Shown here one piece after another: positions 1 to 42,163 of a stretch of 42,163 nucleotides of DNA. A model generated the notes under the pieces. The model did not search any database and was not told the DNA's origin. It was given only the letters and a program-made list of their open reading frames with translations. The stretch is taken from contig JAJECE010000125.1 in assembly GCA_022822185.1 (NCBI GenBank), positions 1-42,163 on the forward strand, given 5' to 3'. The translations under genes and the position numbers were made by a program. Each line of letters opens with the position of its first letter. The first letter of the stretch is position 1. The DNA comes from Rhodothermales bacterium (GTDB lineage Bacteria; Bacteroidota; Rhodothermia; Rhodothermales; Bin80).

Positions 1-171
1 CTCCTGTTCATTCAGATACGAGGTCAGGTTCTCCGAAATAAACCGGTAGAACAACATCCCCAGAACATAACTCTTGAAATCCCATCCATCCACGGACCCG
101 CGCAGGTCGTTGGCGATCCGCCAGATGATTCGATGCAGTTCTGCACGTTCGACTTCCTTGTTGTTTTTCAT
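1..171 (-). CDS. hsdM: Type I restriction-modification methyltransferase subunit HsdM, N-terminal part (cut by window edge)
   Basis: Reading the minus strand from the ATG at 171-169 gives 57 uninterrupted codons running off the left edge. The residues include IIWRIANDLRGSVDGWDF and LGMLFYRFISENLT, which is the helical HsdM N-terminal domain that precedes the adenine N6-methyltransferase core. HsdM pairs with HsdS (specificity) and HsdR (nuclease) to modify and restrict DNA. A GTGGA sequence directly precedes the start. A second open frame over the same bases (8-196) shows no family resemblance. The catalytic NPPF-type motif would lie outside the window, so functionality cannot be judged. The assignment rests on family resemblance by eye. 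Confidence 0.82.
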   Translation of the reverse strand, partial: MKNNKEVERAELHRIIWRIANDLRGSVDGWDFKSYVLGMLFYRFISENLTSYLNEQE

Positions 172-483
172 TCCACATTAACAGGTAACCCCCCAATTTA
201 ATAAATCTGGCCGTAGTAGCCTATGCCAGCAGAACTATTTTTGTCCACGGCAATCTCCTTGGACAGGTTCGGAAACGAATTCTTGGAATTCGTCAGGAAT
301 GCCTGCGTCCATATATCCCTGAATCCCGTTCGGGAGGCGAACTTCAGTACCGGGGCATCCTCATGGGCTGCAGGATGAAGGATACTATTTTCGTGACATC
401 CTCAACGGATTCCCCACAACTGTGTACAACCTAAGGCGGTTTCGGATGAAACCTCTTAGAACACACAAACAAATTATAGGCGG
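172..483. other. Intergenic region between hsdM and tonB, with a possible decayed gene tail
   Basis: The region lies between divergent genes, so it should hold promoters for both. I see no clear promoter boxes. On the minus strand one frame is open from 401 down to a TAA at 200-198 (about 67 codons, no plausible start, ending in residues AGIGYYGQIY). It may be the tail of a degraded gene, but I cannot name it and chance is possible. Confidence 0.2.
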
Positions 484-1140
484 ATGCGGCGCCACTTTGA
501 TGGAGATCAATATGTTCTTCGCCTGCTTGCCAGTATCCTTGTCGTACAGGTACTGATCCTGCTGTGCATAAAACTGTGGCCACTTCCTTTGCCTTCGGGG
601 CCTCTGGACATCGTCTACTCTAATCCTGAAACGATCCAGATGGAAGAAATCGTCACTACCCGCCAAACCCGGGCCACTCCTCCCCCCCCACCTCCCCTGC
701 CCCCGGTGATCCGGCCAGAAGACATCCTTCTCGAAGAAGACCTGATCCTTGACCTTGATCCACTGGCCGTAACCCGCCCTCGCATGGACGCAATCCCCAG
801 CGAACCCGAGGTCGCGCAATCAGATGGCCCGGCTGCCTCCGAACCACCAAAATTAATCCGAATTGCCACCCCCGAATATCCCCGGTCCGCACGGCGACGA
901 AACATACGGGCAGAAGTCGTGATCACGCTGGTCGTTGATACGCAGGGGCGTGTGCAGTCGCCACAGGTGCTTGAGCGATATCTGGTCCATGAAACGACGC
1001 GGACGCGGGTACATGAATTAGGCCACGGACTAGAGGAAGCAGCCATCAATGCCGCCATGCGATCTCTATTTCGTCCGGCAAAGCAGGAAGGGATCGCAGT
1101 AGACAGCCGCTACAGGGTCACCTTCAACTTCGGAAACTAA
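484..1140 (+). CDS. tonB: TonB-family energy transducer
   Basis: This 218-residue protein has the TonB layout. There is a short cytoplasmic N-terminus, one membrane anchor at about residues 11-32, a proline-rich stretch at 65-75 (PPPPPPLPP) followed by an acidic linker, and a C-terminal TonB-like beta/alpha domain from about residue 122 (PEYPRSARRRNIRAEVVITLVVD, with the conserved YP near its start). TonB couples the ExbB/ExbD proton-driven motor to outer-membrane receptors; two such receptors lie at 14.8-21.1 kb. AGGCGG directly abuts the ATG, so SD spacing is tight. No exbB or exbD is adjacent. The C-terminal domain has an insert around ERYLVHETTRTRVHELGHG that is longer than in the usual TonB_C fold. 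Its 3' end meets the convergent small gene with a 3-bp gap. Confidence 0.8.
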   Translation: MRRHFDGDQYVLRLLASILVVQVLILLCIKLWPLPLPSGPLDIVYSNPETIQMEEIVTTRQTRATPPPPPPLPPVIRPEDILLEEDLILDLDPLAVTRPRMDAIPSEPEVAQSDGPAASEPPKLIRIATPEYPRSARRRNIRAEVVITLVVDTQGRVQSPQVLERYLVHETTRTRVHELGHGLEEAAINAAMRSLFRPAKQEGIAVDSRYRVTFNFGN

Positions 1141-1143
1141 GTC

Positions 1144-1380
1144 TCAGGGCAGATCACGCCAGCGGGCATCCTCTACCTCGTACTCCTCTCCAAATTCATC
1201 CTGATAAGTCTTTTCCGGAGACGGACCATCGTCGCGGTCCGGGCGATCTATCTCCACGACCTTGTAGATACGCCAGCCTGCTTTCAAGACAAAATATCCA
1301 ATCAGCGCAAGTAAAACTCCCACTCCGAAACTCATGCCATTGTACCGTTTGATGTCATCAATCCTACGCAACACAGGCAT
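1144..1380 (-). CDS. Small single-pass membrane protein of unknown function
   Basis: The ATG at 1380 is preferred over an upstream GTG at 1395 because GGGGAG lies 5 nt before it. The 78-residue product has a basic N-terminus (VLRRIDDIKRY), one hydrophobic helix at about residues 17-33 (FGVGVLLALIGYFVLKAGW) and a charged, acidic C-terminal tail. That predicts an inner-membrane protein with a soluble tail. It lies downstream of folK on the same strand after a gap of about 140 bp. I recognise no family. Confidence 0.55.
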   Translation of the reverse strand: MPVLRRIDDIKRYNGMSFGVGVLLALIGYFVLKAGWRIYKVVEIDRPDRDDGPSPEKTYQDEFGEEYEVEDARWRDLP

Positions 1381-1523
1381 ACCTGCTCCCCGCACCCCAT
1401 CAAACCACCATGCCAGATCAGAAGGATTTCTGCAGTCCCATCAGGACCTGGGTCAGGGCAGGCTTGATCTGATTCAGCGTTCATGCCGTTTTCCAGAAGG
1501 ATACATCGTACCATCATAAACCG

Positions 1524-2069
1524 TTATTTTGCCGTGAACATCCTCAAAAGGTGCCCCTGATCTGTACCGAACAGCTTCCAGGATGTCTTAGACAGACTAG
1601 CACAGTCTGTGCATTGTGCCCTTACAACTGCCACCGTGGAATCAACCGGATCAGGAATATAGCACTCAGGTGACAGATCGTACCACGGCTGTAATACGAA
1701 GCGCCGCTCCTGCAATCTAGGATGTGGAAGTGTAATCCGATCCGTATTGCGTGTGATGTATCCCAGAATAAGAATGTCTACATCCAGGGTTCTCGGGGCA
1801 TAGGGGAGGGATCGCTTCCGACCTGCCCGGTGCTCAATCTTCTGACAAAAATCCAATAAATCCTCCGCTCCCAGATTCGTGCGTACCTCCACTACCGCAT
1901 TCAAAAAGTCCGGAGATTTATCACCGGGATGAAGCGTATGGGCGGCCCCCTCATAAACGGGAGAGCATCGCAGGTGTCCATCCAGCATCCGTAAATCTGC
2001 AACCGCCTGCCGCAACCGCGCCAGTCGATCTCCTAAATTTGATCCCAATGCAATGTAAGTTGTCTGCAT
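1524..2069 (-). CDS. folK: 2-amino-4-hydroxy-6-hydroxymethyldihydropteridine pyrophosphokinase
   Basis: HPPK transfers pyrophosphate from ATP to 6-hydroxymethyl-7,8-dihydropterin in cytosolic folate synthesis. The 181-residue product shows the N-terminal YIALGSNLGDR (residues 5-15), the pterin-side segment SPVYE, the HPPK signature RTLDVDIL (93-100) with its Mg-binding aspartates, and the LPHPRLQERRFVL segment (114-126). The length is slightly above the usual ~160, with a C-terminal tail of no obvious motif. The start ATG lies only 4 nt beyond the 3' end of the upstream tRNA-Arg. The only good SD (GGGGG, about 6 nt before the start) is formed by the 3' strand of the tRNA acceptor stem. Translation and tRNA processing from one transcript would therefore conflict. 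Confidence 0.93.
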   Translation of the reverse strand: MQTTYIALGSNLGDRLARLRQAVADLRMLDGHLRCSPVYEGAAHTLHPGDKSPDFLNAVVEVRTNLGAEDLLDFCQKIEHRAGRKRSLPYAPRTLDVDILILGYITRNTDRITLPHPRLQERRFVLQPWYDLSPECYIPDPVDSTVAVVRAQCTDCASLSKTSWKLFGTDQGHLLRMFTAK

Positions 2070-2073
2070 ACGG

Positions 2074-2146
2074 TACCCCCGCCAGGACTCGAACCCGGAT
2101 ATACGGCTTAGGAGGCCGTCGCTCTATCCTGTTGAGCTACAGGGGC
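2074..2146 (-). tRNA. tRNA-Arg (anticodon CCT)
   Basis: The minus strand folds as a 73-nt tRNA. The acceptor stem is GCCCCTG / CGGGGGT with a G-T closing pair. The D arm carries GCTC...GAGC. The anticodon stem ACGGC/GCCGT encloses loop CTCCTAA (anticodon CCT, reading AGG). The T arm is CCGGG-TTCGAGT-CCTGG and the discriminator is A. CCA is not fully encoded. The gene overlaps the last 39 nt of rpe on the same strand and ends 4 nt before folK. Confidence 0.93.
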
Positions 2147-2797
2147 AGATGACGCACGCAACGCGCGAATACGTTCAGACACAACCCCTCCAAATACCGC
2201 ACTTCCCGCTACCACCACATCGGCACCATTCTCCCTGACCTCACGCACATTGTCCGGCCCGACTCCTCCATCTACCTCCAGTAGTACGTTACAACCACTC
2301 CGATTGATCATAGATCTGAGCTGACTTGTGCGCTGACCGGCCTCAGGTAAATAGGACTGACCGGCAAACCCTGGATATACCGACATGATCATCGCCACAT
2401 CGATATGCTCCAGCCAGGGACTTAATTGATCCAGTGGGGTGTCTGGATTCAAGGTTAATCCCGGCTTACACCCAAGTGTACGGATTTTCTTAAGTGTCGA
2501 ACCGATCTCTTTACAGGCTTCCACATGAATCGTGAGAATGTCTGCCCCGGCTTTCGCAAAGTCCGCAATGTACCGCTCCGGCTCTGTAATCATCAGATGC
2601 GTATCTAGAACTACACCGGTTCTCCGCTTGAGCGGCGCAAGCGCAGCGACCGCTAATGGACCAAAGGTCAGATTCGGCACAAAGTGCCCATCCATCACAT
2701 CAATATGCAACCAGTCCGCCCCCGCATCCACCGCCTCTTCAGCATGAGACTCCAGCCTGGCAAAGTCGGCAGAAAGTATGGACGGAGCAATCAACAT
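2108..2797 (-). CDS. rpe: Ribulose-phosphate 3-epimerase
   Basis: Rpe interconverts ribulose-5-phosphate and xylulose-5-phosphate in the pentose phosphate pathway. The TIM-barrel landmarks are present: APSILSADF (4-12), HIDVMDGHFVPN (31-42, metal and catalytic residues), DTHLM (65-69), MSVYPGFAGQ (138-147) and the phosphate-binding VDGGV (175-179) and AGSAVF (197-202). The last 13 residues of the 229-residue frame (from APVAQQDRA on) are translated from the tRNA-Arg gene. The TAA stop is formed by the third anticodon base plus the two following loop bases. The natural protein body ends at about residue 216, as expected for the family. The gene starts 6 nt after the nuoH stop, so it is probably co-transcribed with nuoH. 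Confidence 0.93.
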   Translation of the reverse strand: MLIAPSILSADFARLESHAEEAVDAGADWLHIDVMDGHFVPNLTFGPLAVAALAPLKRRTGVVLDTHLMITEPERYIADFAKAGADILTIHVEACKEIGSTLKKIRTLGCKPGLTLNPDTPLDQLSPWLEHIDVAMIMSVYPGFAGQSYLPEAGQRTSQLRSMINRSGCNVLLEVDGGVGPDNVREVRENGADVVVAGSAVFGGVVSERIRALRASSAPVAQQDRATAS

Positions 2798-2803
2798 TTT
2801 ATC

Positions 2804-3829
2804 CTACGCAAAGATGGCCACTACGATGGCCATCAAGAGCACATTTACAAGCGCAACGGGCAACAATACCTTCCAGCCGATCTGCATCAACTGGCTGTAC
2901 TTGAAGCGGGGCAGCGTCCAGCGTACCCATAAAAACAGGAACCCAAAGAAGGCAACCTTCATCATTAAACTGCCGACCTGCATCAGTGAAAGCCAGACAG
3001 ATCCCTCAAGCCCCGGGAATGCCGCAAGTAACTGCGGCTCAAATGGGATCAGATAGCCCCCGAAGAAAAGCGTCGCAATCACAAACGAGGCAACAAACCA
3101 GTTCACATACTCCGCCAGAAAAAACATGCCGAATTTCATTCCGCTGTACTCCGTATGATAGCCCCCCACTAGCTCCTGCTCTGCCTCCGGTAAATCGAAC
3201 GGAGCACGGTTCGTTTCTGCAAACGTAGTGATAATAAACAGAATTGCTCCGATAGGGTTACGGAAAAAATTCCATCCCAGAATTGCCCCCCCCATTGCCT
3301 GATCCTCCACAATCTCCACAACGCTGAGCGATCCGGCCGTGATGACAACACTGGCCACTGCCAATCCCATAGAGAGTTCATAGGAAATCATCTGTGCACT
3401 GGAGCGGAGCCCGCCAAGAAGTGAAAACTTGCTGTTACTGCTCCAGCCGGCAAGCGTGACCCCATAGACCGAAATACTCGTCAATGCCAAAATAATCAGA
3501 ATCCCCACCGCACTGTCCACAATCACAAAGCCGCGGGCATACGGAATTAATGCCGGCACCGTCATCGCAATGACAACCATCACCACCGGAGCCAATGAAT
3601 AAACAAACCTGCTGGCTCCTTCAGGAACCGTGTCCTCCTTGAAGACCAGCTTAAATACATCTGCGAACGGCTGAAAAAATCCTCCCGGCCCAACCCGGTT
3701 CGGCCCTGGACGATTCTGGATGAAGGCCGACACCTTCCGCTCAGCATACACTAGGCAGGATGCGGATATCAACATAAAGTTGATAACTCCAAAGCCTACC
3801 AAGGCTAAGATTCCTGGCGATAGATCCAT
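2804..3829 (-). CDS. nuoH: NADH-quinone oxidoreductase subunit H
   Basis: NuoH is the membrane subunit of complex I that forms the quinone chamber next to the NuoB/D junction. The 341 residues fit the family. They include about eight hydrophobic helices, the loop AERKVSAFIQNRPGPNRVGP after helix 1, and the FAETNRAPFDLPEAEQELVGG signature with its conserved acidic residues in the quinone-proximal loop. It is separated from nuoG by a Sel1 gene plus a 256-bp gap, so it probably has its own promoter. No TAnnTTTG box was confidently found in the gap. Downstream is rpe rather than nuoI, so the remaining membrane-arm genes must be elsewhere. Confidence 0.95.
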   Translation of the reverse strand: MDLSPGILALVGFGVINFMLISASCLVYAERKVSAFIQNRPGPNRVGPGGFFQPFADVFKLVFKEDTVPEGASRFVYSLAPVVMVVIAMTVPALIPYARGFVIVDSAVGILIILALTSISVYGVTLAGWSSNSKFSLLGGLRSSAQMISYELSMGLAVASVVITAGSLSVVEIVEDQAMGGAILGWNFFRNPIGAILFIITTFAETNRAPFDLPEAEQELVGGYHTEYSGMKFGMFFLAEYVNWFVASFVIATLFFGGYLIPFEPQLLAAFPGLEGSVWLSLMQVGSLMMKVAFFGFLFLWVRWTLPRFKYSQLMQIGWKVLLPVALVNVLLMAIVVAIFA

Positions 3830-4085
3830 CTTCTAACTGATCTCTTTGATGCTGAATCGAAGGCCTTTCATATCCGACGCAGGTCTATAGTGCACCAAGC
3901 CCCGAACTGGTGAGGATTCCAATTCTGCATGAATGCCTGTTAAAGGTAACGTTTTACACATAATTGTGCCGCATGTTATGGAATATCGTCTGATAGATGT
4001 AACATGAGTTGCATGACTGCAATCTAAGTCTCATCTCTTCAATCCCTCGGAAAATCCATAGACATGATCATTTCAGAGTTTATTC

Positions 4086-6194
4086 TTATTTGCGCCCTGA
4101 CTCTATATAATTCCAGATTTCAGATGAACGCCGCCGGGCCTCGGCAATTTCCTCCGGAGACATCCGCTCTCGCAACATGTTTCGTTTCTCAATCGCATCA
4201 CGATCCCCCTGTGCAGCAGAAAGGTTGTACCATGCGTAGGCTTCTGTTTCATCTTTTGGGATTCCACTCCCGTTCTGGTACATGAATCCTAGTAAAAATT
4301 GGGATCTCACGTCTCCCTGTTCGCCAGACAAACGTAACCATTTCACAGCTTCCTCCCCATCCTTTGGCACACCATTTCCAGTGGCATACATGGCTCCCAA
4401 CTGGCATTGAGCGTCGGCATTTCCCTGTTCAGCGGCCAGACGAAACCATTTCGCACCCTCTTCGGGATCCTCCGAAACTCCCCTGCCGGAGGTATACAGA
4501 AATCCTAAATAATCCTGCGCAAGACCCATTCCCTGTTCGGCAGCTAAACGAACCCACTTTACGGCTTCTGTAGCATCCTCTGCTACCCATTCCCCTTTAT
4601 CATATATACATCCCAGGTTATATTGTGCACTGGTATCTCCCTGATTGGCAGCCAGACGAAACCACTTCACGGCTTCTACAGCATCTTTTTCCACTCCCCT
4701 GCCTGCACCGTACATGAAACCTAGATTAAGTTGTGCACTGGCATCTCCCTGATTGGCAGCCAAACGAAACCACTTCACAGCCTCCCCGTCATCCTGTTGT
4801 GCACACTTCCCATTCATGTACATTTTCCCTAGATTGCTTTGTGCTACGGCAAGCCCCTGTTCGGCAGACATACTCAGCCATTTTACGGCTTCCTCATCGT
4901 CCTGTCGAACCCCTTTACCAAAGACATAGAGGAACGCCAGATCATGTTGCGCCTCGGCATTACCCTGTTCAGCGGACAAACGGTACCACTTTGCGGCTCT
5001 TTTAAAATCCCCCGGTACGCCATCACCATCAGCGTACTTTTTTGCCAAAACATATTGAGCCCCATCATCTCCCTGATTGGCAGCTAGGTGGTACCACTTC
5101 GCGGCTTCCTCAGCATCCTGTGGCACTCCCCGACCCTGATCGTACATGCCTCCGAGATTATACTGCGCATCAGCATTTCCCTGCTCGGCAGACAGGTATA
5201 ACCACTTTACGGCTTCCTCATCATCCTGATGCACCCCTCTACCCTCTTGATACATATCTGCCATCGCAGCTTGCCCTGCGATATGCCCCTGTTCTGCACA
5301 CAGATAGTACCACTTCGCAGCTTCCCCATGGTCCTTCTTTAAACCCATTCCCGTGTCGTACATCTTCCCCAGTTTCCACTGCGCATCCGCATCTCCCTGT
5401 TTGGCCGCCAGACGGTACCATTTCACGGCTTCCTCAACATCCTCTGGCACTCCTTCCCCAAAATCGTACAATTGCCCCAACCGGAACTGTGCAGCAGCAT
5501 CGCCCTGTTCAGCAGCTAAACGATACCAGTTCGCAGCTTTCCCGGCATTCTTCGGCACCCCCTCACCACGCTCATGCATAAGTCCGAGATTATATTGTGC
5601 CTTCGGGTTCTGCTGTTCGGCGGACAAAAGGTACCACTTTTCCGCTTTCTTATAGTCCCGAGGCACACCTCGACCAAAGGTGTACATAAACCCCATTCGA
5701 AACTGCGCATCGGAATTCCCCTGTTCAACCGACAGCCGGAACCACTTTACAGCCTCCTTACAGTCCTGCGGTATCCCCTTTCCCTTGTCATACATGAACC
5801 CCAGATTATTTTGCGCCTGAGCAAATCCCTGTTCGGCAGACCGGCGGTACCACTTTACCGCCATCCTATAATCCTCCTGCACCCCGATACCATTCTCGTA
5901 CATGAATCCCAGATTATATTGCGCCGGAGGAAAGCCTTGCTTTGCTGCTAGGCGCAACCACTTCACCGCCTTTTGGTCATCCTGTGGTACCCCCCTGCCA
6001 TGATGATACATGTCCCCCAGAAGAGACTGTGCTGCATCAAATCCCTGTTCGGCAGACCGGCGATACCATTTCACAGCCTCCCGATCATTCTGTGATACAC
6101 CTTGACCAAAGGCATACGCAACGCCCATGTGATATTGCGCAACGGCATCGCCCTCTCTGGCAGCATAATATACTTCGTGAAGATTCTGATCCAT
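4086..6194 (-). CDS. Sel1-repeat (TPR-like) protein with 18 tandem 36-residue repeats
   Basis: The ATG at 6194 is chosen over an upstream TTG because AGGA lies 9 nt before it; the product is 702 residues. After a short N-terminus without a signal peptide, 18 consecutive 36-residue Sel1-like repeats run almost to the end. Each has the pattern AQ-x2-LG-x-MY-x2-G-x-GV-x2-D-x2-EAVKWYRLAAEQG. A capped charged tail (about 37 residues, with RERMSPEEIAEARRRSSEIW) closes the solenoid. Repeats 9 (AGQAAMADMY) and 11 (GAQYVLAKKY) are the most divergent. Sel1 proteins are protein-protein scaffolds; the partner is unknown. It interrupts the complex I genes between nuoG and nuoH on the same strand. The 108-bp DNA periodicity makes the locus prone to repeat-number change. 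Confidence 0.92.
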   Translation of the reverse strand: MDQNLHEVYYAAREGDAVAQYHMGVAYAFGQGVSQNDREAVKWYRRSAEQGFDAAQSLLGDMYHHGRGVPQDDQKAVKWLRLAAKQGFPPAQYNLGFMYENGIGVQEDYRMAVKWYRRSAEQGFAQAQNNLGFMYDKGKGIPQDCKEAVKWFRLSVEQGNSDAQFRMGFMYTFGRGVPRDYKKAEKWYLLSAEQQNPKAQYNLGLMHERGEGVPKNAGKAANWYRLAAEQGDAAAQFRLGQLYDFGEGVPEDVEEAVKWYRLAAKQGDADAQWKLGKMYDTGMGLKKDHGEAAKWYYLCAEQGHIAGQAAMADMYQEGRGVHQDDEEAVKWLYLSAEQGNADAQYNLGGMYDQGRGVPQDAEEAAKWYHLAANQGDDGAQYVLAKKYADGDGVPGDFKRAAKWYRLSAEQGNAEAQHDLAFLYVFGKGVRQDDEEAVKWLSMSAEQGLAVAQSNLGKMYMNGKCAQQDDGEAVKWFRLAANQGDASAQLNLGFMYGAGRGVEKDAVEAVKWFRLAANQGDTSAQYNLGCIYDKGEWVAEDATEAVKWVRLAAEQGMGLAQDYLGFLYTSGRGVSEDPEEGAKWFRLAAEQGNADAQCQLGAMYATGNGVPKDGEEAVKWLRLSGEQGDVRSQFLLGFMYQNGSGIPKDETEAYAWYNLSAAQGDRDAIEKRNMLRERMSPEEIAEARRRSSEIWNYIESGRK

Positions 6195-6271
6195 TAGAGA
6201 ATATCCTGATCGTAGACCAATACCAAGAATCCCGCTACTAGGCTCTTCAAGTAACCGCAAAATTGCATCAT

Positions 6272-6297
6272 GGGTTTTCTCTGTTTTTTAAAAACCC
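6272..6297 (-). terminator. Candidate weak hairpin between nuoG and the Sel1 gene
   Basis: Arms GGGTTTT (6272-6278) and AAAACCC (6291-6297) are complementary across a 12-nt loop that itself contains a T-run and an A-run. It lies about 95 nt past the nuoG stop and about 78 nt before the Sel1 start. It could attenuate read-through from the nuo operon or be part of the Sel1 leader. Only three G-C pairs stabilise it, and there is no clear downstream U-tract, so this is weak. Confidence 0.22.
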
Positions 6298-6392
6298 TGT
6301 GGATTGTATACCAACTCAATTCGGGCGACCAAATATTCCCTGCAAAACAAATGTAGTTTCCAAAATAACCCCCGATACGCATCCTGAATATC

Positions 6393-8144
6393 TCAATGCG
6401 TGCCCTCTAAATGGGCCGGCTGAAAACTCTCTTTGAGACAAAGATCTATGCCAGTCAATCCCATGGCATCATGGGTTGCTCCGGCAAAGGCCGGATTGGT
6501 TTCGCTAATGTGCTGCATAATTTTTCTTGGACCCTGCGGGTTGATTTCGGTGCCCAATGCGCGGGTAATCATCGGAATCATCTCCCAGCTGGGCTTACAG
6601 TCAATGTAGTGAGATTCATTGTGCCACCGATCAAACGGGGTCCCATGCCGGTCTGCACGACTGAGCCCCATCTGCATCATGAGCGTCCGATTTGTCCCCT
6701 TAATGGCTTTGGCAGGGATCACCCGCTGCGCACGCCCGGATTCATTCACAAAGGTCCCGATGGTCTCGGCAGCCATCGCCGCCGGAAGCGCAACGCGTGC
6801 TGCAGGGAGCGTTTGATTCGTCGTGTGATGATAATGAAGAATGACCTCTGTACCCGCCAGAGACTCCACGCTGCAAAGCCCGGAGGCAACGGGATCATCT
6901 TCCAGAACATACAGGGCCGTAACCTCTCCCGATTCAATCCGCGCACGCCAGAGAGTTTCGTCTATCGGATAGATGCCCAGACGTTCACATCCCTGACGGT
7001 TCGGGGTCCGATCATCGGTACAAAGCCAGCCGTCCCCGTGCCCAGGATCAATATGCGGAATATAACCGGCAACCTGCCCGCCCACCGCATCCGCAAGCTG
7101 CATCAGCATCCAGTTATCCTCCACCGTCGCATAGGCCGAAGCAATAAACACCGCATTTTCACCTGCACTCTGCAGGATTTCTGCCGCTCTCTGAAGCGAT
7201 GCATCCCATGAAGAGAATGCTGCCCGTGTTCCTCCCGCAATGGACGGGCCGGCAGGGCGATCCTCATTAAATCGGCGATAAGCCAGACGATCTTCGTCGG
7301 GAAGCCAGAATTCATTCACATCCGGATTGGCACGCGGTGTAATCCGCAGCACCAGATTGTCCCGAACCCATAAATGGCAATTGGATCCTTTCGCATTCGT
7401 CGTCGTGATCGATGGGGTACTGGCCATCTCCCAGATCCGTGCCTGAAATCGAAAATCCACCGAGGTCAGCGCACCAACCGGACACAAATCAATCACATTC
7501 ATCGAATAGGGTTCATCAAACGAAACCCCCGGTGGCGTCATCGGATAATTTTTTACCCCCCGTTCAATGATTGTGAGTTGCCCGCTTTTTGAAATTTCAT
7601 CGGTAAAGCGTACACAGCGGGTACAGTTGATGCACCGTTCGGCATCCAGAACAACCCGCGGGCCAAGCTTCACTTTCTTGGGTTTATGAACCTTGCGGAA
7701 TTCAAAACGGGATCCTTCCGGCCCATACTTGTATGCCTGAATCTGAAGCGGACAGTGCCCCGCCTGATCACAGATCGGGCAGTCCAGCGGATGATTAATG
7801 AGCAGGAACTCCAGCGTATCACGCTGCGCATCCTTAACCTTCTCGCTTGAGCGTGCCGTATGAACGACCTGTCCGTCAGAGACAATATGACTGCAGCTGG
7901 TCTGAAGTTTCGGAAAATACTGAATGACCGGCTCCCCCTGCTCATCCACCTGGATTTCTCCCGTCTGCCGGTCCCGCATCGGTGCCCCGATATCAACCAG
8001 ACACTGCCTGCAATTCGCAGGCACGGACATGGACGGATGATAACAGAAATGGGGAAGTTCTATCCCGTGATCCAGGCAGAACTGAAGCAGGCTCGGCCGG
8101 CCTTCAAATTCGTAGGATTTACCGTCTATGATGACCTGGGGCAT
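6393..8144 (-). CDS. nuoG: NADH-quinone oxidoreductase subunit G (iron-sulfur subunit)
   Basis: NuoG carries the peripheral-arm Fe-S chain of complex I. Visible ligands, in order, are the 2Fe-2S set (HFCYHPSMSVPANCRQC and a later SC), the histidine-plus-cysteine 4Fe-4S set (HPLDCPICDQAGHCPLQ) and a second 4Fe-4S set (RCINCTRC with the distal DLCPVGAL). A degenerate molybdopterin-oxidoreductase-like domain follows. At 583 residues it is much shorter than the proteobacterial form (about 900), with the loss in the C-terminal domain. It starts 6 nt after the lipoprotein gene stop, so translational coupling is plausible. Confidence 0.93.
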   Translation of the reverse strand: MPQVIIDGKSYEFEGRPSLLQFCLDHGIELPHFCYHPSMSVPANCRQCLVDIGAPMRDRQTGEIQVDEQGEPVIQYFPKLQTSCSHIVSDGQVVHTARSSEKVKDAQRDTLEFLLINHPLDCPICDQAGHCPLQIQAYKYGPEGSRFEFRKVHKPKKVKLGPRVVLDAERCINCTRCVRFTDEISKSGQLTIIERGVKNYPMTPPGVSFDEPYSMNVIDLCPVGALTSVDFRFQARIWEMASTPSITTTNAKGSNCHLWVRDNLVLRITPRANPDVNEFWLPDEDRLAYRRFNEDRPAGPSIAGGTRAAFSSWDASLQRAAEILQSAGENAVFIASAYATVEDNWMLMQLADAVGGQVAGYIPHIDPGHGDGWLCTDDRTPNRQGCERLGIYPIDETLWRARIESGEVTALYVLEDDPVASGLCSVESLAGTEVILHYHHTTNQTLPAARVALPAAMAAETIGTFVNESGRAQRVIPAKAIKGTNRTLMMQMGLSRADRHGTPFDRWHNESHYIDCKPSWEMIPMITRALGTEINPQGPRKIMQHISETNPAFAGATHDAMGLTGIDLCLKESFQPAHLEGTH

Positions 8145-8150
8145 GGAGAA

Positions 8151-8603
8151 TCAGCTCGTTTCTTCCGGAGAAATACGTACACCGGCTGCACTCATGGAAA
8201 GGACCGGGATCTGCCCCGGTGCATCCTCCTGATAATGTGCTTCCGCCTCCTTATCGGGAACAGAAATCGTTCCAAAGACAATTGCATAGCGGCCGCTGAT
8301 ATCCCCCGGCACCGTAAACTTGTACGCACCACCCTCATCCAACTCGGCATGGACCCGTAATCCACGGTCTGTATCCATACTTCGGAGCATCAGCCAGCAC
8401 CCATCCATCTGACAAACTTCATGTACAGTCCCGGCAACCGCCACCTTTCGCCCTGCATAGTGTTCCGGCTCGGATACGACCGCTTCCACCGGCACCGCAT
8501 CGGCGGGATCGGCAGCGAAGCCATAGATATCGTCATGGAGAGGCTCTGCACGATTACAGGCAGCCACACCAATCAAAAAAAGAATCAGAAATTGTTTCTT
8601 CAT
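8151..8603 (-). CDS. DUF4920-type lipoprotein within the complex I operon
   Basis: The ATG at 8603 has GAAG about 8 nt upstream; a TTG two codons earlier is less likely. The 150-residue product has a lipoprotein signal peptide: a basic MKKQ start, a hydrophobic stretch and a lipobox ending VAAC, with the modified cysteine at residue 16. The mature part contains YGFAADP, a small beta-rich domain with GTVHEVCQMDGCWLMLR and FTVPGDISGRYAIVFGTI. That pattern (V-C-x3-GCW followed by the VP-x-D-x-SGR-x-VVFG segment) is typical of DUF4920 proteins of Bacteroidota, which are uncharacterised. The CQMDGC pair could bind metal or form a disulfide. It sits 19 nt after nuoF and 6 nt before nuoG, so it is expressed with complex I. 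A role in assembly or redox maintenance is inference. Confidence 0.75.
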   Translation of the reverse strand: MKKQFLILFLIGVAACNRAEPLHDDIYGFAADPADAVPVEAVVSEPEHYAGRKVAVAGTVHEVCQMDGCWLMLRSMDTDRGLRVHAELDEGGAYKFTVPGDISGRYAIVFGTISVPDKEAEAHYQEDAPGQIPVLSMSAAGVRISPEETS

Positions 8604-8622
8604 TTGCAATCTTCAAATTCAT

Positions 8623-9912
8623 TCAGGCATTTACGGCCCATACAGCCGGGCGGCAACGACGCTCAAAATCTTCCCGGAAACGCTGAATCGTGTTGCGCAC
8701 CGGCCAGGCCGCCGCATCCGCCAGAGCGCAAACGGTACGCCCTTCCATTTGATCACAGAGGTCCAGTAAAAGATCAAGATCCCGCAAATTCCCCTCCCCG
8801 TCATCAATCCGGGTAATCAGATTCTCCATCCAGCCGGTTCCCTCCCGGCATGGGGTACACTGTCCGCAGCTTTCATGATGGTAAAAATGGGCCACCCGCC
8901 GCAAAAACGCCACCATATCCGTGTCTTCATCCAGAAACAGCATTCCCGCCGTTCCCAGCATCGAACCCGCTTCCCGCAGACTCTCCACATCCATCGTCAC
9001 CCCCTCAATCATATCTGCCCGAAGAACCGGAACCGATGCACCGCCCGGCACAAGTGCTTTAAGCTTTTTGTTGCCGCGCATCCCCCCTGCAATCTCAAGC
9101 AGGTCGGTAATCAGCATGCCCGTCGGATACTCATACACGCCCGGCCGATTCACATGCCCCGAAATCCCGTACAGCAGCGGACCTGGATTCTTCTCGGCCC
9201 CGATCCCTGCATACCAGTCGGCCCCCTTCCCCAGAATGAGCGGGGCACAGGCCAGCGTTTCCACATTGTTAATGGTCGTCGGATATCCCCAGATTCCCGA
9301 CTGGGCCGGGAATGGCGGCTTGATGCGGGGGTAAGCCCGCTTCCCCTCAAGGGATTCCATCAGACTGGTCTCCTCCCCGCAGATATACGCCCCCGCCCCC
9401 TTATGCAGAATAATGTCCATGCAATGACCCGTTCCCAGCATATTCTCTCCGACCAGATTCGCATCATACATTTTTGCGAGTTCCTCCTCTAGATGCGTAA
9501 TCCAACTTGCATACTCACCACGGACATACAGGTAGCACGCATTCAAGGACATCGCATAACAGGCAATCAGAATTCCCTCAAACAAAAGATGCGGATTATA
9601 TTCCATGAGTTGCCGATCCTTGAAGGTTCCCGGCTCGCTCTCATCGGCATTGCAGCACAGATAGCGGGGTACATCCGGTTTGACCGGGGGCATAAAACTC
9701 CATTTGAGCCCGGTCGGGAACCCTGCGCCCCCCCTGCCACGTAACCCGCTGCGTTTCATCTGCGCCGTCACTTCCTGAGGCTCCAATTCTTCGAGTACCC
9801 TCTTCAATGTCTCATAGCCGCCATGGCCACGGTACACATCCAGATGGTGCAGATTCTCGACCGGGGGCAGGAGCACCCGCTCGTACGATTGCCAGTTCCC
9901 CGCCTTGGTCAT
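8623..9912 (-). CDS. nuoF: NADH-quinone oxidoreductase subunit F (NADH/FMN-binding)
   Basis: NuoF binds NADH and FMN and the N3 4Fe-4S cluster, so it is the entry point for electrons into complex I. The start is placed at MTKAGNW (ATG at 9912) because AAGG lies 4 nt upstream; an 8-residue upstream extension is possible. The product has 429 residues. Landmarks are GLRGRGGAGFPTGLKW (NADH/FMN), the GAGAYICGEETSL segment, and the cluster ligands ESCGQCTPCREGT with the distal cysteine in GRTVCALADAAAWP. The gene is 57 nt downstream of nuoE. Confidence 0.96.
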   Translation of the reverse strand: MTKAGNWQSYERVLLPPVENLHHLDVYRGHGGYETLKRVLEELEPQEVTAQMKRSGLRGRGGAGFPTGLKWSFMPPVKPDVPRYLCCNADESEPGTFKDRQLMEYNPHLLFEGILIACYAMSLNACYLYVRGEYASWITHLEEELAKMYDANLVGENMLGTGHCMDIILHKGAGAYICGEETSLMESLEGKRAYPRIKPPFPAQSGIWGYPTTINNVETLACAPLILGKGADWYAGIGAEKNPGPLLYGISGHVNRPGVYEYPTGMLITDLLEIAGGMRGNKKLKALVPGGASVPVLRADMIEGVTMDVESLREAGSMLGTAGMLFLDEDTDMVAFLRRVAHFYHHESCGQCTPCREGTGWMENLITRIDDGEGNLRDLDLLLDLCDQMEGRTVCALADAAAWPVRNTIQRFREDFERRCRPAVWAVNA

Positions 9913-9969
9913 TCTGCCTTGCTCATTCTGTCCCAAAATAAACCCTTTGAATACATGACCGGATTGTAC

Positions 9970-10644
9970 CTATTGAGTTCGCTCGGATCGCGGGGGCGTG
10001 ATGTATCCTTCCACGGCTTCCGCATCCGTCCGGCGATTTCCACCCATCTCGTCCTCATCCTGCGGCAAGGTGACCGATACAAATGGCAACGGTTTACCTG
10101 CTTCCATCGCCTCCAGCAATTCGTCAATCTTTTCAGGGGTCAGATTATGGGCATACGGGCCGTTGTTGACCTGCATCATCGGTGCAGAGCCGCATGCCCC
10201 AAGGCATTCCGCCTCCTGTAAGGTATAGCGCCCACATGCCGATGTATGCCCGCGCTTCACCTCCAGTTTCTCCTCTAGATAAGCCAGAATGTCATACCCG
10301 CCACAAAACTGGCACGAAAAACAGGTACATACATCCAGAACAAAGGTCCCCTTCTTCTCTTTGAAGTACTGTGTATAGAATGTTGCAACCCCATAGACCT
10401 GCGCATAGGGCAAGGAAAGTTCGACTGCCACCAGTTGCAATACTTCCGGCGGGAGAAATCCGAACTTCTCCTGCGCAAGCCAGAGCGTCCACATTACAGC
10501 ACCGTCCGAAGTAGGGTACTGGCTGACCCAACCGGCAATCCTGGCCTTTTCATCTTCCGTGAAGATGAGTTCTTCTTCGGAAAAGTGCGACTCTGGATTC
10601 GGATCTGGAAGTGCGACTACCGGATTACGAATAAAATCTGCCAT
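9970..10644 (-). CDS. nuoE: NADH-quinone oxidoreductase subunit E (2Fe-2S)
   Basis: NuoE is the thioredoxin-fold 2Fe-2S (N1a) subunit that docks to NuoF. The preferred start is the ATG at 10644, one nucleotide past the nuoD stop; a longer 238-residue frame overlaps nuoD. The 224-residue product has the helical N-terminal domain (YPTSDGAVMWTLWLAQEKFG), VYGVATFYTQY, and ligand cysteines as C-x4-C (CTCFSC) and CLGAC. An additional cysteine pair interleaves the first motif (CTCFSCQFCGG), giving four closely spaced cysteines where two are needed. The C-terminal 35-45 residues form a charged extension. Confidence 0.94.
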   Translation of the reverse strand: MADFIRNPVVALPDPNPESHFSEEELIFTEDEKARIAGWVSQYPTSDGAVMWTLWLAQEKFGFLPPEVLQLVAVELSLPYAQVYGVATFYTQYFKEKKGTFVLDVCTCFSCQFCGGYDILAYLEEKLEVKRGHTSACGRYTLQEAECLGACGSAPMMQVNNGPYAHNLTPEKIDELLEAMEAGKPLPFVSVTLPQDEDEMGGNRRTDAEAVEGYITPPRSERTQ

Positions 10645-10645
10645 A

Positions 10646-11962
10646 CTACCTGTCCGCCTCCCCCATGACGGGATCAATGGAGCCAATCAGCACAACAATA
10701 TCGGCGACCGGATGCCCTTCCATCATGGACTCTAGTCCCTGCAGATTGGTAAAAGACGGTGCATTCAAACGTGCACGCCACGGACACCCGGTTCCATCAC
10801 TTTCAAGGTAAAAACCCAACTCCCCTTTCGGGGATTCAATTGCATGATAGGAGGCCGCTCCCTTCGGAGGCGCAACGCCGGTTTCTGTATACATAAAATC
10901 ATGAATCATCCCTTCCATGGAGTAGTAAACCTCATCCTTGGACGGGTATGCTTTCTTGGCATCATCCGTACGAATCGGGCCTTCCGGCAACCGATCCAGA
11001 CACTGGTTGATGATCCGGATGCTCTCAAGCATTTCTTCCACGCGAATATGGTAGCGTGCCAAGCAGTCCCCCTCTTCCCGAATCGGGATGGTGAAGTCCA
11101 CCTCGTCGTATTTCAGATAGGGTTCAAAGATTCGAATATCATAGGGAACTCCGCTGCCGCGAAGGTTCGGGCCGGTGAGTCCGAGTTCAATCGCCTCCTC
11201 TTTGCTGATCACGCCAATATCCCTGTTCCGGTCAATCCAGATACGGTTCCGATTGAGCAGTTTCTGCCAGCCCTTAATGATCTCCTCATAGCGCGTTGCG
11301 AAGTCTCTGATCATCGCAATTGCAGTCGGACTCAGGTCCGTTGCCAGACCGCCGATACGGCTGTGAGAGACCGTAAAGCGTGCACCGGACACCTCATCAA
11401 AAATACTGTAGAGATCCTCCCGCCCCTGAAAGGTCCACAGAAAAACGCTGACCGCCCCTGCATCCATGAGTCCGACCCCCAGCCATAACAGGTGCGAGGA
11501 GATCCGTGCCAGTTCGCACATGATCATCCGGATCCATTGTGCACGATCAGGGACTTCAATGTTGGCAAGCTTTTCCACCGCCATACACCAGGCAACATTA
11601 TTTGCATAGGGAGCCAGATAATCCATGCGGTCCGTATAGGGCATGAACTCCTGATAGGTCTTGCTCTCGGCGAGCTTCTCAATCCCCCGGTGCAGATACC
11701 CAATATCCAGAACACACTTCTCAATCCGCTCCCCGTCCAGTTTTACAACGCACCGGAGTACACCGTGCGTTGCCGGGTGCTGCGGCCCGATATTGAGGGT
11801 CATCTCATGCTCTAGTGCATCTTCAACACGCGACACCTCAATCCCCCGCTTGGTGCTCAGCCACGCATCCTTGCTCTCCAGGCGTTTGAGCAGGGTCTCA
11901 TTATGTCTAGGCCAGAATGAGAAGATTGCCTCACGATCATGATAGGGGGTCGCTACGGACAT
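10646..11962 (-). CDS. nuoD: NADH-quinone oxidoreductase subunit D (49 kDa)
   Basis: NuoD forms the quinone-binding pocket with NuoB at the end of the Fe-S chain. The 438-residue product includes NIGPQHPATHGVLR, the IGYLHRGIEK segment, the PYTDRMDYLAP quinone-loop signature, and the C-terminal ending IVVLIGSIDPVMGEADR that is typical of this subunit. About 50 residues precede the conserved core (EHEMTLNIGP), longer than minimal NuoD. Its ATG directly follows the nuoC stop with no gap. NuoC and NuoD are separate proteins here, not fused as in E. coli. Confidence 0.96.
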   Translation of the reverse strand: MSVATPYHDREAIFSFWPRHNETLLKRLESKDAWLSTKRGIEVSRVEDALEHEMTLNIGPQHPATHGVLRCVVKLDGERIEKCVLDIGYLHRGIEKLAESKTYQEFMPYTDRMDYLAPYANNVAWCMAVEKLANIEVPDRAQWIRMIMCELARISSHLLWLGVGLMDAGAVSVFLWTFQGREDLYSIFDEVSGARFTVSHSRIGGLATDLSPTAIAMIRDFATRYEEIIKGWQKLLNRNRIWIDRNRDIGVISKEEAIELGLTGPNLRGSGVPYDIRIFEPYLKYDEVDFTIPIREEGDCLARYHIRVEEMLESIRIINQCLDRLPEGPIRTDDAKKAYPSKDEVYYSMEGMIHDFMYTETGVAPPKGAASYHAIESPKGELGFYLESDGTGCPWRARLNAPSFTNLQGLESMMEGHPVADIVVLIGSIDPVMGEADR

Positions 11963-12619
11963 CTAGGCATCCTCCCCCTTCGGCTCCTGATAGCTCTTGG
12001 CGGGACTGCCGCTTCGAGCAGCCGCAAAAGGATCCATGGTCAACTCCCCCTCCGGGACGCGCGGAGGAAGTGGCAGGGACCCTGGAATTCCAAGCAATGG
12101 AAATTCCTTCCGTTGCGGATGATACGCAAAATCCTCCGGCATATACATTCGCCGAAGATCTGGATGCCCCTCAAAGCGAATGCCCAACATATCATAACAC
12201 TCACGCTCATTCCAGTCTGCTGCCTTGAAGAGGCCCGTCAGTGAAGGGACAACTGCATCTTCTTCGTCCACCAATACCTTGAGACGAAGACGCTTCCCCG
12301 TATCCAGATTCACGATTGCGTAATACACCTCGTAACGGGGTGCATCCTCGCAAAATCGATCCACACCGGCCAGATCCACCAGATAGGTAAAACCCAGGGT
12401 TTCCTTTAATGCCGTGCAAACCTGTAACAGGGACTCCCGCTTCACAAACGCCGTGTACTCCCCCGCATACACGGATACTTTCGCAATGGCCCCGGGGAAC
12501 TGACTCTGGAGCACCTCAATCGTATCCGCTACGTTGGTGGAGGCCTTCTCGTGCACATTTTTCTCCTCCGCACGCGCCTCATCAACGGGAGTGAAGTGAA
12601 ACTTGAGCGTCTCAGGCAT
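11963..12619 (-). CDS. nuoC: NADH-quinone oxidoreductase subunit C (30 kDa)
   Basis: NuoC is a peripheral-arm structural subunit that holds NuoD and NuoB. The 218-residue product carries the 30-kDa signature [22 protein letters not shown] followed by YMPEDF. An N-terminal extension of about 35 residues ([15 protein letters not shown] region) precedes the conserved domain. The start overlaps the nuoB stop by 8 nt, so expression is coupled. Confidence 0.95.
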
Positions 12620-13184
12620 CCGCTAGGCTTGATGCATCCAAAGCAATCTTGCGTCCCTCAACCGTCAGACTGCCCGGCTTGGCCGACAACTCCACAATTT
12701 CTTTCTGTCCGCTCGTATAATCCTGGGTCACCGAGTATTCGTTACGGATCTTTTCCTGAATATCCATCAACGCATGGATGACCGCCTCTGGTCTGGGCGG
12801 GCAACCGGGAATGTACACATCCACCGGCATAAAGTTGTCAACCCCCTGCACCACACCATAACAACGATGCATGCCTCCGCTGGAGGCACATGCACCCATG
12901 GCAATGCACCACTTTGGATCGGCCATCTGATCCCAGACACGCCGGATCGCATGGGACATCTTGTAACTGCACCATCCCGCAATAATCATCAGATCCGCCT
13001 GACGGGGAGAAAAGCGCATGGCCTCACTGCCAAACCTGCCTACATCATACTTGGGTCCGCCGAATGCCATCATTTCAATGGCACAGCACGCAAGGCCCAT
13101 CGGCATCGGCATCAGAGAGTTAGACCGTGCCCAGTTGACCACCGCGTCAACTGTAGTCGTTAAGTATCCAGTTGTTGAATTCAT
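12612..13184 (-). CDS. nuoB: NADH-quinone oxidoreductase subunit B (N2 cluster)
   Basis: NuoB binds the terminal 4Fe-4S cluster N2, which reduces quinone. The 190-residue product has the tandem-cysteine motif [10 protein letters not shown], the GACASSGGM cysteine and [11 protein letters not shown], giving all four ligands. The C-terminal ~30 residues ([17 protein letters not shown]) extend past the usual end. It lies 48 nt after nuoA and overlaps nuoC by 8 nt. Confidence 0.97.
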
Positions 13185-13232
13185 GGCATAAAAGTTAAGC
13201 CGGTTTTATGAAAGTCTGTGCACTCTGTTTCG

Positions 13233-13604
13233 CTAGTCAAACTCCAGTCCTCCCTTTTTGATGTCATACAAAAGTCCCACGGCAAGGATGACAATAAAGA
13301 TCGTCACGACCGCAAGCACTCCCATCCCGATTCCGGCTTCCAGAAAATGGCGGTGGCTGACCGCCCAGGGATACAGAAACACAACCTCTACATCAAACAC
13401 AATGAAGATCATTGCAACCAGATAGAATTTCACCGAAAACCGCTGGTGTGCCGTCCCGATGGGATCCATCCCGCTCTCATAAGCACTCACCTTGACCCGG
13501 TTTGGACGACTTGGCCCCAGCAATCGCTGCGCAAGCAGCAACGTCAATGCAAGGCCCGTGGCCATCCCCAACATAATTAGCAGTGCAGTGAATTCAGCAC
13601 TCAT
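13233..13604 (-). CDS. nuoA: NADH-quinone oxidoreductase subunit A
   Basis: NuoA is a small membrane subunit of complex I with three predicted helices: residues about 5-25, a central stretch around VAMIFIVFDVEVVFLYPW (the family signature with a functionally important acidic residue) and a third around GMGVLAVVTIFIVILAVGLLYD. The 123 residues match the family; YESGMDPIGTAHQRFSVKFY is the cytoplasmic loop signature. Its ATG overlaps the stop of an upstream small ORF as ATGA, and no strong SD precedes it, which suggests translational coupling. Confidence 0.96.
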   Translation of the reverse strand: MSAEFTALLIMLGMATGLALTLLLAQRLLGPSRPNRVKVSAYESGMDPIGTAHQRFSVKFYLVAMIFIVFDVEVVFLYPWAVSHRHFLEAGIGMGVLAVVTIFIVILAVGLLYDIKKGGLEFD

Positions 13605-13921
13605 ATTAAATCGCCAGTTTCTCTAAGAGGCCTCAAAAGATCCAGTATGGATGAAGATACGCATTGACATCTGATTGTACCGATAAGAAGTACATTCAAC
13701 CTTGAAATCCACTTAAATTCACAGTGAATACCGGGGACGAGATTTACACCGCGCCTGTATACCGTAAAGGATTGCAAAGGGTTCACGGTCAGGCGGCGGC
13801 CCTCAGGGGCCTGAACCCTGATCGTCTCCAGTAACTGCATCACTTTCCCAGGCAGCCCATCTGAGCATGACCCGGCAAATAACCGGGGCAGTTCCAGGAG
13901 ATCAAATCCGCAACGCAGCAT
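13601..13921 (-). CDS. Possible small protein translationally coupled between the SDR gene and nuoA
   Basis: This 106-codon frame starts at the ATG at 13921, only 10 nt beyond the SDR stop, with GAGGGAG 5 nt upstream, one of the best SD sequences in the window. It ends in an ATGA overlap with nuoA. The predicted product (GFDLLELPRLFAGS... through FKWISRLNVLLIGTIRC) matches no family I know. It has one modest hydrophobic segment near residues 80-90 and four cysteines. The start and stop architecture argues for translation; the unrecognisable sequence argues that it may be only a leader peptide that feeds ribosomes to nuoA. It could also be chance. Confidence 0.4.
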   Translation of the reverse strand: MLRCGFDLLELPRLFAGSCSDGLPGKVMQLLETIRVQAPEGRRLTVNPLQSFTVYRRGVNLVPGIHCEFKWISRLNVLLIGTIRCQCVSSSILDLLRPLRETGDLI

Positions 13922-13931
13922 TGAGACTCCC

Positions 13932-14750
13932 TCATAACTGGAATTGCGCCTTGATATTCTGAATAAACGCATCTTCCTCCATCGCCTTGCGGGCATCCAG
14001 TAATTGATGGGCATCCGCGCCCGCCCGGTAACGCATCTGATTGGAATCGTCCGTCGCCGCGCCGTAAATCACCTCTGCAACGAGTTCGGGGGGCGAAGGC
14101 TGCATCTCTGCCCCCGAAGCAAAGACCTGCATCACCTTCCCGACAATACCCTGATACTCCGACATTGCCGGATCATTCTGAAAATCAAATGAACGCCCGG
14201 CAAAATCGGTCGCAATCATGCCAGGCTCCACGATCTTCACCTTCACGCCAATGGCTTCCGCTTCATAGGATAACGCCTCCGAAATTCCTTCCACGGCAAA
14301 CTTGGTCCCGTGATAAAGACTCCCCAGTGGAAAGGTCATCTTCCCGCCAATGGAAGACACATTGATGATCACTCCGGCCCCGTTCTCTCTAAAATGGGGC
14401 AGAACCGCTCTGGTCACATCCAGCAGACCGATCACGTTGGTGTTGAACTGCCGTACAATATTCTCCCTGGGAAAGGCCTCTAGAGGGCCGTACGCCCCAT
14501 AGCCCGCATTATTGAGGAGGACATCAATCCTGCCAAATGCTTTGATCCCGGCCTGAACCGCTTTCGAGATGGAATCCAGATCAAGGACATCCAGCCGGGG
14601 AACCAGTATATTTTCCCGTCCCGCCAGTTCCTGTTCATTTTCGGGAGTTCGCATCGTTGCAATCACATTCCAGCCCCGGTCATGAAAATGCGCTGCGGTC
14701 GCTTTACCAATTCCTGCACTTGCCCCGGTAATCAGGATCGTTTTCCTCAT
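13932..14750 (-). CDS. Short-chain dehydrogenase/reductase
   Basis: This is a 272-residue classical SDR with a Rossmann nucleotide motif TGASAGIG (8-15), LDVLDLDS (53-60), NNAG (80-83), the catalytic serine in INVSSIGG (132 or 133) and YHGTK (Tyr146, Lys150). An arginine at residue 34 follows the second strand, so NADP(H) is likely. The C-terminal region resembles SDRs annotated as acting on small carbonyls; the substrate cannot be told from the sequence. It lies upstream of the small ORF and nuoA on the same strand, so the complex I transcript may begin in front of it. The 44-bp gap to the receptor gene includes an A-rich tract. Confidence 0.9.
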   Translation of the reverse strand: MRKTILITGASAGIGKATAAHFHDRGWNVIATMRTPENEQELAGRENILVPRLDVLDLDSISKAVQAGIKAFGRIDVLLNNAGYGAYGPLEAFPRENIVRQFNTNVIGLLDVTRAVLPHFRENGAGVIINVSSIGGKMTFPLGSLYHGTKFAVEGISEALSYEAEAIGVKVKIVEPGMIATDFAGRSFDFQNDPAMSEYQGIVGKVMQVFASGAEMQPSPPELVAEVIYGAATDDSNQMRYRAGADAHQLLDARKAMEEDAFIQNIKAQFQL

Positions 14751-14794
14751 TTGTGGATCATGAATTTATTGTTTTGTGATCTTTTTTTTTTCGC

Positions 14795-17608
14795 TCATCG
14801 CCAGTCCGTGGTGTAGGTCAGACGTGCACTTCCGATGCGTCCGAGCTTTGGAGCACCGACAAACTCACGATGGTCGCTGTCGGTCACATTGGTGATCCCA
14901 ACATCAAGTCGGAGGGTTGGATTGATTTCATAGCCTGCACCGATATCCAGAACAAAGTAACTTGGCACCTTTCCCTCATAGGGGCCCGAAAGCACCGAAA
15001 ACTCCTCAATATAACGACCGGCTGCGTTCACACTGATCCCGCTTGAGTGCTGATACTCCCCGCCCAGCTTAAACTTCAAGGGGGGCGCGTTCAACGCAAG
15101 CACCTTGGCTTCATCGTCTTCGTCCAGTTCGGTATGATCAAAAAAGTCGTCACTTACCCAGGAAAGATTCCCGAATACGGAAACTGAACGGGAGAGCAGA
15201 ACCTGCATGGATACATCCACCCCGTAATACTGGATATTTCCAAAATTGGGATAGGACAGCATGAGTTCGGGAACCTGGCCGACTCCTGGATTATTCTCAT
15301 TGGGCTGCACAATGGCAATGGGGGTCGTTGGACTTGGCAGCGAACTTCCTGCAATATCCACCAAAAGCTGCGCCGCCTGCTCCGCTGTCAGACCGAAAAG
15401 TCGCAGTGCGCCTGCCAGTGTGGTATTATTCGCGATTCCCGCGCTAATATCCCGGACAAGATCCTGGGACAAATTCGGTACCAGTACCAGCGGCGTGCGT
15501 ACCTGGAGCGCACCGACAAAGTTTTTCTTTGTCGCATAGTAGACATCTGCGGCAAACAATACATTCTCCCCAAGAATTCCCTTGTACCCGATTTCATAGG
15601 TTTGCGAAATCGTCTGCTCAAGGGGATCCACATTCTCCAGATCGGTGATTCCCAGATCCACCCCCAGTGTACTGAGATTCAATGCACCCAGCACCCCCGG
15701 GCTAAACCCCTGTACCACCGTTACATCCGGTGCCAGTGCCGCCTTGAGCGTGGCCACCAGCGGAGGAGGTACGTTCAAACCTGCATTGGAAAGCATCAAG
15801 GCCAGGTCTTCATCGGAGATTGCCGCCAGCCCCTGATACATTAATCCATAAATCGCTCCGGTGCTGATCCCCACCGGGGTCGGTGCTCCCTCTGCTCCCG
15901 GCAGGAGACTGGAGGCTATCAGATCCGTAGTCGCACCCAGGTTCAGGAAATCGGGATTCCGGGCATACGTAAAGCCGGTGGCCGCTCCTCGTCCGCGAAC
16001 ATTGATCCCCCCAACATTGGCCGCAACCAGATCCAGCCAATTGCTAGTCGCTGTCGGAGAGGAGAAACTCCGGTTATAGGTCGCACGCAGGCTTGAATTG
16101 GGCGTGGGTTTAAAGACCAGTCCAATACGGGGGGAAGCCTGCACTTTATCCGCTACATTGTTGTAGTCCCCGCGAAGTGCGAGTGTGAGATCAAGCCGGT
16201 CACTGATTTTTGTGGCGGACTGGGCATACATCCCGTACTCGTCAATATTATCGTGCTCTTCATTGCGTCCAAGTACCGTAGCCTTGGTATCCGGGCGGGT
16301 CAACTCCAGATCAATGCCCACAATCAGGGATTGCCGGGAGCCGAATTGTGCGCTGTACTGCGCCTGCATTCCATATTCACGGGAATGCTCCGTCACCGGA
16401 TCCCCTCCATAGACATACGAGTCCCCGGAGTCATTCACATTCATGTAGGCCTGCGCAAAAAATCCTCCTCTGGCAAGCCGGGCCTGCACGAACGAATAAC
16501 GATACTCATCCGCCTGAATGGTGCCGATTCCACTCAGGACAGTCCCCGTGATCTGACCCATACCGCCGTTCAACGAAAACGTCATCTCCGAACCCAGCCG
16601 AAAATCCAAATTCCCGGCAACCGTGTACTTATTGTAATCCGTATCCCGTATTCCGTCCACTGCAATCTGTACGGCATCATCCGGATCTGGACACTCGCTG
16701 AATTTTTGTGCCTCCAACAGGTTCTGTGCACACGAATCCAGCGCAAAATCCGTCCCCGCTGCATAGGAACCGGTCACCTTGACACCCACGCGCTGACTCA
16801 GCGCACCGGCAACCCGGGCCTGTAAATTCATGAGCGAATGCTCCCCGCCACTGATCGAAATCGCGGCCCCTGGATGGGTAAATGGATCCTTGGTGATATA
16901 ATGAATCACCCCGGAATCCACCCCTGCACCATAGAGTGCAGATCCCGGACCTCGCACGACTTCCACCCGATCCAGATCTATGGCAAGGTTGGGCATGAGA
17001 TTATGCAGATTGACTTCCAGCGAAGGGGATCCCGCCTTGCGATAATCGGTCAAAACCAGAGTCGCGCCGGAGAATACGTTATTAAACCCGCGCAACACCA
17101 CCTCATTCCGATCAATTCCGGTTTGTGCTATATCAAGCCCCGTAACGCTGCGCAGTGACATCACCGTGGTCGGCACCACAGATCGCTGAATATCCTCGGC
17201 CAGAATCACATCAATGGATGCCGGCGCATCCAGTACTTTCTCCTGCCGCCTGCTGGCGGTGATCTGGAACTGTTCCAGATCCACCCCGCTTACGAGATCC
17301 ACATTCAGAACAAGGGTCTCGCCATCGGAGAGATTCACCTCTATTTCGGTGGAGCGATATCCCGTAAAAGATACCCGTATCACACCGGCCCCTGCCGGTA
17401 ATCCACTCAATGTATATTGCCCTGTATCATCGGTGGATGTTCCCTGCCCGGAGCCAACATGAAGTACATTCGCCCCGAATAACGGGAAACGGCCCTCTGA
17501 ATCTGCGACGATACCGGTAACTGAAGCCGACTGCGCATAGATCCAGCCTGGAAACGCGAAAAGCGGTATGAATAAAAAAATGCTAAAGAGTTTTTTTGCA
17601 GTGCACAT
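14795..17608 (-). CDS. TonB-dependent outer-membrane receptor (paralogue 1)
   Basis: The protein has 937 residues. A signal peptide (KKLFSIFLFIPLFAFPGW, cleavage near YAQ-SAS) is followed by a carboxypeptidase-regulatory-like beta-sandwich (about 27-105, with SEGRFPLFGANV and GQYTLSGLPAG) and a plug domain (about 120-235, with LDAPASIDVI, RGFNNVFSGATLVL and VEVVRGPGSALYGAG). A beta-barrel follows, ending in aromatic TYTTDWR. A cysteine pair flanks an acidic loop (DSCAQ...FSECPDPDD). The barrel has a long extracellular-type insertion around residues 580-690, rich in Leu, Ala and Pro (AALAPDVTVVQGF region). The substrate is unknown; siderophore or metal-complex uptake is a guess from the receptor class. 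TonB is encoded at 484-1140. Confidence 0.9.
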   Translation of the reverse strand: MCTAKKLFSIFLFIPLFAFPGWIYAQSASVTGIVADSEGRFPLFGANVLHVGSGQGTSTDDTGQYTLSGLPAGAGVIRVSFTGYRSTEIEVNLSDGETLVLNVDLVSGVDLEQFQITASRRQEKVLDAPASIDVILAEDIQRSVVPTTVMSLRSVTGLDIAQTGIDRNEVVLRGFNNVFSGATLVLTDYRKAGSPSLEVNLHNLMPNLAIDLDRVEVVRGPGSALYGAGVDSGVIHYITKDPFTHPGAAISISGGEHSLMNLQARVAGALSQRVGVKVTGSYAAGTDFALDSCAQNLLEAQKFSECPDPDDAVQIAVDGIRDTDYNKYTVAGNLDFRLGSEMTFSLNGGMGQITGTVLSGIGTIQADEYRYSFVQARLARGGFFAQAYMNVNDSGDSYVYGGDPVTEHSREYGMQAQYSAQFGSRQSLIVGIDLELTRPDTKATVLGRNEEHDNIDEYGMYAQSATKISDRLDLTLALRGDYNNVADKVQASPRIGLVFKPTPNSSLRATYNRSFSSPTATSNWLDLVAANVGGINVRGRGAATGFTYARNPDFLNLGATTDLIASSLLPGAEGAPTPVGISTGAIYGLMYQGLAAISDEDLALMLSNAGLNVPPPLVATLKAALAPDVTVVQGFSPGVLGALNLSTLGVDLGITDLENVDPLEQTISQTYEIGYKGILGENVLFAADVYYATKKNFVGALQVRTPLVLVPNLSQDLVRDISAGIANNTTLAGALRLFGLTAEQAAQLLVDIAGSSLPSPTTPIAIVQPNENNPGVGQVPELMLSYPNFGNIQYYGVDVSMQVLLSRSVSVFGNLSWVSDDFFDHTELDEDDEAKVLALNAPPLKFKLGGEYQHSSGISVNAAGRYIEEFSVLSGPYEGKVPSYFVLDIGAGYEINPTLRLDVGITNVTDSDHREFVGAPKLGRIGSARLTYTTDWR

Positions 17609-17632
17609 TTTTCTGAATTTTATTGATATAGT

Positions 17633-17869
17633 CTAGGATACGCTTGCCACCCGCTCAAGATCAACGATCACACAACTCCTCCACAACCCCCTCCATGGTT
17701 GTCCATCCGGGCTTCCTTCTTGTAATTTAACCCATACAACTGCAGATTGCTCACTCCCGGCTCCCATGAAGTTGTACGGATGAATTCGGAAGCACAAATC
17801 CTCCAACTCTGGAACTCCCGAAAATTCATTCGCGGCGATTTCTGTAAAAGAATTATTGGATCGTTTCAT
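17633..17869 (-). CDS. Uncertain small ORF downstream of the receptor remnant
   Basis: A 78-codon frame starts at the ATG at 17869, overlapping the last codons of the broken receptor fragment. Residues such as FSGVPELEDLCFRIHPYNF and GLWRSCVIVDLERV belong to no family I know. There is no good SD. It may be part of the decayed receptor locus read in another frame, or a chance ORF. Confidence 0.2.
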   Translation of the reverse strand: MKRSNNSFTEIAANEFSGVPELEDLCFRIHPYNFMGAGSEQSAVVWVKLQEGSPDGQPWRGLWRSCVIVDLERVASVS

Positions 17870-18173
17870 TATTTTTCTGGGAACGGGCTCCGTTGCCGGG
17901 CAGCCTGTACCCCGTATAAGATCCCCGTATCAAACCAGCCCCCTCCGGCAATCCACGCAATGTATACTGCCCATTCTCGTCGGCAGCAGTCCCCTGCCCG
18001 GTGCCGACATGAACCACATTCGCCCCAAATAGCGGAAAATGATCCTCTGAATCTGTAACGACACCGGCAACCGAGGCCGATTGTGCATAACTCCAATCTG
18101 GAGTCCAGAAAAGCAGTAAGAACAAGGCACTGCTCAGGATTTTTCTTGTATATCTTCGCATGGATTTTATCAA
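17853..18173 (-). pseudogene. Truncated TonB-dependent receptor (third paralogue, N-terminal remnant)
   Basis: The 106-codon frame starts with a signal peptide (ILSSALFLLLFWTPDWSYAQ; M at 18173, or more likely 18161). It continues with a carboxypeptidase-regulatory-like segment nearly identical in layout to the receptor at 14795-17608: QSASVAGVVTDSEDHFPLFG against QSASVTGIVADSEGRFPLFG, then GQYTLRGLPEGAG. After TGYR it departs from the receptor sequence and stops, so the plug and barrel are missing. It lies directly between the two intact receptors, which indicates a tandem array with one lost member. Confidence 0.8.
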
Positions 18174-18310
18174 CTGAACAGCACAGATTCAATCGTACCC
18201 GTCAGGACCCAGACTCGCAACCGACTCGTCCTGTATCTTCTGTCCTGCCGCCCTCGGATCTACCCCTGATAATTTAATAAACGGAACGATGGATTGTTTG
18301 TACCTCAGCC

Positions 18311-21079
18311 TCAGTGACCGGTTGTATAGGTGAGACGAAGGGCGGCAACACGGCCAAGCCTGGGAGCCCCTACAAATTCCCGGTGATTGCTGTTGAACAG
18401 ATTATTGACCCCAAAATCTGCACGGATACCGGTTTTGCGCATTGCATATCCCACACCGACATCTACAATCATGTAACTCGCCACCTCCCCGATGTACTGC
18501 CCGGCAATCACCGGAAATCCCTTCGTAAACCGCCCGGATGCGGTGAGAGAGAGGCCGCTTTTGCGCTGATACTGTCCACCCAGTTTAAACTTGAATCCGG
18601 GGGCATTGAGCGCCAGTTCCAGATCCTCCGATTCTTCGCCCAGTTCTGTATGGTCAAAATAATCGTCACTGACCCAGGACGCATTTCCAAAAAACATCCA
18701 TACATCACTGGCCAGAACCTGCATGGAAACATCCATACCAAAGTATCGAATATTTCCGAAGACCGGATAGGTCAGCATCAGTTCCGGGAAATACCCTGCC
18801 CCCTTGTTATTCTCGTTCGTCTGTACGATTGCAACGGGGGTTTCGCTGTCAGGAAGATCACTGCCCGCCACATTGACCAGAATCTCCGCGCCTTCCTCTG
18901 GAGTGAGGTTAAGCAGCCCCAGCACAGTCGCAACCTCTTCATTTGCCGCCAGTCCGGCTGAGATATCCCGAATCAGATCCTGTTGCAGATTCGGAATGAG
19001 CACAAACGGGGTCTTGGCCTGAAGCGGGCCGATAAAATTTTCCCGTTTTGCAAAATACCCGTCCACCGCAAACAAGACTTTATCGTCGATGATTCCCTTG
19101 TATCCGAGTTCCCAGGATTGGGTCATTGCAGGTTTGATGGGTTCCAGATCCGGGAGGTTATTCAACTTCGGATCCGCGGTCAGTTCCAGCGTACTGAGAT
19201 TGGGAAGCGCCAGCGTGCCAGGGCTGAACCCCTCCACCGGGGTGACCTCCGGTCTCAGGCCCTGTTTCAGAAGGGGAATAAACGAAGCGGGAATGGGCAG
19301 TTCTGCATCCGCCAGTCTCCTTGCCAGTTCCTCATCCGGGATCGCAACCAGCCCCTCGTAAATCAGCCTGTACATCACGCCGGTATCCATACCGACAGGG
19401 GTCGGCATCCCTTCCATCCCCGGAAGCATGCTGGACGCAACCAGCGATGTGGACGCACCGAGCGCCAGATAGTCCGGGTTCCGGGCATACGTGAAGCCGC
19501 TTGCACCACCGCGTGCCCGCACATTGAGGTCCCCGATGGATGCTGCAAGCAGATTCAGAAAATAATCGGTCGCAAGCGGGGAAGAGAAACTGCGGTTGTA
19601 CGTTGCACGCAGACTGGAGGTCGGGGCTGGTTTTAGAACCAGCGCAACCCGGGGAGATGCCTGAATCTCCGTCACAACATTGTTATAATCTCCGCGCAGA
19701 GCAAGAATCAACTCCAGCCGATCCGAAATTTTTGTAGTAGACTGCAGATATGCGCCAAATTTGTCCACATGCTCAAGCGTCAGGTCCACACCTGCAACCA
19801 GTTCCTGCCGTGCCCCGATCGCCTGCGTATACTGGGCCTGTACTGCATATTCTTCGGACACCTCCTGAATCCGGTCTCCCCCGTATACATACGAATCCCG
19901 GGAGTCTATCGCATTTACATATGCCTGTACAAAGAGCGGTCCGCTGGACAGTCGAAGCTGCGCATAACTGGTAATCAGCCCCTTGGCCTGAACCGTTCCA
20001 ATACTGCTGAGCATCGTTCCATCAAGGTTTGCAACGCCCCCATTCAGGGAAAGCGTCGTCCGGCCGCGTATACGCCAATCCATCCCCCCCGACAATACCA
20101 GCTTACGCTGCCGGACCTCACGTGGACCGTCTACGAACAACTGCACCGCATCCTCTGGATCCGGGCACTCACTGAACCGCTCCGCTTCAAGCAGCAGGCG
20201 ATCACAGTCGTGAAGTGCAAAGTCGTCGGCAACCGCATAATTCCCGATCAACTTCACTCCGACACGCTGCCCCAGAACGGTGGCGATGCGCCCCTGCACA
20301 TTGAACATTGACTGCTGCCCTCCACTGACCGAAATCGTAGTTCCCGGATAATTGAACGCGTCCTTGGAGATGTAGTGAATGACCCCCGTGTCTCCACCAG
20401 GTCCATAGAGTGCAGATCCCGGCCCCCGCACCACCTCGACACGTTCGGTATCCATGGCCAGGCCGGGCATGATATTATTCAGGTTAACCCCGACCGATGC
20501 GGCTCCGGCTTTGCGATAATCGGTCAGGATATGGGTCGTGCGTGAAAAAACATTGTTGAAGCCGCGGAGAACGATTTCATAGCGGTCCACCCCGGTCTGC
20601 ACGATGTCCAGTCCGGTTACATTTCGCAGGGACCTCGCCATTGTCTGTGCAACATCCAGTTGATAGTCCCGCGCAGTAAGCACATCAATGGAGGCAGGCG
20701 CATCCAGCACTTTCTCGTTCCGGCGGCCGGCCGTCACCTGAACCGGGTCCAGATCCGTCCCCGGTACCAGCGCAACATTCCATATATAATGTTCATCCGC
20801 CGTCACGACGATCTCAGATTCCTGCGCCGTATAGCCAATGAAACTGACCTGCAGCACATAGCCCCCTGGAGCGAGATTCAGAATCTCAAACGCTCCCCCG
20901 GTATCCGTTGCATGCCCGATTGCTGTGCCAGACAGGAACACATTTGCTCCAATCAGCGGCAGTCCGGTCTCCGCGTCGGTGACCTTCCCGCTCACGATCC
21001 CTGTCTGTGCAAAAACGGGGGGAACAGGAGCGCAAATGATTACACCGATCAGCAGAATACAAGAAAATTTCCAGTTCAT
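18311..21079 (-). CDS. TonB-dependent outer-membrane receptor (paralogue 2)
   Basis: The protein has 922 residues and the same order of parts as the receptor at 14795-17608. There is a signal peptide ending PVFAQ, a carboxypeptidase-regulatory-like domain (SGKVTDAETGLPLIGANV), a plug (LDAPASIDVLTARDYQ, RGFNNVFSRTTHIL, VEVVRGPGSALYGPG) and a barrel ending RLTYTTGH. It shares the same cysteine-bounded acidic loop (CDRLLLEAERFSECPDPED) and the same Leu/Pro-rich barrel insertion. It lacks about 19 residues found in paralogue 1 just before the KISDRL segment. The ligand is unknown; divergence in the long insertion suggests the two may take different ligands. Confidence 0.9.
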   Translation of the reverse strand: MNWKFSCILLIGVIICAPVPPVFAQTGIVSGKVTDAETGLPLIGANVFLSGTAIGHATDTGGAFEILNLAPGGYVLQVSFIGYTAQESEIVVTADEHYIWNVALVPGTDLDPVQVTAGRRNEKVLDAPASIDVLTARDYQLDVAQTMARSLRNVTGLDIVQTGVDRYEIVLRGFNNVFSRTTHILTDYRKAGAASVGVNLNNIMPGLAMDTERVEVVRGPGSALYGPGGDTGVIHYISKDAFNYPGTTISVSGGQQSMFNVQGRIATVLGQRVGVKLIGNYAVADDFALHDCDRLLLEAERFSECPDPEDAVQLFVDGPREVRQRKLVLSGGMDWRIRGRTTLSLNGGVANLDGTMLSSIGTVQAKGLITSYAQLRLSSGPLFVQAYVNAIDSRDSYVYGGDRIQEVSEEYAVQAQYTQAIGARQELVAGVDLTLEHVDKFGAYLQSTTKISDRLELILALRGDYNNVVTEIQASPRVALVLKPAPTSSLRATYNRSFSSPLATDYFLNLLAASIGDLNVRARGGASGFTYARNPDYLALGASTSLVASSMLPGMEGMPTPVGMDTGVMYRLIYEGLVAIPDEELARRLADAELPIPASFIPLLKQGLRPEVTPVEGFSPGTLALPNLSTLELTADPKLNNLPDLEPIKPAMTQSWELGYKGIIDDKVLFAVDGYFAKRENFIGPLQAKTPFVLIPNLQQDLIRDISAGLAANEEVATVLGLLNLTPEEGAEILVNVAGSDLPDSETPVAIVQTNENNKGAGYFPELMLTYPVFGNIRYFGMDVSMQVLASDVWMFFGNASWVSDDYFDHTELGEESEDLELALNAPGFKFKLGGQYQRKSGLSLTASGRFTKGFPVIAGQYIGEVASYMIVDVGVGYAMRKTGIRADFGVNNLFNSNHREFVGAPRLGRVAALRLTYTTGH

Positions 21080-21146
21080 TCTACGTAATATGAGTCAGGT
21101 GTTGATTTCAGTCTATCGTGAAACTTGATCCGACAATAACGGTCAC

Positions 21147-22466
21147 TCAAGGTTTTGTGACCGGCGGCGGGATAGTAATTCCCGCGCGTGACAGAAGGAA
21201 GTCCACCTGTTTCATGTGATGGGCTGCATGGAAGAGTTCCTGCACTTCCTCCGCGGAGGTATGGGACATCACCTCTGTCGATGCCAGAACCAGTGACCGG
21301 AATGGGGTTCCTTCCTTCCAGCTCTGCATTGCAAGGGGCTGAACCAGATCATACGCTTCTTCACGTGTCAGCCCGCAATCAATCAGATGGAGCATCAACC
21401 GCTGGCTATGATACAATCCATAGGTCGCATCCAGATTCTTCTGCATGCGATCAGGATTCACGACCAGATTCTGAAGGATGCGTGTCAGACGAAGAAGTGC
21501 ATAATGTACCACGGTCGTTGCATCCGGAAGGATGACGCGTTCGACGCTGGAATGTGAAATGTCCCGTTCATGCCACAGGGCTACATTTTCCATTGCTGCC
21601 ACCATGTAGCCGCGCAGTAAGCGTGCACATCCTGTAATATTTTCACTTCCGACGGGATTACGTTTATGCGGCATGGCACTGGACCCCTTCTGCCCTTTCC
21701 CGAATGCCTCCTCAACTTCTCTGACTTCACTGCGCTGCAGGTGGCGAATTTCTACGGCAATCTTTTCAAGACTGGCCCCGATGAGTGCCAGTACACTCAC
21801 ATAATGCGCATGGCGATCCCGCTGGATCACCTGTGTGGCAATCGGCTCCGGTTTGAGGTCAAGCAGTTCACAGGTAATTTTCTCCACCTCTGGCGGCGTA
21901 TGCGCGAAGGTCCCGACTGCTCCCGACAACTTTCCTGTCCGCACCTCTTCTGCGGCCGTTTTGAACCGTGCCAGATTTCGGGTCATCTCCGCATAATAAA
22001 GCGCCAGTTTCAGCCCAAAGGTGGTTGGCTCGGCATGCACTCCGTGGGTTCTGCCCATCATCAGTGTATACCGATGCTCAAGTGCGCGGTCATGCAGAAC
22101 CTTGCGCAGAGATTCCAGAGCTTCCTCGATAAACTGATTGGCTTCTGCAAGCCGAACCGACCAGGCCGTATCCACGACATCGGAGGAGGTCAGGCCGTAA
22201 TGGACCCATTTTTTTTCCTGACCGAGTCCTTCACTCACCGCCCGTGTGAACGCGACCACATCATGCCTCGTGTTTTTTTCTATCTCGTGAATCCTCTGCA
22301 GGTCAAAGGATGCCTGCTGCCGGAGCGTCTGCACCTCGTCTGCGGGAATGACTCCGATCCTGGACCATGCCTCGCAGGCGGCCAGTTCCACCTCCAGCCA
22401 TACCTCAAACTGGCGCTGCTCACTCCAGAGTTCCTGCATTACCGGATGGGTATATCGTTGAATCAT
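21147..22466 (-). CDS. purB: Adenylosuccinate lyase
   Basis: PurB cleaves SAICAR and adenylosuccinate, releasing fumarate, in purine synthesis. The 439-residue product has the fumarase/lyase superfamily signature SSAMPHKRNP (262-271), the HYGLTSSDVVDTAWS segment (89-103) and TRHDVVAF. RTHGVHAEPTTFG (139-151) includes the conserved active-site histidine. Length and start agree with the bacterial family. No purine genes adjoin it, and it lies 68 nt before the start of the receptor gene's reading frame, without obvious coupling. Confidence 0.96.
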   Translation of the reverse strand: MIQRYTHPVMQELWSEQRQFEVWLEVELAACEAWSRIGVIPADEVQTLRQQASFDLQRIHEIEKNTRHDVVAFTRAVSEGLGQEKKWVHYGLTSSDVVDTAWSVRLAEANQFIEEALESLRKVLHDRALEHRYTLMMGRTHGVHAEPTTFGLKLALYYAEMTRNLARFKTAAEEVRTGKLSGAVGTFAHTPPEVEKITCELLDLKPEPIATQVIQRDRHAHYVSVLALIGASLEKIAVEIRHLQRSEVREVEEAFGKGQKGSSAMPHKRNPVGSENITGCARLLRGYMVAAMENVALWHERDISHSSVERVILPDATTVVHYALLRLTRILQNLVVNPDRMQKNLDATYGLYHSQRLMLHLIDCGLTREEAYDLVQPLAMQSWKEGTPFRSLVLASTEVMSHTSAEEVQELFHAAHHMKQVDFLLSRAGITIPPPVTKP

Positions 22467-22602
22467 ATACTTTTGATCTCTCGTTTTCTTGAATCTATTC
22501 TGGACCAGAACAGACTAGTCGGATTCCGCCATCCGTGCCATTCCGGTCCTCGTTGAATCCCATTCTGTACCTGAAGATTCCGAATCCTGATGATCTTGTC
22601 GG

Positions 22603-23223
22603 TTACAGCGAATCCCGCTTATCTCTCAAGCGCGTGTACAGTAGTCTCCGTGCACGAAAAATATGTGCCTTAACCGTTCCGAGGGGAAGGTCTAGTTCCT
22701 GAGCAATCTCTTCGTAGGATTTTTCCTGCTGATGCCGCATCACAATCACACGGTGATACTTGGGAGGCAATGAATCAATCGCCTCCTGAATGATATTCGT
22801 ACGCTGACCTCCCTCAATCTCACGATCCGGCCGGTACGTGGTGTCCGGAACCTCCTGCCGAATCTCACCATCTTTGGTATGAGTTGGCTTGTCCAGTGAG
22901 GTCGTGGCCAGCCTTCGCTTGCGCTTATAATCAATGGCATGATTGGAGGCAATCTTGTAGAGCCAGGTTGAAAATGCATAACTGGTGGAATATGTGTCCA
23001 GTGCCTTGAAGGCTTTAATGAACGCCTCCTGAACCAAATCTTCAATCCCCTCTGCGTCCCCAATCGTTCGCTTGATATGCAGAATAAGCCCTTTCCGGTA
23101 TTTTTGAACAAGCAGCGCGTATGCACGCTGATCCCCTTCCAGTGCGCGGGCAACCCATTCACGATCCCTCTGACTGGACGCTGACCCTCTGGTCTTCGTC
23201 TGATCTTCAGGCATTCGGTTCAT
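22603..23223 (-). CDS. ECF-type RNA polymerase sigma factor
   Basis: This 206-residue sigma-70 family protein contains only regions 2 and 4. Region 2 includes DLVQEAFIKAFKALD and FSTWLYKIASNHAIDYKRK (about 63-105). Region 4 includes LPPKYHRVIVMRHQQEKSYEEIA and the recognition helix LGTVKAHIFRARRLL (about 152-195). A second ATG nine bases in (23214) has better SD spacing to GAGCGG and may be the true start. No anti-sigma factor is adjacent, so control is not of the usual membrane anti-sigma operon type. Its regulon is unknown. Confidence 0.92.
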   Translation of the reverse strand: MNRMPEDQTKTRGSASSQRDREWVARALEGDQRAYALLVQKYRKGLILHIKRTIGDAEGIEDLVQEAFIKAFKALDTYSTSYAFSTWLYKIASNHAIDYKRKRRLATTSLDKPTHTKDGEIRQEVPDTTYRPDREIEGGQRTNIIQEAIDSLPPKYHRVIVMRHQQEKSYEEIAQELDLPLGTVKAHIFRARRLLYTRLRDKRDSL

Positions 23224-23262
23224 CCGCTCATGTGCGACGATACGGTCTTTCTATGAAGTGCG

Positions 23263-23733
23263 CTAGCTGCCTGGAGACACGGGCAGTTCCTGCGTCTCCT
23301 TGTAAGTACTCAAGACAATACTGGTTTTCGTACCGGTTACCCCCGGCCAGGATTGAATGCTGCCAAGCAGGCGCTCCAGCGAGGTGGTATCATACGTTCT
23401 GACTTTTAAAACATGGGAGCCTTCCCCGGTAATTGAATGTGCTTCAAGCACTTCACTGCAACCGCAGACATGCTCAATCAATGTGGCATAACGGCTTGAT
23501 TTATCCACCGCAATACGAATGAAGGCCGTAATATCAAATCCCAGTTCCTTCGGATTTACGTTGGCATGGTACCCCGTCAGAAATCCATTTTCCTCAAGCT
23601 TGCGCATGCGATCACTCACACTGGTCATGCTCAGCCCGACCCGCGCAGCAATATCCACCCGCTTCATTCTCCCCGAATCCTGCAGGAGATTCAGAATCCG
23701 GGCATCAATCTTGTCTATTTTTTTGCCCAACAT
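23263..23733 (-). CDS. AsnC/Lrp-family transcriptional regulator
   Basis: The 156-residue protein has an N-terminal winged helix-turn-helix (DKIDARILNLLQDSGRMKRVDIAARVGLSMTSVSDRMRKLEENGFLTGY, about 7-55). A RAM ligand-binding domain (about 70-145, with LEAHSITGEGSHVLKVRTYD) follows. These regulators usually sense amino acids and act on adjacent genes. Its ATG directly follows the stop of the cyclase-family gene with no gap, so the two form an operon. The target may be that operon itself. Confidence 0.93.
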   Translation of the reverse strand: MLGKKIDKIDARILNLLQDSGRMKRVDIAARVGLSMTSVSDRMRKLEENGFLTGYHANVNPKELGFDITAFIRIAVDKSSRYATLIEHVCGCSEVLEAHSITGEGSHVLKVRTYDTTSLERLLGSIQSWPGVTGTKTSIVLSTYKETQELPVSPGS

Positions 23734-24537
23734 CTAGTTATCCATCATCGCTATAATTCGGACCGGGCCACCACTGCCTCCCTTGATCTTCATCGGCAGG
23801 GCAATCAGCATAAACCCGGTAGGGGGCAACTGGTCCAGGTTCGCCAGATTTTCGAATCCGATAATATTTCCCTGAAAGAGTTCCTGATGACTTTCGTACG
23901 TACTCGATTGGCCATAATCAAGGCTGGCCGTATCAATGCCGACTGCCTCCACATTCCGCTCATCCCGCAACCATCGTGCCGCATCTGCTCCAATCCCTGG
24001 AAAATGCAGTTGCGGGATCGCTTCCGGTCCCAGTAAATCTGTCCCCATATACGTAAGAGGATCCGGCCAGTACGCACCAAAACCTGTCCGAAACAACACC
24101 ATCCCTCCATCCGGCAGTCGTCCATGTTCGGCTTCCCATGACTCCAGATCCGCAGTGCTGATCTGGTAATCCCGGTTGGCAGCCACCTGATCGGTTACAT
24201 CCACCACGACTCCCGGTCCCATGAGATTTTCGAGGGGGATTTCGTGAACGGACCACTTCCCCTCCGCAAAGTGAATCGGAGCATCCATGTGGGTGCCGGT
24301 ATGCTCTGCAAGTTCAAACGAGTTGATCTCAATATAATAACCGGGTTCCTGCCACCCTTTTACAATCTCATGAAGCTTAAATCCCTGGAGCGTTGGCCAG
24401 TGAATGGTGGTGGAATCAAAACTGTGCGAGAGGTCTACCATTCGGGCAGGAGCCGGATCAAGCGAAATCTGTGCCTGTGATGTACTGCAAATCATTACGG
24501 AAAGCAGAAAAATGGACACAGGAATAAGATTTTTCAT
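23734..24537 (-). CDS. Secreted cyclase-family (kynurenine formamidase-like) metal hydrolase
   Basis: The 267-residue product has a Sec signal peptide (IPVSIFLLSVMICSTSQAQ). It carries the metal-binding motif of the cyclase/KynB superfamily, HTGTHMDAPIHF (79-90), preceded by VDLSHSF. FRTGFGAYW, GIGADAARWL and EAVGIDTASLDYG are further family segments. Relatives include kynurenine formamidase and isatin hydrolase. An exported form is seen in Bacteroidota and its substrate is not known. It is coupled to the downstream AsnC/Lrp regulator, which suggests control by an amino-acid-like ligand, but that is inference. Confidence 0.86.
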   Translation of the reverse strand: MKNLIPVSIFLLSVMICSTSQAQISLDPAPARMVDLSHSFDSTTIHWPTLQGFKLHEIVKGWQEPGYYIEINSFELAEHTGTHMDAPIHFAEGKWSVHEIPLENLMGPGVVVDVTDQVAANRDYQISTADLESWEAEHGRLPDGGMVLFRTGFGAYWPDPLTYMGTDLLGPEAIPQLHFPGIGADAARWLRDERNVEAVGIDTASLDYGQSSTYESHQELFQGNIIGFENLANLDQLPPTGFMLIALPMKIKGGSGGPVRIIAMMDN

Positions 24538-24616
24538 TTTATCAGCGTATAACGGCGGCAGAATAGCACCTAGTATACGTGTTTCCGAGTTGATTTGCCT
24601 AAATTATGCGTTCTGC

Positions 24617-24690
24617 GGGCCCATAGCTCAGTCGGTTAGAGCAGCGGACTCATAATCCGTCGGTCGGGGGTTCAAGTCCCTCTGGGCCCA
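24617..24690 (+). tRNA. tRNA with anticodon CAT, probably tRNA-Ile2 (lysidine type)
   Basis: The 74-nt sequence folds with a fully paired acceptor stem GGGCCCA/TGGGCCC and discriminator A. The D arm carries GCTC...GAGC, the anticodon stem GCGGA/TCCGT encloses loop CTCATAA, and the T arm contains GTTCAAG. CCA is not encoded. A CAT anticodon may be elongator Met, initiator or Ile2. The first pair is G-C, which excludes a typical initiator. The C4-G69 and C5-G68 pairs are features recognised by the lysidine synthetase TilS in E. coli tRNA-Ile2. It ends 6 nt from the convergent feoB stop. Confidence 0.92.
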
Positions 24691-24696
24691 CATCTG

Positions 24697-26982
24697 TCAG
24701 GATAGTCCCAATAACTGTCCTCCCTGATACACCAACAGTGAGGCAATATACGCAAGTATGGTCATGTAGAGCCACATGACCAGAGGCCACCGCCAGGTAT
24801 TGGTTTCCCGGCGTGCAATTGCCAGCGTACTCATGCACTGGAGTGCGAACACAAAAAATACAAGGAGGCTGACTGCGACCAGCGGGGTGAAGACCGGGCG
24901 CCCATCCGGATAACGATCCGCTTTCAGTGCATCCCGCAGCGCCACACCCTCTTCCGCATCTGCAACACTGTAAATGATCCCCAATGTAGAGATAATCACC
25001 TCGCGTGCGGCAAAGGCACTCACCAGTCCCGCACTAATCTTCCAGTCAAACCCTAGAGGCTGCATCACCGGCTCCAGTATTCGTCCCATATATCCAATTG
25101 CACTTCCCCGGATCTGTGCTGATTGCTGGACCAGTTGTGCACTGTCCATGGCCGCAGTATAATTATATTCCGCCTGCTGCATCATGGCCTGGATCTGTGC
25201 CATCACGGGATCTCCGACATCCAGGGAATCATCCAGAGCAGGCAAAGCCATATCCGGTGCTGGCAAAAGCGTCTCTGCTTCGGCATAGCCTGCCTCACGC
25301 TGCTCGGCGGCCTGCATCTCAATCTGCATCCGCAGCGAATCCGTATCCACCGCCGGATAACTTGCCAAAAACCACAGCACAATACTGCAAGCCAGGATAA
25401 TTTTTCCAGCCCGTACCGCAAACACCTTGGAGCGCTGGATCATGCGCAAAAGTAACTGCCGCGCCCGGGGCCGTCGGTAGGGAGGCAACTCCATCACAAA
25501 ATAGCTTTCAGGCCCCTTGGTGAACACAAACCGTTTCAAGACTGCCGCCGCCCCAAACGCCATCACTGTCCCCATCATGTACATTGAAAACATGGCCAAC
25601 CCCTGAGTACCAAACACGCCCATGAGTGTCCCTGCAGGAATGAAGGCCGCAATGAAGAGGGTATAGACCGGCAGACGGGCGGAGCAGCTCATCAGGGGGG
25701 CAACCATGATCGTAATCAGGCGGTCACGTTCATTGTCAAGTGTTCGGGCAGCCATGATCCCGGGAATTGCACAGGCATACGAACTAAGCAACGGCAGAAC
25801 GGAGCCTCCACTGAGCCCGACCCGCTTCATAATCCGATCCATAATGAACGCACTGCGGGCCATATACCCGGTATCTTCCATGAGTCCCAGGAAGAAGAAG
25901 AGAAGCAGAATCTGCGGGAGGAACACCACCACATTGCCCACCCCGGTAATCACACCATCGGCCAGCAGATCGGTTGCCCAGCCAGGCGGAAACACAGACT
26001 GCACCGTACCCGCGAATGCCGAAATTCCCGTTTCAATCAAATCCATGGCAGGAGTTGCCCACGAAAAAACGGCCTGAAAAACACCAATCAGAATGACCAG
26101 AAAAAACAGCGGGCCAAAAATTGAATGCGTCAGCAGGGCATCAATCCGGTCACTGACCGTCGTGCTCTCTCTCTCTCTGCGTACTGCCTTATTGGTGATT
26201 GGCCCGATCCATGCATACCGCCCACTCACTTCGGCATGTCTCCATGCAACCCCCCGCTCGGCGAATTCTTTCCGCAACTCTTCGGTGCGGCGTACAAATT
26301 CAGGTGCACTCCCTCGCCATACATCCAGGGCATTATCTTCCGCCAATGCACGCAATACCTCCATCTGGATGTGACCTGGCTGCACTTCGTCCACTTCAGC
26401 AGTCAGTTGCCTAGACAATTCCGGGACCTTTGCACTTACCGCATCCATGAGACTCCACCGGTACCCCTGCGCCGGTTCCGGTGGGTCCAGGATCTGTTTT
26501 TTCAACTGATCAACCCCTTCACCCCGGGTAGCGACCAATGGAATCACCGGGACTCCCAGTTCCGCTTCCAGCACCGACGCATCTATTACCAATCCATTTT
26601 CTTCTGCTGCGTCTATCATATTCAGGGCCACGATCACCGGTACGCCGATATCCATCACCTGGCTGGCAACATACAGATTACGTTCCAGATTCCCGGCATC
26701 CACGACACAAACTGCAAGATCCGGTGCCTTGTCTCTGCGCCCGACCAAAACTTCATAGGCAATCCGCTCATCCAGGGATTTTGGGGTAAGGCTGTAGGTG
26801 CCCGGAAGATCAATCACCTCAACGTGAGGGGCCCCCGTGAGGGTTCCTGACTTTCGTTCAACGGTCACCCCCGGGAAATTGGCGATTCGCTGATTCAGAC
26901 CGGTGAGCCGATTAAAGAGCGTTGTTTTGCCGACATTGGGATTACCAACCAGAGCAATGCTGATGGGATCTGGAGGAGACAT
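24697..26982 (-). CDS. feoB: Ferrous iron transport protein B
   Basis: FeoB is the inner-membrane Fe(II) transporter with an N-terminal G domain. In the 761 residues are G1 GNPNVGKT (13-20), G2 around FPGVTVERKSG, G3 DLPG (58-61) and G4 NMID (121-124), then a helical switch region and the membrane core with two Gate-like halves (GSVLPLLSSYACAIPGIMAART and ISAGLVSAFAAREVIISTLG). Between the halves lies an unusually long, acidic, Met/Gln-rich segment of about 100 residues (ADLRMQIEMQ-like to QSAQIRGSA), larger than typical FeoB loops. It starts 15 nt after the first feoA. Confidence 0.96.
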   Translation of the reverse strand: MSPPDPISIALVGNPNVGKTTLFNRLTGLNQRIANFPGVTVERKSGTLTGAPHVEVIDLPGTYSLTPKSLDERIAYEVLVGRRDKAPDLAVCVVDAGNLERNLYVASQVMDIGVPVIVALNMIDAAEENGLVIDASVLEAELGVPVIPLVATRGEGVDQLKKQILDPPEPAQGYRWSLMDAVSAKVPELSRQLTAEVDEVQPGHIQMEVLRALAEDNALDVWRGSAPEFVRRTEELRKEFAERGVAWRHAEVSGRYAWIGPITNKAVRRERESTTVSDRIDALLTHSIFGPLFFLVILIGVFQAVFSWATPAMDLIETGISAFAGTVQSVFPPGWATDLLADGVITGVGNVVVFLPQILLLFFFLGLMEDTGYMARSAFIMDRIMKRVGLSGGSVLPLLSSYACAIPGIMAARTLDNERDRLITIMVAPLMSCSARLPVYTLFIAAFIPAGTLMGVFGTQGLAMFSMYMMGTVMAFGAAAVLKRFVFTKGPESYFVMELPPYRRPRARQLLLRMIQRSKVFAVRAGKIILACSIVLWFLASYPAVDTDSLRMQIEMQAAEQREAGYAEAETLLPAPDMALPALDDSLDVGDPVMAQIQAMMQQAEYNYTAAMDSAQLVQQSAQIRGSAIGYMGRILEPVMQPLGFDWKISAGLVSAFAAREVIISTLGIIYSVADAEEGVALRDALKADRYPDGRPVFTPLVAVSLLVFFVFALQCMSTLAIARRETNTWRWPLVMWLYMTILAYIASLLVYQGGQLLGLS

Positions 26983-26997
26983 GTCAACTCCCGTTAC

Positions 26998-27225
26998 TTA
27001 CGCTTCGCATTTGGATATACGTATCTGAGCGGCCTCGGCCTTTCGAATAGAGAGATGATACCCGCGAACCTTCAGATCCATTGGATCGCCAAGCGGGGCC
27101 AGACGGACGACCTGTACGACAGAACCCGGGAGCATCCCCATCTCCATCAGGCGGTCTGTGACTGCATTGGGTTCAAACTCCAGAATCCTGCCGGATTCAC
27201 CAGGACGCAAATCCTGAAGTGTCAT
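26998..27225 (-). CDS. feoA: FeoA-type SH3-like protein (proximal copy)
   Basis: The 75-residue product is a FeoA domain: LRPGESGRILEF, VTDRLMEMGMLPGSVVQVVRLAPLGDPMDLKVRGYHLSIRK. FeoA is a small cytosolic partner needed for FeoB function. Its ATG overlaps the stop of the promoter-proximal FeoA-like gene as ATGA... in the reverse order of reading: the distal gene's stop TGA (27224-27222) belongs to this frame's upstream neighbour, and this frame begins at 27225. It lies 15 nt before feoB. Confidence 0.9.
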   Translation of the reverse strand: MTLQDLRPGESGRILEFEPNAVTDRLMEMGMLPGSVVQVVRLAPLGDPMDLKVRGYHLSIRKAEAAQIRISKCEA

Positions 27226-27446
27226 GCATTCAAGGGAATTGCCAGAATATCTCGGGCCGTATCACGGCGGATTCCGATTCGACACCCCTCAATGCGCACA
27301 ACGATCTTATCGGAATTCTGGATCATCTCCAAATGTGCCCCCTCGCGTATACCAACATCACGCAACCTGTCCTGTGCACATCCATCTACAAAGCAGACCT
27401 TGAGTGTGCATCCGTCGCAAAAAGCCGTCAGCGGAGAGGGAACCAT
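27222..27446 (-). CDS. Second FeoA-type protein, cysteine-rich (promoter-proximal)
   Basis: The best start is the ATG at 27446, giving 74 residues; the open frame extends upstream to 27584 but that part lacks family character. The core CAQDRLRDVGIREGAHLEMIQNSDKIVVRIEGCRIGIRRDTA is a FeoA domain. It differs from its neighbour in having four cysteines near the N-terminus (FCDGCTLKVCFVDGC) and one more in the core, so iron or redox sensing is possible but unproven. It overlaps the next feoA by 4 nt, so the order is feoA-feoA-feoB. No strong SD is seen; AGGA lies about 14 nt upstream. Confidence 0.82.
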   Translation of the reverse strand: MVPSPLTAFCDGCTLKVCFVDGCAQDRLRDVGIREGAHLEMIQNSDKIVVRIEGCRIGIRRDTARDILAIPLNA

Positions 27447-27501
27447 AACCGGGTTGGATAATCCTGCACAAAGATACTTAATCTGGACTGAATATAAACA
27501 A

Positions 27502-27520
27502 GGAACCGTAAACTGGTTCC
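27502..27520. promoter_or_regulatory. Inverted repeat between the feo operon and proS, possible operator
   Basis: GGAACC (27502-27507) and GGTTCC (27515-27520) form perfect 6-bp arms around a 7-nt AT-rich centre. They lie 56-74 nt upstream of the first feoA start. The position suits an iron-responsive regulator of the feo operon. It does not match Fur or DtxR consensus sites that I know, and short inverted repeats occur by chance. Confidence 0.3.
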
Positions 27521-27610
27521 GTAAGCCCTGCAATAATGTACATACTTGCGATTTTTTGCAAATACTTTGAATTTCGGCCCCCAAATACCGGTCATCTACA
27601 TCGTACGCCG

Positions 27611-27618
27611 TAACTTTG
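27611..27618 (+). promoter_or_regulatory. Bacteroidota-like -7 box (TAACTTTG) upstream of proS
   Basis: TAACTTTG matches the TAnnTTTG -7 element of Bacteroidota primary promoters and lies 22 nt before the proS ATG, giving a short leader. No convincing -33 TTG element is seen at the usual spacing. Confidence 0.4.
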
Positions 27619-27640
27619 CATCAAATTGTTATTATTGATC

Positions 27641-29425
27641 ATGCGTCTATCAAAATTTTTTGGTCAAACCCTGCGCGAAGCACCCTCGGAATCTGATTCA
27701 GCATCTAGTCAGATGCTTGTGCGGGCCGGATATGTGCGTCAACTGGCAGCTGGCCTGTACTCCTATCTCCCTTTGGCGCACCGGTCCCTGCGCAAGATTG
27801 AACAAATCCTTCGTGAGGAAATGGATGCTATCGGCGGGCAGGAGATGTGCATGCCGGTCGTCCATCCCGCCGAAATCTGGCAGGAATCCGGGCGCTGGTA
27901 TGAGATTGGGGACGAGATGGGGCGATTTCAGGATCGGAAAGGACGGGATCTGGTTCTGGCCATGACTCATGAAGAGGTGGTGACCAGTCTCTGCAAGTCA
28001 GAGGTCCGCTCCTATCGGCAATTGCCGCAGACGGTCTATCACATGCAGACAAAATTCCGGGATGAACCCCGCGCCAGAGGCGGCCTGATCCGGGTACGTG
28101 AATTTGTGATGAAGGACTCCTATACTCTGGACAGGGACTTTGATGGTCTCCAGTCTCAATACGAGGCCCACTATAATGCCTATCACCGGATTGGGGCGCG
28201 GCTCGGGCTGAACCTGGTGGCCGTGCAGAGTGATCCCGGCATGATGGGCGGCAAGGTGGCACATGAGTTCATGTATATCACGCCGGTTGGGGAAGATTCT
28301 CTGGCGATTTGTGAGGAGACCGGCTATGCATCCAATCTGGATGTGGCAACGTTCCAAAAGATTCCTGATCCTGCCGGTGTGCCAGAGCCGCTAACCCGTA
28401 TCCATACGCCCGGACAATCCACCATTGCAAAGGTGGCCGCGTTCTGCGGCGTGAGTCCCCGTCAGACGGGGAAAATGGTCTTCTATATGGGGGATTTTGG
28501 GGAGGCCGAGCCCCCTCGTCTGATCGCCGTATGTGTTCGGGGAGACATGGAAATCAACGAATTACAACTCCGCTACGCGGTCAGTGCACAGGCACTCCGC
28601 CCTGCAGAGGCGGAAGAGATTATGGCGGCGGGGTGTATCCCCGGCTACGCATCTATGTGTGATATTGACCGCACGAAGGCCCTTCTTGTTGCAGATGATC
28701 TGATTCCTGAATCCGCCAATCTGGTCGTGGGGGCGAATGAGAAGGACTGGCATTATACCGGTGCCAATTACGGGCGGGATTTTACAGCGGACATCGTCGC
28801 CCCGATTGCACTGGCCTATGACGGTGCGCCCGACCCTATTGGCGGAAAGCCGCTGCAGATCGTTCGAGGTATAGAGGTTGGAAACATTTTTCAGTTGGGA
28901 ACCCGCTACAGTGCCAGTATGGGTGCAACTTACACCGATGAGAATGGGAAGGGATTTCCCATTGTGATGGGGTCCTACGGGATTGGAGTTGGACGGGCAC
29001 TGGCCTGCGTTGCGGAGGAATACAGTGATGAATTTGGCATGGATCTGCCGATTTCCGTGGCCCCGTATCAGGTCATCTTGGTCTCTCTTGGACGAACAGG
29101 TGAGGTCCATGAGGCCGCCGAGACGCTCTACCGCCAGTTACTTGCAGCCGGGATTGAGGTACTCTATGACGACCGTGCGGTGAGCCCGGGTGTCAAGTTT
29201 GCGGATGCGGACCTTCGCGGTATCCCTTTGCGGTGCACCGTCAGTTCACGCTCTCTCAAGCGAGGAGGGGCCGAATTTGGTCGCAGGCGGAGTAAAGAAC
29301 CTGCGATCCTCCCCCTTGAGCACGCGGTTGAACAGATTCAGACCGGGATCGCCGAATGCTTCCACGAACTGAACCAGCGCCTGAAGCACCCGCCGACCTG
29401 GGCATCCCAATCCGAATCAGCCTGA
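27641..29425 (+). CDS. proS: Prolyl-tRNA synthetase, bacterial type with editing insertion
   Basis: ProRS charges tRNA-Pro in the cytosol. The ATG at 27641 (MRLSKFFGQTLREAP) is the family start; an upstream in-frame TTG would add 5 residues. The 594-residue product shows class II motifs: motif 1 near RAGYVRQLAAGLYSYLPLAHR, motif 2 (TKFRDEPRARGGLIRVREFVMKD) and motif 3 (GSYGIGVGRALACVAEE). The YbaK-like editing insertion runs from about residue 225 to 400 (ANLVVGANEKDWHY). A C-terminal anticodon-binding domain contains VLYDDR. No recognisable SD precedes it. Confidence 0.97.
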   Translation: MRLSKFFGQTLREAPSESDSASSQMLVRAGYVRQLAAGLYSYLPLAHRSLRKIEQILREEMDAIGGQEMCMPVVHPAEIWQESGRWYEIGDEMGRFQDRKGRDLVLAMTHEEVVTSLCKSEVRSYRQLPQTVYHMQTKFRDEPRARGGLIRVREFVMKDSYTLDRDFDGLQSQYEAHYNAYHRIGARLGLNLVAVQSDPGMMGGKVAHEFMYITPVGEDSLAICEETGYASNLDVATFQKIPDPAGVPEPLTRIHTPGQSTIAKVAAFCGVSPRQTGKMVFYMGDFGEAEPPRLIAVCVRGDMEINELQLRYAVSAQALRPAEAEEIMAAGCIPGYASMCDIDRTKALLVADDLIPESANLVVGANEKDWHYTGANYGRDFTADIVAPIALAYDGAPDPIGGKPLQIVRGIEVGNIFQLGTRYSASMGATYTDENGKGFPIVMGSYGIGVGRALACVAEEYSDEFGMDLPISVAPYQVILVSLGRTGEVHEAAETLYRQLLAAGIEVLYDDRAVSPGVKFADADLRGIPLRCTVSSRSLKRGGAEFGRRRSKEPAILPLEHAVEQIQTGIAECFHELNQRLKHPPTWASQSESA

Positions 29426-29636
29426 CCGCCGCAGGATTGCATTGCCCGGAATCATGTCCACACCTACACATCTTATATCACAAAAAAACGCTTCAAAAGT
29501 TAGACGAAACGTACGAAACTGTAAAGCCTCATACCGAACCCGTCCTCTGGAGCCAGGGATTTGCAGGGAACTTTGCTGAAACAAATACTTATCTTCCGTT
29601 TACAATTATCGTGTCGAACTGCATCCGATAACGACG

Positions 29637-30479
29637 ATGGCAAAAAGTTCTCATGTACTGATTGACGGGCAGCAACACGAAACTGAAGTCGGTTCAAGAA
29701 AACCTTCTTCGCTCCTTCAGCTTGCTGGCAAATCCGCAGAAGACACCTCTCTGGTTTTAGAGGACGGACAGGTGTGTGCGAACCCTGACGATCCCATTAA
29801 TGTTGTCTCAGGTCAAAAATTTACGACCAGAGAGCAAGCCCCTTCGGATACACCAGATGACAAGCCAATTTGCTACTTTGTAAACGGCGAGTCAAATTCT
29901 ACGATTGAGAATCCTCTCACCGTTCAGTCTATCCTGCAGAATGCCGGTGCAGGAGCAGCGATTGATGCCGGTGAACTGGAGAGTTACTACCTTGAAAATA
30001 CTTCAGATGGTCGGAGATACGAAAATCTTGATGACATGGTAACGATCACGGACAGGGACAATTTTCTCGCAATTCATGTCGGGAGTACACCTGTGGCCAA
30101 TTTGAACTGCGGTGATCTAATCATAGAGGAGTTGAAAAATCTTGCACTTGGTCCTAGAACTGTTCGTATTCCCGACTCAAAGTACGCTGTTACATTTGAT
30201 ATGGCCGTCAAACATGGTGCCTACAAGGGGGAGACATTACAGATTACTCTCAGCTTTCAGGAAGATGGATACCCTGAATATCCACCGCATTTTGTTCATT
30301 TTAAGTCCAACATCAAACCAGCGAAAATACCTGTTCATTCCACGTACCAGTTTGAAGGTGAGAACTGGTCGGCATACAGTCTTCCGCCCAACGACTTCTG
30401 GGATAGGCTACCATCATCGGAAAAAAACATGAAGACGTATCTCAACCGGCACCTTCTCCGTGTACTTGCCGACCTATGA
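29637..30479 (+). CDS. Fusion of two ubiquitin-like domains and an E2-like domain
   Basis: The 280-residue protein reads as three parts. Residues about 5-66 are a first beta-grasp ubiquitin-like domain of the bacterial multiubiquitin kind (HVLIDGQQHETEVG, a SLLQLAGKS helix, FTTRE). Residues about 77-149 are a second (CYFVNGESNSTIENPLTVQSILQ to LAIHVG). Residues about 160-280 are an E2/UBC-like fold with the hallmark YPEYPP (212-217), a preceding beta-meander, then DFW and a C-terminal helix pair. The E2-like part has no cysteine, the last being Cys158. There is no C-terminal diglycine. Its stop overlaps the next gene as ATGA. Tandem Ubl plus E2 recalls BilA and BilB fused. The leader (29426-29636) shows no clear promoter. 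The DNA looks more AT-rich than proS, suggesting transfer. Confidence 0.75.
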   Translation: MAKSSHVLIDGQQHETEVGSRKPSSLLQLAGKSAEDTSLVLEDGQVCANPDDPINVVSGQKFTTREQAPSDTPDDKPICYFVNGESNSTIENPLTVQSILQNAGAGAAIDAGELESYYLENTSDGRRYENLDDMVTITDRDNFLAIHVGSTPVANLNCGDLIIEELKNLALGPRTVRIPDSKYAVTFDMAVKHGAYKGETLQITLSFQEDGYPEYPPHFVHFKSNIKPAKIPVHSTYQFEGENWSAYSLPPNDFWDRLPSSEKNMKTYLNRHLLRVLADL

Positions 30480-31918
30480 GGTTTGAGGCTACCCTCACAG
30501 AGACGATTGCTGAGGAAGCAAAAAATCACTTGCTCGCACAGATTCGGCGTGGAGAACAACAGGAAGACCTCTGCTTTGCCCTCTGGCACCCGAGCACGGG
30601 TGAAACTCGAACTACAGGTATTGTAACGGAGCTAGTTCTCCCGCTTGAAGGCGAGCGCAACCTGCACGGCAATGTCAGTTTTGAATCGGATTATCTTGCG
30701 AGGGTTGTTCAAATGGCATGTCAGACAAAATCTGGTGTTGCTTTTATGCACAGCCATCCCAGTGCTGGCTGGCAGGCAATGAGCGATGTTGATATCGTTG
30801 CTGAACGGGATCGTATTGCACCTCCAGCCCGCGCTTCAGGATTACCTCTGCTGGGATTAACTGTCGGCACAGATGGCGTGTGGAGTGCGCGGTACTGGTC
30901 GTGGAATGGTCGAAAATTTGCCCGAACGTTTTGCGACAAGGTGCGAGTAGTCGGCAGTGGAATTCATCTTAGCATTCATCCAGAACATGCTCCAGCCACT
31001 CGGTCAACTCGCCAGCGCCGCACATTGGATACATGGGGGCCAGAATGTCAGGCCGCCTTGGCCAGCCTACGAATCGGTATTGTCGGTCTTGGTAGCGTCG
31101 GGGCCATCATAGCTGAAACACTTGGCCGTATCGGGGCCACTGATATTCTGCTTGTTGACGCGGACCGTGTAGAGGAAATCAACCTTGACCGATTGCTTCA
31201 CACGACCACCAAGGATATCGGCTCCTTTAAGGTTGATGTAGCAGCGAAACATCTTCGCCGATCAGCCAGTGCAGCTTCGTTTCATGTTGATCTTAGGCGT
31301 GCCTGGATCCAAGAACGTGATGCCTATGCCGCCGCACTTGATTGTGATGTCCTATTTTGTGCAGTTGACCGCCCTCTGCCCAAAGATCTGCTGAACAATA
31401 TTGCGTATGTCCACAACATTCCCGTTATCTTTGGAGGGATTCGCGTTGCAACCAAGCCTAGTGGTCGACTCAATGATGCTACCTGGAGCATCCTGCGAGT
31501 AGGACCTGACTCGCGATGCCTCCGCTGTGACGGCCAATATACCAGTTCAGATGTTGTAATGGAGCGTGATGGATCCTTGGATAATCCCTCTTACATAAAC
31601 CATAATATGGCACTATCCGGTAACCAGAACGTATTTCCTTTCGCTTCCAATTTGGCGAGTCTTATGGTGCTGGAGATGCTTCGTGCTATACTACGGGAAC
31701 CTTGGTGGCAATCCGCCCCCACAAAACTCCATTACACTTTCATGGCTAATAAGCTAACACCTCATATCAACACATGTGACCCCCAATGTTCAATTATTCA
31801 GGGAATGGGAAAGGGAGACAATTGGACTTATAGCTTTCTGGAGGATCCTGTGCATCGCAGGGATATTTCCTTCATTGATACTGTATATTCTCGAATTCGC
31901 AAGTTGATCGGCAAATAA
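30476..31918 (+). CDS. JAB/JAMM peptidase fused to an E1-like (ThiF/MoeB) adenylating enzyme
   Basis: The 480-residue protein has two domains. Residues 1-150 are JAB-like, with metal ligands His92 and His94 (MHSHP), Ser103 and Asp106 (SDVD) and a candidate catalytic Glu52. The spacing HxH-x8-S-x2-D is one residue longer than the usual x7. Residues about 185-480 are an E1/ThiF domain with the nucleotide loop GIVGLGSVG (201-209), DAD (228-230), Arg239, Lys252 and AVDR (296-299). A four-cysteine zinc site follows (Cys348 and Cys351 in RCLRC, Cys434 and Cys438 in CDPQC). I see no separate catalytic cysteine in the crossover region. JAB domains remove ubiquitin-like tags; E1 domains activate their C-termini. 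The gene is coupled to the Ubl-E2 gene by a 4-nt overlap. Confidence 0.85.
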   Translation: MRFEATLTETIAEEAKNHLLAQIRRGEQQEDLCFALWHPSTGETRTTGIVTELVLPLEGERNLHGNVSFESDYLARVVQMACQTKSGVAFMHSHPSAGWQAMSDVDIVAERDRIAPPARASGLPLLGLTVGTDGVWSARYWSWNGRKFARTFCDKVRVVGSGIHLSIHPEHAPATRSTRQRRTLDTWGPECQAALASLRIGIVGLGSVGAIIAETLGRIGATDILLVDADRVEEINLDRLLHTTTKDIGSFKVDVAAKHLRRSASAASFHVDLRRAWIQERDAYAAALDCDVLFCAVDRPLPKDLLNNIAYVHNIPVIFGGIRVATKPSGRLNDATWSILRVGPDSRCLRCDGQYTSSDVVMERDGSLDNPSYINHNMALSGNQNVFPFASNLASLMVLEMLRAILREPWWQSAPTKLHYTFMANKLTPHINTCDPQCSIIQGMGKGDNWTYSFLEDPVHRRDISFIDTVYSRIRKLIGK

Positions 31919-31920
31919 TT

Positions 31921-33192
31921 ATGGGCAGTCCTGTTACCAAAATTTCTACTACTAATGTGAGAACTTTGTCCGGCACACAACATGCTGAATTGGCAAAAAT
32001 AACCCTGCTGATCGGAGAGAACAGCGTAGGGAAATCTACGTTTGCAGGATGCTTAAACGCTATCGGACAATTTTCTCAACTCCATGAACTAAATGACCGC
32101 ACCAATTTTTTCGACCAGAAACCATTCTGCATGGGTTCATTTGAATCTATTGCCAGATCGGGCTGTGACTCATTTCGCATTGACATCAGTCTAAAGAGCG
32201 GCCTCTTTCGCCGGTTCGCTCTTGAATTTACGGAGAATCGTTCTTATTCCGCGCCCAGGCAGAGCAGGCTGGAGATGCAGATGCGTAAAAGGTCCCCAGA
32301 ATCAGATCCGGGTTTAACCATCGCCAATGAGGACTCCGAAGATCCGTCAGAGCATTGGCGATTTGATGGGCCGGAATTTCAATTTCTACTGAATCAATCC
32401 GAGGTGTCGTACACCCAGTTTACAACATGGCTTTCCCGATATGTCACCCACGGCCATCTTCCCTTCTCGGGTTCTCCGACAGTATTCAGGAAACGCATGG
32501 GGAACCCGGCAAATCAGGAAGAGCCGAACTTCATCAAGTTTATCAACTTCCTTAAGAAACATTTCCAGGGCCCACCGCCATCCTTTCGAATTATCCCTGT
32601 CATTCCCCATGGATTGGACCGAAAGCGTTACTATCCCCATAATCCCATCAAAGCCTTAGACAACGATGTAGACCTTAGTGCAATTAACCGTGTCGGTCAG
32701 AAGCTCGGCCTTTTCAGGCAACTTGATGTTCGGAAACTTTCCACAGGCCAATTTGAAGTTCGGGTAAATGTTTCCGGTTCCTATTACAATTTAATTGATG
32801 TTGGATATGGAATCCCAAGCCTTCTCCCTTTCATTATCGCTTTTTGTGACGCTCCTTCGGGATCACTTTTCCTGTTGCAACAGCCCGAGGTACATGTCCA
32901 TCCATCTGCTCAGGCGGAACTCATTAAAATGATGGTTGAAAGCGATCATGCCTTTGTCATAGAGACACACAGCGACCACATAATTACTTGGTTCCGCATA
33001 TTAGTTAAAGAAAAATTTCTAAGGCATTCTGATGTTGCACTAATTTATTTTGAACATCCTCCAGAGGATAAATCGTCAACACGCTTACATCAGATTTCGC
33101 TTGACAACCGCGCCAACCTCATTGGACAGCCTCCACGCTATCAGCGGTTCATCCTGGAAGAGACGAACAGGCTACTGGGATTTTCAACATGA
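31921..33192 (+). CDS. RecF/OLD-like AAA ATPase with altered Walker B
   Basis: The 423-residue protein has Walker A GENSVGKST (32-40) after a short beta strand and a long middle region (about 60-290) of mixed helices with basic patches. An ABC-signature-like DVGYGIPSLLP (293-303), a Walker B region LFLLQQPEVHVHP (316-328) and an H-loop IETHSDHII (347-355) follow. In relatives the Walker B ends EQPE or DEPE; here both acidic positions are glutamine, leaving only Glu323. There is no TOPRIM or HNH domain, unlike OLD or Septu variants. It starts 2 nt after the E1 stop and ends 10 nt before the PIN gene. In antiphage systems such ATPases sense the trigger and hold or activate a nuclease. Confidence 0.85.
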   Translation: MGSPVTKISTTNVRTLSGTQHAELAKITLLIGENSVGKSTFAGCLNAIGQFSQLHELNDRTNFFDQKPFCMGSFESIARSGCDSFRIDISLKSGLFRRFALEFTENRSYSAPRQSRLEMQMRKRSPESDPGLTIANEDSEDPSEHWRFDGPEFQFLLNQSEVSYTQFTTWLSRYVTHGHLPFSGSPTVFRKRMGNPANQEEPNFIKFINFLKKHFQGPPPSFRIIPVIPHGLDRKRYYPHNPIKALDNDVDLSAINRVGQKLGLFRQLDVRKLSTGQFEVRVNVSGSYYNLIDVGYGIPSLLPFIIAFCDAPSGSLFLLQQPEVHVHPSAQAELIKMMVESDHAFVIETHSDHIITWFRILVKEKFLRHSDVALIYFEHPPEDKSSTRLHQISLDNRANLIGQPPRYQRFILEETNRLLGFST

Positions 33193-33202
33193 GACCCTCA
33201 AT

Positions 33203-33703
33203 ATGTGTGTGAGAGCTATTCTGGATGCCAGTGCATTTCGCCATTTCTCTGCCGAAACCAGAAATTCGGCCGGCTATCAATTTCGAAAATGGCTCAACCG
33301 AGAAGATGGGATAATCGTCTATACTAACTATGCGAAGTACAAGAAAGAAGTGAGCGTAAACAACGAGATTCGTGGTCTTCTGCAAGCTTATCTTAAAATT
33401 GGGAAAGCTATTGATATTGCTTTAGCCGATCTTCAACCTGCCCTGGACGGTATCCCCGATCCTCCAATCCGTCGTTCGGATGATCCTCATATCTTGGCAC
33501 TGGCAGTAGCTGGCAAGGCTACGGTTCTTTTTTCATGCGACAAAGAACTTTGTAAAGATTTTGCCGACCCCAAGGTAATTCCTAGAACAGGGCGACAGCG
33601 TCGTAAATCTCTCCCCAGTATTGATGAGCACTCTCCAGAGGAAACAACCGGATCGAAAGAGAGAAAAAAGTTTCTGAACTCACGTAGATGCACTTCCTGC
33701 TGA
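33203..33703 (+). CDS. PIN-domain nuclease-like protein
   Basis: The start is the ATG at 33203 (MCVRAILDASAFRHF), 10 nt after the ATPase stop; a longer in-frame extension back to 33050 would overlap the ATPase by over 140 nt. The 166-residue product carries the four acidic positions of a PIN fold: Asp8 (LDAS), Glu49 (KYKKEV), Asp93 or Asp94 (SDDPHILALA) and Asp113 (SCDKEL). The helix-strand pattern between them fits. PIN domains are Mg/Mn-dependent RNases, most often toxins. The 30-residue basic tail (RTGRQRRK ... RKKFLNSRRCTSC) could bind nucleic acid. No antitoxin-like gene adjoins; the ATPase and Ubl module may serve that role (inference). Confidence 0.72.
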   Translation: MCVRAILDASAFRHFSAETRNSAGYQFRKWLNREDGIIVYTNYAKYKKEVSVNNEIRGLLQAYLKIGKAIDIALADLQPALDGIPDPPIRRSDDPHILALAVAGKATVLFSCDKELCKDFADPKVIPRTGRQRRKSLPSIDEHSPEETTGSKERKKFLNSRRCTSC

Positions 33704-34016
33704 CACCTCAATTGGATTGTGCCTCCTCACTGGCCTGGAAGTGTCGCAAGTAAACCGTATGCTCCAGTTGTGGTATGTGATTCCCCATAGAACATCTCCG
33801 ATACACATCGTAGCAGTTAAGGTTATCCTATCTGGAAGAGGAGACTATTGTGGAGTGAATTGATGAAACTGCTATGTTAGGGTTTTGGTAAAGCGTAGAT
33901 TTTGTGGAAGTTACCTGCTGTTCGCTTTATCCACAGGCTGTTAGACAGGATGTTGCACACTATACTTGACTTAGTTGTCGCTAGACATGTGCAATCTCTA
34001 TCCATTAAACCGTAAA
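33704..34016. other. Gene-free stretch between the PIN gene and thrS
   Basis: This is a 313-bp AT-leaning gap between convergent genes. I see no ORF of note, no tRNA and no strong hairpin with a T-tract. It marks the right boundary of the ubiquitin-like operon. Confidence 0.5.
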
Positions 34017-35828
34017 TCAGTCAAGATCACCGCTCATGTCGGGGCTGCACTCCCCGTGAATTAGGTCCAGAAAAGCCTCCAGTGTCATTCCACCAAGGTT
34101 CTTATTGGAGCGGGCACGCACCGAAATCACATCCTGCTCCGCCTCACGAGTGCCAAGGACCACCATGTAAGGCACCTTGAATATCTCCGCCTCCCGAATT
34201 TTGTATCCGATTTTTTCACCTCGGACATCCAGCGTCGTTCGCAGCCCCTCGGACTTAAGCCTGCTATGGACTTCTTTGGCATAGTCCTCCGTGCGGTCAG
34301 AGATAGACAGTACACGAACTTGCTCAGGGGCCAGCCACATCGGGAACGCCCCTGCACAATGCTCAATCAAGACCCCAATAAAGCGCTCCAGTGATCCAAA
34401 AATTGCCCGATGTATCATCGCTGGCCGGTGGCGCTCATCATCTGTTCCTGTGTACCAGAGATCGAAGCGCTCCGGCAGGTTATAATCCAGCTGAACCGTC
34501 CCCAACTGCCACTGCCGACCAAGTGCATCGTGAACCATAAAATCAATCTTCGGCCCATAAAATGCCGCTTCACCTAACTCCTCGTGTACTTCAAAATTCA
34601 TTCCATGCACAACTTTACGCATGGCATCCTCCGCCTCATTCCAGTTGTCTTCTGAACCGGTATATTTCTCATGGTCATCAGGATCACGCAGGGACAACTG
34701 TACACTAAATTCTTTAAAATCCAATGCACGCAGAACACGAATAGCAAGATCCACCGAATCCTGGATCTCTTCTTCCACCTGGTCATGCCTGCAAAAAATA
34801 TGTGCATCATCAACCGTAAAACCGCGGACACGGGTCAAACCGCCGAGTTCTCCCGTCTGCTCATATCGATATACCTGTCCGAATTCCGCCAGACGCACCG
34901 GCAACTCCCGATAACTGCGCCGCTTATGTGCATATACGAGAATATGATGCGGACAATTCATGGGCTTGAGCAGATAGCCATCCATCCCGTGTGAACTCAT
35001 CGGCGGAAATTGGTTTTCGCTATAATAGGGATAGTGTCCACTCGTCCGATAAAGATCAAGATGGCCGATATGCGGGGTAAGGACCGGCTCATAACCGCGC
35101 CGAGTCTGCTCTTCGCGTAGAAAATTTACCAATGTCTCACGAAGGGTGGCCCCTGCCGGAAGCCAGAGCGGAAGTCCTGGTCCAACTTCTTCGCTCAACA
35201 TGAACAGTTCCAATTTTTTTCCTAATACCCGGTGATCTCTGGCACGAGCCTGCTCCAGGCGCTCCAGGTATGCATCCAATTGCGTCCGGTTCTTCCATGC
35301 CGTCCCATAGATCCGTGTGAGTTGCACACGCTCAGCATCCCCGCGCCAATAGGCACCTGCAACGGATAGAAGCTTAATACCATTCGACTTGAGGTATCCC
35401 GTATGAGGAATGTGAGGCCCCCGGCAGAGATCAACGAAAGAATCCTGCTGGTAGACGGTCAGCCGCGTATCCCCATTCTTGGCGGCCAGTTCCTCAATCA
35501 ATTCCACCTTATAGGGGTTATCCTCAAAGAGTTTGTAGGCCTCCTCCAACGTTACCTCACGGATCTCAAAACGATGACGCCCCTTGATGATTGCCCGCAT
35601 CCGTTCCTCAATCCAGACCAGATCTTCTTCGTGCGGCGGACGCGCCATCTCGAAGTCGTAATAGAACCGATCTTCAATCGGCGGCCCAATGGTCGGCTTT
35701 GCATCAGGAAAACGCTCCACAACGGCCTGTGCCATAATGTGTGCGGCCGAATGGCGTATTTTATAGAGAGCCGGATCGTACCCTTCCGGAATGTACGTTT
35801 CAGCTTGCTCCAGGAGTTCTTCAATCAT
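34017..35828 (-). CDS. thrS: Threonyl-tRNA synthetase lacking the TGS domain
   Basis: ThrRS charges tRNA-Thr. The ATG at 35828 gives 603 residues; 43 further upstream codons in frame show no family character and lie in the shared duplicated leader. The protein begins directly with a short linker and the editing domain (KIRHSAAHIMAQAV, His26 and His30 by this numbering, and later CRGPHIPHTG). It continues with the class II core: MNCPHH for the zinc cysteine, motif 2 around VYRYEQTGELGGLTRVRGFTVDDAH, motif 3 IHRAIFGSLERFIG. The anticodon-binding domain ends the protein. Compared with the ~640-residue E. coli enzyme the N-terminal TGS domain is absent. It is divergent from a broken alkD copy. 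Confidence 0.95.
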   Translation of the reverse strand: MIEELLEQAETYIPEGYDPALYKIRHSAAHIMAQAVVERFPDAKPTIGPPIEDRFYYDFEMARPPHEEDLVWIEERMRAIIKGRHRFEIREVTLEEAYKLFEDNPYKVELIEELAAKNGDTRLTVYQQDSFVDLCRGPHIPHTGYLKSNGIKLLSVAGAYWRGDAERVQLTRIYGTAWKNRTQLDAYLERLEQARARDHRVLGKKLELFMLSEEVGPGLPLWLPAGATLRETLVNFLREEQTRRGYEPVLTPHIGHLDLYRTSGHYPYYSENQFPPMSSHGMDGYLLKPMNCPHHILVYAHKRRSYRELPVRLAEFGQVYRYEQTGELGGLTRVRGFTVDDAHIFCRHDQVEEEIQDSVDLAIRVLRALDFKEFSVQLSLRDPDDHEKYTGSEDNWNEAEDAMRKVVHGMNFEVHEELGEAAFYGPKIDFMVHDALGRQWQLGTVQLDYNLPERFDLWYTGTDDERHRPAMIHRAIFGSLERFIGVLIEHCAGAFPMWLAPEQVRVLSISDRTEDYAKEVHSRLKSEGLRTTLDVRGEKIGYKIREAEIFKVPYMVVLGTREAEQDVISVRARSNKNLGGMTLEAFLDLIHGECSPDMSGDLD

Positions 35829-36105
35829 GCGTGAACATAAATTATTACTGACCAACAGAGGGACACGCGTTCGAGGGCAAGGTGTTCCCGCGAGATGACT
35901 GCCAGAGACATTCAAACCCTGATGGAGGGCCACAGAGATCCCGTTCGGGCTGCACACAGTCTGGCTTTTTCAAAACCGTCCAAGCGAATACGGAGAGGGA
36001 GACATTTTTCCTGGTACTACATTACCTGAACTTCGCAAAATTGCGCAATGCCGGAAAGATGCCCCACTTAAGGAAATGACACTCTTATTACGACTCCATT
36101 TCCCT
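35687..36105. repeat. Direct repeat copy 1: thrS 5' end, intergenic leader and alkD 5' end
   Basis: From CAATGGTCGG at 35687 the sequence aligns with 39608 onward at an offset of 3921-3924 bp, with scattered substitutions and small indels. The best-conserved part is the leader between the two start codons (GCGTGAACATAAATTATTACTGACCAA region). Homology stops near 36105. In this copy thrS is intact and alkD is frameshifted. Confidence 0.88.
35895..36105 (+). pseudogene. Broken 5' fragment of an AlkD-like DNA glycosylase gene
   Basis: The ATG at 35895 begins TARDIQTLME and continues in register with the intact gene at 39819 for about 21 codons. A one-base loss near GCACACAG and a second near ACCGTCCA shift the frame. 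Segments FFKT, LPELRKIA-like and KEMTLLL remain recognisable in rotating frames. After about 36105 the match ends, and the frame runs through unrelated sequence to a TGA at 36250. The HEAT-like catalytic region is missing. Confidence 0.82.
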
Positions 36106-36233
36106 TTTTTTGTTTTTTCAGGGTACGGTATTCCCGGCGAACTGGACACTTTTTTGGAGAATCAGAGTCTCAAAAAATGGCATGGGAGATCGCTTCGTTA
36201 CCATGTGGGCAAGGATCGCCATGTCGAAACACT

Positions 36234-37655
36234 TCAGGAAAAGATAACCTGAATATCCGTATACTCTTTCAGGCCTTCCTCTGCGAATTCGACCCCGAAA
36301 CCCGAGCGTTTTACCCCGCCGAAGGGAGCGTTGGGCTGAATCATTCCGTGCTTGTTTATCCAAACTGAGCCGCACTCCATTTGATTCGCTATTCTTTTCG
36401 CATTTTCTATGTCTCGGCTCCAGACCGAACCTCCAAGACCATTCGGATTGTCATTTGCCTTCCTGATTGCCTCTCTGGTTTGATGGTAGCGGATAATTGG
36501 CAAAACGGGTCCGAACTGTTCCTTGTCAACTAGAGGAGCTCCGTTTTCCAAATCAGCTATGATCGTGAGCGGATAAAAATATCCCTTCCCGCCCATTTCC
36601 TTCCGTATTTCTCCAGGGTCTCCCCCTAACAGCACACGTCCCCTGGACTTCGCGTCCTGCACCAGATCGGACACGATGTCGTACTGCTTGCGGTTCTGAA
36701 TCGGTCCTAAGACAACATCTTCGTTCGTACCCTCACCAACCTTCATCTTTCGGGCGAGATCAACTAATTCACCACAGACCCCGTCGTACACATCATCGTG
36801 AACATAGAGACGTTTCAACGCCGCACAGGTTTGCCCGCTATTGATGAATGCGCCCCAGAAAAGCCCCTCAGCAATCTGCTTTGGGTCGACATCTGGAAGA
36901 ACAATTCCGGCATCGTTTCCGCCGAGTTCAAGAGTCAGTCGCTTCATGGTTTCCGCTGAGTTCGCCATGATCTTCCGGCCCGTTGCGCAGGAACCGGTGA
37001 ACACAATTTTGCCGATCCCTTCATGCGCCGTCATTGCGGCACCCAATCTGTCCTTTCCTGCGATGCAATTGACCACGCCCTCTGGCAGTACCTGATTCAT
37101 GAACTCAATCAGGCGCAGCGTTGATAGGGGCGTAAAGGGCGAAGGCTTGATCACTACCGTGTTGCCCGAGAGAACAGCAGGAACGATATGCCAGATCGCA
37201 ATCATGACCGGAAAATTCCAGGGCGTAATTGAGCCCACGACACCGATTGGCTTGCGGTGAAGCTCAACCCTGCCTGCATCATTGTCCTGGAGAACTTTCA
37301 CTGGAAGGGAAAGTCTGGCCGTATAACGGGTCCAGGCTACCGCGCCACCGACTTCCCAGCGTGAGCCGAGGCCATTTAGGGGCTTACCCTGCTCAGCGGT
37401 CAGGATACGGGCAAGCTCTTCGGCATTTTCCTCAATTTTCGATGCAATTTTCAGACATGCTGTCTGTCTTTGCGATTCGGGCACTTCGCGCCATTTTTCG
37501 AACGCCATCTGAGCAGCTCGCACGGCATCGTCCAGATCTTTCTTTCGTGCCAGTGATGCAAGTCCGGCTACTTCTTCATTGGCGGGATTCAATACATTAA
37601 AGCATCGTCCGGTAGGGACCTTCTTGCCATTGATGATGAGATGGAATGGTTTCAT
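36234..37655 (-). CDS. NAD(P)-dependent aldehyde dehydrogenase
   Basis: This 473-residue ALDH superfamily member has TPWNFPV with Asn147, the cofactor lysine in VVIKPSPFTP (Lys170), the Rossmann segment FTGSCATGRKI (219-229), the general base Glu243 in LELGG and the catalytic Cys277 in SGQTCAALKR. PFGGVKRSGFG is the family C-terminal signature. It oxidises an aldehyde to the acid; the exact substrate cannot be read from the sequence. The gene is divergent from a PLP decarboxylase across 423 bp. Together they could turn an amino acid into an amine and then oxidise an aldehyde, but an amine oxidase or transaminase would be needed between. Both lie inside the ~3.9-kb unit bounded by the thrS/alkD repeats. 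Confidence 0.92.
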   Translation of the reverse strand: MKPFHLIINGKKVPTGRCFNVLNPANEEVAGLASLARKKDLDDAVRAAQMAFEKWREVPESQRQTACLKIASKIEENAEELARILTAEQGKPLNGLGSRWEVGGAVAWTRYTARLSLPVKVLQDNDAGRVELHRKPIGVVGSITPWNFPVMIAIWHIVPAVLSGNTVVIKPSPFTPLSTLRLIEFMNQVLPEGVVNCIAGKDRLGAAMTAHEGIGKIVFTGSCATGRKIMANSAETMKRLTLELGGNDAGIVLPDVDPKQIAEGLFWGAFINSGQTCAALKRLYVHDDVYDGVCGELVDLARKMKVGEGTNEDVVLGPIQNRKQYDIVSDLVQDAKSRGRVLLGGDPGEIRKEMGGKGYFYPLTIIADLENGAPLVDKEQFGPVLPIIRYHQTREAIRKANDNPNGLGGSVWSRDIENAKRIANQMECGSVWINKHGMIQPNAPFGGVKRSGFGVEFAEEGLKEYTDIQVIFS

Positions 37656-38078
37656 CGGTGCACTTATTCAGGGTTTCCTGTATCAATATTTTGTGACGGA
37701 GTTACAATATAATGCTGGAGCAGTTGTTTATTGTATTTTCAAGAAATTACACACCTGTGTACCCATACCACGGAGTTCGTCATGACTTGTCAAACATGTG
37801 TATACCAAAAATGGAATATTGATCTATCCTGTTTTCTCAAGATACACCTCCATTGGGGCGATTCCCGCAAGGGATTGTAATTCAAAAACGGGGGCAGATT
37901 CAAGGACATGTCAATACGTGACATCCGCTTTCGTCTACGGGGTAACGCAAAAATCTAAAGACAGCGCCAGGAGAACTTGAGATTTTGGGGTGCACAAGCA
38001 TAAATTTTCCTACTTTTATGTTTGTACCTGCATTTTTAAATCCAGCACAATTGATTTTTGTGCCTGAGAGGACATTCA
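37656..38078. promoter_or_regulatory. 423-bp divergent intergenic region with a candidate -7 box
   Basis: TATGTTTG at 38017-38024 fits the TAnnTTTG element and would give a leader of roughly 50 nt for the decarboxylase. No matching -33 element is clear. I looked for a structured leader and saw no recognisable riboswitch core. The ALDH promoter side shows nothing I can name. Confidence 0.35.
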
Positions 38079-39542
38079 ATGGAAAAAATAACAGATGGTA
38101 ATGATGGAGTCGGAAATGATCTCCAGATGTCGCCGGAACAGATGTTGACACTTGCGCGCCAAACGGCAGAATTGATCGTGCAGCGTATTAAGAATTTACC
38201 CGGAGAAAGTGCTTGGGCGGGAGAGTTCCGGCGAGATCTTGAGGATCAACTGATGAAGCCTCCGCCTGAGGAGAGCCGCTCGGCTTTGCAGGTGATAGAG
38301 GAAGCCGCACATGAAATACTCCCTGCCGCACTGCGCTTAGACCATCCGCGGTGTTTCGGATTTATCCCTTCCCAGCCCACTTGGCCTGGAGTCTTGGCTG
38401 ACTTCATGGTTGCCGGATTTAACATCAACCAGAGTTCCTGGCTGATTTCGAGTGGTCCGAGCCAGTTAGAACTTGTCGTGATTGATTGGTTTCGGAACTG
38501 GATTGGTTATCCAGAAAATGCTGGAGGGGTGTTAACAAGTGGGGGATCGGCGGCAAACCTAAATGGTCTTGTTGCGGCGCGGGAGGCTGCGGGCAATCCA
38601 GAACGGGGCACTCTGTATATGAGTGACCAAAGCCACAGTGCGCTCACCAAAGCGGCCAGGATTATGGGGCTTCGTCCAGACTGTATTCGCATGATTCCGA
38701 CCGACGGGCATTTCCGTATGGATGTGGATGCGCTTGCTGAGACTGTGACCGAAGATAGAGCCGCCGGATTCAGTCCCATTGCGGTATGTGCGAACGCTGG
38801 GACATCCAGCTGCGGAGCTGTTGATCCGCTGAAAACGATGGCAGACTATTGCGAGGCGCAGGATCTATGGCTTCATGTTGATGCCGCTCATGGGGGATTT
38901 GTCATGGTGACCGAGGAAGGTAGGACTATCCTGCGTGGAATTGAACGTGCAGATTCAATTGTCCTAGACGCACATAAGTGGTTCTTCCAGCCTTATGAAG
39001 TGGGAGGTCTGATGGTGAAGGATGTACGTACCCTTGAGCAGGCATTTATCGGAAAATGCGACATTCTTCAGGATACAATCTGGGGAGCTGGCCATCCAAA
39101 TTTTTCGGATAGAGGTTTGCAGCTTAGCCGCTCCGTCAGGGCATTAAAGATCTGGATGTCTGTTCAAACCTTCGGTATGGCCGCATTCCGGAGTGCCCAG
39201 TCGAATGGGATCATGCTCGCACGTAAAATTGAGGAGTATGTTGAGGAGAGTACTGTCTTAGAGATGTTGGCACCTGTCGCACTGGGAATTGCATGCTTCC
39301 GCGTCAATCCCGGTAACACTGATCTTAACGAGGATATGTTGGAAGCCATCAACAAGACCGTACTCGCTCGAGTCTTCTGGGAAGACCATGCGTTCATATC
39401 GTCGACACGTCTAAGTGGAATGTTAGCTCTCAGGATGTGTGTCATCAACTATACAACGACTTGGCACGAAGTGCACGAGACATTAGACACCATCTCGAAA
39501 TTCGGAATGGAGGATTTGGTTCAAGATGTGCCTCCATCCTGA
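38079..39542 (+). CDS. Group II PLP-dependent amino-acid decarboxylase (aromatic-amino-acid-decarboxylase-like)
   Basis: The ATG at 38079 has GAGAGGA 6 nt upstream, so the 7-codon extension to 38058 is rejected. The 487-residue enzyme has TSGGSAANLNGL (153-164), SDQSHSALTKAAR with the ring-stacking His186, HVDAAHGG (266-273, the aspartate that protonates the PLP nitrogen) and the Schiff-base Lys300 in DAHKWFFQPYEVG. RCFGFIPSQPTWPGVLADF near the N-terminus is typical of aromatic-L-amino-acid decarboxylases. Substrate likely Tyr, Trp or Phe derivatives, but specificity is not certain. It is divergent from the ALDH gene. Confidence 0.92.
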   Translation: MEKITDGNDGVGNDLQMSPEQMLTLARQTAELIVQRIKNLPGESAWAGEFRRDLEDQLMKPPPEESRSALQVIEEAAHEILPAALRLDHPRCFGFIPSQPTWPGVLADFMVAGFNINQSSWLISSGPSQLELVVIDWFRNWIGYPENAGGVLTSGGSAANLNGLVAAREAAGNPERGTLYMSDQSHSALTKAARIMGLRPDCIRMIPTDGHFRMDVDALAETVTEDRAAGFSPIAVCANAGTSSCGAVDPLKTMADYCEAQDLWLHVDAAHGGFVMVTEEGRTILRGIERADSIVLDAHKWFFQPYEVGGLMVKDVRTLEQAFIGKCDILQDTIWGAGHPNFSDRGLQLSRSVRALKIWMSVQTFGMAAFRSAQSNGIMLARKIEEYVEESTVLEMLAPVALGIACFRVNPGNTDLNEDMLEAINKTVLARVFWEDHAFISSTRLSGMLALRMCVINYTTTWHEVHETLDTISKFGMEDLVQDVPPS

Positions 39543-39596
39543 ATTCCCAATCGGCAACTAGCAACACAACTTTCTCTCGATGACACTTAGAATTCT

Positions 39597-39752
39597 TCAT
39601 TGGGGGACAATGGTCGACTCTGCATCGGAAAAACGTTCCACGACGGCCTGTGCCATAATATGTGCGGCCGATTGGCGTATTTTGTAGCGAGCCGGATCGT
39701 ACCCTTCCGGGATGTATGTTTCAGTTTTCTCCAGGTGGAGTTCTCCAATCAT
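39597..39752 (-). pseudogene. Truncated thrS 5' fragment (51 codons)
   Basis: The ATG at 39752 starts a 51-codon frame that aligns with the first ~47 residues of thrS: YIPEGYDPARYKIRQSAAHIM against YIPEGYDPALYKIRHSAAHIM. It ends at a TGA at 39599-39597, just past the end of the repeat. The editing-site histidine corresponding to His26 is changed to Gln. The rest of the synthetase is missing. A one-codon insertion lies near the start (LHLEKTE against LLEQAE). It is a dead copy or at most a 51-residue peptide. Confidence 0.85.
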
Positions 39753-40020
39753 GCGTGAACATAAATTATTACTGACCAAAAGAGGGACACGTGCTCGCAG
39801 GCAAGGTACTCCCGAGGGATGACTGCCAGAGACATTCAAACCCTGATGGAGGACCGGGAAGATCCCGTCCGGGCTGCACATTGCCAGGGCTTTTTCAAAA
39901 CCGGCCCAGGTGAATACGGAGAGGGAGACATTTTTCGCGGTATTCCGGTGCCTGAACTTCGTAAAATTGCGCGATACTGGAAAGATGTTCCACTTGAGGA
40001 AATGACCCTCTTGTTGCAAT
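39608..40020. repeat. Direct repeat copy 2: thrS stub, leader and intact alkD 5' end
   Basis: This is the counterpart of 35687-36105. Here the plus-strand alkD frame is open and continues past the repeat, while the minus-strand thrS frame ends at the repeat boundary. The two copies enclose the aldehyde dehydrogenase and decarboxylase genes. Confidence 0.88.
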
Positions 40021-41519
40021 CCCCTTACCATGAGGATCGGTTCGTCGCACTTTGCCTTCTCGTTCACTCTTTCCAGCACGGCAACGAAGATGCTGTCTAT
40101 CAGGTGTATCTGGAACATACATCCTTCATTAACAACTGGGACCTGGTAGATACAAGCTGTCACAAGATCGTAGGTCCCTACCTCTTCCAGCGCCCTCGAA
40201 CCTTATTGTATGCACTTGCCCGCAGCGAAAATCTGTGGGAGCGCCGCATTGCAATGGTGTCCACCTATTATTTCATTAAGCGTGATCAACTTATCGACAC
40301 ACTTGCCCTGGCCGATCTCCTTTCGGGAGATCAGGATGACCTGATCCATAAAGCCAGTGGTTGGATGCTCCGTGAAGTAGGGAAGCGTAATGAATCTGTA
40401 CTCATTAAATTCCTGAATGACCCTGCCGTAAACCTACCCAGAACAGCACTCAGATACGCAATTGAGCGCTTCTCCCCGCCTCTAAGAAAAGAATACATGA
40501 AGAACCATACGACAGACATTCCCATTCATTCCACGAATCCGAAACCACCTCACTGGCGAGCCTATCGACACGTGATGGAAGCCGCCGTAAAACTAAAAGG
40601 GCGTGTGGTTCATACCCCTGTCATTCAATCGGAAATGCTGAAAAAAAGTAGCGGGGCAGAAGTTTTTCTAAAACTTGAGAATGAGCAGCATACTGGATCG
40701 TTCAAGTATCGCGGGGCGCTCAATAAACTCTTGTCACTTGGAGAATCTCCACCTCTGGCCATCGGAGCATCAACCGGAAATCATGGTCATGCCATGTCTA
40801 TGGTTCTGCATGAACTTGATCTGGATGGGACTATCTTTTTGCCCTCCACAACCACAGAATACAAAGTGGACTCTCTCCGCGAATATAACGTAAACCTTGT
40901 CTTCTACGGGGAAGACGGCATTGATGCAGAGCGGAAAGCTCGTCACATCGCAGAGCACAATGAACACGTATTCATTTCTCCTTACAATGATCTTCAAGTC
41001 ATCGCAGGTCAGGGATCAATTGGCATAGAACTGCTGGAACAGATTGGGGCAATAGACTATCTATTTGCCTCTGTTGGGGGAGGCGGGCTGATCAGCGGCA
41101 TTGCGCTTGCTCTGAAAAGCCATATCCCAGATATCACGATTGTGGGATGTTCACCAGAGAGATCGAATGTTATGCAGAAATCCGTGGAGGCTGGCGTGAT
41201 CGTTGAGCAACCTCGGCAATCCACACTTTCCGATGGTACCGCCGGTGGCATTGAGGCGGATTCCGTGACCCTTCCCCTGTGTATTGATCTGGTGGATGAT
41301 TGGGTCACCGCGACCGAAGAAGAAATTGGCAGTGCGATCAGGTTGATCTACAGAGAACATGGAATCAAAATTGAAGGGGCTGCCGCCGTCACCGTTGCAT
41401 GTTTTCTGAAATACCGAACATGCCTCACTGGAAAAAAGGTGGTACTGGTGATCTGCGGCGGTAACATCTCTGATGCACAATTTGAGCATATACTAACACA
41501 AGGTTTGTTAAATGACTGA
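39819..41519 (+). CDS. Fusion of AlkD-like DNA glycosylase and threonine-dehydratase-like PLP enzyme
   Basis: One open frame of 566 residues holds two enzymes. Residues 1-228 are an AlkD/COG4912-type HEAT-like alkylpurine glycosylase, with VPELRKIARYW, NNWDLVDTSCH (Trp107, Asp111), NLWERRIAMVS (Arg142/143) and KASGWMLREVGKR (Trp182), the positions used for DNA binding and catalysis in AlkD. Residues about 241-566 are a fold-type II PLP enzyme with Schiff-base Lys296 (HTGSFKYRGA), STGNHGHAMS and the phosphate loop SVGGGGLISG. That half resembles threonine dehydratase or serine racemase without an ACT domain. An internal ATG at the junction (40498) could start the second enzyme alone. The join may come from loss of the alkD stop. 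The start is fixed by the homologous copy at 35895. Confidence 0.85.
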   Translation: MTARDIQTLMEDREDPVRAAHCQGFFKTGPGEYGEGDIFRGIPVPELRKIARYWKDVPLEEMTLLLQSPYHEDRFVALCLLVHSFQHGNEDAVYQVYLEHTSFINNWDLVDTSCHKIVGPYLFQRPRTLLYALARSENLWERRIAMVSTYYFIKRDQLIDTLALADLLSGDQDDLIHKASGWMLREVGKRNESVLIKFLNDPAVNLPRTALRYAIERFSPPLRKEYMKNHTTDIPIHSTNPKPPHWRAYRHVMEAAVKLKGRVVHTPVIQSEMLKKSSGAEVFLKLENEQHTGSFKYRGALNKLLSLGESPPLAIGASTGNHGHAMSMVLHELDLDGTIFLPSTTTEYKVDSLREYNVNLVFYGEDGIDAERKARHIAEHNEHVFISPYNDLQVIAGQGSIGIELLEQIGAIDYLFASVGGGGLISGIALALKSHIPDITIVGCSPERSNVMQKSVEAGVIVEQPRQSTLSDGTAGGIEADSVTLPLCIDLVDDWVTATEEEIGSAIRLIYREHGIKIEGAAAVTVACFLKYRTCLTGKKVVLVICGGNISDAQFEHILTQGLLND

Positions 41520-41794
41520 ACGGGTCCATCAGCAGTGCGTGCTGCATCAAGGATTGGGTTTATTGGAGTCCGAAAAATGGATAGATTCTACTGGAGCCGG
41601 CATGAAAGGAACTGCCTCCATTAACTCGTAAAATTACGTTAACGTCGAGTGTTTAACCGATAAGTCACATCGAAATTCGAAAATTCTACATGCACCCCCC
41701 ATGATGCATACTGAACCTGAGAGATATGTTTCCCGGCCCCAAGAGCACATTTACATATGTATCCCGTAACTTACCGTAAAGTCCCCGTAATCTG

Positions 41795-42163
41795 ATGCGT
41801 CTTTCCTGGAACGAGATCCGAACCCGTGCGGTCAAATTCTCCGAGGAATGGAGTGGTGCGGTGTATGAGAAAGGGGAAGCACAGAGTTTCTACAACGACT
41901 TCTTTGAGATCTTCGGCGTTCGCCGTCGCAGTGTTGCCCGTTATGAGCAGCACGTGGCCAAGTTAGACAACCGTGCGGGCTTCATTGATTTATTCTGGCC
42001 GGGTCTGCTGATTGTGGAACACAAAAGCAGGGGCGGCGATCTGGAGGCGGGTTACGAGCAGGCGGGGGATTATTCGGATGCACTCCCGGAGCATCAGCGG
42101 CCCCGCTACATTCTGGTGTGCGATTTTCAAACCTTTGTGCTCCATGATCTGTCGGAGCGGAGG
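41795..42163 (+). CDS. MmeI-type restriction-methylation enzyme, N-terminal nuclease part (cut by window edge)
   Basis: From the ATG at 41795, 123 codons run open to the right edge. The residues (LSWNEIRTRAVKFSEEW, FYNDFFEIFGVRRRSVARYE) match the N-terminus of MmeI-like type IIL enzymes, which combine an endonuclease, a helical spacer, an N6-adenine methyltransferase and a target-recognition domain in one chain. The PD-(D/E)XK nuclease core is visible in GFIDLFWPGLLIVEHKSRG, with Asp75 and Glu84-x-Lys86. Many relatives are annotated simply as class I DNA methyltransferases. The 275-bp gap before it shows no gene. The methylase motifs lie beyond the window. Confidence 0.85.
   Translation, partial: MRLSWNEIRTRAVKFSEEWSGAVYEKGEAQSFYNDFFEIFGVRRRSVARYEQHVAKLDNRAGFIDLFWPGLLIVEHKSRGGDLEAGYEQAGDYSDALPEHQRPRYILVCDFQTFVLHDLSERR

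What the first reader, a model, noticed from the sequence alone, without database searches (positions are those of the whole stretch)
29637..33703. Four-gene operon joining a condensed ubiquitin-like module to an ATPase and a PIN nuclease
The sequence shows a Ubl-Ubl-E2-like fusion, a JAB-E1 fusion, an AAA ATPase and a PIN protein with gaps of -4, +2 and +10 nt. Bacterial Bil systems encode a tandem Ubl, E2, E1 and JAB as separate proteins, and CBASS type II has Cap2 (E2-E1) and Cap3 (JAB). Here the same four activities are packed into two genes and linked to an ATPase plus nuclease pair like those of Septu, PARIS or Gabija. An inferred model is that the tag cycle controls the nuclease in phage defence. 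I do not know of a described system with exactly this four-gene set.
Basis: partly seen in the sequence, partly recalled or inferred. Interest (0 to 1): 0.93.

Follow-up and report, generated by a model that had tools for sequence, protein, structure and literature searches.

The report
Ubiquitin-like cassette carrying an ATPase-nuclease effector
A small mobile bacterial operon joins a known, poorly understood ubiquitin-like tagging pathway (called Bub, or type 6e) to an ATPase and a PIN-type RNA-cutting enzyme, which offers a concrete way to test what that tagging pathway is for.

Summary
Four tightly packed genes (gaps -4, +2, +10) encode Ubl-Ubl-E2-like, JAB-E1, ABC-type ATPase and PIN proteins, all under purifying selection. 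They form a discrete low-GC insertion between ProRS and ThrRS, which lie only about 0.1 kb apart in two related species.

The first two genes are not a new condensation but a divergent member of the type 6e operons described in 2006, now called Bub: JAB-E1 matches Citrobacter BubCD (profile E=1e-91), the Ubl pair matches solved bacterial multi-ubiquitin proteins, and the E2-like domain matches BubB by structure. It has no conserved cysteine, so is probably not a classical E2.

The unusual part is the effector. Every member found of the E1 clade (five Rhodothermales, one split across contigs; one Latescibacterota) has ATPase+PIN after the core. Sister clades carry a DUF2971-like gene or none. 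ATPase-PIN pairs also occur without Ubl genes. Standalone Ubls of this branch mostly end in Val-Ala, not Gly-Gly.

Best model: a defence-type operon in which a Ubl cycle controls an ATPase-restrained PIN RNase, as AriA restrains AriB in PARIS. Coupling and its direction are inferred. New variant of a known kind.

The parts
29637..30479 (+). Gene U: Ubl-Ubl-E2-like fusion (280 aa), BubA-BubB-like
   Evidence: ORF; model; fold matches 8u38/9cd2/9d5a (multi-ubiquitin) and 9eae_C (BubB); orthologues
29649..29834 (+). first beta-grasp (Ubl) domain, about residues 5-66
   Evidence: secondary structure of the model
29862..30080 (+). second beta-grasp (Ubl) domain, about residues 76-148
   Evidence: alignment
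30087..30098 (+). TPVA motif (residues 151-154): equals the free C-terminus of the Ubl in relatives where Ubl and E2 are separate genes; predicted JAB processing site between A154 and N155
   Evidence: lowest-confidence (flexible) stretch of the model 151-155
30108..30476 (+). E2/RWD-like (BubB-like) domain without a conserved Cys; PPHxxH motif
30476..31918 (+). Gene E: JAB-E1 fusion (480 aa), BubCD-like; JAMM E30/H92/H94/S103/D106; E1 D228/R239/K252/D298; CxxC zinc-type pair at 348/351
31921..33192 (+). Gene A: ABC/AAA_15-type ATPase (423 aa); Walker A GENSVGKS at 32014-32037, glutamate E323, H350
33203..33703 (+). Gene P: PIN-domain nuclease (166 aa); acidic quartet D8/E49/D94/D113; C-terminal tail ending RRCTSC
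29426..34016 (.). inserted cassette between convergent ProRS (27626-29425) and ThrRS (34017-35957); GC falls to about 45-49% in most of it (52.6% at its highest, inside the JAB-E1 gene) against 51-57% in most of the flanks

Best explanation
This is a mobile, defence-type operon: a divergent Bub (type 6e) ubiquitin-like conjugation core with a dedicated ATPase-PIN effector. Proposed sequence of events: the JAB domain cuts the fused precursor after ...GSTPVA to free the Ubl-Ubl tag; the E1 domain adenylates the Val-Ala end; the BubB-like domain acts as the non-cysteine partner that helps pass the tag to a target. The ATPase holds the PIN ribonuclease inactive, as AriA holds AriB in PARIS, and Ubl attachment or removal on that complex (or on an infection-exposed target that it senses) switches the PIN enzyme on, so that RNA is cut and growth stops. 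Shown: gene content, folds, conserved active-site residues, purifying selection, shared clade-wide gene order, discrete insertion. Inferred: JAB processing site, conjugation itself, ATPase-PIN inhibition, the link between the two halves and its direction, and the role in phage defence.
For: Core identity: BubCD match at profile E=1e-91 over 448 positions, multi-ubiquitin and BubB structural matches, type 6e definition. JAMM and adenylation residues invariant or nearly so in 24 proteins. PIN acidic quartet invariant in 13 and VapC-like fold. Walker A and ABC-type residues invariant in 12 ATPases. ATPase+PIN follow the core directly in window, G003, G009, G014 and in L025, a Latescibacterota genome, and sit at a contig break in G002. 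These E1s form a clade with 100/99 support; the ATPases of the window, G003, G009, G014 and L025 fall in one clade that also holds one Ubl-free pair. Tight spacing kept in G009, whose ATPase and E1 are 62% and 77% identical. All four genes under purifying selection. Free Ubls end in TPVA or another -VA, the last two residues being invariant in 11 rows. A second Bub subtype in the same order carries an AAA/OLD-type ATPase gene, which suggests that pairing Bub with such ATPases recurs. ATPase-PIN pairs also sit beside AbiEii or inside DUF1156/DUF499 operons, defence-type surroundings. PARIS mechanism from PMC11455837.
Against: No experiment and no predicted complex links the Ubl proteins to the ATPase or PIN. 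Sister clades of the core lack ATPase-PIN and ATPase-PIN occurs without the core, so each half can work alone. The E2-like domain lacks a conserved Cys and the E1 has no invariant Cys, so a classical cascade is doubtful. In the fused gene the Ubl end is not free. Bub operons have not been shown to protect against phage (PMC13373217). The full set is rare: 5 of 114 genomes of the order plus one other phylum.
Confidence: 0.45

Rival explanations
1. Two independent defence modules travel together. The Bub-like core and the ATPase-PIN pair each work on their own and share only a promoter and a mobile cassette.
For: ATPase-PIN pairs stand alone or in other contexts; actinobacterial plasmids carry Ubl-E2-JAB/E1 without any obvious effector; defence genes are commonly co-located.
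Against: The order U-E-A-P with gaps or overlaps of a few bases is kept over two phyla and about 55% E1 identity, the E1s form one well-supported clade and the ATPase tree is compatible with it, and the insertion holds these four genes only.
Confidence: 0.3
2. The fused Ubl-Ubl-E2 protein is never cut or conjugated. The tandem Ubls act as a structural or filament-forming scaffold that holds E1, ATPase and PIN together.
For: No Gly-Gly end and no conserved Cys in E1 or E2; fused form kept in window, G003 and G002; solved bacterial multi-ubiquitin filaments are among the best structural matches.
Against: In G009 and Latescibacterota the Ubl pair is a separate protein ending exactly at TPVA, the -VA end is invariant, and JAMM and adenylation residues are intact, so processing and activation appear to be kept.
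Confidence: 0.15
3. The PIN protein is the effector of a stress-response rather than an antiphage system.
For: Bub operons are often controlled by DNA-damage regulators and no antiphage effect is reported (PMC13373217).
Against: No regulator gene lies in this cassette; mobile, low-GC, sporadic distribution and a site region shared with another Bub-type operon fit defence cargo.
Confidence: 0.1

Closest known systems
Type 6e operons (Iyer et al. 2006, PMC1779556) = Bub pathways (Citrobacter BubB, BubCD structures 9ea4, 9eae, 9eav)
   Same: polyUbl, inactive E2/RWD-like domain (fused to the Ubls in some members), JAB fused to the N-terminus of E1; same folds and active-site residues
   Different: No DUF6527 / metal-binding gene here; ATPase+PIN instead; E1 has a CxxC zinc-type pair absent from the five classical Bub E1s aligned here; Ubl ends in -TPVA; Ubl and E2 too divergent for Pfam
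PARIS (AriA ABC ATPase + AriB TOPRIM nuclease)
   Same: ABC-type ATPase gene next to a small nuclease gene; distant ATPase similarity (AriA models; AriA among PDB profile hits)
   Different: Nuclease is PIN, not TOPRIM; a Ubl core is attached; mechanism not shown
NsnB of Menshen, PDC-M55A, HEC-03B (PADLOC ATPase models)
   Same: Best PADLOC matches of the ATPase, 6.5e-35, 6e-20, 1.3e-18
   Different: None of the PIN proteins scanned matches a PADLOC family at the cut-offs used
Bil and CBASS type II (BilD, Cap2, Cap3)
   Same: E1/JAB/Ubl logic, distant E1 similarity
   Different: Different domain order and E2; among solved proteins BubCD is far closer than Cap2, and the BilD model scores only 2.8e-7
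VapC toxins
   Same: PIN fold and acidic quartet
   Different: Partner gene is an ATPase, not a VapB antitoxin; C-terminal extension

Membership tests
Type 6e / Bub | JAB fused N-terminal to an E1-like domain, active residues kept | tested here: met
   BubCD E=1e-91 with profile, JAMM and E1 residues conserved
Type 6e / Bub | protein with one to three Ubl domains next to the E1 gene | tested here: met
   two beta-grasp domains, matches 8u38/9cd2/9d5a
Type 6e / Bub | E2/RWD-like domain lacking the catalytic Cys, fused to the Ubls or separate | tested here: met
   structure match to BubB 9eae_C, Z 9.3, rmsd 3.4 over 115 residues; no conserved Cys. Sequence profile against classical E2_E was weak (probability 10.7%)
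Type 6e / Bub | metal-binding / DUF6527 gene in the operon (common, not stated as universal) | tested here: not met
   absent from the cassette; present in L020 of the same order. The 2006 text says operons usually, not always, hold the extra genes, so this is treated as a variant feature
Type 6e / Bub | conjugation chemistry of Bub | not testable with these tools
   needs biochemistry; the primary Bub papers are not held
PARIS | TOPRIM/DUF4435 nuclease AriB | tested here: not met
   the nuclease is PIN
Bil | four separate genes BilA-D with Cys E2 | tested here: not met
   fused genes, no conserved E2 Cys, BilD only 2.8e-7
CBASS type II | CD-NTase and E2-E1 Cap2 | tested here: not met
   none of the four genes gives a CD-NTase hit and the E1 carries JAB, not E2
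VapBC toxin-antitoxin | PIN toxin with intact acidic residues | tested here: met
VapBC toxin-antitoxin | adjacent VapB-type antitoxin | tested here: not met
   the adjacent gene is an ABC-type ATPase

The most novel reading that the evidence does not exclude
A ubiquitin-like tag cycle, using a Val-Ala-ended tandem Ubl matured by its own JAB-E1 enzyme and no E2 cysteine, acts as the on/off switch of an ATPase-restrained PIN ribonuclease: a toxin controlled by ubiquitin-like modification in bacteria.
Probability: 0.28. Interest if true: 0.87.

Novelty: new variant of a known kind. Interest (0 to 1): 0.6.

Why it matters
Bub operons occur in hundreds of bacteria but no protection against phage has been shown for them (PMC13373217). 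Here the core comes with an effector whose activity (RNA cleavage, growth arrest) can be measured, so the role of the pathway becomes testable. It also suggests that Ubl cores exchange effectors (ATPase-PIN, DUF2971-like, and possibly the AAA/OLD-type ATPase of other Bub operons) much as CBASS does, and that a Ubl can end in Val-Ala instead of Gly-Gly.

Tried and rejected
Chance or non-coding ORFs: rejected (orthologues and dN/dS). A brand-new Ubl condensation: rejected (type 6e). Membership in Bil, CBASS or PARIS: rejected by defining features. A viral origin: no E1 relative in viral contigs or phage records at the sensitivity used. A frameshift as the reason for separate Ubl and E2 in G009: rejected, two in-frame stops and a new ATG lie between them, and L025 has the same split with an ATGA overlap. 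The conserved PIN tail Cys as a Ubl acceptor specific to this operon: not supported, that Cys is nearly invariant also in Ubl-free ATPase-PIN pairs. phmmer of gene U against the PDB gave no relevant hit; the profile gave only weak E2 hits (E 0.3-0.9); hhalign of E2 profiles was inconclusive. Plasmid searches found no full-length relative of the ATPase. The Bub primary papers could not be read. No complex prediction is offered here.

Full report
OBSERVATION. The four ORFs are present exactly as described: U 29637-30479, E 30476-31918, A 31921-33192, P 33203-33703, with gaps -4, +2 and +10. Orthologues of all four lie in the same order in G003, G009 and G014 (in G014 the U and P genes are damaged, see below) and in L025, a Latescibacterota genome in which Ubl and E2 are separate genes. 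In G002 the U and E genes run off one contig end and the ATPase tail and PIN begin at another contig end, which fits one operon split by the assembly but is not proof. dN/dS between window and G003 is 0.31 (U), 0.09 (E), 0.41 (A), 0.34 (P); against G009 (E, A, P) and G002 (U) it is 0.10-0.26, with saturated dS in most of those pairs.

GENE U. No library family matches, but a model from 18 aligned rows reaches mean pLDDT 88.7 with two beta-grasp domains, a flexible joint and an E2-like domain. Foldseek ranks bacterial multi-ubiquitin domain proteins first (8u38, E 4e-6; 9cd2, 6e-6). VIA-align matches residues 157-280 to Citrobacter BubB (9eae_C, Z 9.3, rmsd 3.4 over 115 residues); the residue numbers of that chain (239-359) suggest that BubB, too, is the C-terminal part of a longer polypeptide (inference). 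In classical Bub operons of the same order the fusion is plain at sequence level: Multi_ubiq plus Prok-E2_E, and BubB 1e-18. No Cys is conserved in the E2-like domain; nine positions, among them those of the PPHxxH motif, W87, S91 and W98, are invariant in 15 rows.

UBL END. In loci of this branch where the Ubl is its own gene it ends ...TPVA (L010, L025, L027, L028, L029, L031), APVA, QVA, DVA or GGVA (actinobacterial plasmids), or TPVS (L033). In an alignment of 11 such domains the only invariant residues are one Ala and the terminal Val-Ala. L032, a more distant member, ends in LAG. In the fused window gene TPVA is kept and followed by a variable joint (NLNCGDL; DSGSHTV in G002), which is also the least confident stretch of the model. 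Inference: TPVA is the working end and JAB frees it.

GENE E. ThiF 7.3e-30 and a sub-threshold Prok-JAB. Best solved relative BubCD (7.3e-20 single sequence; 1e-91 with a 24-row profile). E30, H92, H94, D106 invariant and S103 nearly so; E1 D228, R239, K252, D298 invariant; no invariant Cys.

GENES A AND P. A is an ABC-type ATPase nearest to PADLOC NsnB and, among solved proteins, to OLD, PtuA, AriA and GajA. P has a PIN model (pLDDT 85) that matches VapC toxins (6a7v, probability 1.00, E 3.9e-3; VapC21 Z 9.1) with D8, E49, D94 and D113 invariant in 13 homologues. Pairs of the same two families occur without Ubl genes: next to AbiEii in G006, twice in tandem inside a DUF1156/DUF499 operon in the window's own genome (G000:C102), in similar operons in G006 and G002, and in two more distant species of the phylum.

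DISTRIBUTION. A scan of about 85,000 species genomes with two peptide patterns gave 12 loci of the E1 family; the patterns are strict, so this is a lower bound. Within the order 5 of 114 genomes have the window's clade. The tree of E1-JAB joins window, G003, G009, G014, G002 and L025 at 100/99; all of these have ATPase-PIN (G002 across contigs). The ATPase tree places the window, G003, G009, G014 and L025 together with one Ubl-free pair (G006) at 100/99; L025 and the G006 pair are not resolved against each other. The sister branch (Nitrospirales, two Dehalococcoidia, a gammaproteobacterium) has Ubl, E2, JAB-E1 and a convergent gene with weak DUF2971 similarity (4 of 4 members, best E 0.0024). 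Actinobacterial plasmids have Ubl, E2 and JAB-E1, in most cases with regulator-like or toxin-antitoxin genes nearby and no dedicated effector recognised. A classical Bub subtype in the same order carries an AAA/OLD-type ATPase gene next to the core, with DUF6527 confirmed in L020.

MOBILITY. The cassette lies between convergent ProRS and ThrRS genes, with GC about 45-49% in most of it against 51-57% in most of the flanks. In G002 and G009 these two genes are about 0.1 kb apart, while the same two genomes carry the cassette elsewhere; in G009 it sits among ParA- and secretion-ATPase-like genes. In G014 the region beside ThrRS and ProRS holds a JAB-E1, a DUF6527-like and an AAA/OLD-type gene instead. 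The G014 copy of the window's cassette is broken: the Ubl part is missing and the PIN gene is interrupted by an element with a serine recombinase.

MECHANISM. Shown: composition, folds, conserved catalytic residues, selection, shared history, discrete insertion. Inferred from PARIS (PMC11455837): the ATPase keeps the nuclease off. Inferred from gene order and the JAB/E1 residues: Ubl maturation and attachment act on this pair or on its trigger. I hold about 0.45 for functional coupling with the Ubl cycle as regulator, 0.3 for independent modules, 0.15 for a non-conjugating scaffold, and 0.1 for a stress rather than antiphage role (these overlap in part).

NOVELTY. The core is already described (type 6e, 2006; Bub, cited in PMC13373217 as Gong 2025 and Ye 2026, whose texts are not held here). 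The ATPase-PIN effector slot and the Val-Ala end were not found described in the papers I could search, which is weak evidence. I therefore rate it a new variant of a known kind.

Noticed in passing
L027:8436-9485, L028:8436-9422, L029:8436-9425, L031:8445-9380 (all - strand): A convergent 311-349 aa gene with weak DUF2971 similarity follows the sister-clade Ubl-E2-JAB/E1 operons; a possible alternative effector.
   Followed up: partly
L019:6921-11317, L020:6800-11249, L021:7405-11015: Classical Bub operons in Rhodothermales with an AAA/OLD-type ATPase gene next to the core (DUF6527 confirmed in L020, similar gene in L021); the one in G014 (L021) sits near the ThrRS/ProRS genes that flank the window's cassette.
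   Followed up: partly
L053:2009-12890 (G000:C102): Two tandem ATPase-PIN pairs between a DUF1156 methylase-like gene and a DUF499 gene in the window's own genome; similar layouts in L052 and L054.
   Followed up: partly
L011:11507-15304 (G014): The PIN gene is interrupted by an element with a serine recombinase, and the Ubl half of gene U is missing: effector and tag are both damaged while E1 and ATPase remain open.
   Followed up: partly
L010:9052-9903 (G009): Ubl-Ubl and E2 are separated by two in-frame stops and a new ATG, giving a free ...STPVA end.
   Followed up: yes
L033:8598-9707: A gene with a weak DUF4238 match follows a distant Bacteroidia relative of the core; another possible effector.
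   Followed up: no
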